This document shows, in pieces, positions 1 to 64,000 of a DNA stretch of 64,000 bases. Position 1 is the first letter of the stretch. Each line of letters opens with the position of its first letter. Source of the DNA: Limibacillus sp. (GTDB taxonomy: Bacteria > Pseudomonadota > Alphaproteobacteria > Kiloniellales > CECT-8803); assembly GCA_037379885.1 (NCBI GenBank), contig JARRJC010000026.1:1-64000 (forward strand), written 5' to 3'. A model generated the notes under the pieces. The model was not told the DNA's origin and ran no database searches. It worked only from the letters and a program-made list of their open reading frames with translations. The position numbers were made by a program, and so were the translations under genes.

Positions 1-113
1 GCCGGCTCGACGCCGAATGGGTCGAGGGAGCGAGAAACGCTTCATTGGCCGATAATTGGGATCCCTGGGGTGCCGAAGAAAGCATCCAGACGATGCGCAA
101 GCTCGACTCCTAG
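1..113 (+). CDS. C-terminal end of an unidentified protein (cut by left edge)
   Basis: An open frame read from base 3 runs to a TAG at 111-113, giving 36 residues. It is rich in acidic residues and Trp, with the stretch NASLADNWDPWGAEE, and ends MRKLDS. Codon use fits the rest of the window, so this looks like the end of a real gene that starts outside. The family cannot be recognised from so short a piece. It is the nearest upstream gene to the class I isoprenoid enzyme at 383, 270 bases away, and a strong terminator lies between them. Confidence 0.55.
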   Translation, partial: RLDAEWVEGARNASLADNWDPWGAEESIQTMRKLDS

Positions 114-211
114 CGGGTCGATGAAAGAAAGGACGCCGCTTCCTCCAGAGACTGAATCCCTTGGGGCTCGTGATTGGCGCTTGATGGATCAGTAAGGGGC
201 AACCAAGAAGC

Positions 212-269
212 GGTGGTGGGGGCCATGGCGGTGCGGTCTTCGAACGACCGTTTCGAACGCCCCACCACC
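212..269 (+). other. Nested inverted repeat (folded RNA candidate)
   Basis: GGTGGTGGGG at 212-221 pairs perfectly with CCCCACCACC at 260-269. Inside lies a second small hairpin, CGGTC (234-238) with GACCG (246-250), loop TTCGAAC. If transcribed, the outer stem would bury the purine-rich ribosome site of the mini-ORF starting at 225. Together with the terminator at 316-348 this could be a small RNA or a cis-acting leader. No known RNA family was recognised. Confidence 0.4.
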
Positions 270-305
270 TGGATGCCGGTCCTTTTGAACGGTGAGGCAC
301 CCTAA
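225..305 (+). CDS. Possible 26-residue Trp-containing peptide
   Basis: ATG at 225 follows a GGTGGTGGGGG purine run and opens a 26-codon frame ending TAA at 303-305, ten bases before a strong intrinsic terminator. The product begins MAVRSSNDRF and ends MPVLLNGEAP, with one Trp at residue 16. It has no signal peptide and no recognised family. It matters because the next gene is a ComQ-like prenyl enzyme, and ComQ enzymes prenylate a Trp in a small peptide encoded next to them. The start region is also inside an inverted repeat, so the segment may be RNA rather than a coding gene. Coding status is uncertain. Confidence 0.25.
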   Translation: MAVRSSNDRFERPTTWMPVLLNGEAP

Positions 306-315
306 GAGCTAGATG

Positions 316-348
316 GGCGGTTCCGCGGCAATACGCGGAACCGCCTTT
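316..348 (+). terminator. Intrinsic terminator
   Basis: GGCGGTTCCGCG (316-327) and CGCGGAACCGCC (334-345) form a perfect 12-bp stem with loop GCAATA, followed by TTTC. It closes whatever is transcribed from the segment starting near base 114 and insulates the gene at 383. Confidence 0.8.
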
Positions 349-382
349 CAAGTCTCTGGGTCTTCGAGAAGGGGGGCGATCC

Positions 383-1450
383 ATGTCAAAGACAACAAGA
401 AGCCTGATGAGCGGCGAGACCAGCTACGGCGAGCAGTTGCTCAATGCGGACCAGAGAGCCGAAGCGGACGCCATGATCCGGGAGACCTGTCTGGGGCTTG
501 GCTGGCCGTCACTGGCCGAACGCCTGAAGCTGCCGCACCGCTCCGGGTTCATCATCTACCATGTGCCCGGCATCGCAGCGCGCGCTCTGGGGTGCGAGCC
601 CTCGGCCGCCGCTGGCGCGGTCATGCACGTCTTGACCGCTGCCTTCAAGATGATCGACTGGCTGCTGGACGAGGAGGACTGGCCGGATATGGAGAGCGAG
701 GGGGAAGGCCGCCTCGCCAACAGCGCTCAGGCGGCGACCGCCGTCGCCTTCCGTCTGGTTGACCACGTGAGTGAGGACGAGAGGGTCCGCCTGTCCCTCC
801 GCCGGGAGCTGGAGGCCATGATCCTGCCCTTCTGTCTGGCGCAGGACGGCAGCGTTTGTCCCGAGCGCAGCCAGGAAGTCTACTGGCGCACGGTGGATGG
901 CACGACCGGCAGTCTTTTCTCTTTCGGGCTCAGCCTCGGGGCGCGGGCCGTCTGCGGGCCGGAGAGCGCCGGTTGGGCGGCGAAGTTCGCGCCGCTCGGT
1001 CTCGGTCTCGCCCGGCTCCTTCAGGTAAACGACGATCTTACCGACGCCATCAAGACTCCGGAAGAGCCCGACTGGACCGGACGGACGCTGAACCTGACGA
1101 TTCTCTATGCAGAGACCGCGGATCATCCGGAGCGGGAGGTCTTCCGGGAGCGTCTCCATGACGGCACTGCCTTTGCGGAGATGGAAGAGATGATCGACAT
1201 CCTGTTCCGCAGCGGTGCGGTCAGCTTCTCCACGCTTTCCTTGATTTCCCAGTATCAGAAGGCCTGCGCCGAGGTGGCCGCCGTCGCGCCGCCCGACAGC
1301 ACGCCCTTCGAGAAGACGCTGAAGCACCTTGTGGCGCCGAGTCTCTTCTTGCTGGAGGAGGTCACAGGCGAGGCGGCCGACCACTACCTGACCATGGACA
1401 TCCCGGCGTTCCTGGAGAAGGCAAGCCGCTTCGAGAGGGCGGCAAGGTAG
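383..1450 (+). CDS. ComQ-like class I isoprenoid synthase family protein
   Basis: 355 residues with the layout of a trans-isoprenyl diphosphate synthase. An acidic first region sits at residues 91-100 (IDWLLDEEDW). A helix with GTTGSLFSFG at about 173-182 takes the place of the usual KT/A-L helix. A canonical second Asp-rich motif DDLTD spans 217-221, followed by GRTLNLTILYA (233-243), which matches the G-K-x-T-L-P-L-x-Y-A block of polyprenyl synthases. The first motif departs from the usual DDxxD, as in ComQ-type and other divergent members. Such enzymes bind allylic diphosphates through Mg2+; ComQ members prenylate a peptide Trp, others make short prenyl diphosphates. The substrate here is unknown. 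The gene stands alone, preceded by a good ribosome site and convergent with the quinone oxidoreductase gene. Fold assignment is fairly sure, function is not. Confidence 0.7.
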   Translation: MSKTTRSLMSGETSYGEQLLNADQRAEADAMIRETCLGLGWPSLAERLKLPHRSGFIIYHVPGIAARALGCEPSAAAGAVMHVLTAAFKMIDWLLDEEDWPDMESEGEGRLANSAQAATAVAFRLVDHVSEDERVRLSLRRELEAMILPFCLAQDGSVCPERSQEVYWRTVDGTTGSLFSFGLSLGARAVCGPESAGWAAKFAPLGLGLARLLQVNDDLTDAIKTPEEPDWTGRTLNLTILYAETADHPEREVFRERLHDGTAFAEMEEMIDILFRSGAVSFSTLSLISQYQKACAEVAAVAPPDSTPFEKTLKHLVAPSLFLLEEVTGEAADHYLTMDIPAFLEKASRFERAAR

Positions 1451-1455
1451 AGGGA

Positions 1456-1487
1456 GCGGCGCCCCTGTGAAGGAGCGCCGCCTGTTC
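1456..1487 (+). terminator. Weak hairpin between convergent genes
   Basis: GCGGCGC (1456-1462) pairs with GCGCCGC (1475-1481) around a 12-base loop and is followed by a pyrimidine run, CTGTTCCCCTTT. It sits between the isoprenoid enzyme stop and the converging qor-type gene. The poor T run makes it a modest candidate. Confidence 0.45.
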
Positions 1488-1491
1488 CCCT

Positions 1492-2466
1492 TTACGGCAG
1501 AATGACCGTTGAGCCGGTCGTCTTCCGCGCTTCCAGATCGCGGTGCGCCTGTTCGGTCTCGCTCAGAGGATAGGTCTGGTTGACCTCGATCTTGAGCGCG
1601 CCCTTGGTGACGACATCGAAGAGCGCGCTGGCGCTCTCCACGAGGTCCGAACGGCTGGCTGTGTAGGTCATCAGCGTCGGGCGGGTCACGTAGAGCGAGC
1701 CCTTGGCCGACAGGATACCGAGGTTGACCGGCGGCACCGGACCGGAGGCATTGCCGAAGGTGACCATCAGGCCGCGCGGCTGCAGGCAGTCGAGCGCGCC
1801 TTCCCAGGTGTCCTTGCCCACGCCGTCGTAGACGACAGGTACGCCCTTGCCGTCCGTGATCTCCTTGACCTTCTCGGCGAAGTTCTCCTCGCGGTAGTTG
1901 ATCACGTGATCGGCGCCGTGCGCCTTGGCCAGGGCGCACTTCTCTTCCGAGCCCGCCGTTCCGATGACCGTCGCGCCGATGTGCTTCAGCCATTGGCAGG
2001 CCATCAGGCCGACGCCGCCGGCGGCCGCCTGCCACAGGACCGTATCGCCCGGCTTCACCGGATAGGTGCGCCGGATCAGGTACTCCACCGTCATGCCCTG
2101 GAGCATCATGGCGGCGGCGGTTTTGTCGTCGATGGCGTCGGGCAGCTTGACGACGCGGTTCGCCGGGATCAGCCGCTCTTCGGCATAGGCGCCCAGCGGC
2201 GGCGTCGCATAGGCAACCCGGTCACCGACCGCGAGATCGGTGACGCCGGGGCCGGTGGCGATCACCTCGCCCGCCGCCTCCATGCCGATCACCAGCGGCG
2301 GTTCGACCGGATAGAGGCCGGTGCGGTGATAGACATCGATGTAGTTGAGGCCGATGGCCGTTTGCTTCAGGCGCACCTGGCCCTCGCCGGGATCCCCGAC
2401 CTCGACGTCCACGTACTTCAGGACTTCCGGGCCGCCGGTCTCTTCGATGCGGATGGCTTTAACCAT
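1492..2466 (-). CDS. NADPH:quinone oxidoreductase, zinc-free MDR family
   Basis: 324 residues, the usual length for the zinc-independent quinone oxidoreductase branch of the medium-chain dehydrogenase/reductase family. The N-terminal GroES-like domain includes the family stretch IGLNYIDVYHRTGLY near residues 38-52. The Rossmann domain has the nucleotide motif AAAGGVGLMACQW near 148-160, and the protein ends in GSTVILP. No structural-zinc Cys cluster is visible. The predicted reaction is NADPH-dependent reduction of quinones or reactive enones in the cytoplasm. It is followed on the same strand by nothing within the window; its upstream neighbour is the dienelactone hydrolase gene, 50 bases away, so the two may be co-transcribed. 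Family is clear; the physiological substrate is not. Confidence 0.9.
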   Translation of the reverse strand: MVKAIRIEETGGPEVLKYVDVEVGDPGEGQVRLKQTAIGLNYIDVYHRTGLYPVEPPLVIGMEAAGEVIATGPGVTDLAVGDRVAYATPPLGAYAEERLIPANRVVKLPDAIDDKTAAAMMLQGMTVEYLIRRTYPVKPGDTVLWQAAAGGVGLMACQWLKHIGATVIGTAGSEEKCALAKAHGADHVINYREENFAEKVKEITDGKGVPVVYDGVGKDTWEGALDCLQPRGLMVTFGNASGPVPPVNLGILSAKGSLYVTRPTLMTYTASRSDLVESASALFDVVTKGALKIEVNQTYPLSETEQAHRDLEARKTTGSTVILP

Positions 2467-2516
2467 GTGTTTTCAGGCTCCGTTGTTATTCTTGATGGGA
2501 TGGTCCGCCGTTGGCC

Positions 2517-3209
2517 TCAGCCGAGGTTCTGCTTGAAGCAAGCGGCGCTCCGCTCGTTGGCGAGCTTCGCCGCCTCGGCGTCGTAGTGGGCGCCGCCCTC
2601 GCGCGCGAAGGCGTGGTCCTGGCCCTCGTAGACGTGAAGCGTCACCTGAGGGTGGCCGGAAAGCGCGGCCTTGATCTTCTCCTGAGCTTCCTTGGGTACG
2701 AATTGGTCTTCGCTCGCGATGTGCAACAGGGTCGGCTTGGTGATGTTTTCGGCCTCACCCAGAAGCTCATCGAGTCCGACGCCGTAATAGCTGACGTTGC
2801 AGTCGGCGTCCGAGCGGGTCGCCATCAGGAAGGCCATCTTGCCGCCGAGGCAGTAACCGACCGTACCGGCCTTGCCGTTGGTTGCGTCATGATCGCGCAG
2901 CGCGGCGAGCGAGGCCTTCAGGTCCTCGACCCCCTTTTCCACGTCGAAGGCGCCGAAGAGCTCGAAGGCGCGGGCCCACTCGGCCTCGGTCTTGTCGGTG
3001 ATGTCGATGCCCGGCTCGATGCGCCAGAAGATGTCGGGGCAGCAGGCGACATAGCCCTGGGCCGCCAGGCCATCGCAGATGTCGCGCATGACTTGGTTCA
3101 CGCCGAAGATCTCCTGGATCACCAGGATCCCGGGTGCTGGCGTTTGCGCGGGCAAGGCCACGTAGGCGTCGAAGCTGCCATCGGGCGTGGAAACGGTCAT
3201 TTTGCTCAT
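2517..3209 (-). CDS. Dienelactone hydrolase family protein
   Basis: 230 residues, typical for this alpha/beta hydrolase family. The catalytic triad is visible: Cys120 in VGYCLGG, Asp168 in ASEDQF, His199 in GQDHAF, with the conserved Glu33 in IQEIFG. Family members hydrolyse dienelactones in aromatic degradation, but many act on unknown esters or lactones, and no aromatic pathway genes are near. The frame stays open further upstream, but I chose the ATG at 3209 (MSKMTVSTPDG) because GGGAGGA lies about 8 bases before it and family similarity begins there. It probably shares a transcript with the quinone oxidoreductase gene downstream. Confidence 0.88.
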   Translation of the reverse strand: MSKMTVSTPDGSFDAYVALPAQTPAPGILVIQEIFGVNQVMRDICDGLAAQGYVACCPDIFWRIEPGIDITDKTEAEWARAFELFGAFDVEKGVEDLKASLAALRDHDATNGKAGTVGYCLGGKMAFLMATRSDADCNVSYYGVGLDELLGEAENITKPTLLHIASEDQFVPKEAQEKIKAALSGHPQVTLHVYEGQDHAFAREGGAHYDAEAAKLANERSAACFKQNLG

Positions 3210-3282
3210 GGTGTCTGTCCTCCCTTGGATTTTCATTCTGACCCCGCCGGCGCGGGAGTCTAGCCGCAATGCCACCGCCTTG

Positions 3283-3768
3283 TCAGCCGAAGGGCAGAGC
3301 GGGCTCTCCGCGCTCCAGCGCGAGGAGCAGGCGTTTATCCGCGACGCCGCCCGCCGCGGAGAATCCGACCATCCCGCCGCCGCCGCCGAGAACCCGGTGG
3401 CAGGGGATGACGATGGGTATGGGGTTGGACCCGCAGGCCCCGCCCACCGCGCGGGCGACCGAGCCGATCCGTCCGGCGAGTTCGCCATAGGTCTCGCTCT
3501 TGCCATAGGGAATCTCGGTCATCGCGCGCCAGACCTTCTGTTGATAGGCGCTGCCCGCGGGGGCGAGCGGCAAGTCGAAGGCGCGCCGGGTTCCGTCGAA
3601 GTAGCCCCTCAGTTGGTCGAGCGCTTCTTGCGCCAGGGCGTTCTCTGCCGCCGCTCCCTCTTTTTGCTCCAGACCCTCGCCCCAGGTAATCCGGGTGATG
3701 GCCTCACCTTCCACCGTGACCAGGAGGGCCCCCAAGGGGGAGTCCGCTAGGAGCGCGCTCGCCGTCAC
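3283..3768 (-). CDS. ogt: Methylated-DNA-protein-cysteine methyltransferase
   Basis: 161 residues, a single catalytic-domain Ogt protein. The acceptor site is IPCHRV with Cys123. The helix-turn-helix and Arg-finger region ([21 protein letters not shown], split here by its centre near residue 85) precedes it. The enzyme removes the methyl group from O6-methylguanine or O4-methylthymine and is inactivated by self-methylation. No Ada regulatory domain is present. Its ATG at 3766-3768 overlaps the stop of the YyaL-type gene by four bases (ATGA on the minus strand), so it is translationally coupled and is the last gene of a two-gene unit. Confidence 0.93.
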
Positions 3769-5858
3769 GGCTGGCGCCCCTGCAACGCGCTTGCCAGGGC
3801 GGCGGGATCGGTGATCGGCAGGGAGCAGCTCTGATTCTGGCAGAGGTAGGCCGCGGCCTTGCCGTCCTTGAGGCCCTTGCCGTGCGCCGGATGGCTCTCG
3901 GGCAGCGGGGTCGAGGGCGCCAGCAACTGGCGGACGTCATGCAGGTCCGGATGGGCGCGCAGGACGTCGATCAGCGCCTCGCGGTCGGGATCCCCAGTCT
4001 CTCCGACCACGACGATCTGGCGGCCCGACTTCAGGAATTCGTCGGCGCTGACAATGCTCGGCAGCGCATAGAACTCCCGCTCCAGGTTTCCGGTGAAGGC
4101 GGCGATGCAGCGCTCCGCTTTCTCTGCGTAGGCCCGCTCGCCGGTCAGGAAGAACAATCGGACAAGCTGGGCCGCGATCACGCCGTTGCCCGCTGGCGTC
4201 GCGTTGTCATGTGCGTGCTTGGGCCGCACGATCAGGTCTTCGGCGTCCGCTGCGGTCAGGAAGAAGCCGCCCTTTTCCTTGTCCTCGAATAGCCGCTCCA
4301 GCGTCTCCAGCCAGCGGCGCGCGTCCCGCAGGTAGCGGTCCTCGCCCGTCAGCTCATGGAGGGTGAGGGCGGCGTCGATCATCTGGGCGTAGTCGTCCAG
4401 CGTCCCGTCGGAGCGCAGGATTCCACGCCGCCAGGAATGGTGGAACCGTCCGCCGTGGTCGAGCAGATCGACCACGACGCGATAGGCGCGGCGCGCGGCC
4501 TCCAACCAGTCGCTTCGCCCGGCGGCGAAGGCGGCGCGGCCCAGGGCGGCGATCATCATGCCGTTCCAGTCCGTCAGCACCTTGTCGTCCCAGCCGGGCC
4601 GCACCCGCTTCTCGCGCGCCTCGAAAAGCGTTGCGCGGGCGTTCGACAGACGCTCTTCCTCTTGCGCGGAGAGGCGTTCGGCATGTTCCGTACGGTTCAG
4701 TATGTTATTGCCTTCCCAGTTCCCGCCGGGCGAAACGTCGTAGACTTGCTTGAAGAGCGCCGCCAACTCGGCCTCCAGAAGGCTGTCGATCTCCGCTGCG
4801 CTCCAGACATAGTAGCGGCCCTCCTCGCCCTCGCTGTCCGCGTCCAGGGTCGCGGCGAAAGCGCCGGACGGCTGACCCTCGGCGTCCTCGGCGATCATCT
4901 CGCGCAGCAGCCAGCCGATGGTCTCCTCGCGCCGCTCGGCCAGAAAGGGATCGCCGGTCTCCGCGATCGCCAGGGTCAGAAGGTCGAGAAGCTGGGCGTT
5001 GTCGTAGAGCATCTTTTCGAAGTGGGGGACCAGCCAGCGGTTGTCGGTCGCATAGCGGGCGTAGCCGCCGCCCAGATGATCGTAGATGCCGCCCTGGCTC
5101 ATCTTGGCGAGCGACAGCAGCACGGCGTCCCGGTAGGCGCTGTTGGCCGTCCGCTTCCAGCCGCGCCACAGCAGTTTCAGGATCGCGGGTTGAGGGAACT
5201 TGGGCGCCTGTCCGATTCCGCCGTTGATGGGATCGATCTCCCGGCCCAAAGACTGGGAGACGCGCTCCAGCATCTCCGCGTCGATGGCGCCGCCGCCGGC
5301 CGGATTGGAGAGCTTCTGCAGCGCGCCCTGGATCGCCGTCACGTTGCTGGCGATCTTTTCGGGGTCGCCGTGGTAGGCCTCGGACAGGGCCTGGAGGACC
5401 TGCGGGAATCCCGGGCGGCCATAGCGCGGTTCGGGCGGGAAGTAGGTGCCGCCCCAAAAGGGTTCTCCCTTTGGAGTCAGGAACATAGTGAGCGGCCAGC
5501 CGCCCTGTTCACCCAGGATCGCAAGCGCGTTCTGGTAGATGCCGTCGAGGTCGGGACGTTCCTCCCGGTCCACCTTGATGTTGACGAAGAGGCGGTTCAT
5601 CAAGTCCGCGACGGACTCGTTCTCGAAGGACTCATGGGCCATGACATGGCACCAGTGGCAGGCGGCGTAGCCGACCGACAGCAGAACCGGCTTGTTCTCC
5701 GCGCGCGCCTGGGCGAAGGCCGCTTCGCCCCAGGGCTGCCAGTGGACCGGGTTATCCCGGTGCTGGAGCAGATAGGGGCTGCTTTCCCCCGAAAGGCGAT
5801 TGCCACTCTGCGCGCTTGTCCCCGCCGATCCGTCCGGCGTCTCGGCTTTGATGGTCAC
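3765..5858 (-). CDS. Thioredoxin domain-containing protein, YyaL/DUF255 family
   Basis: 697 residues, full length for the family. The N-terminal domain (roughly residues 20-180) has a thioredoxin fold with the active-site pair in AACHWCHVM and the family sequence [14 protein letters not shown] just after the start. The remainder is an (alpha/alpha) barrel resembling six-hairpin glycosidases and GlcNAc 2-epimerases, with [15 protein letters not shown] as a family hallmark. Cellular role is not established; homologues in eukaryotes are linked to redox functions. The gene leads a two-gene unit with ogt by a four-base overlap and is divergent from the DUF6489 gene across 139 bases that must hold promoters for both directions. 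Confidence 0.9.
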
Positions 5859-5879
5859 TCGTCTCTCCCTTAAGGCGTC

Positions 5880-5907
5880 TTGCCCGCTTTTGCTGGCCGG
5901 TTATGCT
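5880..5907 (+). promoter_or_regulatory. Possible sigma-70 promoter for DUF6489 unit
   Basis: TTGCCC at 5880-5885 and TATGCT at 5902-5907 are separated by 16 bases, upstream of the gene starting at 5998. The match is moderate, especially in the -35 box, and other readings of this short divergent region are possible. Confidence 0.35.
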
Positions 5908-5997
5908 CGTCCCTCCTATATGTTCGCATTGCAGCGCTCGCTCAACCGTATTCTCGGATGCGGCGCCCGTGACAGGTCCGGACCGAAAGGAAGCCCG

Positions 5998-6300
5998 ATG
6001 AAGATCAAGTTCGACATCGACTGCACGCCGGAGGAGGCCCGCCGCTTCCTGGGGCTGCCCGACGTTGCGCCCATGCAGGAAAATGTGATGAAAGAGGTGG
6101 AGCGCCGTCTGATGAGCAACATGCAGGCGAGCGATCCCGAGCAGCTCCTGAAGACCTGGCTGCCGGCGGGCGTTCAAGGCTTCGAGCAGCTTCAGCAGAT
6201 CTTCTGGAAGCAGATGGCGGCCGGCATGGGTGCAGGCGGCATGGGCGCAAGCGGCAAAGACGCAAGCGGTAAAGACAAGGGACCGGACGACAAGAAATGA
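5998..6300 (+). CDS. DUF6489 family protein
   Basis: 100 residues beginning MKIKFDIDCTPEEARRFLGL, a start characteristic of a small conserved alphaproteobacterial family of unknown function. I chose ATG 5998 because family similarity starts there and AAAGGAAG precedes it, although the frame is open much further upstream. The middle is helical (residues 25-70). The tail is low complexity, rich in Gly, Met, Ala, Lys and Asp, and contains an in-frame 15-bp tandem duplication encoding ASGKD twice. The stop overlaps the start of the [2Fe-2S] protein gene by four bases, so the pair is probably coupled. Function unknown. Confidence 0.85.
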   Translation: MKIKFDIDCTPEEARRFLGLPDVAPMQENVMKEVERRLMSNMQASDPEQLLKTWLPAGVQGFEQLQQIFWKQMAAGMGAGGMGASGKDASGKDKGPDDKK

Positions 6301-6680
6301 GCGAAATAGACAGCAAGAACAAAGAGTTGAATCGGAGCCTGCCCGGCGATCCGGCGCCTTACTACGAGGCCCATGTCTTCGCCTGCATCAATGAGCGGCC
6401 CGAGGGGCACCCGCGCGGCTGCTGCTCTGCGGGCGGCGCGGTTCGTCTTCGCAACTACATGAAGGCGCGCGCGAAGGAGCTTGGCATTCCCGGCGTGCGC
6501 ATCAACCAGTCCGGTTGCCTCGACCGCTGCGAACTGGGCCCCGTGATGGTGATCTATCCCGAAGGGGTCTGGTACCGCTACGACAGCGCCGAAGACGTGG
6601 ACGAGATCCTCAAGACACACCTGATCGAAGGCCGCCGGGTGGAGCGGCTGCTGCTGACGCCCGAAGACGGGCCGAAGTAG
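6297..6680 (+). CDS. Thioredoxin-like [2Fe-2S] ferredoxin domain protein
   Basis: 127 residues with the single thioredoxin-like [2Fe-2S] ferredoxin domain. Candidate cluster ligands are Cys30 (HVFAC), Cys42/Cys43 (RGCCS), Cys74 and Cys78 (SGCLDRCELGP). The family is related to the NuoE cluster domain and to small shethna-type proteins; free-standing members are thought to be electron carriers or cluster-bearing accessory proteins in the cytoplasm. The partner is unknown. It overlaps the upstream DUF6489 gene (ATGA) and is followed 21 bases later by mnmE, so all three could be read together. Confidence 0.88.
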   Translation: MSEIDSKNKELNRSLPGDPAPYYEAHVFACINERPEGHPRGCCSAGGAVRLRNYMKARAKELGIPGVRINQSGCLDRCELGPVMVIYPEGVWYRYDSAEDVDEILKTHLIEGRRVERLLLTPEDGPK

Positions 6681-6701
6681 GCGGCTGACCGGGTCCGCCC
6701 C

Positions 6702-8060
6702 ATGAGCGACCGCGCCCAGACCATCTTCGCGCTTTCGAGCGGCGCGGGCCGGGCGGGAGTGGCCGTGCTGCGTCTCTCGGGGCCTGAGAGTGCTGCCGCC
6801 TTGAAGGCGCTCTGCGGGTCCGAGCTTCCCGAGCCGAGACGCGCGAGCCTCCGGCCGCTCCGCGACCCTGGGAGCGGCGTGCCCCTGGACAGAGCCTTGC
6901 TGTTCTGGTTTCCGGCCCCCGGGAGCTTCACGGGAGAGGACATGGCCGAGATCCACTGCCATGGCGGGCGCGCCGTGGTCGAGGGCGTCCTCGCAGCGCT
7001 CGCCGCGCGGCCCGGCCTGCGCCCGGCGGAGGCCGGGGAGTTCACGCGCCGTGCCTTCGACGCGGGCAAGCTGGACCTGACCGAGGTGGAGGGTCTGGCC
7101 GACCTGATCAACGCCGAGACCGAGGCGCAGCGCAGGCAGGCGCTCCGCCAGATGGAAGGCGGGCTGGAGGCGCGGCTCGCGCCCTGGCGAGAGAGCCTGA
7201 CGCGCCAACTCGCGCATCTGGAAGCAGCCATCGACTTCAGCGAGGAGGAGCTGCCCGAAGACCTGCTCGACGGGCAGGCGGCGGCCCTGACCGCGCTGGC
7301 CGCAGAGATCGGCGAGGCGCTGGAGCGCTCGGCGCGAGCGCGGGGCTTGAGGCAGGGACTTCAGATCGCGATCGTCGGGCCTCCGAATGCCGGTAAATCA
7401 AGTATTCTCAATAAGATAGCAGGGCGCGAGGCCGCCATAGTATCGGAGCGGGCCGGGACCACGCGCGACGTCGTGGAGGTGCATCTCTCTCTGGGCGGAC
7501 TGCCGGTGACCTTGGCCGATACGGCGGGCCTGCGCGCCGCCGAAGCCGACGAGATCGACCCTGTTGAGCGGGAGGGCATGCGCCGCAGCCGGGAGCGGGC
7601 CGCCGCCGCCGATCTGGTGCTGGCGGTCTTCGACGCGACGGCCTGGCCGGACCTGGACGCCGCCACGCTGGCGCTGCTCGGGCGCGAGGGGGCGATCCTG
7701 CTCAACAAGATCGACCTGGTTGGTGACGCTGCGCCGCCCGAAGACCCGGAAGGCCGGACGCTGCTGCTGCTGTCCGCCAAGGAGGGGCAGGGATTGGACG
7801 CCCTGGAGGCCTGGCTTGAGAAGAAGCTGGCGCTGGACTTGGCGCCCGCGCTGGAGGCGCCGGAGTTCACCCGTCAGCGTCACTGCGCCGCGCTCGAAGA
7901 AACCGCCGAGGCACTGACGCGCGCCGCGGCAGTGGAAGAGGTGGCGCTGCGCGCAGAAGAGTTGCGGCTTGCCCTGAGAGCCCTTGGTCGGATCAGCGGG
8001 CGCGTCGATGTCGAGGACCTGCTGGGCGTGATTTTCAGCGACTTCTGCATCGGGAAGTAG
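6702..8060 (+). CDS. mnmE: tRNA modification GTPase MnmE
   Basis: 452 residues, normal length. The N-terminal formyl-tetrahydrofolate-binding domain opens DTIFALSS-like ([21 protein letters not shown]). The G domain carries GPPNAGKSS (226-234), [15 protein letters not shown] and NKID. The protein ends with the conserved FCIGK containing the catalytic Cys. With MnmG it builds the cmnm5/nm5 group on wobble uridine 34 of certain tRNAs. It sits directly upstream of a parS site and mnmG. One oddity: codons across the P-loop (about 7386-7445) are markedly AT-rich (AAA TCA AGT ATT, two ATA, GTA) compared with the flanking gene. Confidence 0.97.
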
Positions 8061-8078
8061 GGCCGGCCCGTCGTTCAT

Positions 8079-8094
8079 TGTTTCACGTGAAACA
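8079..8094. promoter_or_regulatory. parS: parS site 1
   Basis: TGTTTCACGTGAAACA is a perfect 16-bp palindrome identical to the classic parS consensus bound by ParB. It lies in the mnmE-mnmG gap, 2.6 kb from parA. Confidence 0.95.
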
Positions 8095-8160
8095 GTCTTG
8101 GCCGGGCTGCAGGGCAGGCTTCTTTTGACAGGGCGGGCAGGCTTCGCCTATCTAGTCGCC

Positions 8161-10038
8161 ATGACGGATAACCGGACCTTCGATGTAATCGTTGTCGGCG
8201 GCGGCCATGCAGGCTGCGAGGCCGCCGCCGCGGCTGCGCGGTTCGGGGCGCGCACCGCCTTGGCGACCCATAAGCGCGACACCATCGGGGTCATGTCCTG
8301 CAATCCGGCAATCGGCGGTCTCGGGAAGGGCCATCTCGTGCGCGAGATCGACGCGCTGGACGGCCTCATGGGGCGGGCCATCGATCGGTCCGGCATCCAG
8401 TTCCGCCTGCTGAACCGCAGTAAGGGCCCGGCCGTGCGCGGCCCCCGCGCTCAGGCGGACCGGGCGCTCTACCGCCGGGCCGTTCAGGAACTGCTGGAAA
8501 GCCAACAGGACCTTACGATCCTCGAAGGCGCTGTCGGGGACCTGATCGTGGAAGAGGGGCGCTGCCGGGGCGTTCTGCTTGAGGATGGCCGCGTGCTGCG
8601 CGCAGACGCCGTGGTCATCACCACAGGCACATTCCTGCGCGGCATGATCCATAGGGGTGAGGAGCGCACGCCCGCCGGGCGGGTCGGAGAAGCGCCGGCC
8701 CTGGGGCTTTCGGAGCGCTTCGAGAGCCTGGGGTTTGCGCTCGGCCGCCTCAAGACCGGCACGCCGCCGAGGCTCGATGGCCGGACCATTGACTGGCAGG
8801 CATTGGAACGGCAGAAGGGCGACGATCCGCCGGAGCCGTTTTCCACGCTGACCGCCAAGATCACGGTCCCGCAGATCGACTGCCATATCACCTACACGAC
8901 GCCCGAGGCGCACGGCGTTATCGAGGCGAACCTTTCCCGCGCGCCGATCTACAGCGGTCAGATCGAAAGCCAGGGGCCGCGTTACTGCCCCTCCATCGAA
9001 GACAAGGTGGTGCGTTTCGCCGACAAGGCGCGCCATCAGATTTTCCTGGAGCCCGAAGGGCTGGACGACAACACGGTCTATCCCAACGGCATTTCCACCT
9101 CCTTGCCCGCTGAGGTTCAGGACGAGATGTTGCGGCTGATACCGGGCCTTGAAAGGGCGCGGGTTCTGCAGCATGGCTACGCCATCGAGTACGACTACAT
9201 CGACCCGCGCGAACTGACGCCGGCCCTGGAAACCCGCCGTCTCCCGGGACTCTTCCTCGCCGGGCAGATCAACGGAACCACGGGTTATGAGGAAGCGGCG
9301 GCCCAGGGCCTGATGGCTGGACTGAACGCGGCGAGGCTTTCGTCGGGAGCGGAGGCTGTCTCGGTCGAGCGGACCGAGGGCTATATCGGTGTGATGATCG
9401 ACGATCTGGTGACGCGGGGGGTGACGGAGCCTTACCGCATGTTCACCAGCCGCGCCGAATACCGGCTTCGCTTGCGGGCAGATAACGCGGATCAGCGGCT
9501 AACCGACAAAGGAATTGTCTGGGGCTGTGTCGGCGCGGAGCGGCGCGCCGCCTGGGTCGAGAAGAAGGCAGCCTTGGCGGCGGCGCGGGCGCTTGCGGAA
9601 AAGCTCAGCGCCACGCCCAATGAACTGACGAAGGCAGGCTTCTCCATCAATCAAGACGGCCGCCGCCGGAATGTTCTCGACCTGATGGCTCTGCCCGGAA
9701 TAGACAGCGAAAGACTGGCGCGTCTCTGGCCGGAACTGGCCGGTCTGAGCCCGGCTCTACGAGAGCAGCTCGAGATCGACGCGCACTACGCCGGGTATCT
9801 TGCGCGGCAGGAAGCGGACGTCGCGGCCTACCGACGGGACGAGGCGCTCCAACTTCCCGCGGACCTGGACTACGAGGGCATCCCCAGCCTCTCCAACGAG
9901 GTGAAGCAGATCCTGTCGCGCTCGCGGCCCCAAAGCCTGGGCGCGGCGGCGCGCCTGCCGGGCATCACCCCTGCCGCCATCGTCGCCCTGCTGCGCTATG
10001 TGAAGCGCCGCGAGGGCTCGGCCTCCTCGGCGGCCTGA
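8161..10038 (+). CDS. mnmG: tRNA uridine-5-carboxymethylaminomethyl modification enzyme MnmG
   Basis: 625 residues from ATG 8161. The FAD-binding GxGxxG motif appears at once ([12 protein letters not shown]), followed by the family signatures [11 protein letters not shown] and [11 protein letters not shown]-type [11 protein letters not shown], and FTSRAEYRL in the tRNA-binding part. The frame is open to 8098, but family similarity begins at [11 protein letters not shown], so I kept the internal ATG; no strong ribosome site is seen. It is the FAD/NADH partner of MnmE in wobble-uridine modification. The stop is six bases before the rsmG start, and a parS lies in its leader. Confidence 0.96.
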
Positions 10039-10043
10039 CGGCC

Positions 10044-10688
10044 ATGACGGCCCCGCTGTCGCCGGAAGCCTTCGCCGAGCAGCTTTCTGTTTCACGTGAA
10101 ACAATGGAGAAGCTGGAGCGCTACGAAGCGCTGCTCCGGAAATGGAACCGCGCGATCAACCTCGTGGGGAAGGGAACGCTCGCGGACCCCTGGCGGCGGC
10201 ACTTCCTGGACTCCGCTCAACTCCTGTCGCACCTTCCGTCTCCGCCCAAGGACCGGCCGCTACGCCTTGTGGACTTTGGCAGCGGGGCGGGGTTCCCGGG
10301 CCTGGTGCTGGCGATCATGGGCGACGGAGATGTGCATCTCGTCGAGTCCGACCAGCGCAAGGCGGCCTTCCTGCGCGAAGTTTCACGTGAAACAGGGGCC
10401 GAGGTCCATGTTCACGCGGTGAGGATCGAAGAGCTCAAGCCCTTCGCGGCGGACGTGGTGACGGCCCGGGCGCTGGCGCCCCTCACCGACCTCCTGGCCT
10501 ATGCCGAGCCCTTCATGACGGCGGACAGCCTCTGCCTCTTTTTGAAGGGGAAAAGCGCCGAGGAGGAATTGACCCTCGCGGCTCAAGAATGGATGATGAT
10601 CGTAGAACGCCATCCCAGCCTCAGCGACCCTTCCGCGGCGCTGTTGGAGATCCGGGAGCCGCGCCGCATCCACCGCCCAGACCGATAG
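10044..10688 (+). CDS. rsmG: 16S rRNA (guanine-N7)-methyltransferase RsmG
   Basis: 214 residues, normal size. The SAM-binding loop is VDFGSGAGFPGLVL at about residues 74-87, and the N-terminal NLVGKGT region fits the family. The enzyme methylates N7 of G527 (E. coli numbering) in 16S rRNA. Two parS sites lie inside its coding sequence in the same frame, and each is translated as V-S-R-E-T (residues 16-20 and 113-117). It starts six bases after mnmG and ends ten bases before parA, so it is probably part of a long mnmE-parB unit. Confidence 0.95.
   Translation: MTAPLSPEAFAEQLSVSRETMEKLERYEALLRKWNRAINLVGKGTLADPWRRHFLDSAQLLSHLPSPPKDRPLRLVDFGSGAGFPGLVLAIMGDGDVHLVESDQRKAAFLREVSRETGAEVHVHAVRIEELKPFAADVVTARALAPLTDLLAYAEPFMTADSLCLFLKGKSAEEELTLAAQEWMMIVERHPSLSDPSAALLEIREPRRIHRPDR
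10088..10103. promoter_or_regulatory. parS: parS site 2 (inside rsmG)
   Basis: TGTTTCACGTGAAACA, identical to site 1, lies in the 5' part of rsmG and encodes V16-S-R-E-T20. Confidence 0.95.
10379..10394. promoter_or_regulatory. parS: parS site 3 (inside rsmG)
   Basis: AGTTTCACGTGAAACA differs from the other two sites only at its first base. It again encodes V-S-R-E-T in rsmG (residues 113-117). It is the closest of the three to parA. Confidence 0.9.
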
Positions 10689-10698
10689 GGATCAGACA

Positions 10699-11523
10699 GT
10701 GCCCGCCGAGAGTTCCGCAAAGAAGCGCCGCGCCACCGTCATCGCCGTCGCGAACCAGAAGGGCGGGGTGGGCAAGACCACGACAGCCGTCAATCTGGCG
10801 ACCGCGCTTGCCGCCTGTGAGATGCAGGCGCTGATCATCGACCTGGACCCGCAGGGCAACGCCAGCACCGGCCTCGGCATCGACATGAAGGCGCGGGACA
10901 ACGACGTCTACGGCGTCCTGATGGGCGACCTCGACCTGGCGGATGCGATCATCGAGACGGCTGTGCCGAGACTCGCCATTGTTCCCTCCGACACCAATCT
11001 ATCGGGCGCCGAGCTGGAGCTGGTCGGAGCGGAGCGGCGGGCCTACCGGCTGAAGGACGCCTTGGAGACCGCGCGCGGCGACTACGACTACATCCTGATC
11101 GACTGCCCGCCGGCGCTGGGGCTGCTCACGATCAATGCGCTGGCCGCCGCCGATGGGCTTCTGGTCCCGCTGCAAGCCGAGTTCTATGCGCTGGAGGGGC
11201 TCAGCCACCTGATGCAGACGGTGGAGCGGGTGAAGGCGCTCTACAACCCCGAATTGAAGCTTCACGGCATTGCCGTCACCATGTACGACAAGCGCAATAA
11301 CCTCTCGGACCAGGTGGCCGACGATGTTCGCGCCTACTTCGGCGACAAGGTCTTCAAGACGGTAATTCCAAGGAACGTAAGGGTTTCCGAGGCGCCTTCC
11401 TTCGGACTTCCTGCGCTGCTCTATGACTGGCGCTGCCAGGGATCGCAGGCCTATATCAGGCTTGCCGCCGAGATGCTGAAGCGCGACGGGCAGAAGTTCA
11501 AGCTGCCTGAAGCGACGCTATAA
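10699..11523 (+). CDS. parA: Chromosome partitioning ATPase ParA
   Basis: 274 residues from a GTG start. It is a deviant Walker A ATPase: NQKGGVGKTTTAVN near residues 18-31, then IDLDPQGNAS and IDCPPALGLLT. It has no N-terminal DNA-binding domain, as expected of chromosomal (type Ib-like, Soj) ParA. ParA dimers bind DNA nonspecifically and move ParB-parS complexes to the poles. GTG 10699 is used because the next Met is well inside; the gene starts ten bases after rsmG. It is followed 35 bases later by parB. Confidence 0.96.
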   Translation: MPAESSAKKRRATVIAVANQKGGVGKTTTAVNLATALAACEMQALIIDLDPQGNASTGLGIDMKARDNDVYGVLMGDLDLADAIIETAVPRLAIVPSDTNLSGAELELVGAERRAYRLKDALETARGDYDYILIDCPPALGLLTINALAAADGLLVPLQAEFYALEGLSHLMQTVERVKALYNPELKLHGIAVTMYDKRNNLSDQVADDVRAYFGDKVFKTVIPRNVRVSEAPSFGLPALLYDWRCQGSQAYIRLAAEMLKRDGQKFKLPEATL

Positions 11524-11558
11524 CAACCAATAGACGTACCTGAGGGAGTGTGACGGTC

Positions 11559-12506
11559 ATGGCTCAAACACCCAAGAAGCGGGGCCTGGGACGCGGTCTC
11601 GCCGCGCTGTTCGACGAGGGCGCGAGCGAAGCCGCCGCCCCGGAAGCTTCCGCGACGGCCAAGACCGCAGCCAAGGGCAAGAAGACCGCATCGGGCTCCT
11701 CCGCCGCGCCGGCCAAGGCGGAGGTTCCCCGGACCCTTCCGATCGAGCGGATCGAGCCGAGCCCCTACCAGCCGCGCCAGCGCTTCGACAAGGAGGCGCT
11801 GGACGCGCTCGCCGCTTCCATCGCGCAGAACGGGCTCCTGCAGCCGATCCTGGTGCGGCCTCACTCCTCCAAGAAGAACCATTTCGAGATCGTCGCCGGC
11901 GAGCGGCGCTGGCGTGCGGCGCAGAAGGCGCGCCTGCACGAGGTTCCGGTCCTGATCCGCGAGTTCGACAACGCCCAGACGCTCGAGATCGCGATCGTCG
12001 AGAACGTGCAGCGTCAGGACCTCGACCCTCTGGAGGAGGCCGAGGGCTATCAGCGCCTGATCGACGAGTTCGGCAACAGCCAGGAGGCCATCGCCAAGGT
12101 GGTCGGCAAGTCCCGCAGCCACATCGCCAACTCTCTGCGGCTTCTGGGTCTGCCCAAGCAGGTGAAGGAGCTGATCGCCGAGCGCAAGCTGACCGCCGGT
12201 CACGCCCGCGCGCTGATCGGCGCGCCCGACCCGGTGACGCTGGCCAAGCAGGTCGCCGCGCGCGGCCTCTCGGTGCGCGAGGTCGAGCGGCTGTCCCAGA
12301 GCGTCAAGTCGGGCAAGGTCGCCACGAAGATCAAGAAGCAGGTGGAGAAGGACTCCGACACCATCGCCCTGGAAAAGGACCTGGAGGCCGAGCTCGGCGT
12401 GAAGGTGACGATCCACCACCGCGAGGAGGGCGGCAGCCTGACCCTCAGCTACAAGACCCTGGAACAGCTCGACGACCTGATCGCCCGCCTGAGCCGCCCT
12501 TTGTAA
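11559..12506 (+). CDS. parB: ParB/Spo0J chromosome partitioning protein
   Basis: 315 residues from ATG 11559, chosen over a GTG at 11550 because TGAGGGAG at 11541-11548 is well spaced for the ATG and too close for the GTG. The N-terminus is basic (KKRGLGRGLAALFDE), the ParA-stimulating segment. An Ala/Lys-rich linker follows (about residues 20-50). The ParB/CTPase domain holds IEPSPYQPRQRFD and the GERRWRAAQKA motif, and an HTH lies near residue 185 (KSRSHIANSLRLL). The C-terminal dimerisation domain completes the protein. It binds the three parS sites upstream. Confidence 0.96.
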   Translation: MAQTPKKRGLGRGLAALFDEGASEAAAPEASATAKTAAKGKKTASGSSAAPAKAEVPRTLPIERIEPSPYQPRQRFDKEALDALAASIAQNGLLQPILVRPHSSKKNHFEIVAGERRWRAAQKARLHEVPVLIREFDNAQTLEIAIVENVQRQDLDPLEEAEGYQRLIDEFGNSQEAIAKVVGKSRSHIANSLRLLGLPKQVKELIAERKLTAGHARALIGAPDPVTLAKQVAARGLSVREVERLSQSVKSGKVATKIKKQVEKDSDTIALEKDLEAELGVKVTIHHREEGGSLTLSYKTLEQLDDLIARLSRPL

Positions 12507-12521
12507 TCAAGCGCCGGACAG

Positions 12522-12559
12522 AAAAAGGGCCGCGCTCCTTTTGGGAACGCGGCCTTTTT
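12522..12559. terminator. Bidirectional terminator between parB and acnA
   Basis: GGCCGCG (12528-12534) pairs with CGCGGCC (12548-12554), flanked by AAAAA on the left and TTTTT on the right, with an inner TCC/GGA stem. It can end both parB and the converging acnA transcript. Confidence 0.88.
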
Positions 12560-12578
12560 CTTGTTTATTATCAGCGGC

Positions 12579-15323
<2,745 letters not shown>

Positions 15324-15543
15324 GGAACAGGGGCTCCTTAACACTTGCTTGTTTGAAAGCAGGGGCGGCCGCTTCACAACGTCAGCTGATCGCCCAGCAT
15401 TCTTCCCTATGGAAAAGGGAGAGGTCGCCGCGGCGCCGCCATTGCTTCGTTATAAAGTGGCGCGCCGGGGAGCGCCCTCGTACGCGTCGCGCGCAACTAT
15501 AACTGAGTTTCTTTAAGAGTCCAGAGCGCCGGCGGGAAGCGCC

Positions 15544-17598
15544 TCACTGTCCGCCGGGCCGGTCCTCTTCTGGATAGTCGGGCGTGTTCCGCAGCAGGCC
15601 GCCGCCGCCCTGGCTTCCGCTGCTTCCTTCTTCGCCGGACAGCACGCCGCGAAGGGAATTCAGCAGCCCGCCGATGAAATCGTCGCTGCCGCCCGCTACG
15701 GCCTCAGGCGGTGCGCCGACCGGCTCCAGGGGCGTCGAGGCGCCGGGCAGCGGCTTTGCGCTCTCCCCGGCCAGGGCGCGGGCGGAAAAGGCGGCCCAGG
15801 TCTCAGCGGGCAGGCCGCCGCCCGTGACCCTGTCGGTCGGGCTGTTGTCGTCGTTGCCGAACCAGACGCCGGTCACCAACTCGGCGGTGTAGCCGACGAA
15901 CCAGGCGTCCCGGAAGTCCTGACTGGTGCCGGTCTTGCCCGCGGCGGGCCGCTCCAGCCGCGCGGCCTTGCCGGTGCCCCACTCGACCGTCGCGGTCATG
16001 ACGTCCACGATCTTGGCGAGCGGCTGAGCCTCCACCAGCAGGGCGCCCTCGAACTCGGACTGCTGGAACAGGACCCGGCCCGCGGCGTCGCTCACCTTGG
16101 TGATGCCGTAGGGAAAGACGGCCCGGCCCCGGTTCGCCAGAACGGCGTAGGCCGAGGTCATCTGCAACAGCGTGGTCTCGGAGGTTCCCAGCACCACCGA
16201 GGCGTCGCCGCCCTGAATGCCGGTCAGACCCAGGCTCTGCGCCTTCTCCACCACCGTCTTGGTGCCGACCGACTGCCCCAGCTTCACGGCGGCTGTGTTG
16301 ATCGACTGCGCGAAGCCCTGGCGCAGCGTGATCTCGCCCCGGTACTTGCCGTCGTAGTTGGCGGGCGACCACTTGCCAACCGTAACCGGTTCGTCGATCA
16401 CCCTGGAGTCGGGGTGCCAGCCCGCCTCGAAGGCGGCCAGATAGACGAAGGTCTTGAAGGCGCTGCCCGGCTGGCGCTGGGCCTGGGTCGCCCGGTTGAA
16501 CTGGCTTTGACCGTAGTCGCGCCCGCCGACCATGGCGCGCAGCGCCCCGTCCGGGGACAGCGCCACCAGGGCGGCCTGACCGACCTTCATCTCCGCCCCG
16601 CGCTTCAGCGCGGCCTCCAGCTCCTGTTCGGCCAGCCGTTGCAGACGGGGGTCCAGGGTGGTCTGCACGATCAGGTCGCGGTCGGGCCGGCCGAGGAAGG
16701 CCTGAAGCTCCTGCAGCACCCAGTCCGTGAAGTAGCGCGCCCGCGGGCCCGGCACCGCGAGGGCCGGGCTCTTGCTGCGGCGCGCGCTGGCGGCGGTCTC
16801 ATCGGTGATGAAGCCGGCGTCCACCATGGCGGCGAGCACGACCTCGGCGCGCTCCTCCGCTGCGTCGCGGTCGTTGGTGGGGGCAAGGCGGGAGGGCGCC
16901 TTCAAAAGCCCGGCCAGAAGGGCTGCTTCGTAGAGCGTCACCTCGCTCGCGGGTTTCCCGAAGTAGCGCCGGGCGGCGGCGTCCACCCCATAGGTCCCGG
17001 CCCCCAGATAGACCCGGTTCAGGTAGAGCGTCAGGATCTGGTCCTTGCTGAACTTGCGCTCCAGCCAGAAGGCCAGGAGCGCTTCCTGGATCTTGCGCTT
17101 GATGGTGCGCTCGGGCGTCAGGAAGAGGTTCTTGGCGAGCTGTTGGGTAATGGTGGAGCCGCCCTGGACCAGCGCGCCCGCCTGAAGGTTGGTCATCATG
17201 GCGCGGGCGAGGCCGATCAGGTCCATGCCGGGATGGTCGTAGAAGCGCCGGTCCTCGATCGCCAGCACGGCGAGCGGCAGGTGGCGCGGCATCTCGCCAA
17301 CCTGAAGCGCCTCGCCCGTCAGCTCGCCCGAAGAGCCCAGGATGGTGCCGTCGCGCGCCAGAATGGTGATGGAGGGCTGGCGCTCCAGCACCGCCATGCG
17401 CGAGACGTCGGGAAGGTCGTAGGCGTAGTAGGCGATCAGGCCGCCGAGCGCGACCGCGCCCCAGATGCCCAGCACCAGCGTCCAGACCACCAGACGGCGC
17501 AACAGAGACCGCTGCTTCTTGGGAGCGGCCTTCTTGCGCGTCTTGGCCTTGCCGCCTTTCTTCGCGGTCTTGCCCTTCGCCGGTTTTTTCGTCGCCAT
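15544..17598 (-). CDS. Class A penicillin-binding protein (PBP1A type)
   Basis: 684 residues. A very basic Lys/Ala-rich cytoplasmic tail (1-30) is followed by one membrane segment (about 34-56). The glycosyltransferase family 51 domain has EDRRFYDHPG and GGSTITQQLAKNL. The transpeptidase domain carries the catalytic SxxK as PGSAFKTF, an SxN-type motif (SINTA) and KTGTSQDF. The tail is Gly/Ser-rich and disordered. It polymerises and crosslinks peptidoglycan in the periplasm. A 15-bp tandem repeat lies about 44 bases before the start. The acnA promoter region (220 bases) follows its stop. Confidence 0.93.
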   Translation of the reverse strand: MATKKPAKGKTAKKGGKAKTRKKAAPKKQRSLLRRLVVWTLVLGIWGAVALGGLIAYYAYDLPDVSRMAVLERQPSITILARDGTILGSSGELTGEALQVGEMPRHLPLAVLAIEDRRFYDHPGMDLIGLARAMMTNLQAGALVQGGSTITQQLAKNLFLTPERTIKRKIQEALLAFWLERKFSKDQILTLYLNRVYLGAGTYGVDAAARRYFGKPASEVTLYEAALLAGLLKAPSRLAPTNDRDAAEERAEVVLAAMVDAGFITDETAASARRSKSPALAVPGPRARYFTDWVLQELQAFLGRPDRDLIVQTTLDPRLQRLAEQELEAALKRGAEMKVGQAALVALSPDGALRAMVGGRDYGQSQFNRATQAQRQPGSAFKTFVYLAAFEAGWHPDSRVIDEPVTVGKWSPANYDGKYRGEITLRQGFAQSINTAAVKLGQSVGTKTVVEKAQSLGLTGIQGGDASVVLGTSETTLLQMTSAYAVLANRGRAVFPYGITKVSDAAGRVLFQQSEFEGALLVEAQPLAKIVDVMTATVEWGTGKAARLERPAAGKTGTSQDFRDAWFVGYTAELVTGVWFGNDDNSPTDRVTGGGLPAETWAAFSARALAGESAKPLPGASTPLEPVGAPPEAVAGGSDDFIGGLLNSLRGVLSGEEGSSGSQGGGGLLRNTPDYPEEDRPGGQ

Positions 17599-17641
17599 GA
17601 AGAAGCTCTAACCCAAGTGATTCCGCGAAACCAGTGGCGAT

Positions 17642-17684
17642 TCCAAGGCAGGGGAGTCCAAGGCAGGGGAGTCCAAGGCGGGGG
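17642..17684. repeat. 15-bp tandem repeat, nearly three copies
   Basis: The unit TCCAAGGCAGGGGAG is repeated at 17642-17656 and 17657-17671 and partly, with one change, at 17672-17684. It lies between the DUF2238 gene and the class A PBP gene, in the presumed leader of the latter. Confidence 0.9.
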
Positions 17685-17709
17685 CGCCTCTGCCGCTCAC
17701 CCCTGCCGC

Positions 17710-18438
17710 TCAGTCCCGTTCGTTCAGATAGCGGGCGATCTTCACCTCGCCCAAGGGCTCGTCGTACTTGACCCGCAGACTCTCGTGCCATTCCCGCGCG
17801 AAGTCGCGCTGCAAGCGGGCGTTGATCGCAACGGTGATCGCCATGGCCAGGAGCGCGCCGAGGGAGGCGAGCGCCATGTCCTTGTGCGCGTCCCAGACAT
17901 CGCCCTGGGTGCCGAGATAGGCGACGCCCAGGTCGGAGGCGACGAGCTCCACCACGCCCCATTCGAGAAGCTCGAAGATCATGGAGGTGGACATGACGAT
18001 GTCGAGCGGCAGGAAGTAACTCCAGAAGCCGCGCGCATTGGCCATGCGGAAGAAGATCTCGCGCACCGGATAGGCGATCAGAAGGCCGTAGCTGAAGTGA
18101 ACGAAGCGGTCGAAGGAATTGCGCGTCAGTCCCAGGGACTCATCGATGGAAAAGCCGAGGACCGCTTGGCCCCAGGCGTCGTAGGGGACCTGCACGTAGG
18201 TGTAGTGCGCGCCCAGACTGTGCAGGCAGGCATAGAGGAAGATCAGTCCGTAGGAGATGCGCGACAGCGGCAGGCGGCGGTGATTCACCAAGAGCAGCGG
18301 CAGGAAAAGGAAGACCAGCAGGTTCTCCAAGACCCAGTCGTGCCGGTCGTAGGGCGCGATCGCCAAGGCCCCCCAGTAGAGGAGGAAAACTCCCAGCAGG
18401 GTCAGGCAGAAAACTTTATAGCCCCGGCTCTGCGCCAC
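17710..18438 (-). CDS. DUF2238 (YjdF family) membrane protein
   Basis: 242 residues, about six hydrophobic segments starting near residue 10. Family features include HSLGAHYTY, NSFDRFVHFSYG and the acidic FELLEWGVVEL, with WDAHKDMALASLGAL near the C-terminal end, all diagnostic of DUF2238. Conserved His, Asp and Glu residues within the membrane suggest a catalytic or ion-handling role, but the function is unknown. It precedes the class A PBP gene on the same strand, 111 bases away. Confidence 0.88.
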   Translation of the reverse strand: MAQSRGYKVFCLTLLGVFLLYWGALAIAPYDRHDWVLENLLVFLFLPLLLVNHRRLPLSRISYGLIFLYACLHSLGAHYTYVQVPYDAWGQAVLGFSIDESLGLTRNSFDRFVHFSYGLLIAYPVREIFFRMANARGFWSYFLPLDIVMSTSMIFELLEWGVVELVASDLGVAYLGTQGDVWDAHKDMALASLGALLAMAITVAINARLQRDFAREWHESLRVKYDEPLGEVKIARYLNERD

Positions 18439-18510
18439 GCCGCACCCCTTCTCCGCGCTCGACTGTCGGCTGAAGAGTCTAGAGCAGCGTGCCGCGTCGC
18501 GGAAAGCCGC

Positions 18511-19353
18511 TCAATCGATGGCCTTGATCGAGAGCCAGTCGAGCCAGCGGGTCGGGACCAGCCGTTTCAGCGTCCCGAAAACGTGGGTCGGGACCGTCAC
18601 GTAGTAGCGCGCCCTCGGTCTCGGCGACTCCAGGGCGTGGATCAGCTTCTTGACCACTGCTTCCGGCTGCAACTCGAAGGGGGTGGGGACCTCCTCAGCC
18701 GTCAGTCGTGGGATCATCTGCTTTTCGTAGAAGGCCCGGTTGCGTGCGCCCTTCCAGTCGATCCACTTCTCGAAGTGGGGGTAGGAGTTCTGGCGGATCA
18801 GCGTGTCGATGGGGCCGGGCTCGATGAGGCAGACCTCGATCCCGCTGCCGCGCAGCTCCAGGCGCAGGGTGTCGCTGTAGCCCTCGACCGCGAACTTCGT
18901 CGAGTTATAGGCGCCGCGGTACTTCATGGCGGCGAATCCCAGGATGGAAGAATTCTGGACGATGCGTCCCGAACCCTGCTTTAGCATCACCGGCAGGACG
19001 AGGCGGGTCAGCTCGTGCCAGCCGAAGAAGTTCGCCTCGAAGATCGCGCGGAGCGCGCCGCCCGGCAGGTCTTCGATCAGGCCCGGAATGCCATAGGCGC
19101 CGTTGTTGAAGAGCGCGTCGATGCGCCCGCCGCCCTCTTCGAGGGCCTGCTGGAAACCCGCCTTGATGGACGCGCCGTCTTCGTAGTCGAGGGGAAAGGA
19201 GATCAGGCCTTCGTCGCGCAGCCGCTCGCAGTCCGCGGGCTTGCGGCAGGTGGCCAGGACCTTCCAGCCCCGCGCCTTCATGGTGCGTGCGGCCTCCAGC
19301 CCGATGCCCGAGGAACAGCCGGTGATCAAGAGGACGCGGCCGCCGCCCGCCAT
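18511..19353 (-). CDS. Short-chain dehydrogenase/reductase
   Basis: 280 residues. The cofactor motif TGCSSGIG lies near residue 9, NNGAYG follows, and the catalytic YNSTK provides Tyr and Lys. ATG 19353 was chosen because it overlaps the stop of the upstream flavoprotein gene by four bases and places the Rossmann motif at the usual distance. SDRs of this shape reduce carbonyls or oxidise alcohols with NAD(P); the substrate cannot be told. The longer C-terminal part (residues 190-280) is typical of the classical branch acting on lipids or retinol-like molecules. Confidence 0.88.
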   Translation of the reverse strand: MAGGGRVLLITGCSSGIGLEAARTMKARGWKVLATCRKPADCERLRDEGLISFPLDYEDGASIKAGFQQALEEGGGRIDALFNNGAYGIPGLIEDLPGGALRAIFEANFFGWHELTRLVLPVMLKQGSGRIVQNSSILGFAAMKYRGAYNSTKFAVEGYSDTLRLELRGSGIEVCLIEPGPIDTLIRQNSYPHFEKWIDWKGARNRAFYEKQMIPRLTAEEVPTPFELQPEAVVKKLIHALESPRPRARYYVTVPTHVFGTLKRLVPTRWLDWLSIKAID

Positions 19354-20393
19354 CAAGCGGCCCCCTGGTCGGAGCCGGGCACGCCGCTGGTGGTCGAATA
19401 CTCCCAATGAAGCTCCTCGTCGGGGTGCAGTTGCTTGCGGATCGCATGAGCCGTCATGGCGGCTTCCGAGAAACCGCAGAGGATCAGCTTCAGCTTGCCT
19501 TCGTAGGTCGCGATGTCACCGATGGCGTAGATGCCGGGCGCGCTGGTCGCGCAGGTGGCGGGCGTGGTCGCCACGTGGTTCTTCTCCAGGTTCAGGCCCC
19601 AGTCGGCGATCGGCCCCAGGTTCATGGAAAGCCCGAAAAAGGGCAGAAGATGGTCGGCCTCAAGGCGGCGTTGCTCGCCTTTCAGGGACTGGGCGATGAC
19701 GGCCTCCAGCTTGCCATCCGTCCCTTCCAGCCCGTGGAGCTGATAGGGAACCACCAGTTCGACGAGGCTTCCCTCCTCGGCCAGCGCGCGCAGCTTGGCG
19801 ACGGAATCGGGGGCGCCGCGAAACTTGTCGCGCCGGTGAATGACGAAGATCTTCTCAGCCACCCCGGCAAGCGAAAGGGTCCAGTCGAGCGCGGAATCGC
19901 CGCCGCCCGCGATCACCACGCGCTTGCCACGGAAGTCCTCGCGCCGCGTCACCATGTAGCGGACCGCGCCGCTCTCCTCATAGTCCTCGATGCCCTCGAT
20001 CGGTGGGCGGTGCGGGCCGAAGGCGCCCACGCCCGCCGCCACGATCACGGCTTGGGCCAGAATCTCCGTGCCTTTGGAGGTGACCAGCGCCCAGCGGCCA
20101 TCGTCCCGCCGCTCCAGCTTCTCCACCCGCTGGCCCAGGTGATAGAGCGGCTCGAAAGGGGCGGCCTGCTGCTTCAAGTGGGCGACAAGGTCGGCGGCCA
20201 TGACCTCGGGCATGCCGGGAATGTCGTAGATCGGTTTCTCGGGATAGAGCGCGGTGCACTGGCCGCCGACGGCGTCCAACGCGTCGATGACCTGGGCCTT
20301 GATGCCCAGCATGCCCAACTCGAAGACGGCGAAGAGGCCGACCGGGCCGGCGCCGATGATGGCGACCTCGGTTTCCTGCGGGCTTGCGGCCAT
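19353..20393 (-). CDS. Ferredoxin/flavodoxin-NADP reductase, thioredoxin reductase-like
   Basis: 346 residues. The FAD motif is IIGAGPVGLFA near residue 11, and the NADP motif VVIAGGGDSALDW lies near 157. There is no CxxC redox pair between them, so it is not a thioredoxin reductase. It fits the TrxR-like ferredoxin-NADP+ reductase (YumC/Fnr2) family, which passes electrons between NADPH and ferredoxin. ATG 20393 (MAASPQETEVAIIG) is chosen because similarity begins there and GGAAGGA precedes it, though the frame opens further upstream. It is coupled by overlap to the SDR gene and divergent from tsaE. Confidence 0.9.
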   Translation of the reverse strand: MAASPQETEVAIIGAGPVGLFAVFELGMLGIKAQVIDALDAVGGQCTALYPEKPIYDIPGMPEVMAADLVAHLKQQAAPFEPLYHLGQRVEKLERRDDGRWALVTSKGTEILAQAVIVAAGVGAFGPHRPPIEGIEDYEESGAVRYMVTRREDFRGKRVVIAGGGDSALDWTLSLAGVAEKIFVIHRRDKFRGAPDSVAKLRALAEEGSLVELVVPYQLHGLEGTDGKLEAVIAQSLKGEQRRLEADHLLPFFGLSMNLGPIADWGLNLEKNHVATTPATCATSAPGIYAIGDIATYEGKLKLILCGFSEAAMTAHAIRKQLHPDEELHWEYSTTSGVPGSDQGAA

Positions 20394-20541
20394 GTCGGTC
20401 CGGTCCTTCCGTTGCGTCTTCGTGGGGCCGTGTGTTCTGCGGGCGGGGCTAAAGATGGCGTCGCGGAGCGGCCTTGGCAAGGCTGGGCCTGGGGCGCTCC
20501 GCCGTTGCGGCGGCGCGGGCGGCGGGGGTAAAAGGCGAGGC

Positions 20542-21063
20542 ATGGAACCCCAGTCGCCACGCCCTGTCCCACCCCCTGAAGTGAACGGCGTCTACCGCTG
20601 CACCGGCGAGGCCGAGACGGCGGCGCTGGCTGCGGCCTTGGCGCCGCTGCTGAGGCCCGGAGACATCCTGGCGCTGAGGGGCGATCTGGGGGCGGGGAAA
20701 ACGGCCTTCGCCCGCGCCCTGCTGAACGCCTTGCCGCACCCGGACGGGACCCGCGGGCCGGAGGAGGTGCCGAGTCCCAGCTTCACGCTTGTTCAGACCT
20801 ACGAACGCGCAGCGGGCCCGGTCTGGCACATCGACCTCTACCGACTGGAACGCCCCGAAGACTGCTGGGAACTGGGCCTGGAGGAGGCCTTCGCCGAGGC
20901 CATCTCCCTGATCGAGTGGCCCGAACGCCTCGGCCCCCTTCTGCCGGAGCATGCCTTGTCCGTACGCATGGAGATTGCCGAGGATTCCAGGCACGTACGC
21001 CTGGAGGGGCCCGACCCCTGGCCCGCACGCCTTGCCGAGGCCGGTCTGACGGCGGCAAGATGA
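20542..21063 (+). CDS. tsaE: tRNA threonylcarbamoyladenosine ATPase TsaE
   Basis: 173 residues. The P-loop GDLGAGKTAFARAL lies near residues 47-60, with SPSFTLVQTY and the HIDLYRLE Walker B-like motif, then LIEWPERL, all hallmarks of TsaE. It supplies ATPase activity to the TsaBD complex that makes t6A37 in ANN-decoding tRNAs. ATG 20542 is taken since family similarity begins soon after. Its stop (21061-21063) overlaps the ATG of a 17-codon mini-ORF where a kinase gene would be expected. Confidence 0.93.
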   Translation: MEPQSPRPVPPPEVNGVYRCTGEAETAALAAALAPLLRPGDILALRGDLGAGKTAFARALLNALPHPDGTRGPEEVPSPSFTLVQTYERAAGPVWHIDLYRLERPEDCWELGLEEAFAEAISLIEWPERLGPLLPEHALSVRMEIAEDSRHVRLEGPDPWPARLAEAGLTAAR

Positions 21064-21113
21064 TCCAGGATAGAAAAGAAAACAGCGTTGAGAGCGAGAC
21101 GGCCCCACGATGA
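21060..21113 (+). pseudogene. 17-codon ORF bridging tsaE and murU; possible amgK remnant
   Basis: ATG at 21060 overlaps the tsaE stop (ATGA) and the frame ends TGA at 21111-21113, which overlaps the next ATG at 21110 (ATGA). The product begins MIQDRKENSVE and is 17 residues. In many alphaproteobacteria a kinase gene (amgK) fills exactly this slot with such coupled ends. One reading is therefore that the interior of amgK was deleted in frame, leaving its first and last codons. It could instead be a chance spacer ORF that keeps ribosomes coupled. No kinase motif survives. Confidence 0.35.
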
Positions 21114-21889
21114 CCGGAAAGACGACCGATTCCCCCGAAGCACAGCAGCCCGTCGCCGGGCTTCCGAAGAAGGCCATGGTGCTCTGCGCGGGCCTGGGAA
21201 AGCGCATGCGGCCGCTGACCGATAGCACGCCCAAGCCGCTCCTGGCGCTGCGCGGCCGTTCGCTGGTCGACCGTATCCTGGACCGGCTGGTCGAGGCGGG
21301 CGTGGAAGAGGCGGTGGTCAACCTCCATTACCTGGGCGAGCAGCTCGAAGCGCAGCTTTCCAAAAGGACGGACATCGAGGTCGTCTTCTCCTGGGAGCGG
21401 GAAGAGATACTGGAGACCGGCGGCGGGGCCAAGAAGGCGCTGCCGCTGCTGGGGGCGGAGCCCTTCTTCCTGATCAATGGAGATGTCCTCTGGTTGAACG
21501 GGCTCAGGTCCGCGCTCTCGCGCATGGCGACCAAGTGGGACGCGGAGGCGATGGACCTGCTCTTGCTGTTGCATCCGACCGCCTACGCCATCGGCTACAA
21601 CGGGCCGGGCGACTTCATGATGGACCAGCTGGGCCGCCTGCTGCGGCGCAGGGAACGCCAAGTCTCGCCCTTCGTCTTCGCCGGGGTCCAGATCGTCAAG
21701 CCGGAGGTCTTCGAGAACACGCCGGACGGCCCCTTCTCCATGAACGTGATCTTCGACCGGGCGCAGGAGGCCGAGCGGCTCTATGGCTTGCGCCATGACG
21801 GCGAGTGGTTCCACATCGGAACGCCGCCCGACCTGAAGCGCGCCGAGGCGCAGCTTCACCACATGGAATTCCACACGGTCCAGCGATGA
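21110..21889 (+). CDS. murU: MurNAc-1-phosphate uridylyltransferase-like nucleotidyltransferase
   Basis: 259 residues. The nucleotidyltransferase signature AGLGKRMRPLT...PKPLL lies near residues 26-45, with FFLINGDVLW carrying the metal-binding Asp and GEWFHIGTPPDL at the end. Position between tsaE and addB points to MurU/AmgU, which converts MurNAc-1-phosphate and UTP to UDP-MurNAc in cell wall recycling. Sequence alone would also allow a mannose-1-phosphate guanylyltransferase. The kinase that should feed it (AmgK) is missing from its normal place. The stop overlaps addB by four bases. Confidence 0.8.
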   Translation: MTGKTTDSPEAQQPVAGLPKKAMVLCAGLGKRMRPLTDSTPKPLLALRGRSLVDRILDRLVEAGVEEAVVNLHYLGEQLEAQLSKRTDIEVVFSWEREEILETGGGAKKALPLLGAEPFFLINGDVLWLNGLRSALSRMATKWDAEAMDLLLLLHPTAYAIGYNGPGDFMMDQLGRLLRRRERQVSPFVFAGVQIVKPEVFENTPDGPFSMNVIFDRAQEAERLYGLRHDGEWFHIGTPPDLKRAEAQLHHMEFHTVQR

Positions 21890-24800
21890 AGGTCTTCACC
21901 CTGCCCAGCGAGCTGCCCTTCGCCGATACGCTGGCGGGGGAGCTCTGCAAGCGTGCAGGCGACGATCCGCAGTATCTGGCCGGCCACCTCATCCTGCTGC
22001 CCAACCGGCGCGCCTGCCGGGGGCTGCGCGAGGCCTTCTTGCGCCAGAGCAACGGCCGCCCGCTGCTCCTGCCGCGCATGCTGGCGACCGGCGACACCGA
22101 GGAAGAAGAGCTTCTGCTGAGCGACCCGCTCGCCCTGCCCGATGAGGCCGGAGCGGCCCTGCCCGAGGCCATCGACCAGCACGAACGGCTCTTCATTCTC
22201 TCCACCCTGGTCGAACAATGGCGGCTGAAGGTCGAGGGCGAGGCCTCTCCCGCCCATAACCTGCGCCTTGCCCGCGAACTGGCCCGCCTGCTGGATCAGG
22301 TGGAACGAGAGGGGCTGAGCTTCGACAAGCTCGAAGACCTGGTGCCCGAGGAGTTCTCCGAACATTGGCAGAAAACCCTGACCTTCCTAGAGATCGTCAC
22401 CGGAGCCTGGCCCGCCCTGGAGCGCGAACGCGGTGTCGCCTCCAAGGCGCGGCGCGAACGCCTGCTGATCGAATGGCAGGCCGAGGCCTGGCGCCGCTCG
22501 CCGCCCGCCTTTCCGGTGATCGCCGCGGGCACGACCGGCTCCATGCCCGCGCCCCGCAAGCTGATCGCCGTGGTGGCGGGGCTGCCGCAGGGCGAGGTGA
22601 TCCTGCCCAATCTCGACCTGGAGGCCGACGAGGACGCGTGGGAGGCCATCGCCGCCGACCAGAGCCATCCGCAGTTCGGCATGGCGCTGCTGTTGAAGGA
22701 GATGGGGCTGGAGCGCCGCAAGGTGAAACCCTGGCTGCCGGAATCCGACGGCCCCTTGGCGGCAAGGCGGCGGATCGTGGCCGAAGCGCTGCGGCCCGCT
22801 CCGCAGACCGCGCGTTGGATGGAGCGGGCCTTCCGCTTTCCCGCCGGGCAGGTGACGGCGGCCTTCGAATCGGTCGCGCGCATCGACTGCGCCAGCGAGC
22901 AGGAAGAGGCGACGGTGATCGCCCTTGCGCTGCGCCAGACCCTTGAGACCTCAGGCAAGACCGGCGCCCTGGTGACCCCTGACCGGAACCTCGCACAGCG
23001 CGTGGCGGTCGAGCTGCGGCGCTGGGGTATCGAGATAGATGATTCCGGCGGCGTGCCGCTGAAGGACACCGCTGTCGGCGGCTACCTGCGCCTCGTCGCG
23101 CGCCTGCTGTCGGAAGGGCCCAGCGCCCTCAATCTTTTGGCCGCCTTGAAGCACCCGCTGGTGCGCGGCGGCAGCGCCGAGGGAGAGTTCAGGCTGCGGC
23201 TGCGCGACTTCGAGCGTCTGGTCCTGCGCGGTCCCGCGCCGAAACCCGACCTACCGACCTTGCGCGCGCTTCTGGAAGACGCGCGTAAGGACGCGCGGGA
23301 GGGGGCCGACAAGGAGGCGCTGGACCGCCTCGTTCCCTGGTTCGAGGAGCTGGCGAAGCTCCTGCGCCCGGCGGTTCTGGAGCACTACCAGAAGCAGCCG
23401 CTTTCGGTGCTTCTGGAGCTGCATCTGCGTCTTGCCGAGGATCTGGCCTCAAGCGGCGACACGCCGGGCGCAGCCCGGCTCTGGCGCGGCGAGGACGGCG
23501 ACCAGTCGGCGAAGCTGCTGCGCGGCTTGATGGAGGGCGCGGGCCAGCACCCAGAGGTCCGGGTCGGCGCCTACGCCGATCTCTTCGACGGTCTGCTGGA
23601 GGAAGAGAGCGTGCGGCGTCCCTACGCGCTCCACCCGCGGCTCTTCATCTGGGGCACGGTCGAGGCCCGGCTGGAGCGCGCCGACCTGATGATCCTGGGC
23701 GGGCTCAACGAGGGCGCCTGGCCCAAGGAAACGCAGCCCAGCCCCTGGATGAGCCGGCCCATGGCCGAACGCTTCGGCCTGCCGCTGCCCGAACGCAAGA
23801 TCGGACTGTCGGCCCATGACTTCGCGCAGGCGCTGGGCGCGGGCGAGGTGCTGATGACCCGCGCGGATCGCGTGGAGGGCACGCCCAGCGTCCCCGCCCG
23901 CTGGCTGCTGCGCCTCAACGCCTTTCTGCAGGCCGTGGGCGCGCCCGCGAACCTGCTGGAGGAGAAGGCCGCGCAGTGGAAGCACTGGGCGCGCAGCCTG
24001 GACCAGCCGGAGGGCGCGCCGCAGCCCTGCGCCGCCCCTGAGCCCTGTCCGCCCGCCGCCGCCCGGCCGAAGCGCGCCTCGGTCACGGATGTCGAGCGGC
24101 TGCAGCGCGACCCCTATGCCTTCTATGCCAAGAACGTGCTGAAGCTGAAGGCGCTCGACCCGCTGGAAGCGGACGTCACCGCAGCCGAGCGCGGCACCGG
24201 CGTGCATGACGTGCTGGAGAACTTCTGCAAGGCCTTTCCCGACGTCCTTCCGGCGGAGGCCGATGAGGCGCTGCGCGATGCCTTCGCCGATCTCAGCAGC
24301 AGGCTGGACCGGCGGCCCAGCCAGGGTGTCCTCTGGGCGCCGCGTCTGGCGCGGATCGCCGATTGGGTCCTGTCGGCAGAGCGCGCGCGCCGCGAGGAGA
24401 TCGCCACGATCTATGCCGAGCGCTGGGGCAGGATGAAGCTGCCGGGCCTGGAGGACTTCGAGCTCTTCGGCAAGGCCGACCGGCTGGAGCGGTTGGTGGG
24501 CGGCGGCTACCGGGTGCTCGACTACAAGACGGGCGGCGTCCCCTCGGCGGCGGAGGTGAAGGATGGGCGCGCCCCTCAGCTCGTCCTGGAAGCCGCCATG
24601 CTGCGCGCCGGCGGGTTCGAGGGGCTGGAGCCCGGCGGGGAGGTGGCGGCGCTGGTCTATTGGCAGCTCTCCGGACTGCGTAAGGCGGGCGCCGAGATCA
24701 GCATCGAGTTGAGCGCCGCGGAGATCGACGAGCAACTCGCGGGCCTCACCGGTCTCATCGCCCACTTCCTGGACCCGAAGGAGCCTTTCCGCGCCTATCC

Positions 24801-24894
24801 GCGCCCGACCCACGCGCTGCGCTACAACGACTATGCGCACCTCGCCCGCATCAAGGAGTGGGCGGGCGATGTGGAGGAGGCCTGGACACCGTGA
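21886..24894 (+). CDS. addB: Double-strand break repair protein AddB
   Basis: 1002 residues, normal for alphaproteobacterial AddB. The N-terminal degenerate helicase half has LLPNRRACRGLREAF in the P-loop area, lacking a true Walker A. The C-terminal RecB-like nuclease domain ends around residue 880 with VLDYKTGG, the nuclease catalytic core. No iron-sulfur Cys set is apparent. With AddA it resects double-strand ends to load RecA. ATG 21886 overlaps the murU stop (ATGA), and its own stop overlaps the GTG start of addA (GTGA), so murU-addB-addA are tightly coupled. Confidence 0.95.
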   Translation: MKVFTLPSELPFADTLAGELCKRAGDDPQYLAGHLILLPNRRACRGLREAFLRQSNGRPLLLPRMLATGDTEEEELLLSDPLALPDEAGAALPEAIDQHERLFILSTLVEQWRLKVEGEASPAHNLRLARELARLLDQVEREGLSFDKLEDLVPEEFSEHWQKTLTFLEIVTGAWPALERERGVASKARRERLLIEWQAEAWRRSPPAFPVIAAGTTGSMPAPRKLIAVVAGLPQGEVILPNLDLEADEDAWEAIAADQSHPQFGMALLLKEMGLERRKVKPWLPESDGPLAARRRIVAEALRPAPQTARWMERAFRFPAGQVTAAFESVARIDCASEQEEATVIALALRQTLETSGKTGALVTPDRNLAQRVAVELRRWGIEIDDSGGVPLKDTAVGGYLRLVARLLSEGPSALNLLAALKHPLVRGGSAEGEFRLRLRDFERLVLRGPAPKPDLPTLRALLEDARKDAREGADKEALDRLVPWFEELAKLLRPAVLEHYQKQPLSVLLELHLRLAEDLASSGDTPGAARLWRGEDGDQSAKLLRGLMEGAGQHPEVRVGAYADLFDGLLEEESVRRPYALHPRLFIWGTVEARLERADLMILGGLNEGAWPKETQPSPWMSRPMAERFGLPLPERKIGLSAHDFAQALGAGEVLMTRADRVEGTPSVPARWLLRLNAFLQAVGAPANLLEEKAAQWKHWARSLDQPEGAPQPCAAPEPCPPAAARPKRASVTDVERLQRDPYAFYAKNVLKLKALDPLEADVTAAERGTGVHDVLENFCKAFPDVLPAEADEALRDAFADLSSRLDRRPSQGVLWAPRLARIADWVLSAERARREEIATIYAERWGRMKLPGLEDFELFGKADRLERLVGGGYRVLDYKTGGVPSAAEVKDGRAPQLVLEAAMLRAGGFEGLEPGGEVAALVYWQLSGLRKAGAEISIELSAAEIDEQLAGLTGLIAHFLDPKEPFRAYPRPTHALRYNDYAHLARIKEWAGDVEEAWTP

Positions 24895-27800
24895 GCGCCA
24901 CCGAGCCCCTCAACGAGGACTACCGCCGCACGGTCGAGAACCAGCGTCTCGCCGCCGACCCGAGGTACTCCGCTTGGGTCGGCGCCTCGGCGGGCAGCGG
25001 CAAGACCCGGGTCCTGAGCGACCGGGTGCTGCGTCTCCTGCTGGCCGAGGGCGACCCGACCCGCATCCTCTGCCTCACCTTCACCAAGGCCGCCGCGGCG
25101 GAGATGGAGCGGCGCATCGCCGAGCGGCTCGCCGAGTGGACGGCGCTCAGCGACGCCGCGCTCGATAAGCAGCTGAAAGAGCTCCTGGGCGAGGACGATC
25201 CGAGCGAAGAGCGGCGCTCCGCGGCGCGCAGCCTCTTCGCCAAGATGCTGGACGCGCCGGGCGGCCTCAAGATCCAGACGATCCACTCCTTCTGCCAATC
25301 GGTGCTGGCGCGCTTTCCCCTGGAGGCGGGCGTGACGCCGAACTTCGAGACGCTGGACGAGAACAGCGCGCTGGAGAAACTGCGCGAGGCGCGCGAGGAC
25401 GTACTGGCGAACGTGGCCTCTCAGCGCGCGCTGGCCGAGGCGCTGCCCGATCTGGTGAGTTACATCGGCGATGCCGATTTCGCCAAGCTGGTCAATCAGC
25501 TTATCGCCGCGCACGGCCGCCTGCGCAGCGGCGTGGAGCGCCTGGGTACGCTCGATTTCGCCGAGGAGGCGCTCTATCAGCGCCTGGACCTGCCGCCGAA
25601 GGTCCGCCCGGAGTCGATCGCCGCCCGCGCGCGGGAAATGGGCGAGGCGCGCGAAGGCGACCTGCTCATGGCCGCCGGGGTGCTGGCGGAGAGCAACGAC
25701 ACGGACAAGGCGAACGCGGCCCTGATCCGCGCCGGTCTCGCCAAGGCGGCCTGGGCGCTGGACGACTTCCTCACCTATTCCAACGGCTTCCTGACGGCCA
25801 AGGGCGAACGCCAGAAGCGCTCCCCCTCGGCGCAGATCAAGAGGGACCGTCCGGAGATCGAAGAGATCCTGGGGGCCGAAGCCGAACGCCTCATCGCCGA
25901 ACGCCAGCGCTACTTCGCGGCCCTGGAGGCGCGGCTTTCCATCGGCCTGCTGCGCATGGCCTATCACACGCTGGACGCTTACGAGCGGCTGAAGGCGGCG
26001 GCGGCCGCGCTCGACTTCGACGACCAGATCGCCAAGGCGCAGAAGCTGCTGTCGTCGCCGGGCCTGCCGTCCTGGGTGCTCTACAAGCTGGATGGCGGCC
26101 TCGACCATCTGCTGGTCGACGAGGCGCAGGACACCAGCCCGGAGCAGTGGGACATCATCGGCGCGCTGGTGACCGAGTTCTTCGAAGGCGAGTCCGCCGC
26201 CGAGGAGCGGCGCAGCCCCGAGCTGCCCAAGCGCAGCCTCTTTACCGTGGGCGATCCCAAGCAGTCGATCTATGGCTTTCAGGGCGCGCGCCCCGACCTC
26301 TTCGCCAAGAAGCGCGAGCAGTACAAGAAGCTGGCCGACGCCGCCGGGGTGGACCTGATCCGGGTGCCGCTCAACATGTCCTTCCGCTCGACGCGCGCCG
26401 TGCTGCAGGCCGTCGATGCGGTCTTCGCCCCGCCGGAAAAGCACAAGGGCGTGGTCTTCGACGAGGACTGGCAGGAGCATGCGGCCTTCCGCAAGGGCGA
26501 CGCCGGCAGCGTGGACCTCTGGCAGACCATCGACCCGGAGGAGGAGAAGGAACAGCACAACCTTTGGGAGCCCGCCAGGCAGCAGTTCGAGGCCGAGAAG
26601 CCCCGCCGGACCCTGGCCGCGGTCCTGGCCGAGCGCATCTGGCGCATGACCTCGGACCCGGCGGGCGCGCAGGACCCGGAATCCCAGCTTCGCTCGCAGG
26701 AGCGCCGCCTCAGGCCCGGCGACATCATGGTGCTGGTCCGCCGCCGCAACGCCTTCGTGACGGAACTGGTGCGCGAGCTGAAGGCGCTCGAGGTGCCGGT
26801 GACCGGCGTCGACCGCATGAAGCTGATGGATCAGCTCGCCATCATGGATCTGGTGGCGCTGGGTCAGGTGCTGCTGCTGCCCGAAGACGATCTGACCCTG
26901 GCCGCCGTGCTGAAAAGCCCGCTGATCGGCCTGGAGGAAGACGAGCTGTTCGAGCTGGCCTACGACCGCAAGGGCGCGAGCCTGTGGGAGCGCCTGCGCC
27001 GCAAGAGCGCCAGCAAACCCTCCTTCGCCGCCGCCTGGCGCTTCCTGGAGGCCGAGCACAACCGCGAGGGCTTCGAGAGCGCCTATCAGTTCTATGGCCG
27101 CATCCTGGGGGCCGAGGGCGGGCGTCAGCGCATGCTGGCGCGCCTGGGGCCGGAGGCGGAGGACCCGCTGGACGAGTTCCTGTCCCTGGCGCAGGAGCAT
27201 GCGCGGCTGCACCCGCCCAGCCTTCAGGGTTTCCTGCACTGGTTGGCGCAGGACGACCGGCAGGTGAAGCGCGACCTGGAACAGGGCGCCAACGCCGTGC
27301 GGATCATGACGGCCCACGCCGCCAAGGGCCTGCAGGCGCCCATGGTGATCCTGCCCGACACCCTGGGCGCAAAGCGCACCGCGCGGGAGATGCTCTGGAC
27401 CGAAGACCCGGAGGAGGGCGGCCAGGGCGGCCCCGCGCTGCCGCTCTTCCCGCTCGCCAAGGGCGAACGCAGCGCGCTGGCCGGTGAGACGGCCCGCGCG
27501 ATGGAGGAGCGGGAGGCCGAGGAGCGCCGCCGCCTGCTCTATGTCGCCATGACCCGCGCCGAGGACCGCCTGATCGTCTGCGGCTGGCGCGGCGAGCGCG
27601 ACGACCTGGAGGAGGCCTGGTACAGCCATGTCCAGCAGGGCTTCGAGCGTTTGGCGGAATCGGGCGCCACCATCGAGGAGATCGAGGTGGAGGCCCCGCG
27701 CCAGGGCGTGACCCTCTCCGCGCGCCGCCTCTCCTGCCCGCAGAGCGAGCCGGTCAAGAAGAAGGAGAAGGCGGCGGCCGGGGCGGCCCTCGACCCGCTT

Positions 27801-28415
27801 CCGGATTGGGCGCGCTCCGGCGAAGCGCCGGTCGAGCCGACGCCCACGAAGCCGCTTCAGCCCTCGCGCCCCAGCGCGCCGGAGCCCGCCAGCCTCTCGC
27901 CGCTGGGCGAGGAGCAGGCCTGGCGCTTCAAGCGCGGCAACCTCGTCCACCGTCTGCTCCAGACCCTGCCGGACCTGCCGGAGGCGGACTGGGCGGCGGC
28001 GGCGGCGCGCTTCCTCGGCCAGCGGGTCCACGGGCTTTCCGCCGCGCAGGCCGCGGACCTGACGACGGAGACGCTGGGCGTTCTGCGCGCGCCGGAGCTG
28101 GCCGGACTCTTCGGCCCGGGCAGCCGCGCCGAGGCACCGGTCGGCGGCGTGATCGGGACCCGCAGCGTTTCCGGCCAGGTCGACCGTCTTCTGGTGACGC
28201 CGGAGGAGATCAAGATCATCGACTACAAGACCAACCGCCCCGCGCCCGAGACGGAGGCGGAGGTGCCGGAGGTCTACCTGAGCCAGATGGCCAGCTACCG
28301 CGCGCTTCTGCGGGCGATCTACCCGGACCGGCCGGTCACCTGCTACCTGCTCTGGACCGAAGCGCCGCGATTGATGCAGATCAGTGAAAGGACCTTGGAC
28401 GCGCATTCACCTTGA
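24891..28415 (+). CDS. addA: Double-strand break repair helicase AddA
   Basis: 1174 residues. UvrD-type helicase motifs are visible: Walker A ASAGSGKTRVL near residue 26, LTFTKAAAAEM, the DExx-type LLVDEAQDTS, GDPKQSIYGFQGA, and VAMTRAED late in the helicase part. The C-terminal nuclease domain contains IIDYKTNRP. The GTG at 24891 is chosen because it overlaps the addB stop and because similarity begins with it; the frame is open slightly further upstream. AddA is the 3'-5' motor and one of the two nucleases of the AddAB complex. Confidence 0.95.
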   Translation: MSATEPLNEDYRRTVENQRLAADPRYSAWVGASAGSGKTRVLSDRVLRLLLAEGDPTRILCLTFTKAAAAEMERRIAERLAEWTALSDAALDKQLKELLGEDDPSEERRSAARSLFAKMLDAPGGLKIQTIHSFCQSVLARFPLEAGVTPNFETLDENSALEKLREAREDVLANVASQRALAEALPDLVSYIGDADFAKLVNQLIAAHGRLRSGVERLGTLDFAEEALYQRLDLPPKVRPESIAARAREMGEAREGDLLMAAGVLAESNDTDKANAALIRAGLAKAAWALDDFLTYSNGFLTAKGERQKRSPSAQIKRDRPEIEEILGAEAERLIAERQRYFAALEARLSIGLLRMAYHTLDAYERLKAAAAALDFDDQIAKAQKLLSSPGLPSWVLYKLDGGLDHLLVDEAQDTSPEQWDIIGALVTEFFEGESAAEERRSPELPKRSLFTVGDPKQSIYGFQGARPDLFAKKREQYKKLADAAGVDLIRVPLNMSFRSTRAVLQAVDAVFAPPEKHKGVVFDEDWQEHAAFRKGDAGSVDLWQTIDPEEEKEQHNLWEPARQQFEAEKPRRTLAAVLAERIWRMTSDPAGAQDPESQLRSQERRLRPGDIMVLVRRRNAFVTELVRELKALEVPVTGVDRMKLMDQLAIMDLVALGQVLLLPEDDLTLAAVLKSPLIGLEEDELFELAYDRKGASLWERLRRKSASKPSFAAAWRFLEAEHNREGFESAYQFYGRILGAEGGRQRMLARLGPEAEDPLDEFLSLAQEHARLHPPSLQGFLHWLAQDDRQVKRDLEQGANAVRIMTAHAAKGLQAPMVILPDTLGAKRTAREMLWTEDPEEGGQGGPALPLFPLAKGERSALAGETARAMEEREAEERRRLLYVAMTRAEDRLIVCGWRGERDDLEEAWYSHVQQGFERLAESGATIEEIEVEAPRQGVTLSARRLSCPQSEPVKKKEKAAAGAALDPLPDWARSGEAPVEPTPTKPLQPSRPSAPEPASLSPLGEEQAWRFKRGNLVHRLLQTLPDLPEADWAAAAARFLGQRVHGLSAAQAADLTTETLGVLRAPELAGLFGPGSRAEAPVGGVIGTRSVSGQVDRLLVTPEEIKIIDYKTNRPAPETEAEVPEVYLSQMASYRALLRAIYPDRPVTCYLLWTEAPRLMQISERTLDAHSP

Positions 28416-28441
28416 CGCTTCCGGGGGGGCGTTTCTATATG
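28412..28441 (+). promoter_or_regulatory. Sigma-70 promoter for trxA
   Basis: TTGACG (28412-28417) and TATATG (28436-28441) are spaced by 18 bases, overlapping the addA stop. Transcription would start near 28448 and cross the hairpin at 28467-28496 before trxA. Confidence 0.6.
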
Positions 28442-28466
28442 TCAGGGGAACGTGAAAAGAACCTTT

Positions 28467-28496
28467 CGGCCCCGCCAGACCGGCGGCCGTTTTTTT
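28467..28496 (+). terminator. Terminator-like hairpin in the trxA leader
   Basis: CCGCC (28472-28476) pairs with GGCGG (28482-28486) and CGG (28467-28469) with CCG (28487-28489), leaving a two-base bulge; seven Ts follow. It can end addA transcripts. Because the likely trxA promoter lies upstream of it, it might also attenuate trxA. Confidence 0.65.
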
Positions 28497-28522
28497 AACG
28501 AAGGACCAAGAGGGAAACGCTG

Positions 28523-28843
28523 ATGACCACGACGAAAGTCACCGACGGCAGCTTCGACGCCGATGTCCTCAAGGCCTCCGGCCCCGTTGTCGTCGACTTC
28601 TGGGCCGAGTGGTGCGGCCCCTGCAAGTCGATCGGCCCGGCCCTGGAGGAGATCGCCTCCGAGAAGGAAGGCAAGGTCACCATCGCCAAGCTGAACATCG
28701 ACGAGAACCCGCAGACGCCCCAGAAGTACGGCGTGCGCGGCATCCCGACCCTGATGCTCTTCAAGGACGGCCAGGTCGCCGCCACCAAGGTCGGCGCGCT
28801 GCCCAAGCAGCAGCTGATGGAGTGGGTCGAACAGAACATGTAA
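28523..28843 (+). CDS. trxA: Thioredoxin
   Basis: 106 residues, classical thioredoxin size. The active site WAEWCGPCK is at about residues 27-35 and the cis-Pro loop GIPTLMLF near 73-80. It is a general cytoplasmic disulfide reductant, recycled by thioredoxin reductase. ATG 28523 follows GAGGGAAA. The gene is flanked by a hairpin with seven Ts before it and a strong terminator after it, so it is probably a single-gene unit with its own promoter. It converges with folC. Confidence 0.96.
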
Positions 28844-28871
28844 CGCCCTCCCCCACCAGGGGACTGAGACG

Positions 28872-28908
28872 AAAAACCCCGCGCCGGGAAACTGGCGCGG
28901 GGTTTTTT
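28872..28908. terminator. Bidirectional terminator between trxA and folC
   Basis: CCCCGCGCC (28877-28885) pairs with GGCGCGGGG (28894-28902), with AAAAA before and TTTTTT after, so it works in both directions. Confidence 0.92.
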
Positions 28909-28911
28909 CAT

Positions 28912-30114
28912 TCAGGAACTAACAGGGCCTACCCCTCGTTCTCCCCCAACACCTTCCCGGCGAGATAGAGGGAGCCGCAGATTAGGATGCGGGCGGGGCC
29001 TTTGGGCGATTCGCTGCGGGTCAGCTCGGTGAGGGCGGCCTTGACGCTCGTTCTTGGTGTTCAGCATCCCATAGACCAGATGCAGCGGCTTCTCGCGCCA
29101 GGCGCCGAGGCTTCTCGCCAGCGCCTCGCCCGCGCTCTCGTTATGGCCGCCGTCGAGCCAGAGCTCCCAGCCTTCGGGCAGCAGGTCGCAGAGGCGGCCC
29201 GCTTCCAGCTTCTGCATGCGCCCCGGCCAGTAGGCGCGGGTCAGGCCCTGGCTCATGGCCTCGCGCGGGATGGCGAATCCAGCCCCGGCCAGCACTTCGG
29301 CGGCGGCCAGCGCCATGCCGGCGTTCTCGCTCTGGTGCCGCCCGTAGAGGTTGGGCACCGGCTCGGGCCTCGGCGGCTCGTCCCGCCAGGTAAAGGACAG
29401 CGCGCCGCCGCCCGCCGCCTCGGCGCAGTGATAGTCGCGGCCCTCCACGATGGTCGGCGCGGAGAGGTTCTCCGCCTGGCGCAGCATCACCGCCCGGGCG
29501 GCGGGCTGCTGCGGGCCGATGACGACGGGCCTGCCGGCCTTGATGATCCCGGCCTTTTCGAAGGCGATCTGCTCCAGCGTATCGCCCAGGTACTGCTGAT
29601 GGTCGAGGGAGACCGGCGTGATCACCGACAAGGCCGGCTCGCCGATCACGTTGGTGGCGTCCAGCCGCCCGCCCAGGCCGACCTCCAGCAGCAGCAGGTC
29701 GGCCTCCTCGCTCGCGAAGGCGAGGAAGGCGGCGGCCGTGGTGATCTCGAAGAAGGTGATGGGCTCGCCCCCGTTCGCCTCCTCGCAGACCTCCAGAAGC
29801 CGGGAAAGCTCGGGCTCGGAGATCAGGCCGCCGGAAAGCCGGATGCGCTCGTGAAAGCGCACCAGATGGGGCGAGGAGTAGACCTGGACGCGCAGGCCCG
29901 CCGCCTCGGCCATGGCGCGCAGGTAGGCGACGGTCGAGCCCTTGCCGTTGGTGCCCGCGACGTGGACCACGGGGGCCAGCCGCGTCTCGGGGTTCCCGAG
30001 GCGCGCGAGCAGCCGCTCCAGACGGCCGAGCGACAGGTCGATGATCTTGGGGTGGAGGCTAAGCAGCCGCTCCAGAATGGCGTCGCTTCTGGGCGCGGCG
30101 GGACCGCGGGTCAT
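28912..30114 (-). pseudogene. folC: Folylpolyglutamate/dihydrofolate synthase with internal deletion and frameshift
   Basis: The first 355 or so residues are a normal FolC: HVAGTNGKGSTVAYL (ATP loop), SSPHLVRFHERI, LLEVGLGGRLDATN, and LDGGHNESAG in the C-terminal Mur-ligase domain. After VYGMLNTKN (about base 29050) the frame reads an Arg/Pro-rich 45-residue tail unlike FolC and stops at 28912. One base shifted, the genuine C-terminus appears: SVKAALTEL, then ARILICGSLYLAGKVLG and a TAG at 28929-28931. Between the two about 40-50 codons of the usual C-terminal domain are missing. So the gene carries a deletion that is not a multiple of three, real or from assembly. FolC makes dihydrofolate and polyglutamates. 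It follows accD by ten bases. Confidence 0.85.
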
Positions 30115-30124
30115 GCCAGGGGGC

Positions 30125-31114
30125 TCACTTCTCGGGCTTGGGCTCCGGCTTTCCGGCCTTGTCCTCGGACTTCTCGCTCTTGGCCTCGGCCTTCTTTTCC
30201 GCCTCGGCGGCCTTGGCGGCCTTCTCCTCGCGCTTCTTATCCATGGTCAGGATCTTGGCGGCGGGGCCGGGGCGGCGCAGCAGGTCGATGACCTGGCAGA
30301 GCCGGTCGCGCAGCTCGCGGCGGTCCACCACCATGTCCACCATGCCATGCTCCAGCAGGTATTCCGCCGTCTGGAAGTCGGGCGGAAGCTGCTCGCGGAT
30401 GGTCTCCTCGATGACGCGGCGGCCGGCAAAGCCGATGATCGCGCCCGGCTCGGAAACGGAGATGTCGCCCAGCATGGCGAAGGAGGCGGAGACGCCGCCG
30501 GTGGTGGGATCGGTCAGCAGAACGATGTAGGGAAGCCCGGCTTCCTTCACCATGTCCACCGCGATGGTGCTGCGCGGCATCTGCATGAGGGAGAGGATGC
30601 CCTCCTGCATGCGCGCGCCGCCCGAGGCCGGAACGGCGATGAGGGAGGCGTTCTGCAAGACCGCCAGCTTGGCGGCGGCCAGCAGGCCTTCGCCAACCGC
30701 GATGCCCATGGAGCCGCCCATGAAGGAGAAGTCGAAACAGGCGATCACCACCGGGTGCCCGCCCATGGAACCGTGGGCGACCTGGATGGCGTCCTGTCCG
30801 CCGACCTTGCTCTGGGCTTCCTTCAGGCGGTCGCTGTAGCGCTTGCGGTCGCGGAACTTGAGCGGGTCCACGACGGACTTCGGCAGTTCCACCTTGGTGT
30901 ACTTGCCCTCGTCGAACAGCAGCTCGAAGCGCTGCTTCACGCCGAGCCGCAGGTGATGGTCGCAGTGGGTGCAGACGCGCAGGTTCTTCTCCAGCTCGCG
31001 CGCGAAGATCATCTGGCCGCAGGCCGGGCACTTGTCCCAGAGGTTGTCGGGGACATCGCGGCTCTTCATCAGGCCGCGGATTTTCGGGCGAACGTAGTTT
31101 GCGATCCAGTTCAT
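30125..31114 (-). CDS. accD: Acetyl-CoA carboxylase carboxyltransferase subunit beta
   Basis: 329 residues. An N-terminal zinc ribbon (CPACGQ and CTHCDHH, residues about 29-51) is followed by the crotonase-like carboxyltransferase core with SFMGGSMGIAVGE, ASGGARMQEG and DPTTGGVSAS. The last 40 residues are a highly charged Lys/Glu/Ala tail beyond the core. AccD pairs with AccA to transfer the carboxyl from biotin to acetyl-CoA, the first step of fatty acid synthesis. The order trpF-trpB-trpA-accD-folC is standard in alphaproteobacteria. Confidence 0.96.
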   Translation of the reverse strand: MNWIANYVRPKIRGLMKSRDVPDNLWDKCPACGQMIFARELEKNLRVCTHCDHHLRLGVKQRFELLFDEGKYTKVELPKSVVDPLKFRDRKRYSDRLKEAQSKVGGQDAIQVAHGSMGGHPVVIACFDFSFMGGSMGIAVGEGLLAAAKLAVLQNASLIAVPASGGARMQEGILSLMQMPRSTIAVDMVKEAGLPYIVLLTDPTTGGVSASFAMLGDISVSEPGAIIGFAGRRVIEETIREQLPPDFQTAEYLLEHGMVDMVVDRRELRDRLCQVIDLLRRPGPAAKILTMDKKREEKAAKAAEAEKKAEAKSEKSEDKAGKPEPKPEK

Positions 31115-31147
31115 GGCGTTCTGCTTAGTTCCCCTCGGACTGTTGCG

Positions 31148-32002
31148 TCAAGCCGCGCCGCTGCGGGCGCCCCTGACGCCCCCGGCCAACTCGGCGACGA
31201 AGTCTAGCACAGCCTGGGTCAGGCCGGGTTGCGCCTTGTTGTTCTCGTCCAGGTGCTCCGCGATCCTGGCGACCAGGGCGGAGCCGACCACGGCGGCGTC
31301 GGCGGCCTGGGACACGGCCCCGGCCTGCTCGGGCGTCTTGATGCCGAAGCCCACGGCGATCGGCAGATCGGTGTGCTGCTTCAGGCGTGCGACCGCGGCC
31401 TCGATATCCGCCTCCGCCGCCGAACGGGTGCCGGTGATGCCCATGATGGAGACGTAGTAGACGAAACCGGAGGTGTTGCTCAGCACCTTGGGCAGGCGCT
31501 TGTCGTCGGTGGTGGGCGTCGCCAGGCGGATGAAGTTGAGCCCGGCGTTGAGCGCCGGGATGCAGAGCTCGTCGTCCTCTTCGGGCGGCAGGTCGACCAC
31601 GATCAGCCCGTCCACCCCGGCCTCGCGCGCGTCCTTCAGGAAGCGGTCGTTGCCGTAGGAGTAGATCGGGTTGTAGTAGCCCATCAGGATCACCGGGGTC
31701 TCGGCGTCGGTCTCGCGGAAGCGGCGCACCAGCGCAAGCGTCTTGGTGAGCGTCATGCCGCCCTTGAGCGCGCGCAGGCCCGCGGCCTGGATCGCCGGGC
31801 CGTCGGCCATGGGGTCGGAGAAGGGCATGCCGATCTCGATCACGTCGGCGCCCGCCTTGGGCAGGCCCGCCAGGATCTCAAAGGAGGTTTCCAGGTCCGG
31901 GTCGCCCGCGGTCATGAAGGTGACGAGGCCGCCGCGCCCTTCGGCCTTCAGGGCGGCGAAGCGTTTCTCGAGGCGTCCGGAATCGGAAAGGCGCGCGTTC
32001 AT
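31148..32002 (-). CDS. trpA: Tryptophan synthase alpha chain
   Basis: 284 residues, TIM barrel. Catalytic Glu56 ([11 protein letters not shown]) and Asp67 (PMADGPAIQ) are present, and [14 protein letters not shown] and the phosphate loops GFGIKTPEQ and [11 protein letters not shown] close the site. It cleaves indole-3-glycerol phosphate and passes indole through the tunnel to TrpB. It starts six bases after the trpB stop, so the two are coupled. No leader peptide or attenuator was seen. Confidence 0.97.
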
Positions 32003-32008
32003 GGCGGA

Positions 32009-33229
<1,221 letters not shown>

Positions 33230-33328
33230 GCTCTTTGTCCCGCAGTTTCGTGCCTGATTGAAAGCGCCGCGCACTCTGCCCCAAGACGCAGTCCGGGGCA
33301 ACTGCCGCCCGCGCGTTTTTGCCTTGGC

Positions 33329-33976
33329 TTAGAGGCCCTTGGCGATGGCGAGCAGCGCCTTGATGCGCTCCGGGTCCTTCTTGCCGGGCTTGGACTCGAC
33401 GCCGGAGGAGACATCGACCCGCCGTGCGCCCGAAATCTTCACCGCCTCGGCTAGGTTGTCGGGCGAGAGGCCGCCCGCCAGCATCCAGGGCCGCTTCCAG
33501 TCGCGCCCGGCCAGGATCTTCCAGTCGAAGGAAAGGGCGTTGCCGCCCGGCAGGGCGTCCTTCATGCCCTTGGGCGGCTTGGCGTCGAACAGCAGGCGGT
33601 CGGCCACCGGAAGGTACTTGTCGGCGGCCTCCAGGTCTGCGGCCTCTGCGACCGGCAGGGCCTTCATCACCGGGTGGCCGAAGCGCTCCCGGATCTCCGC
33701 CACGCGTTGCGGCGTCTCCTTGCCATGCAGCTGCACCATGTCGAGCGGCGCCGCCGCCAGGATCGAGGACAGCAGGTCGTCGCTGGGATCGACGAAGAGC
33801 CCGACGCGCAGCGCCCGCTCGCCCGCATAGCGGCAGAGCGCCGCGGCGCTCGCCGGCGCGACGTAGCGCGGACTCGGCGGATAGAAGACGAAACCAAGCA
33901 AGTCCGCCCCGCCCGCCAAAGCGGCGGAGACGCCTTGCTCGTCCGACAGCCCGCAGATTTTCACCTCGATCGCCAT
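33329..33976 (-). CDS. trpF: Phosphoribosylanthranilate isomerase
   Basis: 215 residues, a single TIM barrel. The catalytic Cys is in VKICGLSDEQG at residue 8 and the phosphate site lies around LAGGLSPDNL and VDVSSGVES. FVFYPPSPRYV is a family signature. It isomerises N-(5-phosphoribosyl)anthranilate in tryptophan synthesis. It is the first trp gene of the trpF-trpB-trpA run; the preceding gene on this strand is the membrane protein at 34060, 83 bases away. Confidence 0.96.
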   Translation of the reverse strand: MAIEVKICGLSDEQGVSAALAGGADLLGFVFYPPSPRYVAPASAAALCRYAGERALRVGLFVDPSDDLLSSILAAAPLDMVQLHGKETPQRVAEIRERFGHPVMKALPVAEAADLEAADKYLPVADRLLFDAKPPKGMKDALPGGNALSFDWKILAGRDWKRPWMLAGGLSPDNLAEAVKISGARRVDVSSGVESKPGKKDPERIKALLAIAKGL

Positions 33977-34059
33977 AGCGCCTTAGGTAATGCAGCCGCG
34001 CGGCGCCGTCTAGTGCGAGCGTCGTCTCTTATTTGAGGCCGGAAGCCTTCTTCCCCGAC

Positions 34060-34839
34060 TCACCCGGCATGAGGCTCTTCCTGAAACGCGGGATAAACCT
34101 GGTGCAGCGCCATGAGGGAGAAGGCCAGCAGGAAGGCGTGGAAGATCATCTTGGCGAGGAACTCCACGATGGTCTGCTCCCAAAGGCCGTACCCGGTCAG
34201 GAAACCGAGGATGGCGCCGATGGCCGCCCCCGCAAGGCCGCCCATGATCGAGCTGGCGATCGTCAGCAGGGCGCAGATGGCGAAGAAATGGAACTGACGC
34301 TTGAGCGCTCCCCCGAGCGCCCCGAAGACCGGCATCTTGCTCCCTACCACCAACCATCCCGCAAAGAGGGCTCCGGTCAGGGAGTACGCCAGTGCGCTGG
34401 CGAGCTTGAGGATGGCGATCGAGCCGATAGAGGTGATCTCCAACCCGAGCGGGCCCGTGATCAAAGCCTCGCTCGCAGCGATGACCACGCCCGCGACCAC
34501 GCTGATCAGGATTGTGCCCGCGACCGCCCATAGGAAGGTTACCGCGAAGGGCCGCGGCCAGCGCCGGATCTCCAGTGACTGCTCCAACCAGGGCACCCAA
34601 AGCGCCGCGAAGAGCGCGACCGCGATCACCTCTATCACTTGATAGCCGTAAAGAAAGGGATCGACGCCGACGTCCGCCTTCCAAAGCAGGAAGACCGCGA
34701 ACATAGCCACCAGGGAAAGGGGCAAACCAAACCCCAACATCGCCTTCCAGTTCTTGAAGGCGATCTTGAGCGAGTCGCCCAAGACATCCTGGAGGTTTTC
34801 CTGATGCGCCGAAGGTTGCTCGTCCTGCGCCGTCACCAT
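34060..34839 (-). CDS. Multi-pass membrane protein of unknown function
   Basis: 259 residues with a polar N-terminal stretch of about 30 residues, then roughly six hydrophobic segments. Small-residue-rich helices (GGLAGAAIGAILGFLTGYG) suggest tight helix packing. No catalytic motif or known family was recognised. It resembles the protein at 35006 in layout (acidic start, six segments, a WPR-containing cytoplasmic loop in both: RRWPRPFAVTFLW here). It lies between trpF and that second membrane gene. A 16-bp tandem repeat precedes its start. Confidence 0.75.
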   Translation of the reverse strand: MVTAQDEQPSAHQENLQDVLGDSLKIAFKNWKAMLGFGLPLSLVAMFAVFLLWKADVGVDPFLYGYQVIEVIAVALFAALWVPWLEQSLEIRRWPRPFAVTFLWAVAGTILISVVAGVVIAASEALITGPLGLEITSIGSIAILKLASALAYSLTGALFAGWLVVGSKMPVFGALGGALKRQFHFFAICALLTIASSIMGGLAGAAIGAILGFLTGYGLWEQTIVEFLAKMIFHAFLLAFSLMALHQVYPAFQEEPHAG

Positions 34840-34849
34840 GATCCCACCG

Positions 34850-34897
34850 CCCTTTGATCCCGCTGCCCTTTGACCCTACTGCCCTTTCGGTCGACTT
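34850..34897. repeat. 16-bp tandem repeat, three diverged copies
   Basis: CCCTTT recurs at 34850, 34866 and 34882 in units such as CCCTTTGATCCCGCTG and CCCTTTGACCCTACTG, the third diverging. It lies just upstream of the membrane protein start at 34839. Confidence 0.75.
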
Positions 34898-35005
34898 GCG
34901 CCTTTGAGCACAGCCATGATGTTCGATATATGTTCCTGCGCAGCTTAAAGCGGCTTCAGGCGGGAGGGAGCGTCATTTTTGTCTTATTTTGTCGGCCCGG
35001 ACCTG

Positions 35006-35848
35006 TCAGTTGGGCGGGACCCAGCCGCTGATCTGGCGGAAGGCGCTGGCCAGCAGCGCGAAGAACGCGGCCTGGACCAGCAGGATGCCGATGGCGGAGA
35101 GGATCACGCCCGCCACCCCGCCGGTGAGGCTCGAAAGGAAGACCGAGACGATGTAGACCGGCGGCAGGGTTGCGATGGCGGCCAGCAGCAGCGCCATGCT
35201 CTGGCCTTTGGTCTGGTTCCAGGAATGGCGCAGGCTGTAGCTCTCCTGCAGCGCCCGGGCGGGCAGCACGAGGCCCAGACGCAGCAGCAGCCAGAGCGAG
35301 ACGCCGAGACTGATGAGGGCGATGGGCAGGAACTGAGCGAGGCTCGCCGGCCCTCCCGTGGGCAGCCCCAGGACCATGATCCCGAGGTTGGAGGCCAGCG
35401 CACCGGCGAGACTGGACACGATCAGGATGCCGAGCAGGCTGAAAAAGAGCTTCATCACGGCCTTGATCTCACGCGGCCAGAGAAGCGGCGCGCCCCCGGC
35501 GCCCAGCAGCAGGTAGCGCAGCCAGCCATATCCGAAGACCGCCATGGGCAGCATGGAGAAAAGCAGCAGCGGGATCAGGAAGGAGGCAAGGTCCTGCATG
35601 GTGATCTCGCCGCTCTCGATGCCGCTCATCACGATCAGCGTGATGCCCGCTTGAAGGGCCGCAGGCAGCGCCATCAGGCGCAGCAACGCGGGCAGATTGC
35701 CGAAGATCGCCAGAAAGACGTCCCGAACCGTTGGGCCGACCGCCAGATCGCGCACCGGGCCCGGCGGCGGTCCGGAAGAGGCGCCGCCGCCCTGCTGGCC
35801 GCCAATCTGCCTGTCCTGGGGGTCCTCGGGGTTATGGGGGTCGCTCAC
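35006..35848 (-). CDS. Multi-pass membrane protein of unknown function
   Basis: 280 residues. The first 40 are polar, rich in Pro, Gly and Gln. About six hydrophobic segments follow, with a cytoplasmic loop holding LLWPREIKAVMKLF and another with ARALQESYSLRHSWNQTKG. The latter pattern (Ser/Leu helix then W and TKG) is common in multi-pass proteins of unassigned function near glycerophosphoryl-diesterase membrane-domain families. Its ATG at 35848 overlaps the pyrF stop by four bases (pyrF ends at 35845), so it is translationally coupled to pyrF. Confidence 0.75.
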   Translation of the reverse strand: MSDPHNPEDPQDRQIGGQQGGGASSGPPPGPVRDLAVGPTVRDVFLAIFGNLPALLRLMALPAALQAGITLIVMSGIESGEITMQDLASFLIPLLLFSMLPMAVFGYGWLRYLLLGAGGAPLLWPREIKAVMKLFFSLLGILIVSSLAGALASNLGIMVLGLPTGGPASLAQFLPIALISLGVSLWLLLRLGLVLPARALQESYSLRHSWNQTKGQSMALLLAAIATLPPVYIVSVFLSSLTGGVAGVILSAIGILLVQAAFFALLASAFRQISGWVPPN

Positions 35849-36567
35849 GCGCTATCCAACTCCTCGATGATGCGTTTGGCGGCGGCGGCGGGGTTGTCGG
35901 CGCCGGTGATGGGCCTGCCGATCACCAGATAGTCGGCGCCTTCGGCGACGGCCTGCGCCGGGGTCATCACGCGCTTCTGGTCGCCGCTTGCGGCCCAGGC
36001 CGGACGGATGCCCGGCACCACCAGCGTGAAGGTCTCACCGCAAGCCGCGCGCAGGGCCTTGATCTCCCGCGCGGAGCAGACCACGCCGTCGAGCCCGCAG
36101 TCCTGCGCGAGCCGCGCCAGGGCGACCACGCGTTCCTCCATCGGCCCCTGGATCCCGACCTCCTTCAGGTCCGCCTCGTCCAGGCTCGTCATCAGCGTGA
36201 CGGCGATGACCAGCGGCCGTTCGACTTCCAGGTCCTCCGCCGCTTCGCGCGCGGCCTCGGCGGCGGCCTCCATCATGGCCCGTCCGCCCGCGGCATGGAC
36301 GTTGACGATCATGGGGTGCAAGTGACAGGCCGCGCGGATCGCGCCCGCCACCGTGTTGGGAATATCGTGGAACTTCAGGTCGAGGAAGAGCGGCTGGCCG
36401 CTCACCGCGGCGCGCACCCCGTCCGGGCCGTTGGCGGTGAAGAACTCCTTGCCGATCTTCATGCCCCCGACCAACCCGCGCAGATCCTTGGCGAGCGCGG
36501 CGGCGCGGCTCAAGTCCTGGGTGTCGAGCGCAACCAGGATGCGCTCTCGGGGCGATGGATCGGACAT
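35845..36567 (-). CDS. pyrF: Orotidine 5'-phosphate decarboxylase
   Basis: 240 residues, TIM barrel of the usual size. The catalytic charged network is visible: Lys40 region (GGMKIGKEFF) and LDLKFHDIPNT with Asp63, Lys65 and Asp68. The phosphate site VIGRPIT lies near the end, before DNPAAAAKRI. It makes UMP from OMP. Its stop overlaps the following membrane gene's start (ATGA), and it begins 25 bases after the ornithine cyclodeaminase-like gene. Confidence 0.96.
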   Translation of the reverse strand: MSDPSPRERILVALDTQDLSRAAALAKDLRGLVGGMKIGKEFFTANGPDGVRAAVSGQPLFLDLKFHDIPNTVAGAIRAACHLHPMIVNVHAAGGRAMMEAAAEAAREAAEDLEVERPLVIAVTLMTSLDEADLKEVGIQGPMEERVVALARLAQDCGLDGVVCSAREIKALRAACGETFTLVVPGIRPAWAASGDQKRVMTPAQAVAEGADYLVIGRPITGADNPAAAAKRIIEELDSA

Positions 36568-36591
36568 GGGGCGCTGCTCCTTTGCTTTCGG

Positions 36592-37527
36592 TTAGCGCCG
36601 CTGTAGCACAAGTTGGGCCGCAGCCAAATCGGCAAGGCCGAGTCCGACCGATTTAAAAAGCGTGATCTGGTCATAATAGCGCCGTCCCGCCCGCTCGCCG
36701 CGCGTCAGCTCGAAGAGGTCGGCGGCGATGTCCTCTGGCTGAATCGCACCCGCCGCCAGCGCAGCGGCGAGCTCGCCCGAGCGGTGGGGCGTCTCTTCCC
36801 GCGAGTCCACGAACAGCCGCGCGCGCCGCAGGGTGGCGGCGTCGCACTCGGAGACCTCGAGTCTCGTGGAGCCCACCAGGTCGAGGTGCTGTCCTTCCTG
36901 AAGCCATGCCCCTTCGATCAGGGGGTCGGGGCTGCGGGTCGCCGAGCAGATGATGTGCGCGCCGCGCACCGCCTCGCCCAGGTCCTCCGTCGCCGCCACG
37001 CGGAAATCGCGCCGGTCCAGGCGCTTGGCGAGGCGCTTGGCCCGCCCGGCGTTGCGGCTCCAGATCAAGACGTTGCAGATCGGGCGGACCTTGGCGTGGG
37101 CTTCGATCAGATGGCCGGCCATGGCCCCGGCTCCGATCATCAAGAGGCGTTCGGAATCCGGTCGCGCGAGATAGCCGGCCGCCAGCGCCGAGGTCGCGGC
37201 CGCGCGCCTGCGCACCAGAAGCGCGCCGTCGATCAGCGCCACCGGCTGTCCGCTGCGCCCGTCCAGCAGCAGGTAGCTGCTCATCTCCACGGGGGTGTCG
37301 CGTTCCTCGTTGCCGGGAAAGGCCGTCGTGATGCGCAGGCCGACGAAGCGCCCAAGCTGCCAGGCGGGCAGGAGCGAGAGCCTTGCGCCGGGTCCATCGA
37401 GGGTCGGCAGGTCGAGGTCCAGGGGGCCGGGCTGCACCTCCTGCCCGCGCCAAGCCTGGCGCAGGCGCTCGACCGTCGATTCCAGGTCAAGGGCTCCGGC
37501 GACATCGGAGGCGGCAAGGATGCGCAT
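36592..37527 (-). CDS. Ornithine cyclodeaminase/mu-crystallin family protein
   Basis: 311 residues. The Rossmann motif MIGAGAMAGHLIEAH lies near residue 130 with a following IWSRNAGRAKRLA, and the substrate-side motif in the N-terminal half includes YLLLDGRSGQPVALIDG. The C-terminal part GSTRLEVSECD resembles the family. Members include ornithine cyclodeaminase, alanine dehydrogenase and ketimine reductase, so the reaction cannot be fixed. It lies between lapA and pyrF on the same strand, 31 bases after lapA's stop. Confidence 0.87.
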   Translation of the reverse strand: MRILAASDVAGALDLESTVERLRQAWRGQEVQPGPLDLDLPTLDGPGARLSLLPAWQLGRFVGLRITTAFPGNEERDTPVEMSSYLLLDGRSGQPVALIDGALLVRRRAAATSALAAGYLARPDSERLLMIGAGAMAGHLIEAHAKVRPICNVLIWSRNAGRAKRLAKRLDRRDFRVAATEDLGEAVRGAHIICSATRSPDPLIEGAWLQEGQHLDLVGSTRLEVSECDAATLRRARLFVDSREETPHRSGELAAALAAGAIQPEDIAADLFELTRGERAGRRYYDQITLFKSVGLGLADLAAAQLVLQRR

Positions 37528-37558
37528 GGCGAGGCGGAGCGGACCGTCCGGACGGCAG

Positions 37559-37918
37559 CTAGCCGCGCGCGCTGGTCAGGCGCGCCTGGCCCCCGCCGGG
37601 CCCTTGCGCCACGCTATCGTTGGCGGCGCTGCGCAGCTGCTCGCTGCGCTTCAGGTTTGCGATCTGGCCTTCCATCTCCCGCAGTTTGGCCGCCGCCTCG
37701 CGGGCGCGCTTTCGGCTTCGTCCGGCGGTGAACCACATGGCGATGCCGCCCAGGATGAATCCGACCAGCGCGGCCAGCAGCAGCACCAGATAGAGCGGCG
37801 CCGTCAGGCTCAACTCCAGCGGCCAGATGTCGATCACGACGGGTTGGCGGTTCGACAGTGCGAAAACCACCGCGACGATGGTGATCGGCAGGGTGATGAT
37901 CCAGGAAAGATGCTTCAC
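37559..37918 (-). CDS. lapA: LapA (DUF1049) family membrane protein
   Basis: 119 residues. Two membrane segments (about 3-21 and 41-63) flank the family sequence SNRQPVVIDIWPL. A basic coiled-coil stretch (AREAAAKLREMEGQIANLKR) follows. In E. coli, LapA works with LapB in controlling LpxC turnover, though many single DUF1049 proteins lie next to ihfB without LapB, as here. The tail after residue 95 is disordered. It follows ihfB on the same strand. Confidence 0.85.
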   Translation of the reverse strand: MKHLSWIITLPITIVAVVFALSNRQPVVIDIWPLELSLTAPLYLVLLLAALVGFILGGIAMWFTAGRSRKRAREAAAKLREMEGQIANLKRSEQLRSAANDSVAQGPGGGQARLTSARG

Positions 37919-38021
37919 GGGGCCGGACCCTCTCTTGCAAGGAATGAGGCGCGATCACTCGCGTTGGCTCAGGCTAGCAGGCGGTCTGGAATTTGGGTAG
38001 AGGCGGCAGGCGGGCGCCGGC

Positions 38022-38303
38022 CTACTCGTCGTTCAGGCGTTCGCGCAACTGCTTCCCGGTCTTGAAGTAGGGAACGACCTTCTCCTCGACCTCGACCTTC
38101 TCGCCGGTGCGCGGATTGCGCCCGATGCGCGCGTCCCGCTGCTTGACCGAAAAGGCCCCGAAGCCGCGCAATTCGACGCGGTCGCCCCGCGACAAGGCGG
38201 TCGTGATCTCATCGAAGATCGTGTTCACGATGCGCTCGACGTCACGGTGATAGAGATGCGGATTGATTTCAGCGATGCGCTGTATCAATTCGGACTTTGT
38301 CAT
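38022..38303 (-). CDS. ihfB: Integration host factor subunit beta
   Basis: 93 residues, normal for IhfB. The start [12 protein letters not shown] and the DNA-bending arm sequence [21 protein letters not shown] are characteristic, including the Pro that intercalates at kinks. The longer frame to 38438 is not family sequence, so ATG 38303 is used. It pairs with IhfA to bend DNA at sigma-54 promoters, replication origins and recombination sites. It is separated from rpsA by an intrinsic terminator and about 230 further bases that should hold its promoter. Confidence 0.96.
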
Positions 38304-38530
38304 CTTGGACGAGTCTCCCCTACCCTGCTCTCGAGCCCGGTCTCCGCTCCCGTTCGGTGACCGACCCACGTTTCTTTGTATTCTTGCCTTCCGAAAGAGC
38401 GCCCTGACCGGCTCAAAGAGCCCCTGGCATCCTCCCAAGGCCGATGACGCTGCCAGAGGCGCGGCGCACAGTCAAGACTAAGTGCTTATATTGCCACGTT
38501 TTTTTGGCGGCATTCTAAATACTTCATCAA

Positions 38531-38563
38531 AGAAAAGGGCCCGGCGTCGAACACCGGGCCCTC
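38531..38563 (-). terminator. Intrinsic terminator of rpsA
   Basis: On the minus strand AGGGCCCGG (complement of 38554-38562) pairs with CCGGGCCCT (complement of 38536-38544), followed by TTTTCTTT. It lies about 40 bases past the rpsA stop. Confidence 0.88.
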
Positions 38564-38602
38564 TTATCGGCTCATGCTGACCCGCCAGCGGCGGGAGAGA
38601 GC

Positions 38603-40441
38603 TTACTTCTCCTCGGCGTCGTCGGAGGCCTCTTCGGCCTTCTCTTCAGCCGCGTCCTCAGCCTTGTCCTCGGTCTTCTTGGCTTTGGCGGTCTTGGTGG
38701 CCTTGGCGGGAGCCTTCTTGGCCTTGGGCTTCTCTTCGCCCTTTTCCTCAGCGCCTTCCTTGGCCTGAGACAGGGCCGCGCCCAGGATGTCGCCGAGCGA
38801 AGCGCCGGAATCGCTGGAGCCGTAGTTCTCCATCGCTTCCTTTTCTTCCTCGATCTCGCGGGCCTTGATCGACAGGCTCAGCTTGCGCGACTTCCGGTCC
38901 ACGTTGGTGACCTTGGCGTCAACCTTCTCGCCCACGGCGAAGCGGTCCGGGCGCTGCTCGGAGCGCTCGCGGGAGAGATCGGCCTTGCGGATGAAGCCGG
39001 TGGCCCCGTCCGTGATCGCCACCTCGATGCCGTTGTCGTTCACCTCGGTGATGGTGCAGGTGACGACGTCGCCCTTCTTGACGCCCGCGATCGCGGCGGC
39101 GAAGGGATCGTCGGCCAGCTGCTTGATGCCAAGCGAGATGCGCTCCTTCTCGACGTCGACGTCCAGCACCTTGACCTTCACCATGTCGCCCTTGTTGAAG
39201 TCCTGGATGGCCTCCTCGCCGGAACGGTTCCAGTCCAGATCGGACAGGTGAACCATGCCGTCGATATCGCCGGGCAGACCCACGAAAAGGCCGAACTCGG
39301 TGATGTTCTTGATCTCGCCTTCCAGCTCGCTGCCCGGGCCATAGTTGGCCTGGAAGCCGTCCCAGGGGTTCTCCATGGTCTGCTTCAGGCCGAGCGAGAT
39401 GCGGCGCTTCTGCTCGTCCACGTCCAGCACCATGACCTCGACCTCCTGAGAGGTGGAGACGATCTTGCCCGGGTGGATGTTCTTCTTGGTCCAGCTCATC
39501 TCGGAGACGTGGACCAGGCCCTCGATCCCGGCTTCCAGCTCCACGAAGGCGCCGTAGTCGGTGATGTTGGTGACGCGGCCGATGAACTTGGCGCCGACCG
39601 GATACTTGGCGGCCACGCCCTCCCAGGGGTCGGCCTCAAGCTGCTTCATGCCCAGGGAGATGCGCTGGGTCTCGGCGTTGAAGCGGATGACCTGGACGTC
39701 CACGGTCTGGCCGATGGAAAGCGCCTCGCTCGGGTGGTTGATGCGCTTCCAGGAAATATCGGTGACGTGCAGCAGGCCGTCGACGCCGCCCAGGTCCACG
39801 AAGGCGCCGTAGTCGGTGATGTTCTTCACCACGCCCTGGAGCACCTGGCCCTCCTTGAGGTTCTCGATGACCTCGGCGCGCTGCTCGGCGCGGGTCTCTT
39901 CCAGAACCGCGCGGCGGGACACCACGATGTTGCCGCGGCTGCGGTCCATCTTCAGGATCTGGAAGGGCTGCGGGGTGCCCATCAGCGGGCCCACGTCGCG
40001 CACCGGGCGGATGTCCACCTGGCTGCCGGGCAGGAAGGCCACGGCGCCGCCCAGGTCGACGGTGAAGCCGCCCTTGACGCGGCCGAAGATGGCGCCGGTG
40101 ACCCGCTCGCCGGCCTCGAAGGCCTTCTCCAGCTCGTTCCAGGACTCCTCGCGGCGGGCCTTCTCGCGGCTCAGCATGGCCTCGCCGGAGCGGTTCTCCA
40201 TGCGCTCGAGATAGACCTCGACCTCGTCGCCGGCCTTCAGCTCGGCGGGCTTGCCGGGGGAGGAAAACTCTTTCAGGGCGACGCGGCCTTCGGACTTGAG
40301 GCCGACGTCAACCAGCACCTCGTCGCCTTCGATGGCGATCACGGTGCCTTTCAGGACGCTGCCTTCGAGACGCTCGGACTGGCCGAGGCTCTCTTCGAGG
40401 AGCGCTTCGAAATCTTCTTTCTGGGGGGTGGCTGTAGCCAT
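38603..40441 (-). CDS. rpsA: 30S ribosomal protein S1
   Basis: 612 residues with six S1 RNA-binding domains. Repeated blocks such as ITDYGAFVDLGGVDGLLHVTD and HVSEMSW recur, with the G-x-x-x-x-x-I-x-x-G rhythm throughout. Residues from about 560 form an unusually long Lys/Ala/Glu-rich tail. S1 binds mRNA leaders and helps their entry into the 30S subunit. It follows cmk by 159 bases and has its own terminator, and the order cmk-rpsA-ihfB is standard in proteobacteria. Confidence 0.97.
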   Translation of the reverse strand: MATATPQKEDFEALLEESLGQSERLEGSVLKGTVIAIEGDEVLVDVGLKSEGRVALKEFSSPGKPAELKAGDEVEVYLERMENRSGEAMLSREKARREESWNELEKAFEAGERVTGAIFGRVKGGFTVDLGGAVAFLPGSQVDIRPVRDVGPLMGTPQPFQILKMDRSRGNIVVSRRAVLEETRAEQRAEVIENLKEGQVLQGVVKNITDYGAFVDLGGVDGLLHVTDISWKRINHPSEALSIGQTVDVQVIRFNAETQRISLGMKQLEADPWEGVAAKYPVGAKFIGRVTNITDYGAFVELEAGIEGLVHVSEMSWTKKNIHPGKIVSTSQEVEVMVLDVDEQKRRISLGLKQTMENPWDGFQANYGPGSELEGEIKNITEFGLFVGLPGDIDGMVHLSDLDWNRSGEEAIQDFNKGDMVKVKVLDVDVEKERISLGIKQLADDPFAAAIAGVKKGDVVTCTITEVNDNGIEVAITDGATGFIRKADLSRERSEQRPDRFAVGEKVDAKVTNVDRKSRKLSLSIKAREIEEEKEAMENYGSSDSGASLGDILGAALSQAKEGAEEKGEEKPKAKKAPAKATKTAKAKKTEDKAEDAAEEKAEEASDDAEEK

Positions 40442-40600
40442 GGGTAAAGGATCGTCCTCTTCGCTTATTCGTCGCTATCCGGGCCAGCCGGTTTACCGGC
40501 GGTCTTCCCAAGGTTCGTCGATCTTCTCGTCTTCGATCGGCCCCGGGCGTTAATCGAACAGTCAACGCTAGAGGTTAAGGAGCCCTACTCGGTTCGAAAG

Positions 40601-41251
40601 TCACTGCGGCTCGCGGGGTTCCATGCGCGAACGCAGATAAGACAGGGCCGCGGCATAGGCCGCGTCGATGTCCAGCTCGGTCGTGTCCAGTACGAAAGCG
40701 TCTTCGGCGGGCTTCAAGGGCGCTTCCGCCCGTTCGCTGTCGCGTTTGTCCCGCGCGGCCATCTCGTCCTGGACGCGCGCGTATATAGACTCCTCTCCGC
40801 GATCAAGCAACTCCTTATGTCTCCGGCGCGCCCGCTCCTCCAGGCTCGCGGTGACGAAGATCTTGGCCTCGGCCTCGGGGCAGATCACCGTTCCGATGTC
40901 CCGCCCGTCCAGGATCGCACCCGCCTTTCCCTCCGGAGGATGGGCGGCGAAATCCCTCTGGAAAGCCAACAGCGCCCGGCGGACGCCCGGATAACTGGCG
41001 ACCTGGCTCGCGGCCTGGCTGGTCGCCTCGGCGCGCAGGTCGCGGCGCTCCAGGTCGCCGGGCGAAAGCTTCTCGGCGACCGCCGCTGCGGCCCCGGCGT
41101 CCAAAGGGTCGCCGCCTTCGGCCAGCAGGCGCGCCGCGACGGCGCGGTAAATCGACCCGGTGTCCAGATAGGCGAAGTCGAGGCTGGCGGCGAGACGGCG
41201 GGCGAGCGTGCCCTTTCCCGCGCCGGCGGGCCCGTCGACCGCCACGATCAC
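40601..41251 (-). CDS. cmk: Cytidylate kinase
   Basis: 216 residues. The P-loop is [17 protein letters not shown] at residues 4-20, and [10 protein letters not shown] and [15 protein letters not shown] carry the CMP-binding residues. It phosphorylates CMP and dCMP. Its ATG overlaps the aroA stop (ATGA), so the two are coupled; aroA-cmk-rpsA is a conserved order. Confidence 0.97.
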
Positions 41252-42579
41252 GCCGCTTCCTCCCTGGTCAGCTTTGCGCCGATGGAGCCCATCAGCCCGG
41301 CAAAACCGGGAAAGGAGGTCTCGATCGGCTTGGCGTCGTCCACCGTCACGGCCTGTTCGGCGGCCAGGCCCAGGATCAGAAAGGCCATGGCGATACGGTG
41401 ATCCAGATGGGTGGCGACCCGTTGCCCGCCCTTGGGGCGTCCGCCGCAGCCCTCGACCGTCAGATCGTCCTTCCCGGCCTTCAGGGCGACGCCGCAGGCG
41501 GCGAGCCCCTCGGCCATGACGGCCAGACGGTCGCTCTCCTTGACCCGCAGTTCCTCGAGTCCGGCGAAATGACTGCGGCCTTGCGCGCAGGCGGCGGCGA
41601 CGAAGAGCACGGGATACTCGTCGATCATGGAGGGCGCGCGCTCGGGCGGCACCGAAACGCCCTGGAGGCGGCTGGCTCTAACGCGCAGGTCGGCGATCGG
41701 CTCGCCCGCCGCTTCCCGCCGGTTCTGTTCCTCGATGTCGCCGCCCATCTCCCGCAGCGTTTCGATCAGGCCGATGCGCGCCGGGTTCATGGCGACGTCG
41801 GGCAGCAGCAGGTCCGAGCCCTCCAGCAGAAGCGCGGCCACGATGGGAAAGGCGGCGGAGGAAGGATCGGCGGGAACCTCGACGGCGCAGCCGTGCAGCT
41901 CGGGCTGGCCGGTCACTCGGATCGAGCGGCCTTCCGGCGTGTCGTCGATCTCAAGGTGAGCGCCGAAGGCGCGCAGCATGCGCTCGGAATGGTCGCGGGT
42001 GGCGACCGGCTCTATCACCTCGGTCACGCCGGCGGTGTTGAGTCCGGCGAGCAGGATGGCGGATTTCACCTGGGCGGAGGCGACGGGAAGCTTGTAGCGC
42101 AGCGGCAGAAGACTGTCGGAGCCGACCACCGTCATGGGCAGACGCCCGCCTTCGCGGGTGATGAACTGCGCGCCCATCCTGCCCAGCGGGACCGTGACCC
42201 GCCCCATGGGACGGCGTCTGAGCGAGGCGTCGCCGGTCATGACGGAAACGATGGGGTGGCTCGCCAGGATGCCGGACAGCAGGCGCGCCGAGGTGCCGGA
42301 GTTGCCCAGGTCCAGCACGTCCGACGGCTCGCAGAGCGCGCCCAGGCCGCGGCCCCAGATGCGCCAGGCGCCGTCCTCTTTCCGCTCGATCTCGGCGCCG
42401 AGCTGGCGCATGGCGGCGGCGGTCGAGAGCACGTCCTCGCCCTCCAGCAGGCCGCTGATGCGGGTCTCCCCGACGGCAAGGCCGCCCAGCATCACCGCGC
42501 GGTGCGAGATCGACTTGTCGCCCGGGACGCGGGCGCGGCCGGTGAGCCTTTCGGACGGATGGGCGGTCAGCGCGGTCAT
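41248..42579 (-). CDS. aroA: EPSP synthase (3-phosphoshikimate 1-carboxyvinyltransferase)
   Basis: 443 residues. [15 protein letters not shown] starts the shikimate-binding part, and the Lys/Arg set in [23 protein letters not shown] and [13 protein letters not shown] completes the site. Wording such as [19 protein letters not shown] and [13 protein letters not shown] groups it with class II (CP4-like) enzymes. At the position where CP4 has an Ala (NAAT) this protein has Gly (NSGT). It joins shikimate-3-phosphate and PEP in aromatic synthesis. It leads the aroA-cmk-rpsA run. Confidence 0.96.
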
Positions 42580-42782
42580 GCCTCTCTCTTCCCAGCGGTG
42601 CGGGCCTCGTTCCTACCTGCAAAAGCACAGGCTCACAAGCAGCGCAGCCCGGTGGCGCCGCTTCGCGGATTTATCTTTTGACAGCCGGGGCCGATCATGG
42701 CAATTGCCGAAAAGTAGCTTACCAATGCGCCGGCCGGTCTGGCTGCCTGCCGCGCACCGCCTATCCGAGGGGAGCCTTTGCC

Positions 42783-43289
42783 GTGACGAAAGCCGATTGG
42801 GGAACCAAGCGTATCTGCCAATCCTGCGGCGCCAAGTACTACGACTTGAAGCGCACGCCCATTGTCTGTCCCAAGTGCGGTACCGCATTCGACCCGGACG
42901 CGTCCTTACGCGCCCGCAAGGTCAAGGCCGCCAAACCGCCCAAGCCCGCAGCAGCGAAGAAGGCGGTCGAGGACGACGAAGAGGAGCTGGAGGACGAAAC
43001 CCTCGACGACGAGGAAGACGAAGACGAGGACGAGGATTCCAAGGAAGTCTCGCTCGACGCCATGGCCGACGACGAGCTCGATGACAGTGACGACGACGAG
43101 GACGAGGACGACGAGGCCAACTACACAAAGGGCATCAAGCCCACTCTCGGCGACGACGACGATGACGAGGATGACGACGACGAGGAGCTGGACGACGACC
43201 TGGACGACGACCTGCTCGAAGACACCGACGACCTGGACGACGACGACGACCTCAACATCGATATCGAGAAAGACGACGAGGAGCGCTGA
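42783..43289 (+). CDS. TIGR02300 (FYDLN acid) family protein
   Basis: 168 residues from GTG 42783, chosen because similarity starts at VTKADWGTKR and GAGGGGAG precedes it. A short zinc-ribbon-like head has two Cys pairs, ICQSCG and VCPKCG, with KYYDLKR between them. From about residue 60 the protein is mostly Asp and Glu, ending in an almost unbroken acidic run. The family is small, conserved in alphaproteobacteria and of unknown function. It stands divergent from aroA and just before tRNA-Ala. Confidence 0.88.
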   Translation: MTKADWGTKRICQSCGAKYYDLKRTPIVCPKCGTAFDPDASLRARKVKAAKPPKPAAAKKAVEDDEEELEDETLDDEEDEDEDEDSKEVSLDAMADDELDDSDDDEDEDDEANYTKGIKPTLGDDDDDEDDDDEELDDDLDDDLLEDTDDLDDDDDLNIDIEKDDEER

Positions 43290-43317
43290 GGCAGGCGCCG
43301 GAAGCAGATTTTTTCTC

Positions 43318-43346
43318 TTGCAGTTCGGCTGAGCCGACACTAGTTT
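43318..43346 (+). promoter_or_regulatory. Possible promoter for tRNA-Ala
   Basis: TTGCAG (43318-43323) and TAGTTT (43341-43346) are spaced by 17 bases, about 90 bases before the tRNA. The match is moderate. Confidence 0.4.
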
Positions 43347-43434
43347 CCCGGCTCGCGGAGGACGGGGGCGAAATGACCCCGTGCGATCCGCCGCTCCCCG
43401 CCTCGGCCGGGGGGTTCCCAAAAGACCAGATACC

Positions 43435-43510
<76 letters not shown>

Positions 43511-43512
43511 AT

Positions 43513-43543
43513 CAAGACCCCCAGGCAAAACCTGGGGGTCTTG
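43513..43543 (+). terminator. Terminator after tRNA-Ala
   Basis: CAAGACCCCCAGG (43513-43525) pairs perfectly with CCTGGGGGTCTTG (43531-43543), loop CAAAA. The symmetric stem can also end the opposing membrane enzyme transcript. Confidence 0.85.
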
Positions 43544-43578
43544 TCGTTTGAGGCTGCGGCGTCGCTCGACGTGAAGGG

Positions 43579-44982
43579 TTAACCGGCCCCATGAAGGGAT
43601 AGCCCGCCGCCGGAGGCGATGCTGGCCTCGTTCGATTCCCCGCCCAGCTCGCGGCGGAACAGGCCCACGAGGGCCAGGGCCATCAGCAGGAGCGCGTAGG
43701 TGTCGAAGGTCGGGTACCCGATCCAGAGCAGGGCGCTGTCGTTGGCGGCCGCCGTGACCAGCGGATAGGGAGCCGCGGCGAGCAGCCAGACGAACAGCAG
43801 GCGCTCGCGCCAGCGCCAGGGGTTGCGGCGGCGCAACAGAAGCTGCAAGCCGATCAAGGCTGCGGGGATCAGCAGCGCGAAGGTATGCAGCCAGGAGATC
43901 GGCTGCACCAGGAAGGCAAGCGGGAAGCAGGCCGCGAAACCGAGGTCGGCCAGGGCGGCGAGCCGCCGCTCGCGGTGCGGCGCGCGCTCCTTCGCTTGAC
44001 GAAGGCCCCGCCCGAGACGCCACGCCAGAAGCGCCATCCCGCCCGCGGCCAGCGCACAGAAGCCGACGGCCAGCCAGGGCGCGTCGATGAGCGGCGTGTT
44101 GGCAGATGCGCCGAAGACCGGGCTTACCATGCCCAGAAGAGAGGCGTTCCAGCCGGCCCCGAACCAGGCGGCGGCGAAGAGGGCGTTGGAATAGTCGAGA
44201 TAGACTGCGCTGCGGAACAGCACCATTGGCAGCGAGCCGAGCGCCAGGCAGGCCGCCAGCGACCAGAGCACGAGGCGCAAGCGCCCCGAGCCGAGAAAGA
44301 ACAGCAGCAGCAGCACGAGCCCTGGAACCTGAGTGATCAGGAAACCCAGCAGGACGCCGGCCCTGGGGTCGTTTGCGCTGCGCGCAGCGGTCCAGAGGAA
44401 GACCACCGCGGGCAGCAGCAGGAGATAGGGCTGGCCCAGGCAGAGATTGAGCCAAGTGGGAAAGAACAGAAGGCAGAAGGCGGCGGCCAGAAGCAAGCGG
44501 TGGCGGCCCGGACGGAACAGCCAGTCCTGGTGCAGCAGGCCAAGCGAGCGTTCCAGCTTCAAGAGCGCCAGAAGCAGGCAGAGAAAGGAAACCGCGCTGA
44601 AAAGGTAGAAGCTGGAGGTCAACGGCATCTCGGTGAAGGGTGCTGCCAGCAGCAGCATGACCGGGGGCAGCAGTAGGGATTGCGGCCGCGACACGACGCT
44701 GAGGCGGCTCGCCGGGCCGGCGTCCTTCAGAACGCTGGGCGCGGCGGCCTCCCAGCTCGCCTGGCGGTAGGGGTCCTCGCCTTCGACAAGCTGGTGGGCG
44801 GCGATGTAGATGTTGAGATAGTCGCCGCGCCAGGGTTCCTGCGCCGTGGTCATCAGTGCGGAGATATAGCCCCAGGCGATAAGCGAGAGCAGCAAGGCCA
44901 GCCCCACATAGGCGGCGCGCCGGTTCGGCGCGGCGGCCTTGTCCGCTTTTCCGCTCAAAAGGGGGTTCGCCCGTCTCTCCAT
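43579..44982 (-). CDS. GT87/DUF2029-type membrane glycosyltransferase
   Basis: 467 residues with about ten hydrophobic segments. The first periplasmic loop after the first membrane segment carries WRGDYLNIYIAAHQLVEGEDPY, whose Asp is where GT-C mannosyltransferases of the GT87 (DUF2029) type keep their catalytic acid. LGQPYLLLLP and QPISWLHTFALLIP are also family-like. Such enzymes use polyprenyl-phosphate sugars in the cell envelope; the donor and acceptor here are unknown. The gene is a lone minus-strand insertion between tRNA-Ala and hsp20. Leu content is high. Confidence 0.72.
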   Translation of the reverse strand: MERRANPLLSGKADKAAAPNRRAAYVGLALLLSLIAWGYISALMTTAQEPWRGDYLNIYIAAHQLVEGEDPYRQASWEAAAPSVLKDAGPASRLSVVSRPQSLLLPPVMLLLAAPFTEMPLTSSFYLFSAVSFLCLLLALLKLERSLGLLHQDWLFRPGRHRLLLAAAFCLLFFPTWLNLCLGQPYLLLLPAVVFLWTAARSANDPRAGVLLGFLITQVPGLVLLLLFFLGSGRLRLVLWSLAACLALGSLPMVLFRSAVYLDYSNALFAAAWFGAGWNASLLGMVSPVFGASANTPLIDAPWLAVGFCALAAGGMALLAWRLGRGLRQAKERAPHRERRLAALADLGFAACFPLAFLVQPISWLHTFALLIPAALIGLQLLLRRRNPWRWRERLLFVWLLAAAPYPLVTAAANDSALLWIGYPTFDTYALLLMALALVGLFRRELGGESNEASIASGGGLSLHGAG

Positions 44983-45094
44983 GCTGCCGATGCCTTACTC
45001 CAATCCGCGGATTCGCCGCTTCCGGACCCCAGGATAGAGGCACGCAGCTAAAGAAAGCTTAAAATGCCGGAAGCGGCGGTCGCTTTTCATGCCG

Positions 45095-45123
45095 CTTGAT
45101 ACAGGGACGGCGCTTCACCATCT
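45095..45123 (+). promoter_or_regulatory. Sigma-32 (RpoH) heat-shock promoter
   Basis: CTTGATA (45095-45101) and CACCATCT (45116-45123) are separated by 14 bases, close to the RpoH pattern CTTGAAA-N13-15-CCCCATNT. It lies about 120 bases before the Hsp20 start. Confidence 0.7.
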
Positions 45124-45125
45124 TT

Positions 45126-45245
45126 CAGTCAGGCCTCAGCGGCGCCTTTCGGGCCGCGGGGTTGGGACCGGCGGCGCGGAGCGTACCGGCCGCCCATAGA
45201 ACGCAAGACGTCCTTGCTCGTACCCTTGAGGAGGATTCGGACGAA
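45126..45245 (+). ncRNA. ROSE-like RNA thermometer in the hsp20 leader
   Basis: The leader between the RpoH promoter and the ATG ends with CCTTGCTC (45212-45219), an eight-base loop, then GAGGAGG (45228-45234), which includes the ribosome site. These pair with a single bulged G, reproducing the conserved U-Y-G-C-U against A-G-G-A arrangement of ROSE elements. Upstream GC-rich hairpins (45145-45200) fit the usual multi-stem layout. Heat would open the ribosome site. Confidence 0.72.
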
Positions 45246-45698
45246 ATGTCTCGGGTTTCCCTGTTCAACAGCCCGCTCATGCTGGGCTTCGACCAGTTCG
45301 AGCGCACGCTCGACCGTATCAGCAAGGCTGCGACCGACGGCTATCCGCCCTACAACGTGGAGCAGGTCGGCGAGCAGCAGATACGTATCACCCTGGCGGT
45401 CGCCGGCTTCAAGCCGGAGGAATTGAGCGTCAGGATCGAAGATCAGCAGCTGGTGATTCGCGGCAAGCAGATCGACGAAGGCGAGCGGGTCTATCTCCAC
45501 CGTGGGATCGCCGCGCGCCAGTTCCAGCGCAACTTCGTGCTTGCCGAGGGGATCGAGGTCACCGATGCGACCCTCGACAACGGGCTATTGCACATCGACC
45601 TTCTGCGCCCCCTGCAGGAGCCGGAGGTCAAGACCATAGAGATCCGCAGCGCCAAGGGCAGTGGCCCCAAGACGATCGGGGCGGGCGAGAAGAACTAA
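45246..45698 (+). CDS. Hsp20/alpha-crystallin family chaperone
   Basis: 150 residues from ATG 45246, eleven bases after GAGGAGG. The N-terminal arm reads SLFNSPLMLGFDQFERTLDR, as in alphaproteobacterial IbpA/HspA proteins, and the alpha-crystallin domain spans about residues 35-125 (NVEQVGEQQIRITLAVAGF to GLLHIDLLRP). A short C-terminal IEIRSA (I-x-I-like) motif helps oligomer assembly. It holds unfolding proteins under stress. Control by an RpoH promoter and a ROSE-like thermometer is indicated by the leader. The DUF1150 gene follows 15 bases later. Confidence 0.94.
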   Translation: MSRVSLFNSPLMLGFDQFERTLDRISKAATDGYPPYNVEQVGEQQIRITLAVAGFKPEELSVRIEDQQLVIRGKQIDEGERVYLHRGIAARQFQRNFVLAEGIEVTDATLDNGLLHIDLLRPLQEPEVKTIEIRSAKGSGPKTIGAGEKN

Positions 45699-45713
45699 GG
45701 AGACCAGAGCGCG

Positions 45714-45932
45714 ATGTTTGAAGAGACAGCAAGACAGACCCCCCTCTCCCCCCAGGATTTCGAAACCCTGGGCATGGACCGTATCGCCTATGCCAAGCCG
45801 GTCGAGGTCGATGGCCAGCCGATGGTCGCGATCCATTCCGCCGACGGCAACCAGTTGGCTCTGGTCGCGAGCGAAGAGGCCGCCTGGGCGGCGATCCGCC
45901 AGAACGACCTGGAGCCGGTCCGGCTCAACTAA
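45714..45932 (+). CDS. DUF1150 family protein
   Basis: 72 residues, the usual length. The family shows LGMDRIAYAKPVEVDGQPMVAIHSADG and a final AWAAIRQNDLEPVRLN-type end. Function is unknown, but the gene is commonly found right behind hsp20 in alphaproteobacteria and shares the heat-shock transcript here, with a 15-base gap. It converges with ptsN and no terminator is evident in the 39 bases between them. Confidence 0.88.
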   Translation: MFEETARQTPLSPQDFETLGMDRIAYAKPVEVDGQPMVAIHSADGNQLALVASEEAAWAAIRQNDLEPVRLN

Positions 45933-45971
45933 GAGACTGAAGTCCAGAAAATCGGATGGAAGGCCGGGCGG

Positions 45972-46436
45972 TCAGGCCGCCTGGCTGTCCGCCTGCTCGT
46001 TGAGGATGGCGTAGATGCCGTCCGCCGAGTCCGCGCCGCGAAGCTTGTCGCAGGTCGCGCGGTCGCGCAGCACCCGGCTGACGCGGGCCAGCGCCTTCAG
46101 ATGGTCCGCCCCGGCGCCTTCGGGCGCCAGCAGCACGCAAATCAGGTCGACGGGCTGTTCGTCGATGGCGTCGAAGTCCACAGGGGTCTCCAGCCGCGCG
46201 AAGAGGCCGTAGAGCCTATCCAGCTCGGGCAGCTTGCCGTGCGGGATGGCGATCCCGTTGCCCACGCCGGTGGTGCCCAGGCGCTCACGCTCGATCAGCA
46301 CCTCGAAGATGGCGCGCTCGGGCTGGCCCGTGATTCGGCTGGCGCGCTTGGCCAGCTCTTGCAGGGCCTGCTTCTTGCTGCCGGCTTTCAAATCGCAGAG
46401 CACGGCGTCCGGAGCGATCAGGTCGCGCAACTCCAT
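45972..46436 (-). CDS. ptsN: PTS IIA-like nitrogen regulatory protein PtsN
   Basis: 154 residues, the IIA-Ntr fold. The phosphorylated His is His66 in GIAIPHGKLPE. It receives phosphate from NPr/EI-Ntr and controls potassium transport and other targets rather than importing sugar. It starts 27 bases after the hpf stop, completing the conserved lptC-lptA-lptB-rpoN-hpf-ptsN order. Confidence 0.95.
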   Translation of the reverse strand: MELRDLIAPDAVLCDLKAGSKKQALQELAKRASRITGQPERAIFEVLIERERLGTTGVGNGIAIPHGKLPELDRLYGLFARLETPVDFDAIDEQPVDLICVLLAPEGAGADHLKALARVSRVLRDRATCDKLRGADSADGIYAILNEQADSQAA

Positions 46437-46463
46437 TTCATCACCTCGATTGAACGGCTTGGT

Positions 46464-47057
46464 TCAAGATCCGCCATTTCCGGTCGGGTCGATCCAGCCG
46501 ATGTTCTCATCGCTGCGGCGGTAGACCATGTTGATCCCGCCATGACTGCTGTTGCGGAAGAGCATCGCCGGGAGGTCCGAGAGGTCCATGCGCATGACCG
46601 CCTGACTGACGGTTAGCGTCGGGATCTCCGTGGTCATCTCCGCGACCACCAGCGGCATGTCGTCGCCGCCCGCGGGGCTGTTGTCCTCTTCCTCCTCGTC
46701 GGACACCTGCCCGGCGAGAATATACTGCTGCGCGATCATGGTTTCGCGCTGCTCCATCTTGCGGCTGTGGTCCCGCAGACGGCGCTTGTGACGGCGCAGG
46801 CGCTTGGCCAGATGCTCCGCCGCCATGTCGAAGGCCGGGTAGGGCTGGTCCGCCTCGGCGCTGCCGATGGCGTCCACGCCGTGCCCGATGTGGGCCGACA
46901 CGCTCACCTTGAAGAGGTGCGCCTCCCGGGCGATCGTGACAGTGGCCTCGATGGCGTCCCCGAAGTACTTATCGAGGATCGTCGCGAGACTGGTCTCGAC
47001 ATGCTCACGGAAGGCATCGCTGACGTCCACCTGACGTCCCTGAACAGAGACTTGCAT
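46464..47057 (-). CDS. hpf: Ribosome hibernation promoting factor, long form
   Basis: 197 residues from ATG 47057, chosen as the family start (MQVSVQGRQVDVSDAFREHV); the open frame continues upstream without similarity. The N-terminal domain (1-100) binds the decoding centre, and the C-terminal domain (about 135-197, ending NMVYRRSDENIGWIDP) allows dimerisation, so this is the long HPF that forms 100S ribosomes directly. An acidic linker joins them. It has its own promoter and precedes ptsN. Confidence 0.95.
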   Translation of the reverse strand: MQVSVQGRQVDVSDAFREHVETSLATILDKYFGDAIEATVTIAREAHLFKVSVSAHIGHGVDAIGSAEADQPYPAFDMAAEHLAKRLRRHKRRLRDHSRKMEQRETMIAQQYILAGQVSDEEEEDNSPAGGDDMPLVVAEMTTEIPTLTVSQAVMRMDLSDLPAMLFRNSSHGGINMVYRRSDENIGWIDPTGNGGS

Positions 47058-47129
47058 AGCGTGTCTTATCCGGATTTCCGACTGTTTTTGATGGTGGAGA
47101 GCATTCCTCTCCTCGCCAAATGAGGCGCG

Positions 47130-47158
47130 ACCATATGGGCGAGCCTGGGTGAAGTCAA
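47130..47158 (-). promoter_or_regulatory. Sigma-70 promoter for hpf
   Basis: On the minus strand TTGACT (complement of 47153-47158) and TATGGT (complement of 47130-47135) are spaced by 17 bases. The start would be near 47122, leaving a leader of about 65 bases before the hpf ATG. Confidence 0.6.
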
Positions 47159-47267
47159 TAGCAGCCGGCGCCATCGGGAAATTGGCCGAAGCCGCCACTT
47201 GTTCTCCTGTCCGCGACGATAGCATTGCTGCCGTAGCGGTTTCCAGCAAAAGCCCGAAACCCCTGAT

Positions 47268-48626
47268 CTAGCGAGGCTTTGCGACCGCTTGTGCCTTGGC
47301 GCGCAGCTCGCGTTTGCGCGCCGCGGAGCCGGGCATGTGGAGTTGTTCGCGGTACTTGGCGACCGTGCGGCGCGCCACCTCCACGCCCTCGGCGGCCAGC
47401 GCCTCAGCCAAAGCGGCGTCCGACAGCACCTCGCCGGGCTTGCGTTCCGCAGCGATCTTGCGCCGGATCATGGCCTTGACGGCGCTGGCGGCGATCTCTC
47501 CCGCGTCGCCTTCGCCAGTGTGCTTGCCCGAGAGTTTCGCGGAGAAGAAGACCCGCAGTTCATGCAGTCCGCGCGGCGTTTCGACCGTCTTGTGCGCGAC
47601 CGCGCGGCTCACCGTCGATTCATGGAGCGAGAGCGCATCGCCCACGGCGCGCAGGGTCAGGGGCCGCAAGGCCTCCATGCCCGAGGCCAGAAAGCCTTCC
47701 TGGTGATTGAAGATCTCCTCTGCGACGCGCAGCAGCGTGGTCTGGCGGCGGTCCAGCGCGCGGCTGAGCCAGCGCGCGTGCTGAAGACGCTCGGAGAGGT
47801 ATTCCCTGTCCTTCTTGCGCTTCGACCCGGCGCGCATCTCGGCATAGTACTCGCGGTCGATCAGGACCTTGGGCAGGGTCGCCGAATTGATCTCGATCCG
47901 CCAGCCGCCACCGGTCATCGGCTTGACCAGAATGTCGGGGGCCAGGATCTGCGGGTCGCCGCGCTCGAACTCGGCGGCGGGGCGCGGGTTGAGGCCCTTC
48001 AGCTTGCCGATCGCCTCCTGGAGCCCGGCGGCGTCGGTGCCGCAGAGCTTCTGAAGCGCCGCGTAATCCCGCTTGCCGAGGAGCGGCAGGTTTTCCAGGA
48101 GGATCCTGGTCGCCTCGTCCAGCGCGCCCGCCTCGCGCAACTGGATCGAAAGGCATTCGGCCAAGTGGCGGGCGAAGATGCCCGGCGGGTCCAGGGTTTG
48201 CAGGCGCTCCAGCACCGAGGCGACCTCGCTGGCCGCGGCCCCGAGGTGCGCCGCGGCGTCTTCGAGCGGCTCCTGTAGGAAGCCGCGCTCGTCCAACAGG
48301 GTCAGCAGGTGAAAAGCGATGCCGCGCTCCGCCGGATCGTTGAAGGACAGGCGGATCTGCTGGGTCAGGTGGCTGAGCAGGTCCGGCTTGCCGGCGATCC
48401 GTTCGCTCCAGTCGCCGATCTGGTCGCTCGCGCCGCTGCCTGCGCCCGCGCCGCCGCGTAGTCTTTCGCGCTGCAGGAAGGGGTTGCCCTCGACCTGCTG
48501 CTGCACGAACTCGCTCAGCTCGGCATGGGTCATCTGCAGCAGCTTGACCGACTGCTGCATCTGAGGGGTCAGCGCCAGGACTTGGCGTTGACTGGGTTTT
48601 AGAGAGAGGCTGGCGCTCTGGGCCAT
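47268..48626 (-). CDS. rpoN: RNA polymerase sigma-54 factor
   Basis: 452 residues. The Gln/Leu-rich region I is seen at the start (RQVLALTPQMQQSVKLLQMTHAEL). The core-binding region follows, and the HTH-bearing C-terminal part contains LHESTVSRAVAHK and the RpoN box ARRTVAKYRE near residue 425. It directs transcription from -24/-12 promoters when activated by enhancer-binding proteins such as NtrC. It is 23 bases downstream of lptB. The gene after it, hpf, has its own promoter. Confidence 0.96.
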   Translation of the reverse strand: MAQSASLSLKPSQRQVLALTPQMQQSVKLLQMTHAELSEFVQQQVEGNPFLQRERLRGGAGAGSGASDQIGDWSERIAGKPDLLSHLTQQIRLSFNDPAERGIAFHLLTLLDERGFLQEPLEDAAAHLGAAASEVASVLERLQTLDPPGIFARHLAECLSIQLREAGALDEATRILLENLPLLGKRDYAALQKLCGTDAAGLQEAIGKLKGLNPRPAAEFERGDPQILAPDILVKPMTGGGWRIEINSATLPKVLIDREYYAEMRAGSKRKKDREYLSERLQHARWLSRALDRRQTTLLRVAEEIFNHQEGFLASGMEALRPLTLRAVGDALSLHESTVSRAVAHKTVETPRGLHELRVFFSAKLSGKHTGEGDAGEIAASAVKAMIRRKIAAERKPGEVLSDAALAEALAAEGVEVARRTVAKYREQLHMPGSAARKRELRAKAQAVAKPR

Positions 48627-48649
48627 GGGAAACGGCCTTTCCCGCGCCG

Positions 48650-49324
48650 TTACATGGAAAAGCGGTCGCCCAGGTAGACGCGGCGCACGTCCTCGTGCGC
48701 GACGATCTCTTCGGGCGCGCCTTCCATCAGCACAACGCCTTCGTGGATGATGTAGGCCCGGTCCACCGTGCCGAGGGTTTCGCGCACGTTGTGATCGGTG
48801 ATGAGCACACCGATGTTGCGGTCCTTCAGATGCAGGACCAGCTCGCGGATATCGTTGACCGCGATGGGATCGATGCCGGCCAGGGGCTCGTCCAGCAGGA
48901 TGAACTGAGGATTGGACGCCAGGGCCCGGGAAATCTCGACCCGGCGCCGCTCGCCGCCGGACAGCGCCATCGCCGAGGTCCGGCGCGGCAGATAGCCGAC
49001 GCCGAGGCGCGCGCGCCGGTACATCGGCAGGTCGCTGATGTCATGCCCGTCCAGCGTCACCCAGCCGGTGTCGGGAGAGATCAGGCCGGTGATGATGTAA
49101 AAGCAGGTGGTTTTGCCGGCGCCATTCGGCCCCAGAAGGCCAACGGCCTCCCCGCGCTGCACCGAAACGGAGACATCCCGCAGAACCGGCCGCTTCTTGA
49201 AGGACTTGCCGATGTTGACGGCATGGAGGCCGTTGTTCGCGGCGACGAGACGGGGGCCGCCGGCCCAATCCTCCGGTTCGTTCTCCGCGTCCTCTGGCCG
49301 CTGCCTGGTCTGATCCATGCTCAA
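48650..49324 (-). CDS. lptB: LPS export ABC ATPase LptB with an internal in-frame deletion
   Basis: 224 residues. Walker A ([11 protein letters not shown]), the signature [11 protein letters not shown], Walker B ([13 protein letters not shown]) and the switch His (ITDHNV) are all present and match LptB. However the sequence runs GVGYLP directly into [11 protein letters not shown]. Normally about 46 residues lie here: the Q-loop Gln, the coupling-helix groove that contacts LptF/LptG, and the helical subdomain. The junction is near 48985. The N-terminus carries a 33-residue extension, so total length hides the loss. LptB powers LPS extraction from the inner membrane. Its start overlaps the lptA stop (ATGA). 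As read it should not be functional. Confidence 0.85.
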
Positions 49325-50172
49325 TTCTGCTCCGGTTTCTCCTGGGGCAGCAGCAGTCCGCGAACGCGCTGTCCGCTGCCCGGCGGGCCGCCCAGCATCC
49401 GGCTGACGCCGGTCTTGAGGTTCACCTCGGCGTAGCCGCCGTTCAACTGGTTCTCGCCGCTGGTGATCTTAACATCGCCTTCCAGCGTCGCCAGTTCCTG
49501 ATCCGCATAATATACGCCGCTGTCGCCGCGCGCGTAGTCCTTCGGCGTGGAAACACGAACATCGCCGGTCGCATCGACACGCTCAAGCACGAGATCGTCC
49601 TCGCCGTCCGGGCCCGCGACGAAGAAGGCTTCCATGAAATCGGCGGCGAGACGGCGGTCTTCGCGCACCACGGTCGCGTTGCCCCGCGCCAGGGCGCGCT
49701 GCTCGGCTTCGAAGTACTCCAGGCTTTCCTCGGCGGTGATCTCGTCGGTCTGGGTGGTCAGCCTCAGATCGTCGCCGGTGATGATCATGTGGGCTGTGTC
49801 CAGATCATAGACTGCGCGGTCGCCGGTCACCTGTTCACGCGGGGTGAAGATGCGCACGTTGCCGATCGCCATGACGCGGTAGATCGCCGAGGTGTCTTCG
49901 CCGCGGTAGAGGGCGCGCAGTTCGTCGGCCAGCACCGTCACTTCGCCGCGCGCCGCCCGGGCGCTGCCGCGCGCGATATAGACCTTCTGGTCGCGGCGCC
50001 ATTCGATGCCGTTGGTGGCGGTGATCTCCAGGGGTCCCTTGGAACTGCCGAGCCCGACGGACTGGGCGGCGGCGCCTCCGACATCCAGACCGGCGCCAAG
50101 CGCGATCAGGCCCATCGCCATGGCCAAGCCCAGCCCGGTGGTTCGGATTGCGCGCAGGTGCCGCGGGGTCAT
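49321..50172 (-). CDS. lptA: LPS transport periplasmic protein LptA
   Basis: 283 residues. A signal-type start (residues 8-36, hydrophobic, ending AAAQS) leads to an OstA/LptA beta-jellyroll domain with the sequence [14 protein letters not shown] and repeated beta-strands such as [19 protein letters not shown]. The tail beyond residue 255 is disordered. It bridges the periplasm between LptC and LptD. It overlaps lptC and lptB by four bases at each end, so the three are coupled. Confidence 0.9.
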
Positions 50173-50882
50173 TGGGGGTCCGCTTCCTTCTCGTTCGTTT
50201 CTGTCCCGCCGTTTGGCGGAACACTATCACCGCTTGTGGGTCTTTCGTAAAGCACCACCCGGCTCTGCCCGTCCAGGAAGATGATGCGGCCCTCGTCGAC
50301 CAGGCGGAATCCTTCGCCTTGAAGGTCTCCCTCTGGGGCCGAGCCGACGACCGGCGTCTCGCTGACGGCGCGGCCTTTCTTGACCAGAATGCGCACCGAG
50401 TCGGTCTCCAGGGTAATGCCATCCTCGTGGTGCAACTGCACGCCGCCGTCCAGGCGCACGATCTCGGCCTTCTCGTTGTAGACGCCCTTGGGCGCCTCCA
50501 CATCGACCCACTGTCCCCCTTCCATCTGGACCTTGGCCTTGGGCGCGGCAAGGTCGATCAGGTTTTTGTTCGCCCGTTCCTGGGAGGCTTCGTCGGCGGT
50601 GATGATGAAGGGCCGGTCGTCGCTGTCGTAGCTCTCATAACGGGGGTTGCGCATCTTCCGCGCGCTCAAGTCCTGCTCGGTCACCTCCAGCGATTCGATC
50701 GCGACGCGGCCCTCGTCGCGCAGTTGCGGCCAGATGAAGATCAAGAGGATGAGCCCCACCCCGATCGCGGGCAGGGCAAGCTTCATGAAGCCGACGAAGG
50801 CCGAGTATCCGCTCAGAAGCGAATAGCGCGGCGGCGCGTCCGCGCCGGGTCCGCTATGACGATTGGCGTCGGCCACGCTCAA
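50169..50882 (-). CDS. lptC: LPS export protein LptC
   Basis: 237 residues. A polar cytoplasmic head of about 30 residues precedes one membrane segment (about 34-53, KLALPAIGVGLILLIFIWP), then a periplasmic beta-jellyroll domain with FIITADEASQ and VYNEKAEIVRLDGGVQLHHEDG. LptC is the bitopic partner that receives LPS from LptB2FG and hands it to LptA. The last 20 residues are disordered. It follows kpsF by 61 bases. Confidence 0.9.
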   Translation of the reverse strand: MSVADANRHSGPGADAPPRYSLLSGYSAFVGFMKLALPAIGVGLILLIFIWPQLRDEGRVAIESLEVTEQDLSARKMRNPRYESYDSDDRPFIITADEASQERANKNLIDLAAPKAKVQMEGGQWVDVEAPKGVYNEKAEIVRLDGGVQLHHEDGITLETDSVRILVKKGRAVSETPVVGSAPEGDLQGEGFRLVDEGRIIFLDGQSRVVLYERPTSGDSVPPNGGTETNEKEADPQ

Positions 50883-50943
50883 ACCTCACCTTTCCAAAAG
50901 CCCAGTCCAGAACCCGGCGTCATGCCCATTCACGCTACGCCTA

Positions 50944-51948
50944 TCAAGCCACGCCGGCCCGCAGGCAGTCGTGCAGGCGGATGATGCCCACCGGACGGTC
51001 GCCTTCGGTGACGAAGAGCGAGCTGATCAGATTCTCGTTCATGAAGCCCAGGGCCTCGGCGGCCAGGGCCTCGGGCCGGATCGTCTTGGGGGAGCGGGTC
51101 ATCACCTCCCCCGCGGTCCGCTGCAAAAGGTCCTCGCCCATGTGCCGCCGCAGGTCGCCGTCGGTGATGATGCCGAGCAGCGCGCCTTCGGGGTCGGCGA
51201 TGCCGATGCAGCCGAAACCGGCTGCCGTCATGCGGACGATGGCCTCGCTCATGAGAGCATCGGGCGGCGAAAGCGGCAGCTCGCCGCCACCGTGCATCAC
51301 GTCCTGAACACGCAGGAGCTGGCCGCCCAGGCTGCCGCCGGGATGGAACACCGCGAAGTCGCTGGCCGAGAAGCCCTTGCGCTCCAGCAGCACCACGGCC
51401 AGCGCGTCGCCGAGGGCGAGCATCAGCGTGGTCGAGGTGGTGGGAGCCAGGCCCATGGGACAGGCTTCCGGCGCGCGCGGCAGTAAGAGCCTGATATCCG
51501 CCTGCTCGGCGAGCTGGGAGTCGCCGCGGGCGGTCATGGCGATGAGCGGGATCGAAAAGCGCCTGGTGTAGCCGATGATGTCCGCCAGCTCCGCCGTGTT
51601 GCCGGAGTTGGAAAGCGCCAGCACGGCGTCTTCGCGCCCCACCATGCCGAGGTCGCCGTGGCTCGCTTCGCCCGGATGGACATAGAGCGCGGGCGTGCCG
51701 GTGGAGGCCAGCGTCGCGGCGATCTTGCGCGCGATATGGCCGCTCTTGCCCATGCCCGTGACGACCAGACGGCCCTCCAGGCTTTCCAGCAGGTCGGCGG
51801 CCTTGGTCAGGCTGTCGTCCTCATTGAGCGCCGCGCTGAGAGCTTCCAGGCCCTCTCCTTCGATGCGCAGCACGCGCTGGGCGGCGCTGCGGTCGTCCTC
51901 AGGGGCCCGGCCCTTCTTGACGCTTGCGGGTTTGGCGTCGCTTTTCAT
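50944..51948 (-). CDS. kpsF: Arabinose-5-phosphate isomerase, KpsF/GutQ family
   Basis: 334 residues. The SIS domain has VTGMGKSGHIARKIAATLAST near residue 59 and LSNSGNTAEL near 110. Two CBS domains follow (about 210-330), with TDGDLRRHMGEDL between them. It makes D-arabinose 5-phosphate, the first step of Kdo synthesis for LPS. The position beside lptC-lptA-lptB matches this role. Confidence 0.94.
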   Translation of the reverse strand: MKSDAKPASVKKGRAPEDDRSAAQRVLRIEGEGLEALSAALNEDDSLTKAADLLESLEGRLVVTGMGKSGHIARKIAATLASTGTPALYVHPGEASHGDLGMVGREDAVLALSNSGNTAELADIIGYTRRFSIPLIAMTARGDSQLAEQADIRLLLPRAPEACPMGLAPTTSTTLMLALGDALAVVLLERKGFSASDFAVFHPGGSLGGQLLRVQDVMHGGGELPLSPPDALMSEAIVRMTAAGFGCIGIADPEGALLGIITDGDLRRHMGEDLLQRTAGEVMTRSPKTIRPEALAAEALGFMNENLISSLFVTEGDRPVGIIRLHDCLRAGVA

Positions 51949-52089
51949 GCAGCCAGCCTAATAATCCAAAATAGTGGCGCCGCGAAGGCGCGAGATCACT
52001 TTACAACAGTTATACGCGCCGGGCAGCCGCCCTATCTACGCGCCGGGCAATGGCCCCCCTTGCCCGTCTCGTGAAGCGGCAGAGCGCCG

Positions 52090-52704
52090 TCAGACGTGAG
52101 CGAAGATGTCCACCTCGGGCCATCCGGCGAGATCGAGGCGCGCGCGCCAGGGTAGGAAATCGAAGCAGGCTTGAGCCAGCTCGCCGCGCCCTTCGCGCGC
52201 CAGCATGACCTCCAGCTTCTCTTTCAGCCGGTGCAGGTAGAGAACGTCGCTGGCGGCGTAGGCGATCTGCGCTTCCGTCAACTCGGCGGCGCCCCAGTCC
52301 GAGGACTGCTGCTGCTTGGAGATTTCGACCTCCAGCAGGTCGCGGCAGAGATCGCGCAGTCCGTGGCGGTCGGTGAAGGTGCGCACCAGCCGGGAGGCGA
52401 CCTTCGTGCAGTAGACCGGGCGGCAGGTCACGCCCAGGTCGCGCTCGATGACCGCGAGGTCGAAACGCGCGAAATGAAAGATCTTGGTCCGGCCCTCGTC
52501 GCCCAGCAGCGCCTTCAGGTTCGGCGCGGCGTAGTTGGGCTCGGGAAAGTGAACCAGATGCGCGCTGCCGTCACCGGTGGAGAGCTGCACCACGCAAAGG
52601 CGGTCGCGGTTGAGGTTCAGTCCCAGCGTTTCGGTATCCACGGCGAGGTCGCCGGATAGGGCGAGACCGTCCGGAAGGTCGAACTGATGCAGGGAGATGG
52701 ACAT
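52090..52704 (-). CDS. Ribonuclease D-type 3'-5' exonuclease
   Basis: 204 residues, the short alphaproteobacterial form that has only the exonuclease domain. DEDDy residues are visible: Asp and Glu in VDTETLGLN, Asp in HFARFDLAV, and the last Tyr/Asp pair in IAYAASDVLYL. No HRDC domain follows, so it is shorter than E. coli RNase D. It probably trims RNA 3' ends. tRNA-Leu lies just upstream on the same strand, and a short repeat region (52794-52838) separates them. Confidence 0.88.
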   Translation of the reverse strand: MSISLHQFDLPDGLALSGDLAVDTETLGLNLNRDRLCVVQLSTGDGSAHLVHFPEPNYAAPNLKALLGDEGRTKIFHFARFDLAVIERDLGVTCRPVYCTKVASRLVRTFTDRHGLRDLCRDLLEVEISKQQQSSDWGAAELTEAQIAYAASDVLYLHRLKEKLEVMLAREGRGELAQACFDFLPWRARLDLAGWPEVDIFAHV

Positions 52705-52793
52705 GGGAAAGAGCCTCGAACCCGGAGTTTTCTCAAATGGAGGCGCCGCCCGCTCGTCCGGCGGCCCCGCTGCTGGCGAGAGTACGCGCTTTC

Positions 52794-52838
52794 GCCCTCA
52801 GGTCAATTGCCCTCAGGTGCCCCCGGGCGCCCTCGGGT
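52794..52838. repeat. Imperfect 10-bp repeat, three copies
   Basis: GCCCTCAGGT occurs at 52794-52803 and 52809-52818, and GCCCTCGGGT at 52829-52838, spaced 15 and 20 bases. The region lies between tRNA-Leu and the exonuclease gene. Confidence 0.7.
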
Positions 52839-52910
52839 CGATCGCAATCGCCCCTCAAGAAAGGCGCCACGACCCTAAAGGGCAAAAAAGCGTTATCGGA
52901 TCGGGGAGAA

Positions 52911-52997
52911 TGGTGCCCAGGAGAAGACTCGAACTTCCACTCCGGTTAAGGAACAGGTACCTGAAACCTGCGCGTCTACCAATTCCGCCACCTGGGC
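52911..52997 (-). tRNA. tRNA-Leu (CAG)
   Basis: 87 bases including CCA on the minus strand. The acceptor GCCCAGG pairs with the end CCTGGGC; the anticodon stem CAGGT/ACCTG surrounds TTCAGGT, giving anticodon CAG. A long variable arm (TTCCTTAACCGGAG region) fits a class II tRNA-Leu. Confidence 0.97.
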
Positions 52998-53012
52998 CCA
53001 GGTGAGAGCGGC

Positions 53013-53041
53013 TATTTAATAAGTACGCCATATCGGGTCAA
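53013..53041 (-). promoter_or_regulatory. Sigma-70 promoter for tRNA-Leu
   Basis: On the minus strand TTGACC (complement of 53036-53041) and TAAATA (complement of 53013-53018) are spaced by 17 bases, placing a start about nine bases before the tRNA 5' end. Confidence 0.75.
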
Positions 53042-53288
53042 GGCTTTTCCGAGGGGCCGGCGCCGAACGGGCGGTCCCCGGATGGGACAGGCGTCCGGCG
53101 GCGGCGGCGTGTTAGTTCTGTTCCCACTAGCGGGGTAGGCCTTTGCCGTTAATATTCCCGCGATGATATGCAGGGCCTGCGGCCTTGATGCCGCGGGCGG
53201 GGCTTGAGGCCTTTCCGCGTCGGGTCAGGCTGAGGTAGGCTCGCGAATTGGCGGTCGAGATAACAGGAAGCTCAAGAAAGGCAAAGCG

Positions 53289-54239
53289 ATGGCAGGGCGA
53301 CAAGTTACCATCTTTGGCGGATCGGGATTCATCGGACGCTATGTGGTGGAGCGCCTGGCGGACAAGGGCTGGACCATCCGGGTCGCGGTGCGTCACCCGC
53401 GCGGCGCCAACTTCCTGAAGCCTCTGGGCGACGTCGGGCAGATCGTGCCGATCCGCGCGCCCCTGCAGGACGCGGAGGCGGTCCGGGTGGCCTGCGAGGG
53501 CTCGGACGCCGTGATCAATCTGGTCGGCATCCTCTATGAGGCCGGGGATCAGACCTTTGGCGACGTCCAGGCCCTGGGCGCGGAGCGGATCGCCAAGGCC
53601 GCCGCAGCCGCCGGAACGGCGAAGCTGGTGCAGATCTCGGCCATCGGCGCCGATGACGACTCGCCAGCCGACTACGCCCGATCAAAGGCCTATGGCGAGA
53701 AGGCCGTGATGGAGGCCTTCCCCAAGGCCACGGTCCTGCGGCCCTCCATCGTCTTCGGACCGGAGGACGAGTTCTTCAACCGCTTTGCTGCGATGGCCAG
53801 ACTCTCCCCGGCTTTGCCGCTGATCGGCGGCGGCAAGACGCGCTTCCAGCCGGTGTTCGTAGCCGATGTCGCGGACGCCGTGGTGAAGGCCCTGGAGGAT
53901 CCGAAGGCCGAGGGCAAGACCTACGAGCTCGGCGGGCCCAAGGTCTACAGCTTCAAGGAGCTGATGGAGTTCCTGCTGGAGACCATCGGGCGCCGCCGCT
54001 TCCTGGCGCCGCTTCCGGTGCCGCTCGCGAACCTTCAGGCGGCGGTGCTGGAAAGGCTGCCCGGTCCGCCGCTCCTGACCCGCGATCAGGTCAAGATGCT
54101 GGAGCGGGACAACGTCGTCGATCCGGGCATGCCGGGCCTGATGGATCTGGGGATCGAGCCGCGCGCGCTTGAGGCGATCGTGCCCGCCTACCTGCAGCGC
54201 TACCGCAAGGGCGGCGGCTTCACGACGGCCGAGGTCTGA
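53289..54239 (+). CDS. Complex I NDUFA9-like NAD(P)-binding protein
   Basis: 316 residues. The Rossmann motif IFGGSGFIGRYVVERLADKGW lies within the first 30 residues, and the extended SDR pair YARSKAYGEKAV holds the Tyr/Lys catalytic spacing. LRPSIVFGPEDEFFNRFA is highly characteristic of the NDUFA9-like family, an accessory subunit in alphaproteobacterial and mitochondrial complex I. Whether it binds complex I here is inferred. The start at 53289 follows AGGAAG. It converges closely with uppP, only nine bases apart, with no terminator. Confidence 0.9.
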   Translation: MAGRQVTIFGGSGFIGRYVVERLADKGWTIRVAVRHPRGANFLKPLGDVGQIVPIRAPLQDAEAVRVACEGSDAVINLVGILYEAGDQTFGDVQALGAERIAKAAAAAGTAKLVQISAIGADDDSPADYARSKAYGEKAVMEAFPKATVLRPSIVFGPEDEFFNRFAAMARLSPALPLIGGGKTRFQPVFVADVADAVVKALEDPKAEGKTYELGGPKVYSFKELMEFLLETIGRRRFLAPLPVPLANLQAAVLERLPGPPLLTRDQVKMLERDNVVDPGMPGLMDLGIEPRALEAIVPAYLQRYRKGGGFTTAEV

Positions 54240-54248
54240 GGGCCCGGC

Positions 54249-55127
54249 TTAAAGCGCCGCGGCCCCGCCGCCATAGAGCAGCCAGAAAAGAACCCCCGCC
54301 AGCAGCACGCGGTAGATCACGAAGGGCGTGAAGCTGGCCCGCTTCAGCCAGGCCATCATTAACGCGATTGCGATCAGGGCGGAGAAGAAGGAGAGCGCCA
54401 GCGCCACCAGCGCGCTTTGCGTCAGCGCGAGGTCGCCGATCTTGTAGAGGTCGAGCGCGGCGAGCGTGCCCGCGCCGAGGATCGCGGGGATCGAAAGCAG
54501 CATGGAAAAGCGTGCCGCCTCGGCCCGCTCATAGCCGAAGAAGCGCGCCGCGGTCATGGTGATGCCGCTGCGGCTGGTCCCCGGGATCAAGGCAAGGCAC
54601 TGGGAAAGGCCGATGAGGCCGGCCTGGACGAGAGTCAGGTGCTCGACCCGGCGCACGGTCAGGCCCACCTTGTCGGCGACATAGAGCAAAAGCCCGAACA
54701 GCAGGGTCGTCCAGGCGATCACCTCCGCGCTGCGCAGGGTCTGGGTGATGAAGTCCTTGGCCAGAAAGCCGACCAGGATGACCGGCAGCGTGCCGATCAG
54801 CACCGCGACCGCAAGGCGCGCGCCGGGACCGCGCTGGCCGCCGAGCAGTTTGATGAAGCCGCCCGTCATGGCCGCCAGATCGCGCCAGAAATAGAGGCAG
54901 ACCGCGCCCAGGGTGCCGCAGTGGACCGAAATGTCGATCAGCAGCCGTTCGGACTCGCTGAGGCGCGCCGCCTCGGCCCCGGCGCTGTCGAACAGCGCCC
55001 AGGTCAGGATCAGGTGGCCCGAGGAGGAGACCGGAAGGAACTCGGTGACGCCCTGCACCAGCGCCAGGATCAGAAGGAAGAGTATCGGCAAGCTTGACCC
55101 CGCTCGGTCTTGCGGCAATTTACCCAT
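54249..55127 (-). CDS. uppP: Undecaprenyl-diphosphate phosphatase
   Basis: 292 residues, an integral membrane protein with about eight segments. Catalytic motifs are EFLPVSSSGHLIL (residues about 29-41, with the conserved Glu and Ser/His) and PGTSRSGITM near 183. It recycles undecaprenyl pyrophosphate for peptidoglycan and O-antigen synthesis and gives bacitracin resistance. A 273-base divergent region separates it from gltD. Confidence 0.95.
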   Translation of the reverse strand: MGKLPQDRAGSSLPILFLLILALVQGVTEFLPVSSSGHLILTWALFDSAGAEAARLSESERLLIDISVHCGTLGAVCLYFWRDLAAMTGGFIKLLGGQRGPGARLAVAVLIGTLPVILVGFLAKDFITQTLRSAEVIAWTTLLFGLLLYVADKVGLTVRRVEHLTLVQAGLIGLSQCLALIPGTSRSGITMTAARFFGYERAEAARFSMLLSIPAILGAGTLAALDLYKIGDLALTQSALVALALSFFSALIAIALMMAWLKRASFTPFVIYRVLLAGVLFWLLYGGGAAAL

Positions 55128-55188
55128 CAGGGCCCGCGCCCTTGCCGCTGGGCTTACACCAATCCCCCGCCGCGCCGCCAGGGCCTAG

Positions 55189-55296
55189 ATAGTCTCAAAA
55201 TCGGACTATTAGACCTGATGCGGGCGGATAAAGGGCGAAAATCTCCAAAAGCCGGGAACGCGCGCCGGACAAATAGTCAACACACTTGACCTATTT
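55189..55296. promoter_or_regulatory. Inverted repeats in the uppP-gltD divergent region
   Basis: ATAGTC (55189-55194) and GACTAT (55204-55209) face each other. A second imperfect pair, AAATAGTCAA (55271-55280) and TTGACCTATTT (55286-55296), follows, where TTGACC could serve as a -35 box for gltD. They look like operator sites for a nitrogen or stress regulator, but no match to a known site was recognised. Confidence 0.35.
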
Positions 55297-55400
55297 TGCG
55301 CTTTAGACTGGATTTCCGCGGGTCTTTGACGTATCTACCCTTCCACGGACCGCGTCGGCGGCCGCTCAGCACAAAAGAATCATGACGGAGGAAGGGCCTC

Positions 55401-56843
55401 ATGGCTAAGAAAATGCTGCGCTTCGTGGATTTGGAGAAATCCATGCCGCACAAGCGGGCCGCCGAAGAGCGCGCAAAGGATTTCGGGGAGATCTATGACG
55501 AGTACGTGCCGGAAGCCGCCGCCGATCAGGCCGGGCGCTGCTCCCAGTGCGGCGTCCCCTTCTGTCAGGTTCACTGTCCGCTGCACAACAACATCCCCGA
55601 TTGGCTGAAGTTGACCGCCGAGGGCCGCCTTCAGGAGGCTTACGAGGTCAGCCAGTCCACCAACAACTTCCCGGAGATCTGCGGACGCATCTGTCCTCAG
55701 GACCGTCTCTGCGAGGGCAACTGCGTCATCGAGCAATCGGGCCACGGCACCGTCACCATCGGGTCGGTGGAGAAGTACATCACCGACACCGCTTGGGAAA
55801 AAGGCTGGGTGAAGCCCGCGACGCCGCGCCAGGAGCGCCGCGAGTCCATCGGCATCATCGGCGCGGGCCCCGGCGGCCTCGCCGCCGCGGAGGAGCTGCG
55901 CCGCCAGGGCTTCAAGGTGGACATCTACGACCGCTACGACCGCATCGGCGGCCTGATGATCTACGGCATCCCGAACTTCAAGCTGGAGAAGGAAGTGGTG
56001 GAGCGCCGCGCCAAGCTGATCGCCGACGCGGGCGTGACTTACCACACCAACGTCGACGTCGGCGTCACGGTCGGCTTCGAGGAGCTGCGCGCCAAGCACG
56101 ACGCGCTTCTGATCGCAACGGGCGTCTATCAGGCCCGCGACATCAAGGCGCCGGGCGTCGGACTGAAGAACATCGTGCCCGCCCTGGACTTCCTGATCGC
56201 CTCCAACCGCAAGGGCCTGGGCGACGAGGTGCCGGCTTTCGACGACGGCAGCCTCAACGCCGAGGGCAAGAAGGTGGTGGTGATCGGCGGCGGCGACACG
56301 GCCATGGACTGCGTGCGGACCGCCGTGCGCCAGGGCGCGACCAAGGTATCCTGCCTCTATCGCCGCGACCGCCAGAACATGCCCGGCTCCCAGCGAGAGG
56401 TCGCCAACGCCGAGGACGAGGGCGTGATCTTCGAGTGGCTGGCCGCGCCCCAGGCCTTCCTGGGCGACGAGGCGGTCTCCGCCGTGCGCGCCTTCCGCAT
56501 GCGCCTGGGCGTCGCCGACGCCTCCGGCCGCCAGACGCCCGAGCCGGTCGAGGGGTCCGAGTTCGACCTGGAAGCGGACCTGGTCATCAAGGCGCTGGGC
56601 TTCGACGCCGAGGCCCTGCCCAGGCTGTTCGACGTGCCCGAGCTTCAGGTGACCAAGTGGGGTACGCTGAAGACGGACTTCCGCACCTTCGAGACCAGCC
56701 TTGAGGGCGTCTTCGCCGCCGGAGACATCGTGCGCGGCGCCTCGCTCGTGGTCTGGGCGGTGCGCGACGGACGTGACGCCGCCCTGCAGATCGAAAAGTT
56801 CCTCGACAAGAAGGCCGCCGCCGCCAAGTCGGCGGCAGCCTGA
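55401..56843 (+). CDS. gltD: Glutamate synthase small subunit
   Basis: 480 residues. Two [4Fe-4S] Cys sets are visible early (CSQCGVPFCQVHCPLH and ICGRICPQDRLCEGNC, residues about 48-110). The FAD site IIGAGPGGLAAAEEL lies near 150 and the NADPH site VIGGGDTAMDCVRTA near 295. The subunit passes electrons from NADPH to GltB. ATG 55401 follows GGAGGAAGG. gltB starts 25 bases later. Confidence 0.96.
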   Translation: MAKKMLRFVDLEKSMPHKRAAEERAKDFGEIYDEYVPEAAADQAGRCSQCGVPFCQVHCPLHNNIPDWLKLTAEGRLQEAYEVSQSTNNFPEICGRICPQDRLCEGNCVIEQSGHGTVTIGSVEKYITDTAWEKGWVKPATPRQERRESIGIIGAGPGGLAAAEELRRQGFKVDIYDRYDRIGGLMIYGIPNFKLEKEVVERRAKLIADAGVTYHTNVDVGVTVGFEELRAKHDALLIATGVYQARDIKAPGVGLKNIVPALDFLIASNRKGLGDEVPAFDDGSLNAEGKKVVVIGGGDTAMDCVRTAVRQGATKVSCLYRRDRQNMPGSQREVANAEDEGVIFEWLAAPQAFLGDEAVSAVRAFRMRLGVADASGRQTPEPVEGSEFDLEADLVIKALGFDAEALPRLFDVPELQVTKWGTLKTDFRTFETSLEGVFAAGDIVRGASLVVWAVRDGRDAALQIEKFLDKKAAAAKSAAA

Positions 56844-56868
56844 GCCCCCGGGAAGGAGACCCTACGCC

Positions 56869-59800
56869 ATGAACAAGCCCCTGATCCCCATCAGCTCCTC
56901 CCAGGGCCGCAAGCTCGAGGTCCGCGAAAGCGGAGAGGACTTCGCACGCCGCTGGCAGGAAACCGCCCGGCACCTGAACGACAAGGGCCTCTACCGGCAT
57001 GAGGACGAGCTGGACTCCTGCGGCGTCGGCCTGGTCGCCGCCGTGGACGGGAAGCCGCGCCGCGAAGTGGTGCAGGCCGCCATCGACGCGCTGAAGGCCG
57101 TCTGGCACCGCGGCGCCGTGGACGCCGACGGCAAGACCGGCGACGGCGCCGGCATCCACGTGCAGATTCCCCAGGGCTTCTTCCGCGAGCACATCGCGCG
57201 CACCGGGCATGAACACCACGGCGAGCTGATCGGCGTCGGCATGGTCTTCCTGCCGCGCACCGACCAGGCCGCGCAGGAGCGCTGCCGCGTCATCGTGGAG
57301 CGCGAGATCCTGAACTACGGCTACCGCATCTACGGCTGGCGGCAGGTGCCGGTCGCCACCGATGTGATCGGCGAGAAGGCCAACGCCACCCGGCCGGAGA
57401 TCGAACAGGTCATGATCTCCAACGTCGAAGGGGCCAGCGACGCCGACTTCGAGACCAATCTCTATGTCATCCGCCGCCGCATCGAACGGGCGATCAACGA
57501 GGAGTCGATCAAGGACTTCTACATCTGCTCGCTCTCCTGCCGCTCGATCATTTACAAGGGCATGTTCCTTGCCGAGCAGCTCGACACCTTCTATCCGGAC
57601 CTGAAGGACGCGCGTTTCACCTCGAACTTCGCCATCTTCCATCAGCGCTACTCGACCAACACCTTCCCGACATGGTGGCTGGCCCAGCCCTTCCGGGTGC
57701 TGGCGCACAACGGCGAGATCAACACCATCAAGGGCAACACCAACTGGATGAAGGCCCACGAGTGCCGCATGTCCTCCACCGCCTTCCAGGACACCATCGA
57801 AGACCTGAAGCCGGTGATCCAGGCGGGCTCCTCGGATTCCGCCGCCCTGGACGCGGTGTTCGAGCTGATGGTGCGCGCCGGTCGCGATCTGCCCATGGTC
57901 AAGACCATGATGATCCCCGAGGCGATCCGCGATGAGGAGTCCATGCCGCAGGAGCACAAGGACCTGCTCGCCTACTGCAACGCGGTGATGGAGCCCTGGG
58001 ACGGCCCGGCGGCGATCTGCGGCTACGGCGGACGCTGGGCCTTGGCCGGCCTCGACCGGAACGGACTGCGCCCGCTTCGCTACACCCTGACCAAGGACGG
58101 CCTGCTCTTCGCCGGATCGGAGACAGGCATGGTGCGCATCGACGAACAGAACGTGGTGGAGAAGGGCCGCATCGGCCCCGGCGAGATGCTTGCCGTCGAC
58201 CTGAAGCTCGGCCGCCTCTATCACGACCGCGAGCTCAAGGACTTCCTTTCGCGCCAGCAGGACTTCGGCCGCTGGATCGAGAGCACGACCGTTCTCGACA
58301 CGCTCGTCCGCCAGGCGGCCAAGGGCGAACAGCGTCAGCTTGAGCGCGACGAACTGCGCCGCCGCCAGCTTTGTTTCGGCCTGACCATGGAAGACATGGA
58401 GCTGATCCTCCACCCCATGGTCGAGGACGCCAAGGAGGCTGTCGGCTCCATGGGCGACGACACGCCGCTCGCCGTGCTCTCCGACCGCTACCGCGGGATG
58501 CACCACTTCTTCCGGCAGAACTTCAGCCAGGTCACCAATCCGCCCATCGACTCCCTGCGCGAGCGGGCCGTCATGACGCTGAAAACGCGCCTGGGCAACC
58601 TCGGCAACATCCTGGACGAGGACGAAAGCCAGTGCCGGCTGCTGCAACTGAGCTCGCCGGTCCTGACCAACGCCGAGTTCGACGCCATGCGCAGCTACAT
58701 GGGCGACACGGCGAGCGACATCGACTGCACCTTCGACGCCAAGGGCGGCGACCTCGCTCTGCGCGACGCCCTGGCCCGCGTGCGCAAGGAGGCGGAAGAC
58801 GCCGTGCGCGCCGGCAAGGAGCATGTGGTGCTGACCGACGAGGGCATGAGCCCGGACCGGGTGGCCATCCCCATGATCCTGGCGACCGGCGCAGTGCACA
58901 CGCACCTGCTGCGCCAGAAGCTCCGGACCTTCACCTCCCTGAACGTGCGTACGGCTGAGTGTATCGACGTACATTATGCCGCCGTGCTGATCGGCGTGGG
59001 CGCGACCTCGGTGAACGCCTATCTGGCGCAGGAGGCAATCGCCGACCGGCTGGAGCGCGGCCTCTTTGGCGACATGACCCTGGCCGACGCCCTCCAGCGC
59101 TTCAAGCAGGCGATGGACGAGGGCCTCTTGAAGGTCATGTCCAAGATGGGCATCTCGGTCATCTCCTCCTACCGCGGCGGCTGCAATTTCGAGGCCGTGG
59201 GCCTCTCGCGCACGCTGGTCGACGAGTACTTCCCCGGCATGACCAGCCGCATCTCGGGCATCGGCCTGACCGGCATCCAGCAAAAGGCGCTGGAGATGCA
59301 CGCCAAGGCCTGGCGCGAGGATGTGGTCACCCTGCCCGTGGGCGGTTTCTACCGCTACCGCCGCGGCGGCGAGACCCATGGCTGGCAGGCCAAGATGATC
59401 CACATGATGCAGGAGGCCGTGGCGACGGACTCCTACTCGCTGTTCAAGAAGTACTCCGAAGGTCTGCGCCAGGCGCCGCCCACGGCGCTGCGCGATCTGC
59501 TCGACTTCAAGGACGAGGGCATGACCTCCGTCCCGCTGGAGGAGGTCGAGTCCGTGACCGCCATCCGCAAGCGTTTCGTCACGCCCGGCATGTCGCTGGG
59601 CGCGCTCTCGCCCGAGGCGCACGGCGTTCTCAACATCGCCATGAACCGCATCGGCGCGAAGTCCGACAGCGGCGAGGGCGGCGAAGACCCCAAGCGCTTC
59701 AAGCCGCACCCCAACGGCGACAACGAGAACTCGGCGATCAAGCAGGTCGCCTCGGGCCGCTTCGGCGTCACCGCGCAGTACCTGAACCAATGCCGCGAGA

Positions 59801-61455
59801 TCGAGATCAAGGTGGCCCAGGGCGCAAAGCCCGGCGAGGGCGGGCAGCTCCCCGGCTTCAAGGTGACCGAGATGATCGCAAAGCTGCGCCACTCGACGCC
59901 CGGGGTGATGCTCATTTCTCCGCCGCCCCATCACGACATCTACTCGATTGAGGACCTGGCCCAGTTGATCTACGACCTGAAGCAGATCAACCCGATCGCC
60001 AAGGTCTGCGTGAAGCTGGTGGCGCGCTCGGGCATCGGCACCATCGCGGCGGGCGTGGCCAAGGCCAAGGCCGACGTGATCCTCGTCTCGGGCCACAACG
60101 GCGGCACCGGGGCGAGCCCCCAGACCTCCATCAAGTTCGCGGGCATCCCCTGGGAAATGGGCCTCTCCGAGGTGCATCAGGTGCTGACCCTGAACCGTCT
60201 GCGCAACACCGTGCGCCTGCGCACCGACGGCGGCATCAAGACCGGCCGCGATGTGGTGATCGCCGCGCTGCTGGGCGCCGAGGAGTATGGCGTCGGCACC
60301 GCCTCCCTGGTGGCCATGGGCTGCATCATGGTGCGCCAGTGCCACTCCAACACCTGCCCCGTCGGCGTCTGCGTGCAGGACGAGCGCCTGCGCGAGAAGT
60401 TCACCGGCACGCCGGAGAAGGTGGTCAACCTCTTCTCCTTCATCGCCGAGGAGGTGCGCGAGATCCTGGCCGAGCTGGGCGCGCGCAGCCTGGACGAGAT
60501 CATCGGCCGGACCGATCTTCTGAAGCAGGTCAGCCGCGGCGCCGATCACCTCGACGATCTGGACCTGAATCCGCTGCTGGTCACGGCCGAATCGCACGAC
60601 CTGCCGGTGATCTGCACTCAGGAAGAGCGCAACAGCGTGCCCGACACCCTGGACGCCCAGATCATCAAGGACGCCGAGCCGCTGTTCCGCGACGGCGAGA
60701 AGATGCAGCTCCAGTACAACATCCGGAACGTACAGCGTGCCATCGGTACGCGACTCAGTTCCCACATCACCCGGAAGTTCGGCATGACCGGCCTGGCGCC
60801 GGGCCATGTCACGATCCGCCTGCGCGGCTCGGCCGGCCAGTCCCTGGGGGCCTGGGCGGTGCAGGGCTTGAAGCTGCAAGTCTTCGGCGACGCCAACGAC
60901 TATGTCGGCAAGGGCCTTTCGGGCGGCTCCATCGTGGTGCACCCCATGACTTCCAGCCCGCTGGAAAGCAACGAAAACACCATCATCGGAAACACGGTGC
61001 TCTATGGCGCCACGGCAGGCGAGCTCTTCGCCGCGGGCCAGGCGGGCGAGCGCTTCTGCGTGCGCAATTCGGGCGCGGTCGCGGTGGTCGAGGGTTGCGG
61101 GTCCAACGGCTGTGAGTACATGACCGGCGGCACCGTCGTGATCCTGGGCAAGGTCGGCTACAACTTCGCCGCCGGCATGACCGGAGGCATGGCCTTCATC
61201 TACGACCCGGAGAACGTCCTGCCCGTACGCATCAACCCGGACAGCGTCATTTGCCAGCGCATTCAGGTTCAGCACTATGAAGAGGTCCTGAAGGATCTGG
61301 TGCAGCGCCACGCCAAGGAGACCCTGTCGCGCTTTGCCGAGCGGCTGCTGCTGGATTGGGACCGCGAAGTGAAGCGCTTCTGGCAGATTGTTCCGCGCGA
61401 GATGCTGGGCCGGCTCGAGGTTCCCGTCTCCGAAGAAGACGCCAAGCAGGCTTGA
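56869..61455 (+). CDS. gltB: Glutamate synthase large subunit
   Basis: 1528 residues. A 50-residue propeptide ends at DELDS, leaving Cys51 in CGVGLVAAVDG as the N-terminal nucleophile of the glutaminase domain. The FMN/synthase half contains DPKRFKPHPNG-type substrate loop and the [3Fe-4S] Cys cluster near CIMVRQCHSNTCPVGVC. The C-terminal beta-helix domain (GXXGXXX repeats, GNTVLYGATAGELFAAG) is present. With GltD it turns glutamine and 2-oxoglutarate into two glutamates. Ribosome site GGAAGGAG precedes ATG 56869. It converges with glnD across 24 bases. Confidence 0.97.
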   Translation: MNKPLIPISSSQGRKLEVRESGEDFARRWQETARHLNDKGLYRHEDELDSCGVGLVAAVDGKPRREVVQAAIDALKAVWHRGAVDADGKTGDGAGIHVQIPQGFFREHIARTGHEHHGELIGVGMVFLPRTDQAAQERCRVIVEREILNYGYRIYGWRQVPVATDVIGEKANATRPEIEQVMISNVEGASDADFETNLYVIRRRIERAINEESIKDFYICSLSCRSIIYKGMFLAEQLDTFYPDLKDARFTSNFAIFHQRYSTNTFPTWWLAQPFRVLAHNGEINTIKGNTNWMKAHECRMSSTAFQDTIEDLKPVIQAGSSDSAALDAVFELMVRAGRDLPMVKTMMIPEAIRDEESMPQEHKDLLAYCNAVMEPWDGPAAICGYGGRWALAGLDRNGLRPLRYTLTKDGLLFAGSETGMVRIDEQNVVEKGRIGPGEMLAVDLKLGRLYHDRELKDFLSRQQDFGRWIESTTVLDTLVRQAAKGEQRQLERDELRRRQLCFGLTMEDMELILHPMVEDAKEAVGSMGDDTPLAVLSDRYRGMHHFFRQNFSQVTNPPIDSLRERAVMTLKTRLGNLGNILDEDESQCRLLQLSSPVLTNAEFDAMRSYMGDTASDIDCTFDAKGGDLALRDALARVRKEAEDAVRAGKEHVVLTDEGMSPDRVAIPMILATGAVHTHLLRQKLRTFTSLNVRTAECIDVHYAAVLIGVGATSVNAYLAQEAIADRLERGLFGDMTLADALQRFKQAMDEGLLKVMSKMGISVISSYRGGCNFEAVGLSRTLVDEYFPGMTSRISGIGLTGIQQKALEMHAKAWREDVVTLPVGGFYRYRRGGETHGWQAKMIHMMQEAVATDSYSLFKKYSEGLRQAPPTALRDLLDFKDEGMTSVPLEEVESVTAIRKRFVTPGMSLGALSPEAHGVLNIAMNRIGAKSDSGEGGEDPKRFKPHPNGDNENSAIKQVASGRFGVTAQYLNQCREIEIKVAQGAKPGEGGQLPGFKVTEMIAKLRHSTPGVMLISPPPHHDIYSIEDLAQLIYDLKQINPIAKVCVKLVARSGIGTIAAGVAKAKADVILVSGHNGGTGASPQTSIKFAGIPWEMGLSEVHQVLTLNRLRNTVRLRTDGGIKTGRDVVIAALLGAEEYGVGTASLVAMGCIMVRQCHSNTCPVGVCVQDERLREKFTGTPEKVVNLFSFIAEEVREILAELGARSLDEIIGRTDLLKQVSRGADHLDDLDLNPLLVTAESHDLPVICTQEERNSVPDTLDAQIIKDAEPLFRDGEKMQLQYNIRNVQRAIGTRLSSHITRKFGMTGLAPGHVTIRLRGSAGQSLGAWAVQGLKLQVFGDANDYVGKGLSGGSIVVHPMTSSPLESNENTIIGNTVLYGATAGELFAAGQAGERFCVRNSGAVAVVEGCGSNGCEYMTGGTVVILGKVGYNFAAGMTGGMAFIYDPENVLPVRINPDSVICQRIQVQHYEEVLKDLVQRHAKETLSRFAERLLLDWDREVKRFWQIVPREMLGRLEVPVSEEDAKQA

Positions 61456-61479
61456 TTTGAAACCTTCCCGGGCGCCGGA

Positions 61480-64000
61480 CTATTCTGCGGCTGAGGGCTT
61501 CTTGCGGCTGTTGGCGGACCGGTTGGACCTGGCTTTCGCCGGGCTCTTCTTGGCGCGCGCCTTCTTGAGGTCGTCCGGCTTGCACTCCGGGTCGCTGAGC
61601 GCTTCCATCAGCTTCTCGCGGATGCGCTTCACCTTGGAGTCGTCGGTGATCTTGCCGCCGAGCGCATCGCGTACGTAGAAGACGTCCACCACGCTCTCGC
61701 CGTAGGTCGAAATCATCGCCGAATGGATGATCAGCCCCAGCTTGCTGAGGGCCAGCGTGACCTGGAAGAGGATGCCAGGCCGGTCACGGCCGTTCACCTC
61801 GATGATGGTGTGGCGGTTCGAGGCCTTGTTGTCGACCAGGACGCGCGGCGGCACCTTGAAAACCTTGAGTCGGCTGGGGATCGAGCCCTGACGCTGCCGC
61901 AGCTCGCTGAGCGGGCGCAGCTTGCCCTCGAGCGAGCGTTCGATGGCCGAGGCCAAGCGGGCGATCCTGTCCGGACGGTCGAAGGGTTTGCCCTCGGCCG
62001 TACGTACGTAGAAGACGTCCAGCGCCATTCCGTTCGACAGCGTGAAGATGCGGGCCGCCTCGATCGAGGCCCCGACCACGGCCATGGCGCCTGTGATGCG
62101 GCTGAAAAGGCCGGGGTGGTCGGCGGTGTAGACCGTGACTTCCGTGGCCCCCCGGTATTCATCGACGCGCGTGTCGATGGTGAGCGGCTGGCCGCGCTGC
62201 TCGGCCTGATGGATCAGGCGGGCGTGGTGCAGATGGGTGGGCGTGTCGCAGGACAGCCAGTAGGAGGCATAGCCGCGCCGGAGGTGCGTCTCCACCTCCT
62301 TTTCCGGCCAGTCGGTCAGCTCGTCGCGCAGCGCCTGTTTCGCCGCGTCGATTCGCTTCTCGCGTCCTTCCGTGGCGAAGCCGCCGGCGAGCACCTCCTC
62401 GGTCTGCCAATAGAGGTCTCGCAGCAGCGCCGCCTTCCAGGCGGTCCAGGTGCCCGGCCCCACGGCGCGGATATCCGCAACGGTCAGGACCAGTAAGAGG
62501 CGCAGGCGCTCCATGGACTGCACCTTGTCGGCGAAATCCCGGATCGTCTTCAGGTCGTTGATGTCGCGGCGGAAGGCGGTGTCGCTCATCAAGAGGTGGT
62601 AGCGCACCAGCCAGGCCACCGTCTCCGTGTCCTCGGCGGAGAGCCCGAGACGCGGGCAGACCTTCTCGGCCACCTCGGCGCCGACGATGGAATGATCGCC
62701 GGGCCGCCCCTTGGCGATGTCGTGCAGCAGCACGGCAGTGTAGAGCACCTCGCGCGAGAGCACCTTGTGGACCACCTCGCTGGCGATCGGCGCCTCTTCC
62801 TTCAGGCGGCCCTGTTCGATGGCGTGAAGGATGCCGATGGCGAAGATGGTGTGCTCGTCCACCGTATAGTGGTGGTACATGTTGTACTGCATCTGCGCGA
62901 CCACCCGCCCGAAGTCGGGCAGGAAGCGCCCGAAGACCCCGGCCTCGTTGAGGCGGCGCAGGGTCCGCTCCGGATCCTTCGGCGAGGACAGCATGTCGAG
63001 GAACAGCCGGTTGGCTTTCTTGTCCTCGCGCAGCTTCTTGTCGATCAGCTTCAGGTTTCGCGAGATCAGTTGCAGCGCTTCCGGATGGATGTCCAGATCG
63101 TGGTCCTGCGCCACCTTGAAGATCTTCAAGAGGTTGCGCGGGTTCTCGGTAAAGCTTTCCGGCCCCTTCACGTTGAGGCGGTCGCCCTCCAGCGGGAAGC
63201 CGCCAACCGAACGCTTGCGGCCGAGGCTGGGCAGGCGGAAGCGCGAGCGGCGGTGGTGTTCATGTTCCAGCGCCGCGCAGAGGATGCGGGTCAGGTCGCC
63301 GACATCCTTTGCGACCAGGAAGTAGTGCTTCATCAGCCGCTCCACGTCCTGCAGGCCGCCGCGCGCGGCGTAACCCATGCGCTCGGCGATCGCCTTCTGC
63401 AGGTCGAAGGTCAGGCGCTCCTCGCCCCGGTTGCTGACGTAGTGGAGATGGCAGCGCAGCGTCCAGAGGAAGGCCTGGGCCTTCTCGAACTTGCGCACCT
63501 CGGTCCGGGTGAAAACGCCCTTCTCGACCAGGCGGCCGACGTCGTCCACCCGGTAGACGTCCTTGGCGATCCAGAACAGCGTGTGCAGATCGCGCAGGCC
63601 GCCTTTGCCCTCCTTGATGTTGGGCTCAAGGATGTAGCGCGAGGAGCCGTGCTTGGCGTGGCGCAGATCGCGCTCGGTCAGCTTGGCCTCGATGAACTTC
63701 GCCGGGTCCTGGCCCTGCACCTCTTCCTGATAGCGCTTCTTGAACTCCTGATAGAGCGCCTGATCGCCCCAGAGGTAGCGCATCTCCAGCATCGCGGTGC
63801 GGATGGTGACGTCGGCGCGGGCTTGGCGCAGGCAGTCGTCGATTGAACGCGCGGCCTGCCCCACCTTGAGGTTCAGGTCCCAGAGGAAATAAAGCGTCTC
63901 CTCGATCACCTGCTCGCTGCGCGCCGTGAGCTTGTAGGGAAAGAGGAAGAGGATATCGACGTCGGAATAGGGCGCCAGTTCGCCGCGCCCGTAGCCGCCG
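61480..64000 (-). CDS. glnD: Bifunctional uridylyltransferase/uridylyl-removing enzyme GlnD (5' end outside window)
   Basis: About 840 residues are inside the window, and the frame stays open through the right edge, so the start is outside. The edge encodes the nucleotidyltransferase loop GYGRGELAPYSDVD with the catalytic Asp pair, followed by the helical PII-uridylylation region. An HD domain (VLLHDIAKGRPGDHSIVG) removes UMP, and two ACT domains sense glutamine (EVTVYTADHPGLFSRITG and EVNGRDRPGILFQVTLAL). The tail is Lys/Ala-rich. GlnD uridylylates PII according to glutamine level and so controls glutamine synthetase and NtrC. It converges with gltB, joining the nitrogen theme. Confidence 0.95.
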   Translation of the reverse strand, partial: GGYGRGELAPYSDVDILFLFPYKLTARSEQVIEETLYFLWDLNLKVGQAARSIDDCLRQARADVTIRTAMLEMRYLWGDQALYQEFKKRYQEEVQGQDPAKFIEAKLTERDLRHAKHGSSRYILEPNIKEGKGGLRDLHTLFWIAKDVYRVDDVGRLVEKGVFTRTEVRKFEKAQAFLWTLRCHLHYVSNRGEERLTFDLQKAIAERMGYAARGGLQDVERLMKHYFLVAKDVGDLTRILCAALEHEHHRRSRFRLPSLGRKRSVGGFPLEGDRLNVKGPESFTENPRNLLKIFKVAQDHDLDIHPEALQLISRNLKLIDKKLREDKKANRLFLDMLSSPKDPERTLRRLNEAGVFGRFLPDFGRVVAQMQYNMYHHYTVDEHTIFAIGILHAIEQGRLKEEAPIASEVVHKVLSREVLYTAVLLHDIAKGRPGDHSIVGAEVAEKVCPRLGLSAEDTETVAWLVRYHLLMSDTAFRRDINDLKTIRDFADKVQSMERLRLLLVLTVADIRAVGPGTWTAWKAALLRDLYWQTEEVLAGGFATEGREKRIDAAKQALRDELTDWPEKEVETHLRRGYASYWLSCDTPTHLHHARLIHQAEQRGQPLTIDTRVDEYRGATEVTVYTADHPGLFSRITGAMAVVGASIEAARIFTLSNGMALDVFYVRTAEGKPFDRPDRIARLASAIERSLEGKLRPLSELRQRQGSIPSRLKVFKVPPRVLVDNKASNRHTIIEVNGRDRPGILFQVTLALSKLGLIIHSAMISTYGESVVDVFYVRDALGGKITDDSKVKRIREKLMEALSDPECKPDDLKKARAKKSPAKARSNRSANSRKKPSAAE

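Follow-up and report, generated by a model that had tools for sequence, protein, structure and literature searches.

A perfect 12-bp hairpin, far beyond chance, lies just upstream of a gene for a divergent trans-prenyl-synthase-like enzyme at the left edge of the window, the stretch of 64,000 nucleotides of Limibacillus sp. analysed here, whose position 1 is also that of contig C26. The explanation that we tentatively favour involves a short peptide gene that the assembly has cut in two; behind it would come a hairpin that throttles expression from within an untranslated spacer, and then the enzyme, which would prenylate a Trp of the peptide. On this view a small lineage-specific cassette of two genes would have been inserted between rho and a quinone-oxidoreductase gene, and the segment would be its untranslated intergenic part. 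The peptide gene would start at the end of contig C19 and end at window position 113, and the enzyme would be encoded by the second gene (383-1450). Transcription would begin upstream of the peptide gene, and the hairpin would stop or trim most transcripts while a minority reads through, yielding much peptide and little enzyme. Peptides that are made on ribosomes and then modified by enzymes commonly show such a ratio. An allylic prenyl group would be placed by the enzyme on a Trp of the peptide, perhaps the one in a DPWG motif, and a 26-codon ORF inside the spacer would be accidental. Prenylation of Trp is suggested by the enzyme class together with two PWG-containing ORFs upstream of such enzymes. 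The features are listed in Table 1; bases 3-113 form the tail of the open frame at the contig edge, and no convincing gene was present in 114-366.

Table 1. Features at the left edge of the window, with positions counted from its first base
Feature	Position	Strand	Details and evidence
3' end of an ORF truncated at the contig edge, frame 3	1..113	+	Stop TAG at 111-113; ends in RLDAEWVEGARNASLADNWDPWGAEESIQTMRKLDS before the stop
Untranslated spacer from the upstream stop to the enzyme start, 269 nt	114..382	+	Predicted fold; no homologue or Rfam match
Inverted repeat with a long loop (arms 212-221 and 260-269) around a nested hairpin at about 229-255	212..269	+	1.2% of shuffles
26-codon ORF with one Trp, most likely chance	225..305	+	Shuffles, codon score
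12-bp G+C-rich hairpin with 6-nt loop, then TTTC; terminator-, attenuator- or processing-like	316..345	+	0 of 1000 shuffles
Ribosome site of the enzyme gene, AGAAGGGGGG	367..376	+	
Divergent trans-isoprenyl-diphosphate-synthase-like enzyme, 355 aa, motifs D92WLLD96 and Q214VND217D218LTD221	383..1450	+	

Chance expectation for the hairpin, the inverted repeat and the ORF of the spacer was estimated from 1000 dinucleotide shuffles of 113-382. None of the shuffles contained a hairpin of at least 12 bp, and the region 300-365 around the hairpin folded with a z-score of -7.7. The stem pairs 316-327 with 334-345 and begins ten bases past the stop of the 26-codon ORF. An earlier note on this DNA had called it a perfect 12-bp terminator. 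Stem and position were confirmed, but the T tail is weak: it consists of TTTC only, part of which pairs into an extended stem, and a terminator scan with a criterion of five T in eight did not call the hairpin. As a yardstick for the terminators of this genome, a 13-bp hairpin just after tRNA-Ala (window 43513-43543), likely a terminator, has a T-poor tail as well, whereas the terminator of rho on contig C19 has seven T. Only 21 bases separate the hairpin from the ribosome site of the enzyme, and a promoter scan found no sigma-70-like consensus in 1-1600. Both observations make the compact transcription unit proposed in the earlier note doubtful. Since the hairpin is beyond chance, stands so close to the ribosome site and has no promoter consensus nearby, the enzyme gene is probably transcribed through it. 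For a hairpin that stands between the peptide stop and the ribosome site of the enzyme, with no promoter consensus found, the simplest reading is that it trims the transcript and limits enzyme synthesis.

The remaining structure of the spacer was less striking. The perfect 10-bp inverted repeat and its nested hairpin, both described before, were found again. The repeat, counted in the shuffles as at least 10 bp with a loop of up to 60 nt, is only mildly beyond chance, and the fold of 200-310 gave a z-score of -1.6. The fold of 113-395 as a whole was significant against shuffles (z -5.35), with nearly identical MFE and centroid structures. When the hairpin was left out, 121-310 folded ordinarily (z -0.54), and when it was held fixed, the remaining fold gave z -2.1 or -1.5. 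The hairpin thus accounts for most of the significance of the 113-395 fold. In the predicted structure a 9-bp helix (145-153/351-359), found in 2.8% of shuffles, closes the element around the hairpin.

The 26-codon ORF (ATG at 225 to TAA at 305, MAVRSSNDRFERPTTWMPVLLNGEAP) is present with its single Trp. ORFs of at least 24 codons starting with ATG, GTG or TTG on the + strand occurred in 87% of the shuffles, and in 68% such an ORF contained a Trp, so that the ORF is no evidence of a gene. Its codon score was ambiguous, falling in the top 1-4% of null models and in the bottom 5% of real coding windows. The purine-rich ribosome site to which the earlier note had pointed, GGTGGTGGGGG, does exist, but it coincides with the left arm of the inverted repeat, and its anti-SD match covers only 4 nt. 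The ORF is most likely a chance ORF. Two other candidates in the spacer were rejected: an ORF from ATG121 (24 aa, Trp sixth from the end), which has no ribosome site and a codon score no better than that of shuffles, and an ORF from TTG174 (43 aa), also lacking a ribosome site.

A better candidate for a peptide gene came from the contig edge. Relatives place rho beside the quinone-oxidoreductase gene, and by this synteny contig C19, which carries rho and ends 491 bp past it, is the left neighbour of the window. Past rho, C19 contains the terminator, AT-richer DNA (46% GC compared to 67% for the window), the ribosome site GAGGTGA and an ORF (L073:2183-2234) that starts with MQNRNHDGSIDMNAFEA behind this strong site and runs off the contig. 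The window opens in a compatible frame, ending in DNWDPWGAEESIQTMRKLDS before the stop, and a gap of zero or of any multiple of three would put both ends in one frame. Without a gap the product would be MQNRNHDGSIDMNAFEASRLDAEWVEGARNASLADNWDPWGAEESIQTMRKLDS of 54 aa, whose codon score ranks in the top 0.2% of its shuffles; the piece at 1..113 alone was in the top 3% of its shuffles. This piece had no homologue and no Pfam or NCBIfam match. The Trp of its DPWG is the 15th residue from the end and thus not close to the C-terminus. The assembly has probably broken a single short gene into these two ORF ends. Because the contig ends do not overlap and the gap may be of any size, the joined ORF is treated here as hypothetical, and the two ends may instead come from different genes, which would count against the favoured explanation. 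In relatives, the junction of rho and the quinone-oxidoreductase gene holds no gene (G011), a TPR-sulfotransferase-like gene (G001) or other ORFs (G004). The junction (window 1-1490; L066, L067, L068) is a variable insertion site, occupied here by the ComQ-like gene.

The enzyme ORF starts at ATG 383, behind its own ribosome site, and is followed on its 3' side by the convergent, conserved quinone-oxidoreductase gene, with rho on the other side. Pfam family PF00348 (polyprenyl synthase) matched it with an E-value of 0.0022 and 17.7 bits, below the cut-off of 27. The closest PDB relatives by sequence were polyprenyl synthases, and the fold of a structure model matched prenyl synthases only; this model is of low confidence (mean pLDDT 54) and was used for the fold class alone. 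By sequence and model the enzyme is a divergent trans-prenyl-synthase-like protein with a predicted prenyl synthase fold. Residues invariant in three domains, one of the window and two of a distant relative, include D92, D96, Q214, D217, D218, D221, D230, W231 and N237. None of the three has an unaltered first Asp-rich motif (they read DWLLD, DNILD and DDWQD), which makes normal chain elongation doubtful. The SARM region reads QVNDDLTD, which gives DDLTD as the motif when aligned on the conserved Gln.

The order's 62 other genomes gave no homologue of the enzyme, and among 385 sampled genomes of the class there was one relative. A scan of the GTDB contigs with an alignment query matched only the same MAG contig (L058), no other real relative came from a single-sequence query of these contigs, from further sampling of the class or from viral contigs, plasmids or phages, and a profile search of the phylum was flooded by ordinary prenyl synthases. 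Across all these collections a single real relative was thus found (G132, locus L058). The DNA of the segment, searched against 63 genomes of the order at an E-value of 10, gave only chance matches of 20-40 bases. There was no second copy in its own genome, so it is not a repeat element. Rfam, at curated and permissive thresholds, gave no family and only sub-threshold microRNA and snoRNA matches.

The relative belongs to 'Rhodospirillales bacterium isolate C_No_T5_bin.18'. Its enzyme is a 618-aa chain of two domains, which share 23% and 27% identity with the enzyme of the window. At this locus a terminator (1424-1448) is followed by an AT-rich stretch (37% GC), a 64-aa ORF (1714-1908, MNIESILPNILPMTEFAQAIARQLSQEGSGAAGLADALSDLLIVTRTSAECIREIQPYHCPPWG) and then the enzyme, whose ORF spans 1899-3755 with a likely TTG start at 1935, 26 nt after the stop of the 64-aa ORF. 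The codon score of the 64-aa ORF exceeded that of all 1000 shuffles. The peptide ends in CPPWG, with Trp second from the end; it had no Pfam match, and neither Pfam nor NCBIfam recognised an NHLP-type leader in it. PWG is common to this peptide and to the candidate of the window (P about 0.005 by tail shuffling, for a motif picked post hoc), and beyond PWG no homology between the two was detectable. A search for a homologue of the 64-aa peptide near the window enzyme gave nothing convincing; a weak match in the window genome, inside an open frame of 291 aa (E 0.09), was rejected. The locus showed no counterpart to the stems or the 26-codon ORF of the window. The conservation of ORF and stems for which the earlier note had proposed to look was found neither in the 62 other genomes of the order nor beside this single related enzyme; to the extent that a single distant relative permits, this is the outcome that the note had named as refuting its reading. 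Its idea of a Trp peptide beside a ComQ-like enzyme was not supported for the 26-codon ORF; it draws some support from the CPPWG ORF and from the DPWG ORF ending at 113, and may be right with a different peptide. Neither the window enzyme nor its relative had a transporter, protease or receptor gene beside it, which speaks against the favoured explanation, as do the place of the window Trp and the lack of homology beyond PWG. The peptide-enzyme pair of the relative sits between a cold-shock-protein-like ORF with a terminator and a convergent histone-deacetylase-like gene, and a further ORF of 45 aa (L058:1587-1724, MSSPEYNVKLLERLLLSASLLMSAMKLCGATQDAQSSLLGGRHEH) lies in the AT-rich stretch and overlaps the start of the 64-aa ORF.

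Both loci resemble comQ-comX in that a polyprenyl-synthase-like enzyme adjoins a short candidate Trp peptide, of 54-64 aa here (PMC4008528, PMC5331326). ComX precursors have 52-73 aa and usually a Trp third or fourth from the end (PMC4008528, PMC5331326). The 26-codon ORF, with its Trp 11th from the end, does not fall within this range, and the split ORF has its 54 aa only at zero gap. The 64-aa ORF of the relative has a fitting length, and its Trp is within the range accepted by ComQ of strain RO-E-2, second to fourth from the end (PMC5331326). ComQ is about 286-309 aa long and carries PF00348, and the first and fifth Asp of its DDxxD are essential; the window enzyme is longer, with a sub-threshold match to this family, and keeps D92 and D96 with a Trp in second position. 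ComQ has a pseudo-SARM of NDxxx or GDxxx, DDxx(D) at this place being reported as unsuitable for ComQ-type Trp prenylation (PMC5331326), whereas the window enzyme has DDLTD. Furthermore, comX lies between comQ and comP, while the candidate peptide here is upstream of the enzyme, and no ComP kinase or ComA regulator is adjacent, the neighbours being the quinone oxidoreductase and rho. Judged by these sequence features the window enzyme is not ComQ, and membership of comQXPA was rejected. In a census of prokaryotic genomes, loci of the comQXPA type were found in Firmicutes only (PMC4008528). Proteobacteria go unmentioned in a review on the enzymatic prenylation of peptides from 2026 (PMC13290415).

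PalQ of Paenibacillus alvei, a C-terminal Trp prenyltransferase, is likewise a trans-IDS-like enzyme encoded beside a short precursor gene, palX (PMC10853753). As in PalX, the Trp of the relative's peptide adjoins the C-terminus. PalQ, however, needs Trp as the last residue, and the candidates have a G (relative) or 14 residues (window) after it. Unlike palQ, the gene of the window enzyme has no histidine kinase gene next to it, and the relative's peptide lacks a recognised NHLP-type leader. Compared by published residues, D89/D93, Q197 and D200/D204 of PalQ have the same spacing as D92/D96, Q214 and D217/D221 of the window enzyme. Q-x-x-DD is common across the whole prenyl synthase superfamily, and this spacing is therefore not discriminating. 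ChrPC, as cited in the 2026 review, is a two-part prenyltransferase-cyclase acting on ribosomal peptides (PMC13290415); the relative's enzyme also has two domains per chain, both trans-IDS-like, and the window enzyme has a single domain. IspB and its relatives (PF00348) share the predicted fold class with weak sequence similarity, but such canonical synthases have DDxxD as first motif and occur across the phylum, whereas the window enzyme has DWLLD and a patchy presence. We regard it as possible, though doubtful, that the peptide-enzyme pair works like PalQ or ComQ.

The hairpin could also simply serve as the ordinary terminator for some unrelated gene upstream, with the enzyme acting on small isoprenoids as an atypical prenyl diphosphate or terpene-type synthase. 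This is rather unlikely in our judgement. In its favour, all neighbours in sequence and fold are ordinary prenyl diphosphate synthases, the SARM-like NDDLTD is intact in a form reported as unsuitable for ComQ-type prenylation (PMC5331326), and the link to a peptide comes from one distant relative of 23-27% identity, which, like the weak T tail, also speaks against the favoured explanation. The altered first Asp-rich motif of all three domains speaks against such a role, as do the short PWG ORFs found just upstream of the enzyme at two loci of different gene context. Moreover, a full terminator at 345 would leave the enzyme without a visible promoter.

Three further explanations concern the spacer itself. 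The segment may be the enzyme's own 5' leader, with transcription starting within about 114-200 and the stems acting as a cis-regulatory RNA (attenuator or sensor). Folding of 113-395 as a unit with its closing helix would agree with this, but there is no promoter consensus, Rfam match or homologue for covariation, the fold minus the hairpin is only marginally better than that of shuffles, and the relative has no such leader between peptide ORF and enzyme; we consider it unlikely. A free-standing small RNA ending at the hairpin, also suggested in the earlier note, appears still less probable: a stable stem and a terminator-like 3' end agree with it, but the body (121-310) is not unusually stable and promoter consensus, Rfam match and homologues in the 62 other genomes of the order are lacking. 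Least probable, and in our view very improbable, is that the 26-codon ORF encodes a ComX-like substrate of the enzyme. Its codon score, its single Trp and the order of peptide and enzyme in the relative agree with this, but an ORF of this kind is expected by chance, its ribosome site is buried in a stem, it has no counterpart in the relative, and it is too short with a wrongly placed Trp for a ComX-type precursor.

Returning to the split peptide gene with its throttling hairpin, a broader version would be a two-gene cassette in rare Alphaproteobacteria, consisting of a short Trp peptide and a single- or double-domain trans-IDS-like prenyltransferase, in which an intercistronic hairpin sets the ratio of peptide to enzyme and a prenylated-Trp peptide is made outside the Firmicutes comQXPA system. 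This generalisation is conceivable rather than likely. If true, the range of Trp prenylation would extend to a compact pair of peptide and enzyme in Alphaproteobacteria, and two specific substrate-enzyme pairs would be testable in E. coli. If the peptide reading fails, what remains is an orphan gene for a prenyl-synthase-like protein, preceded by a strong hairpin.

A perfect hairpin of 14 bp with an 8-nt loop was also seen elsewhere in the window (28872-28907), near the start of the minus-strand ORF 28495-28911.
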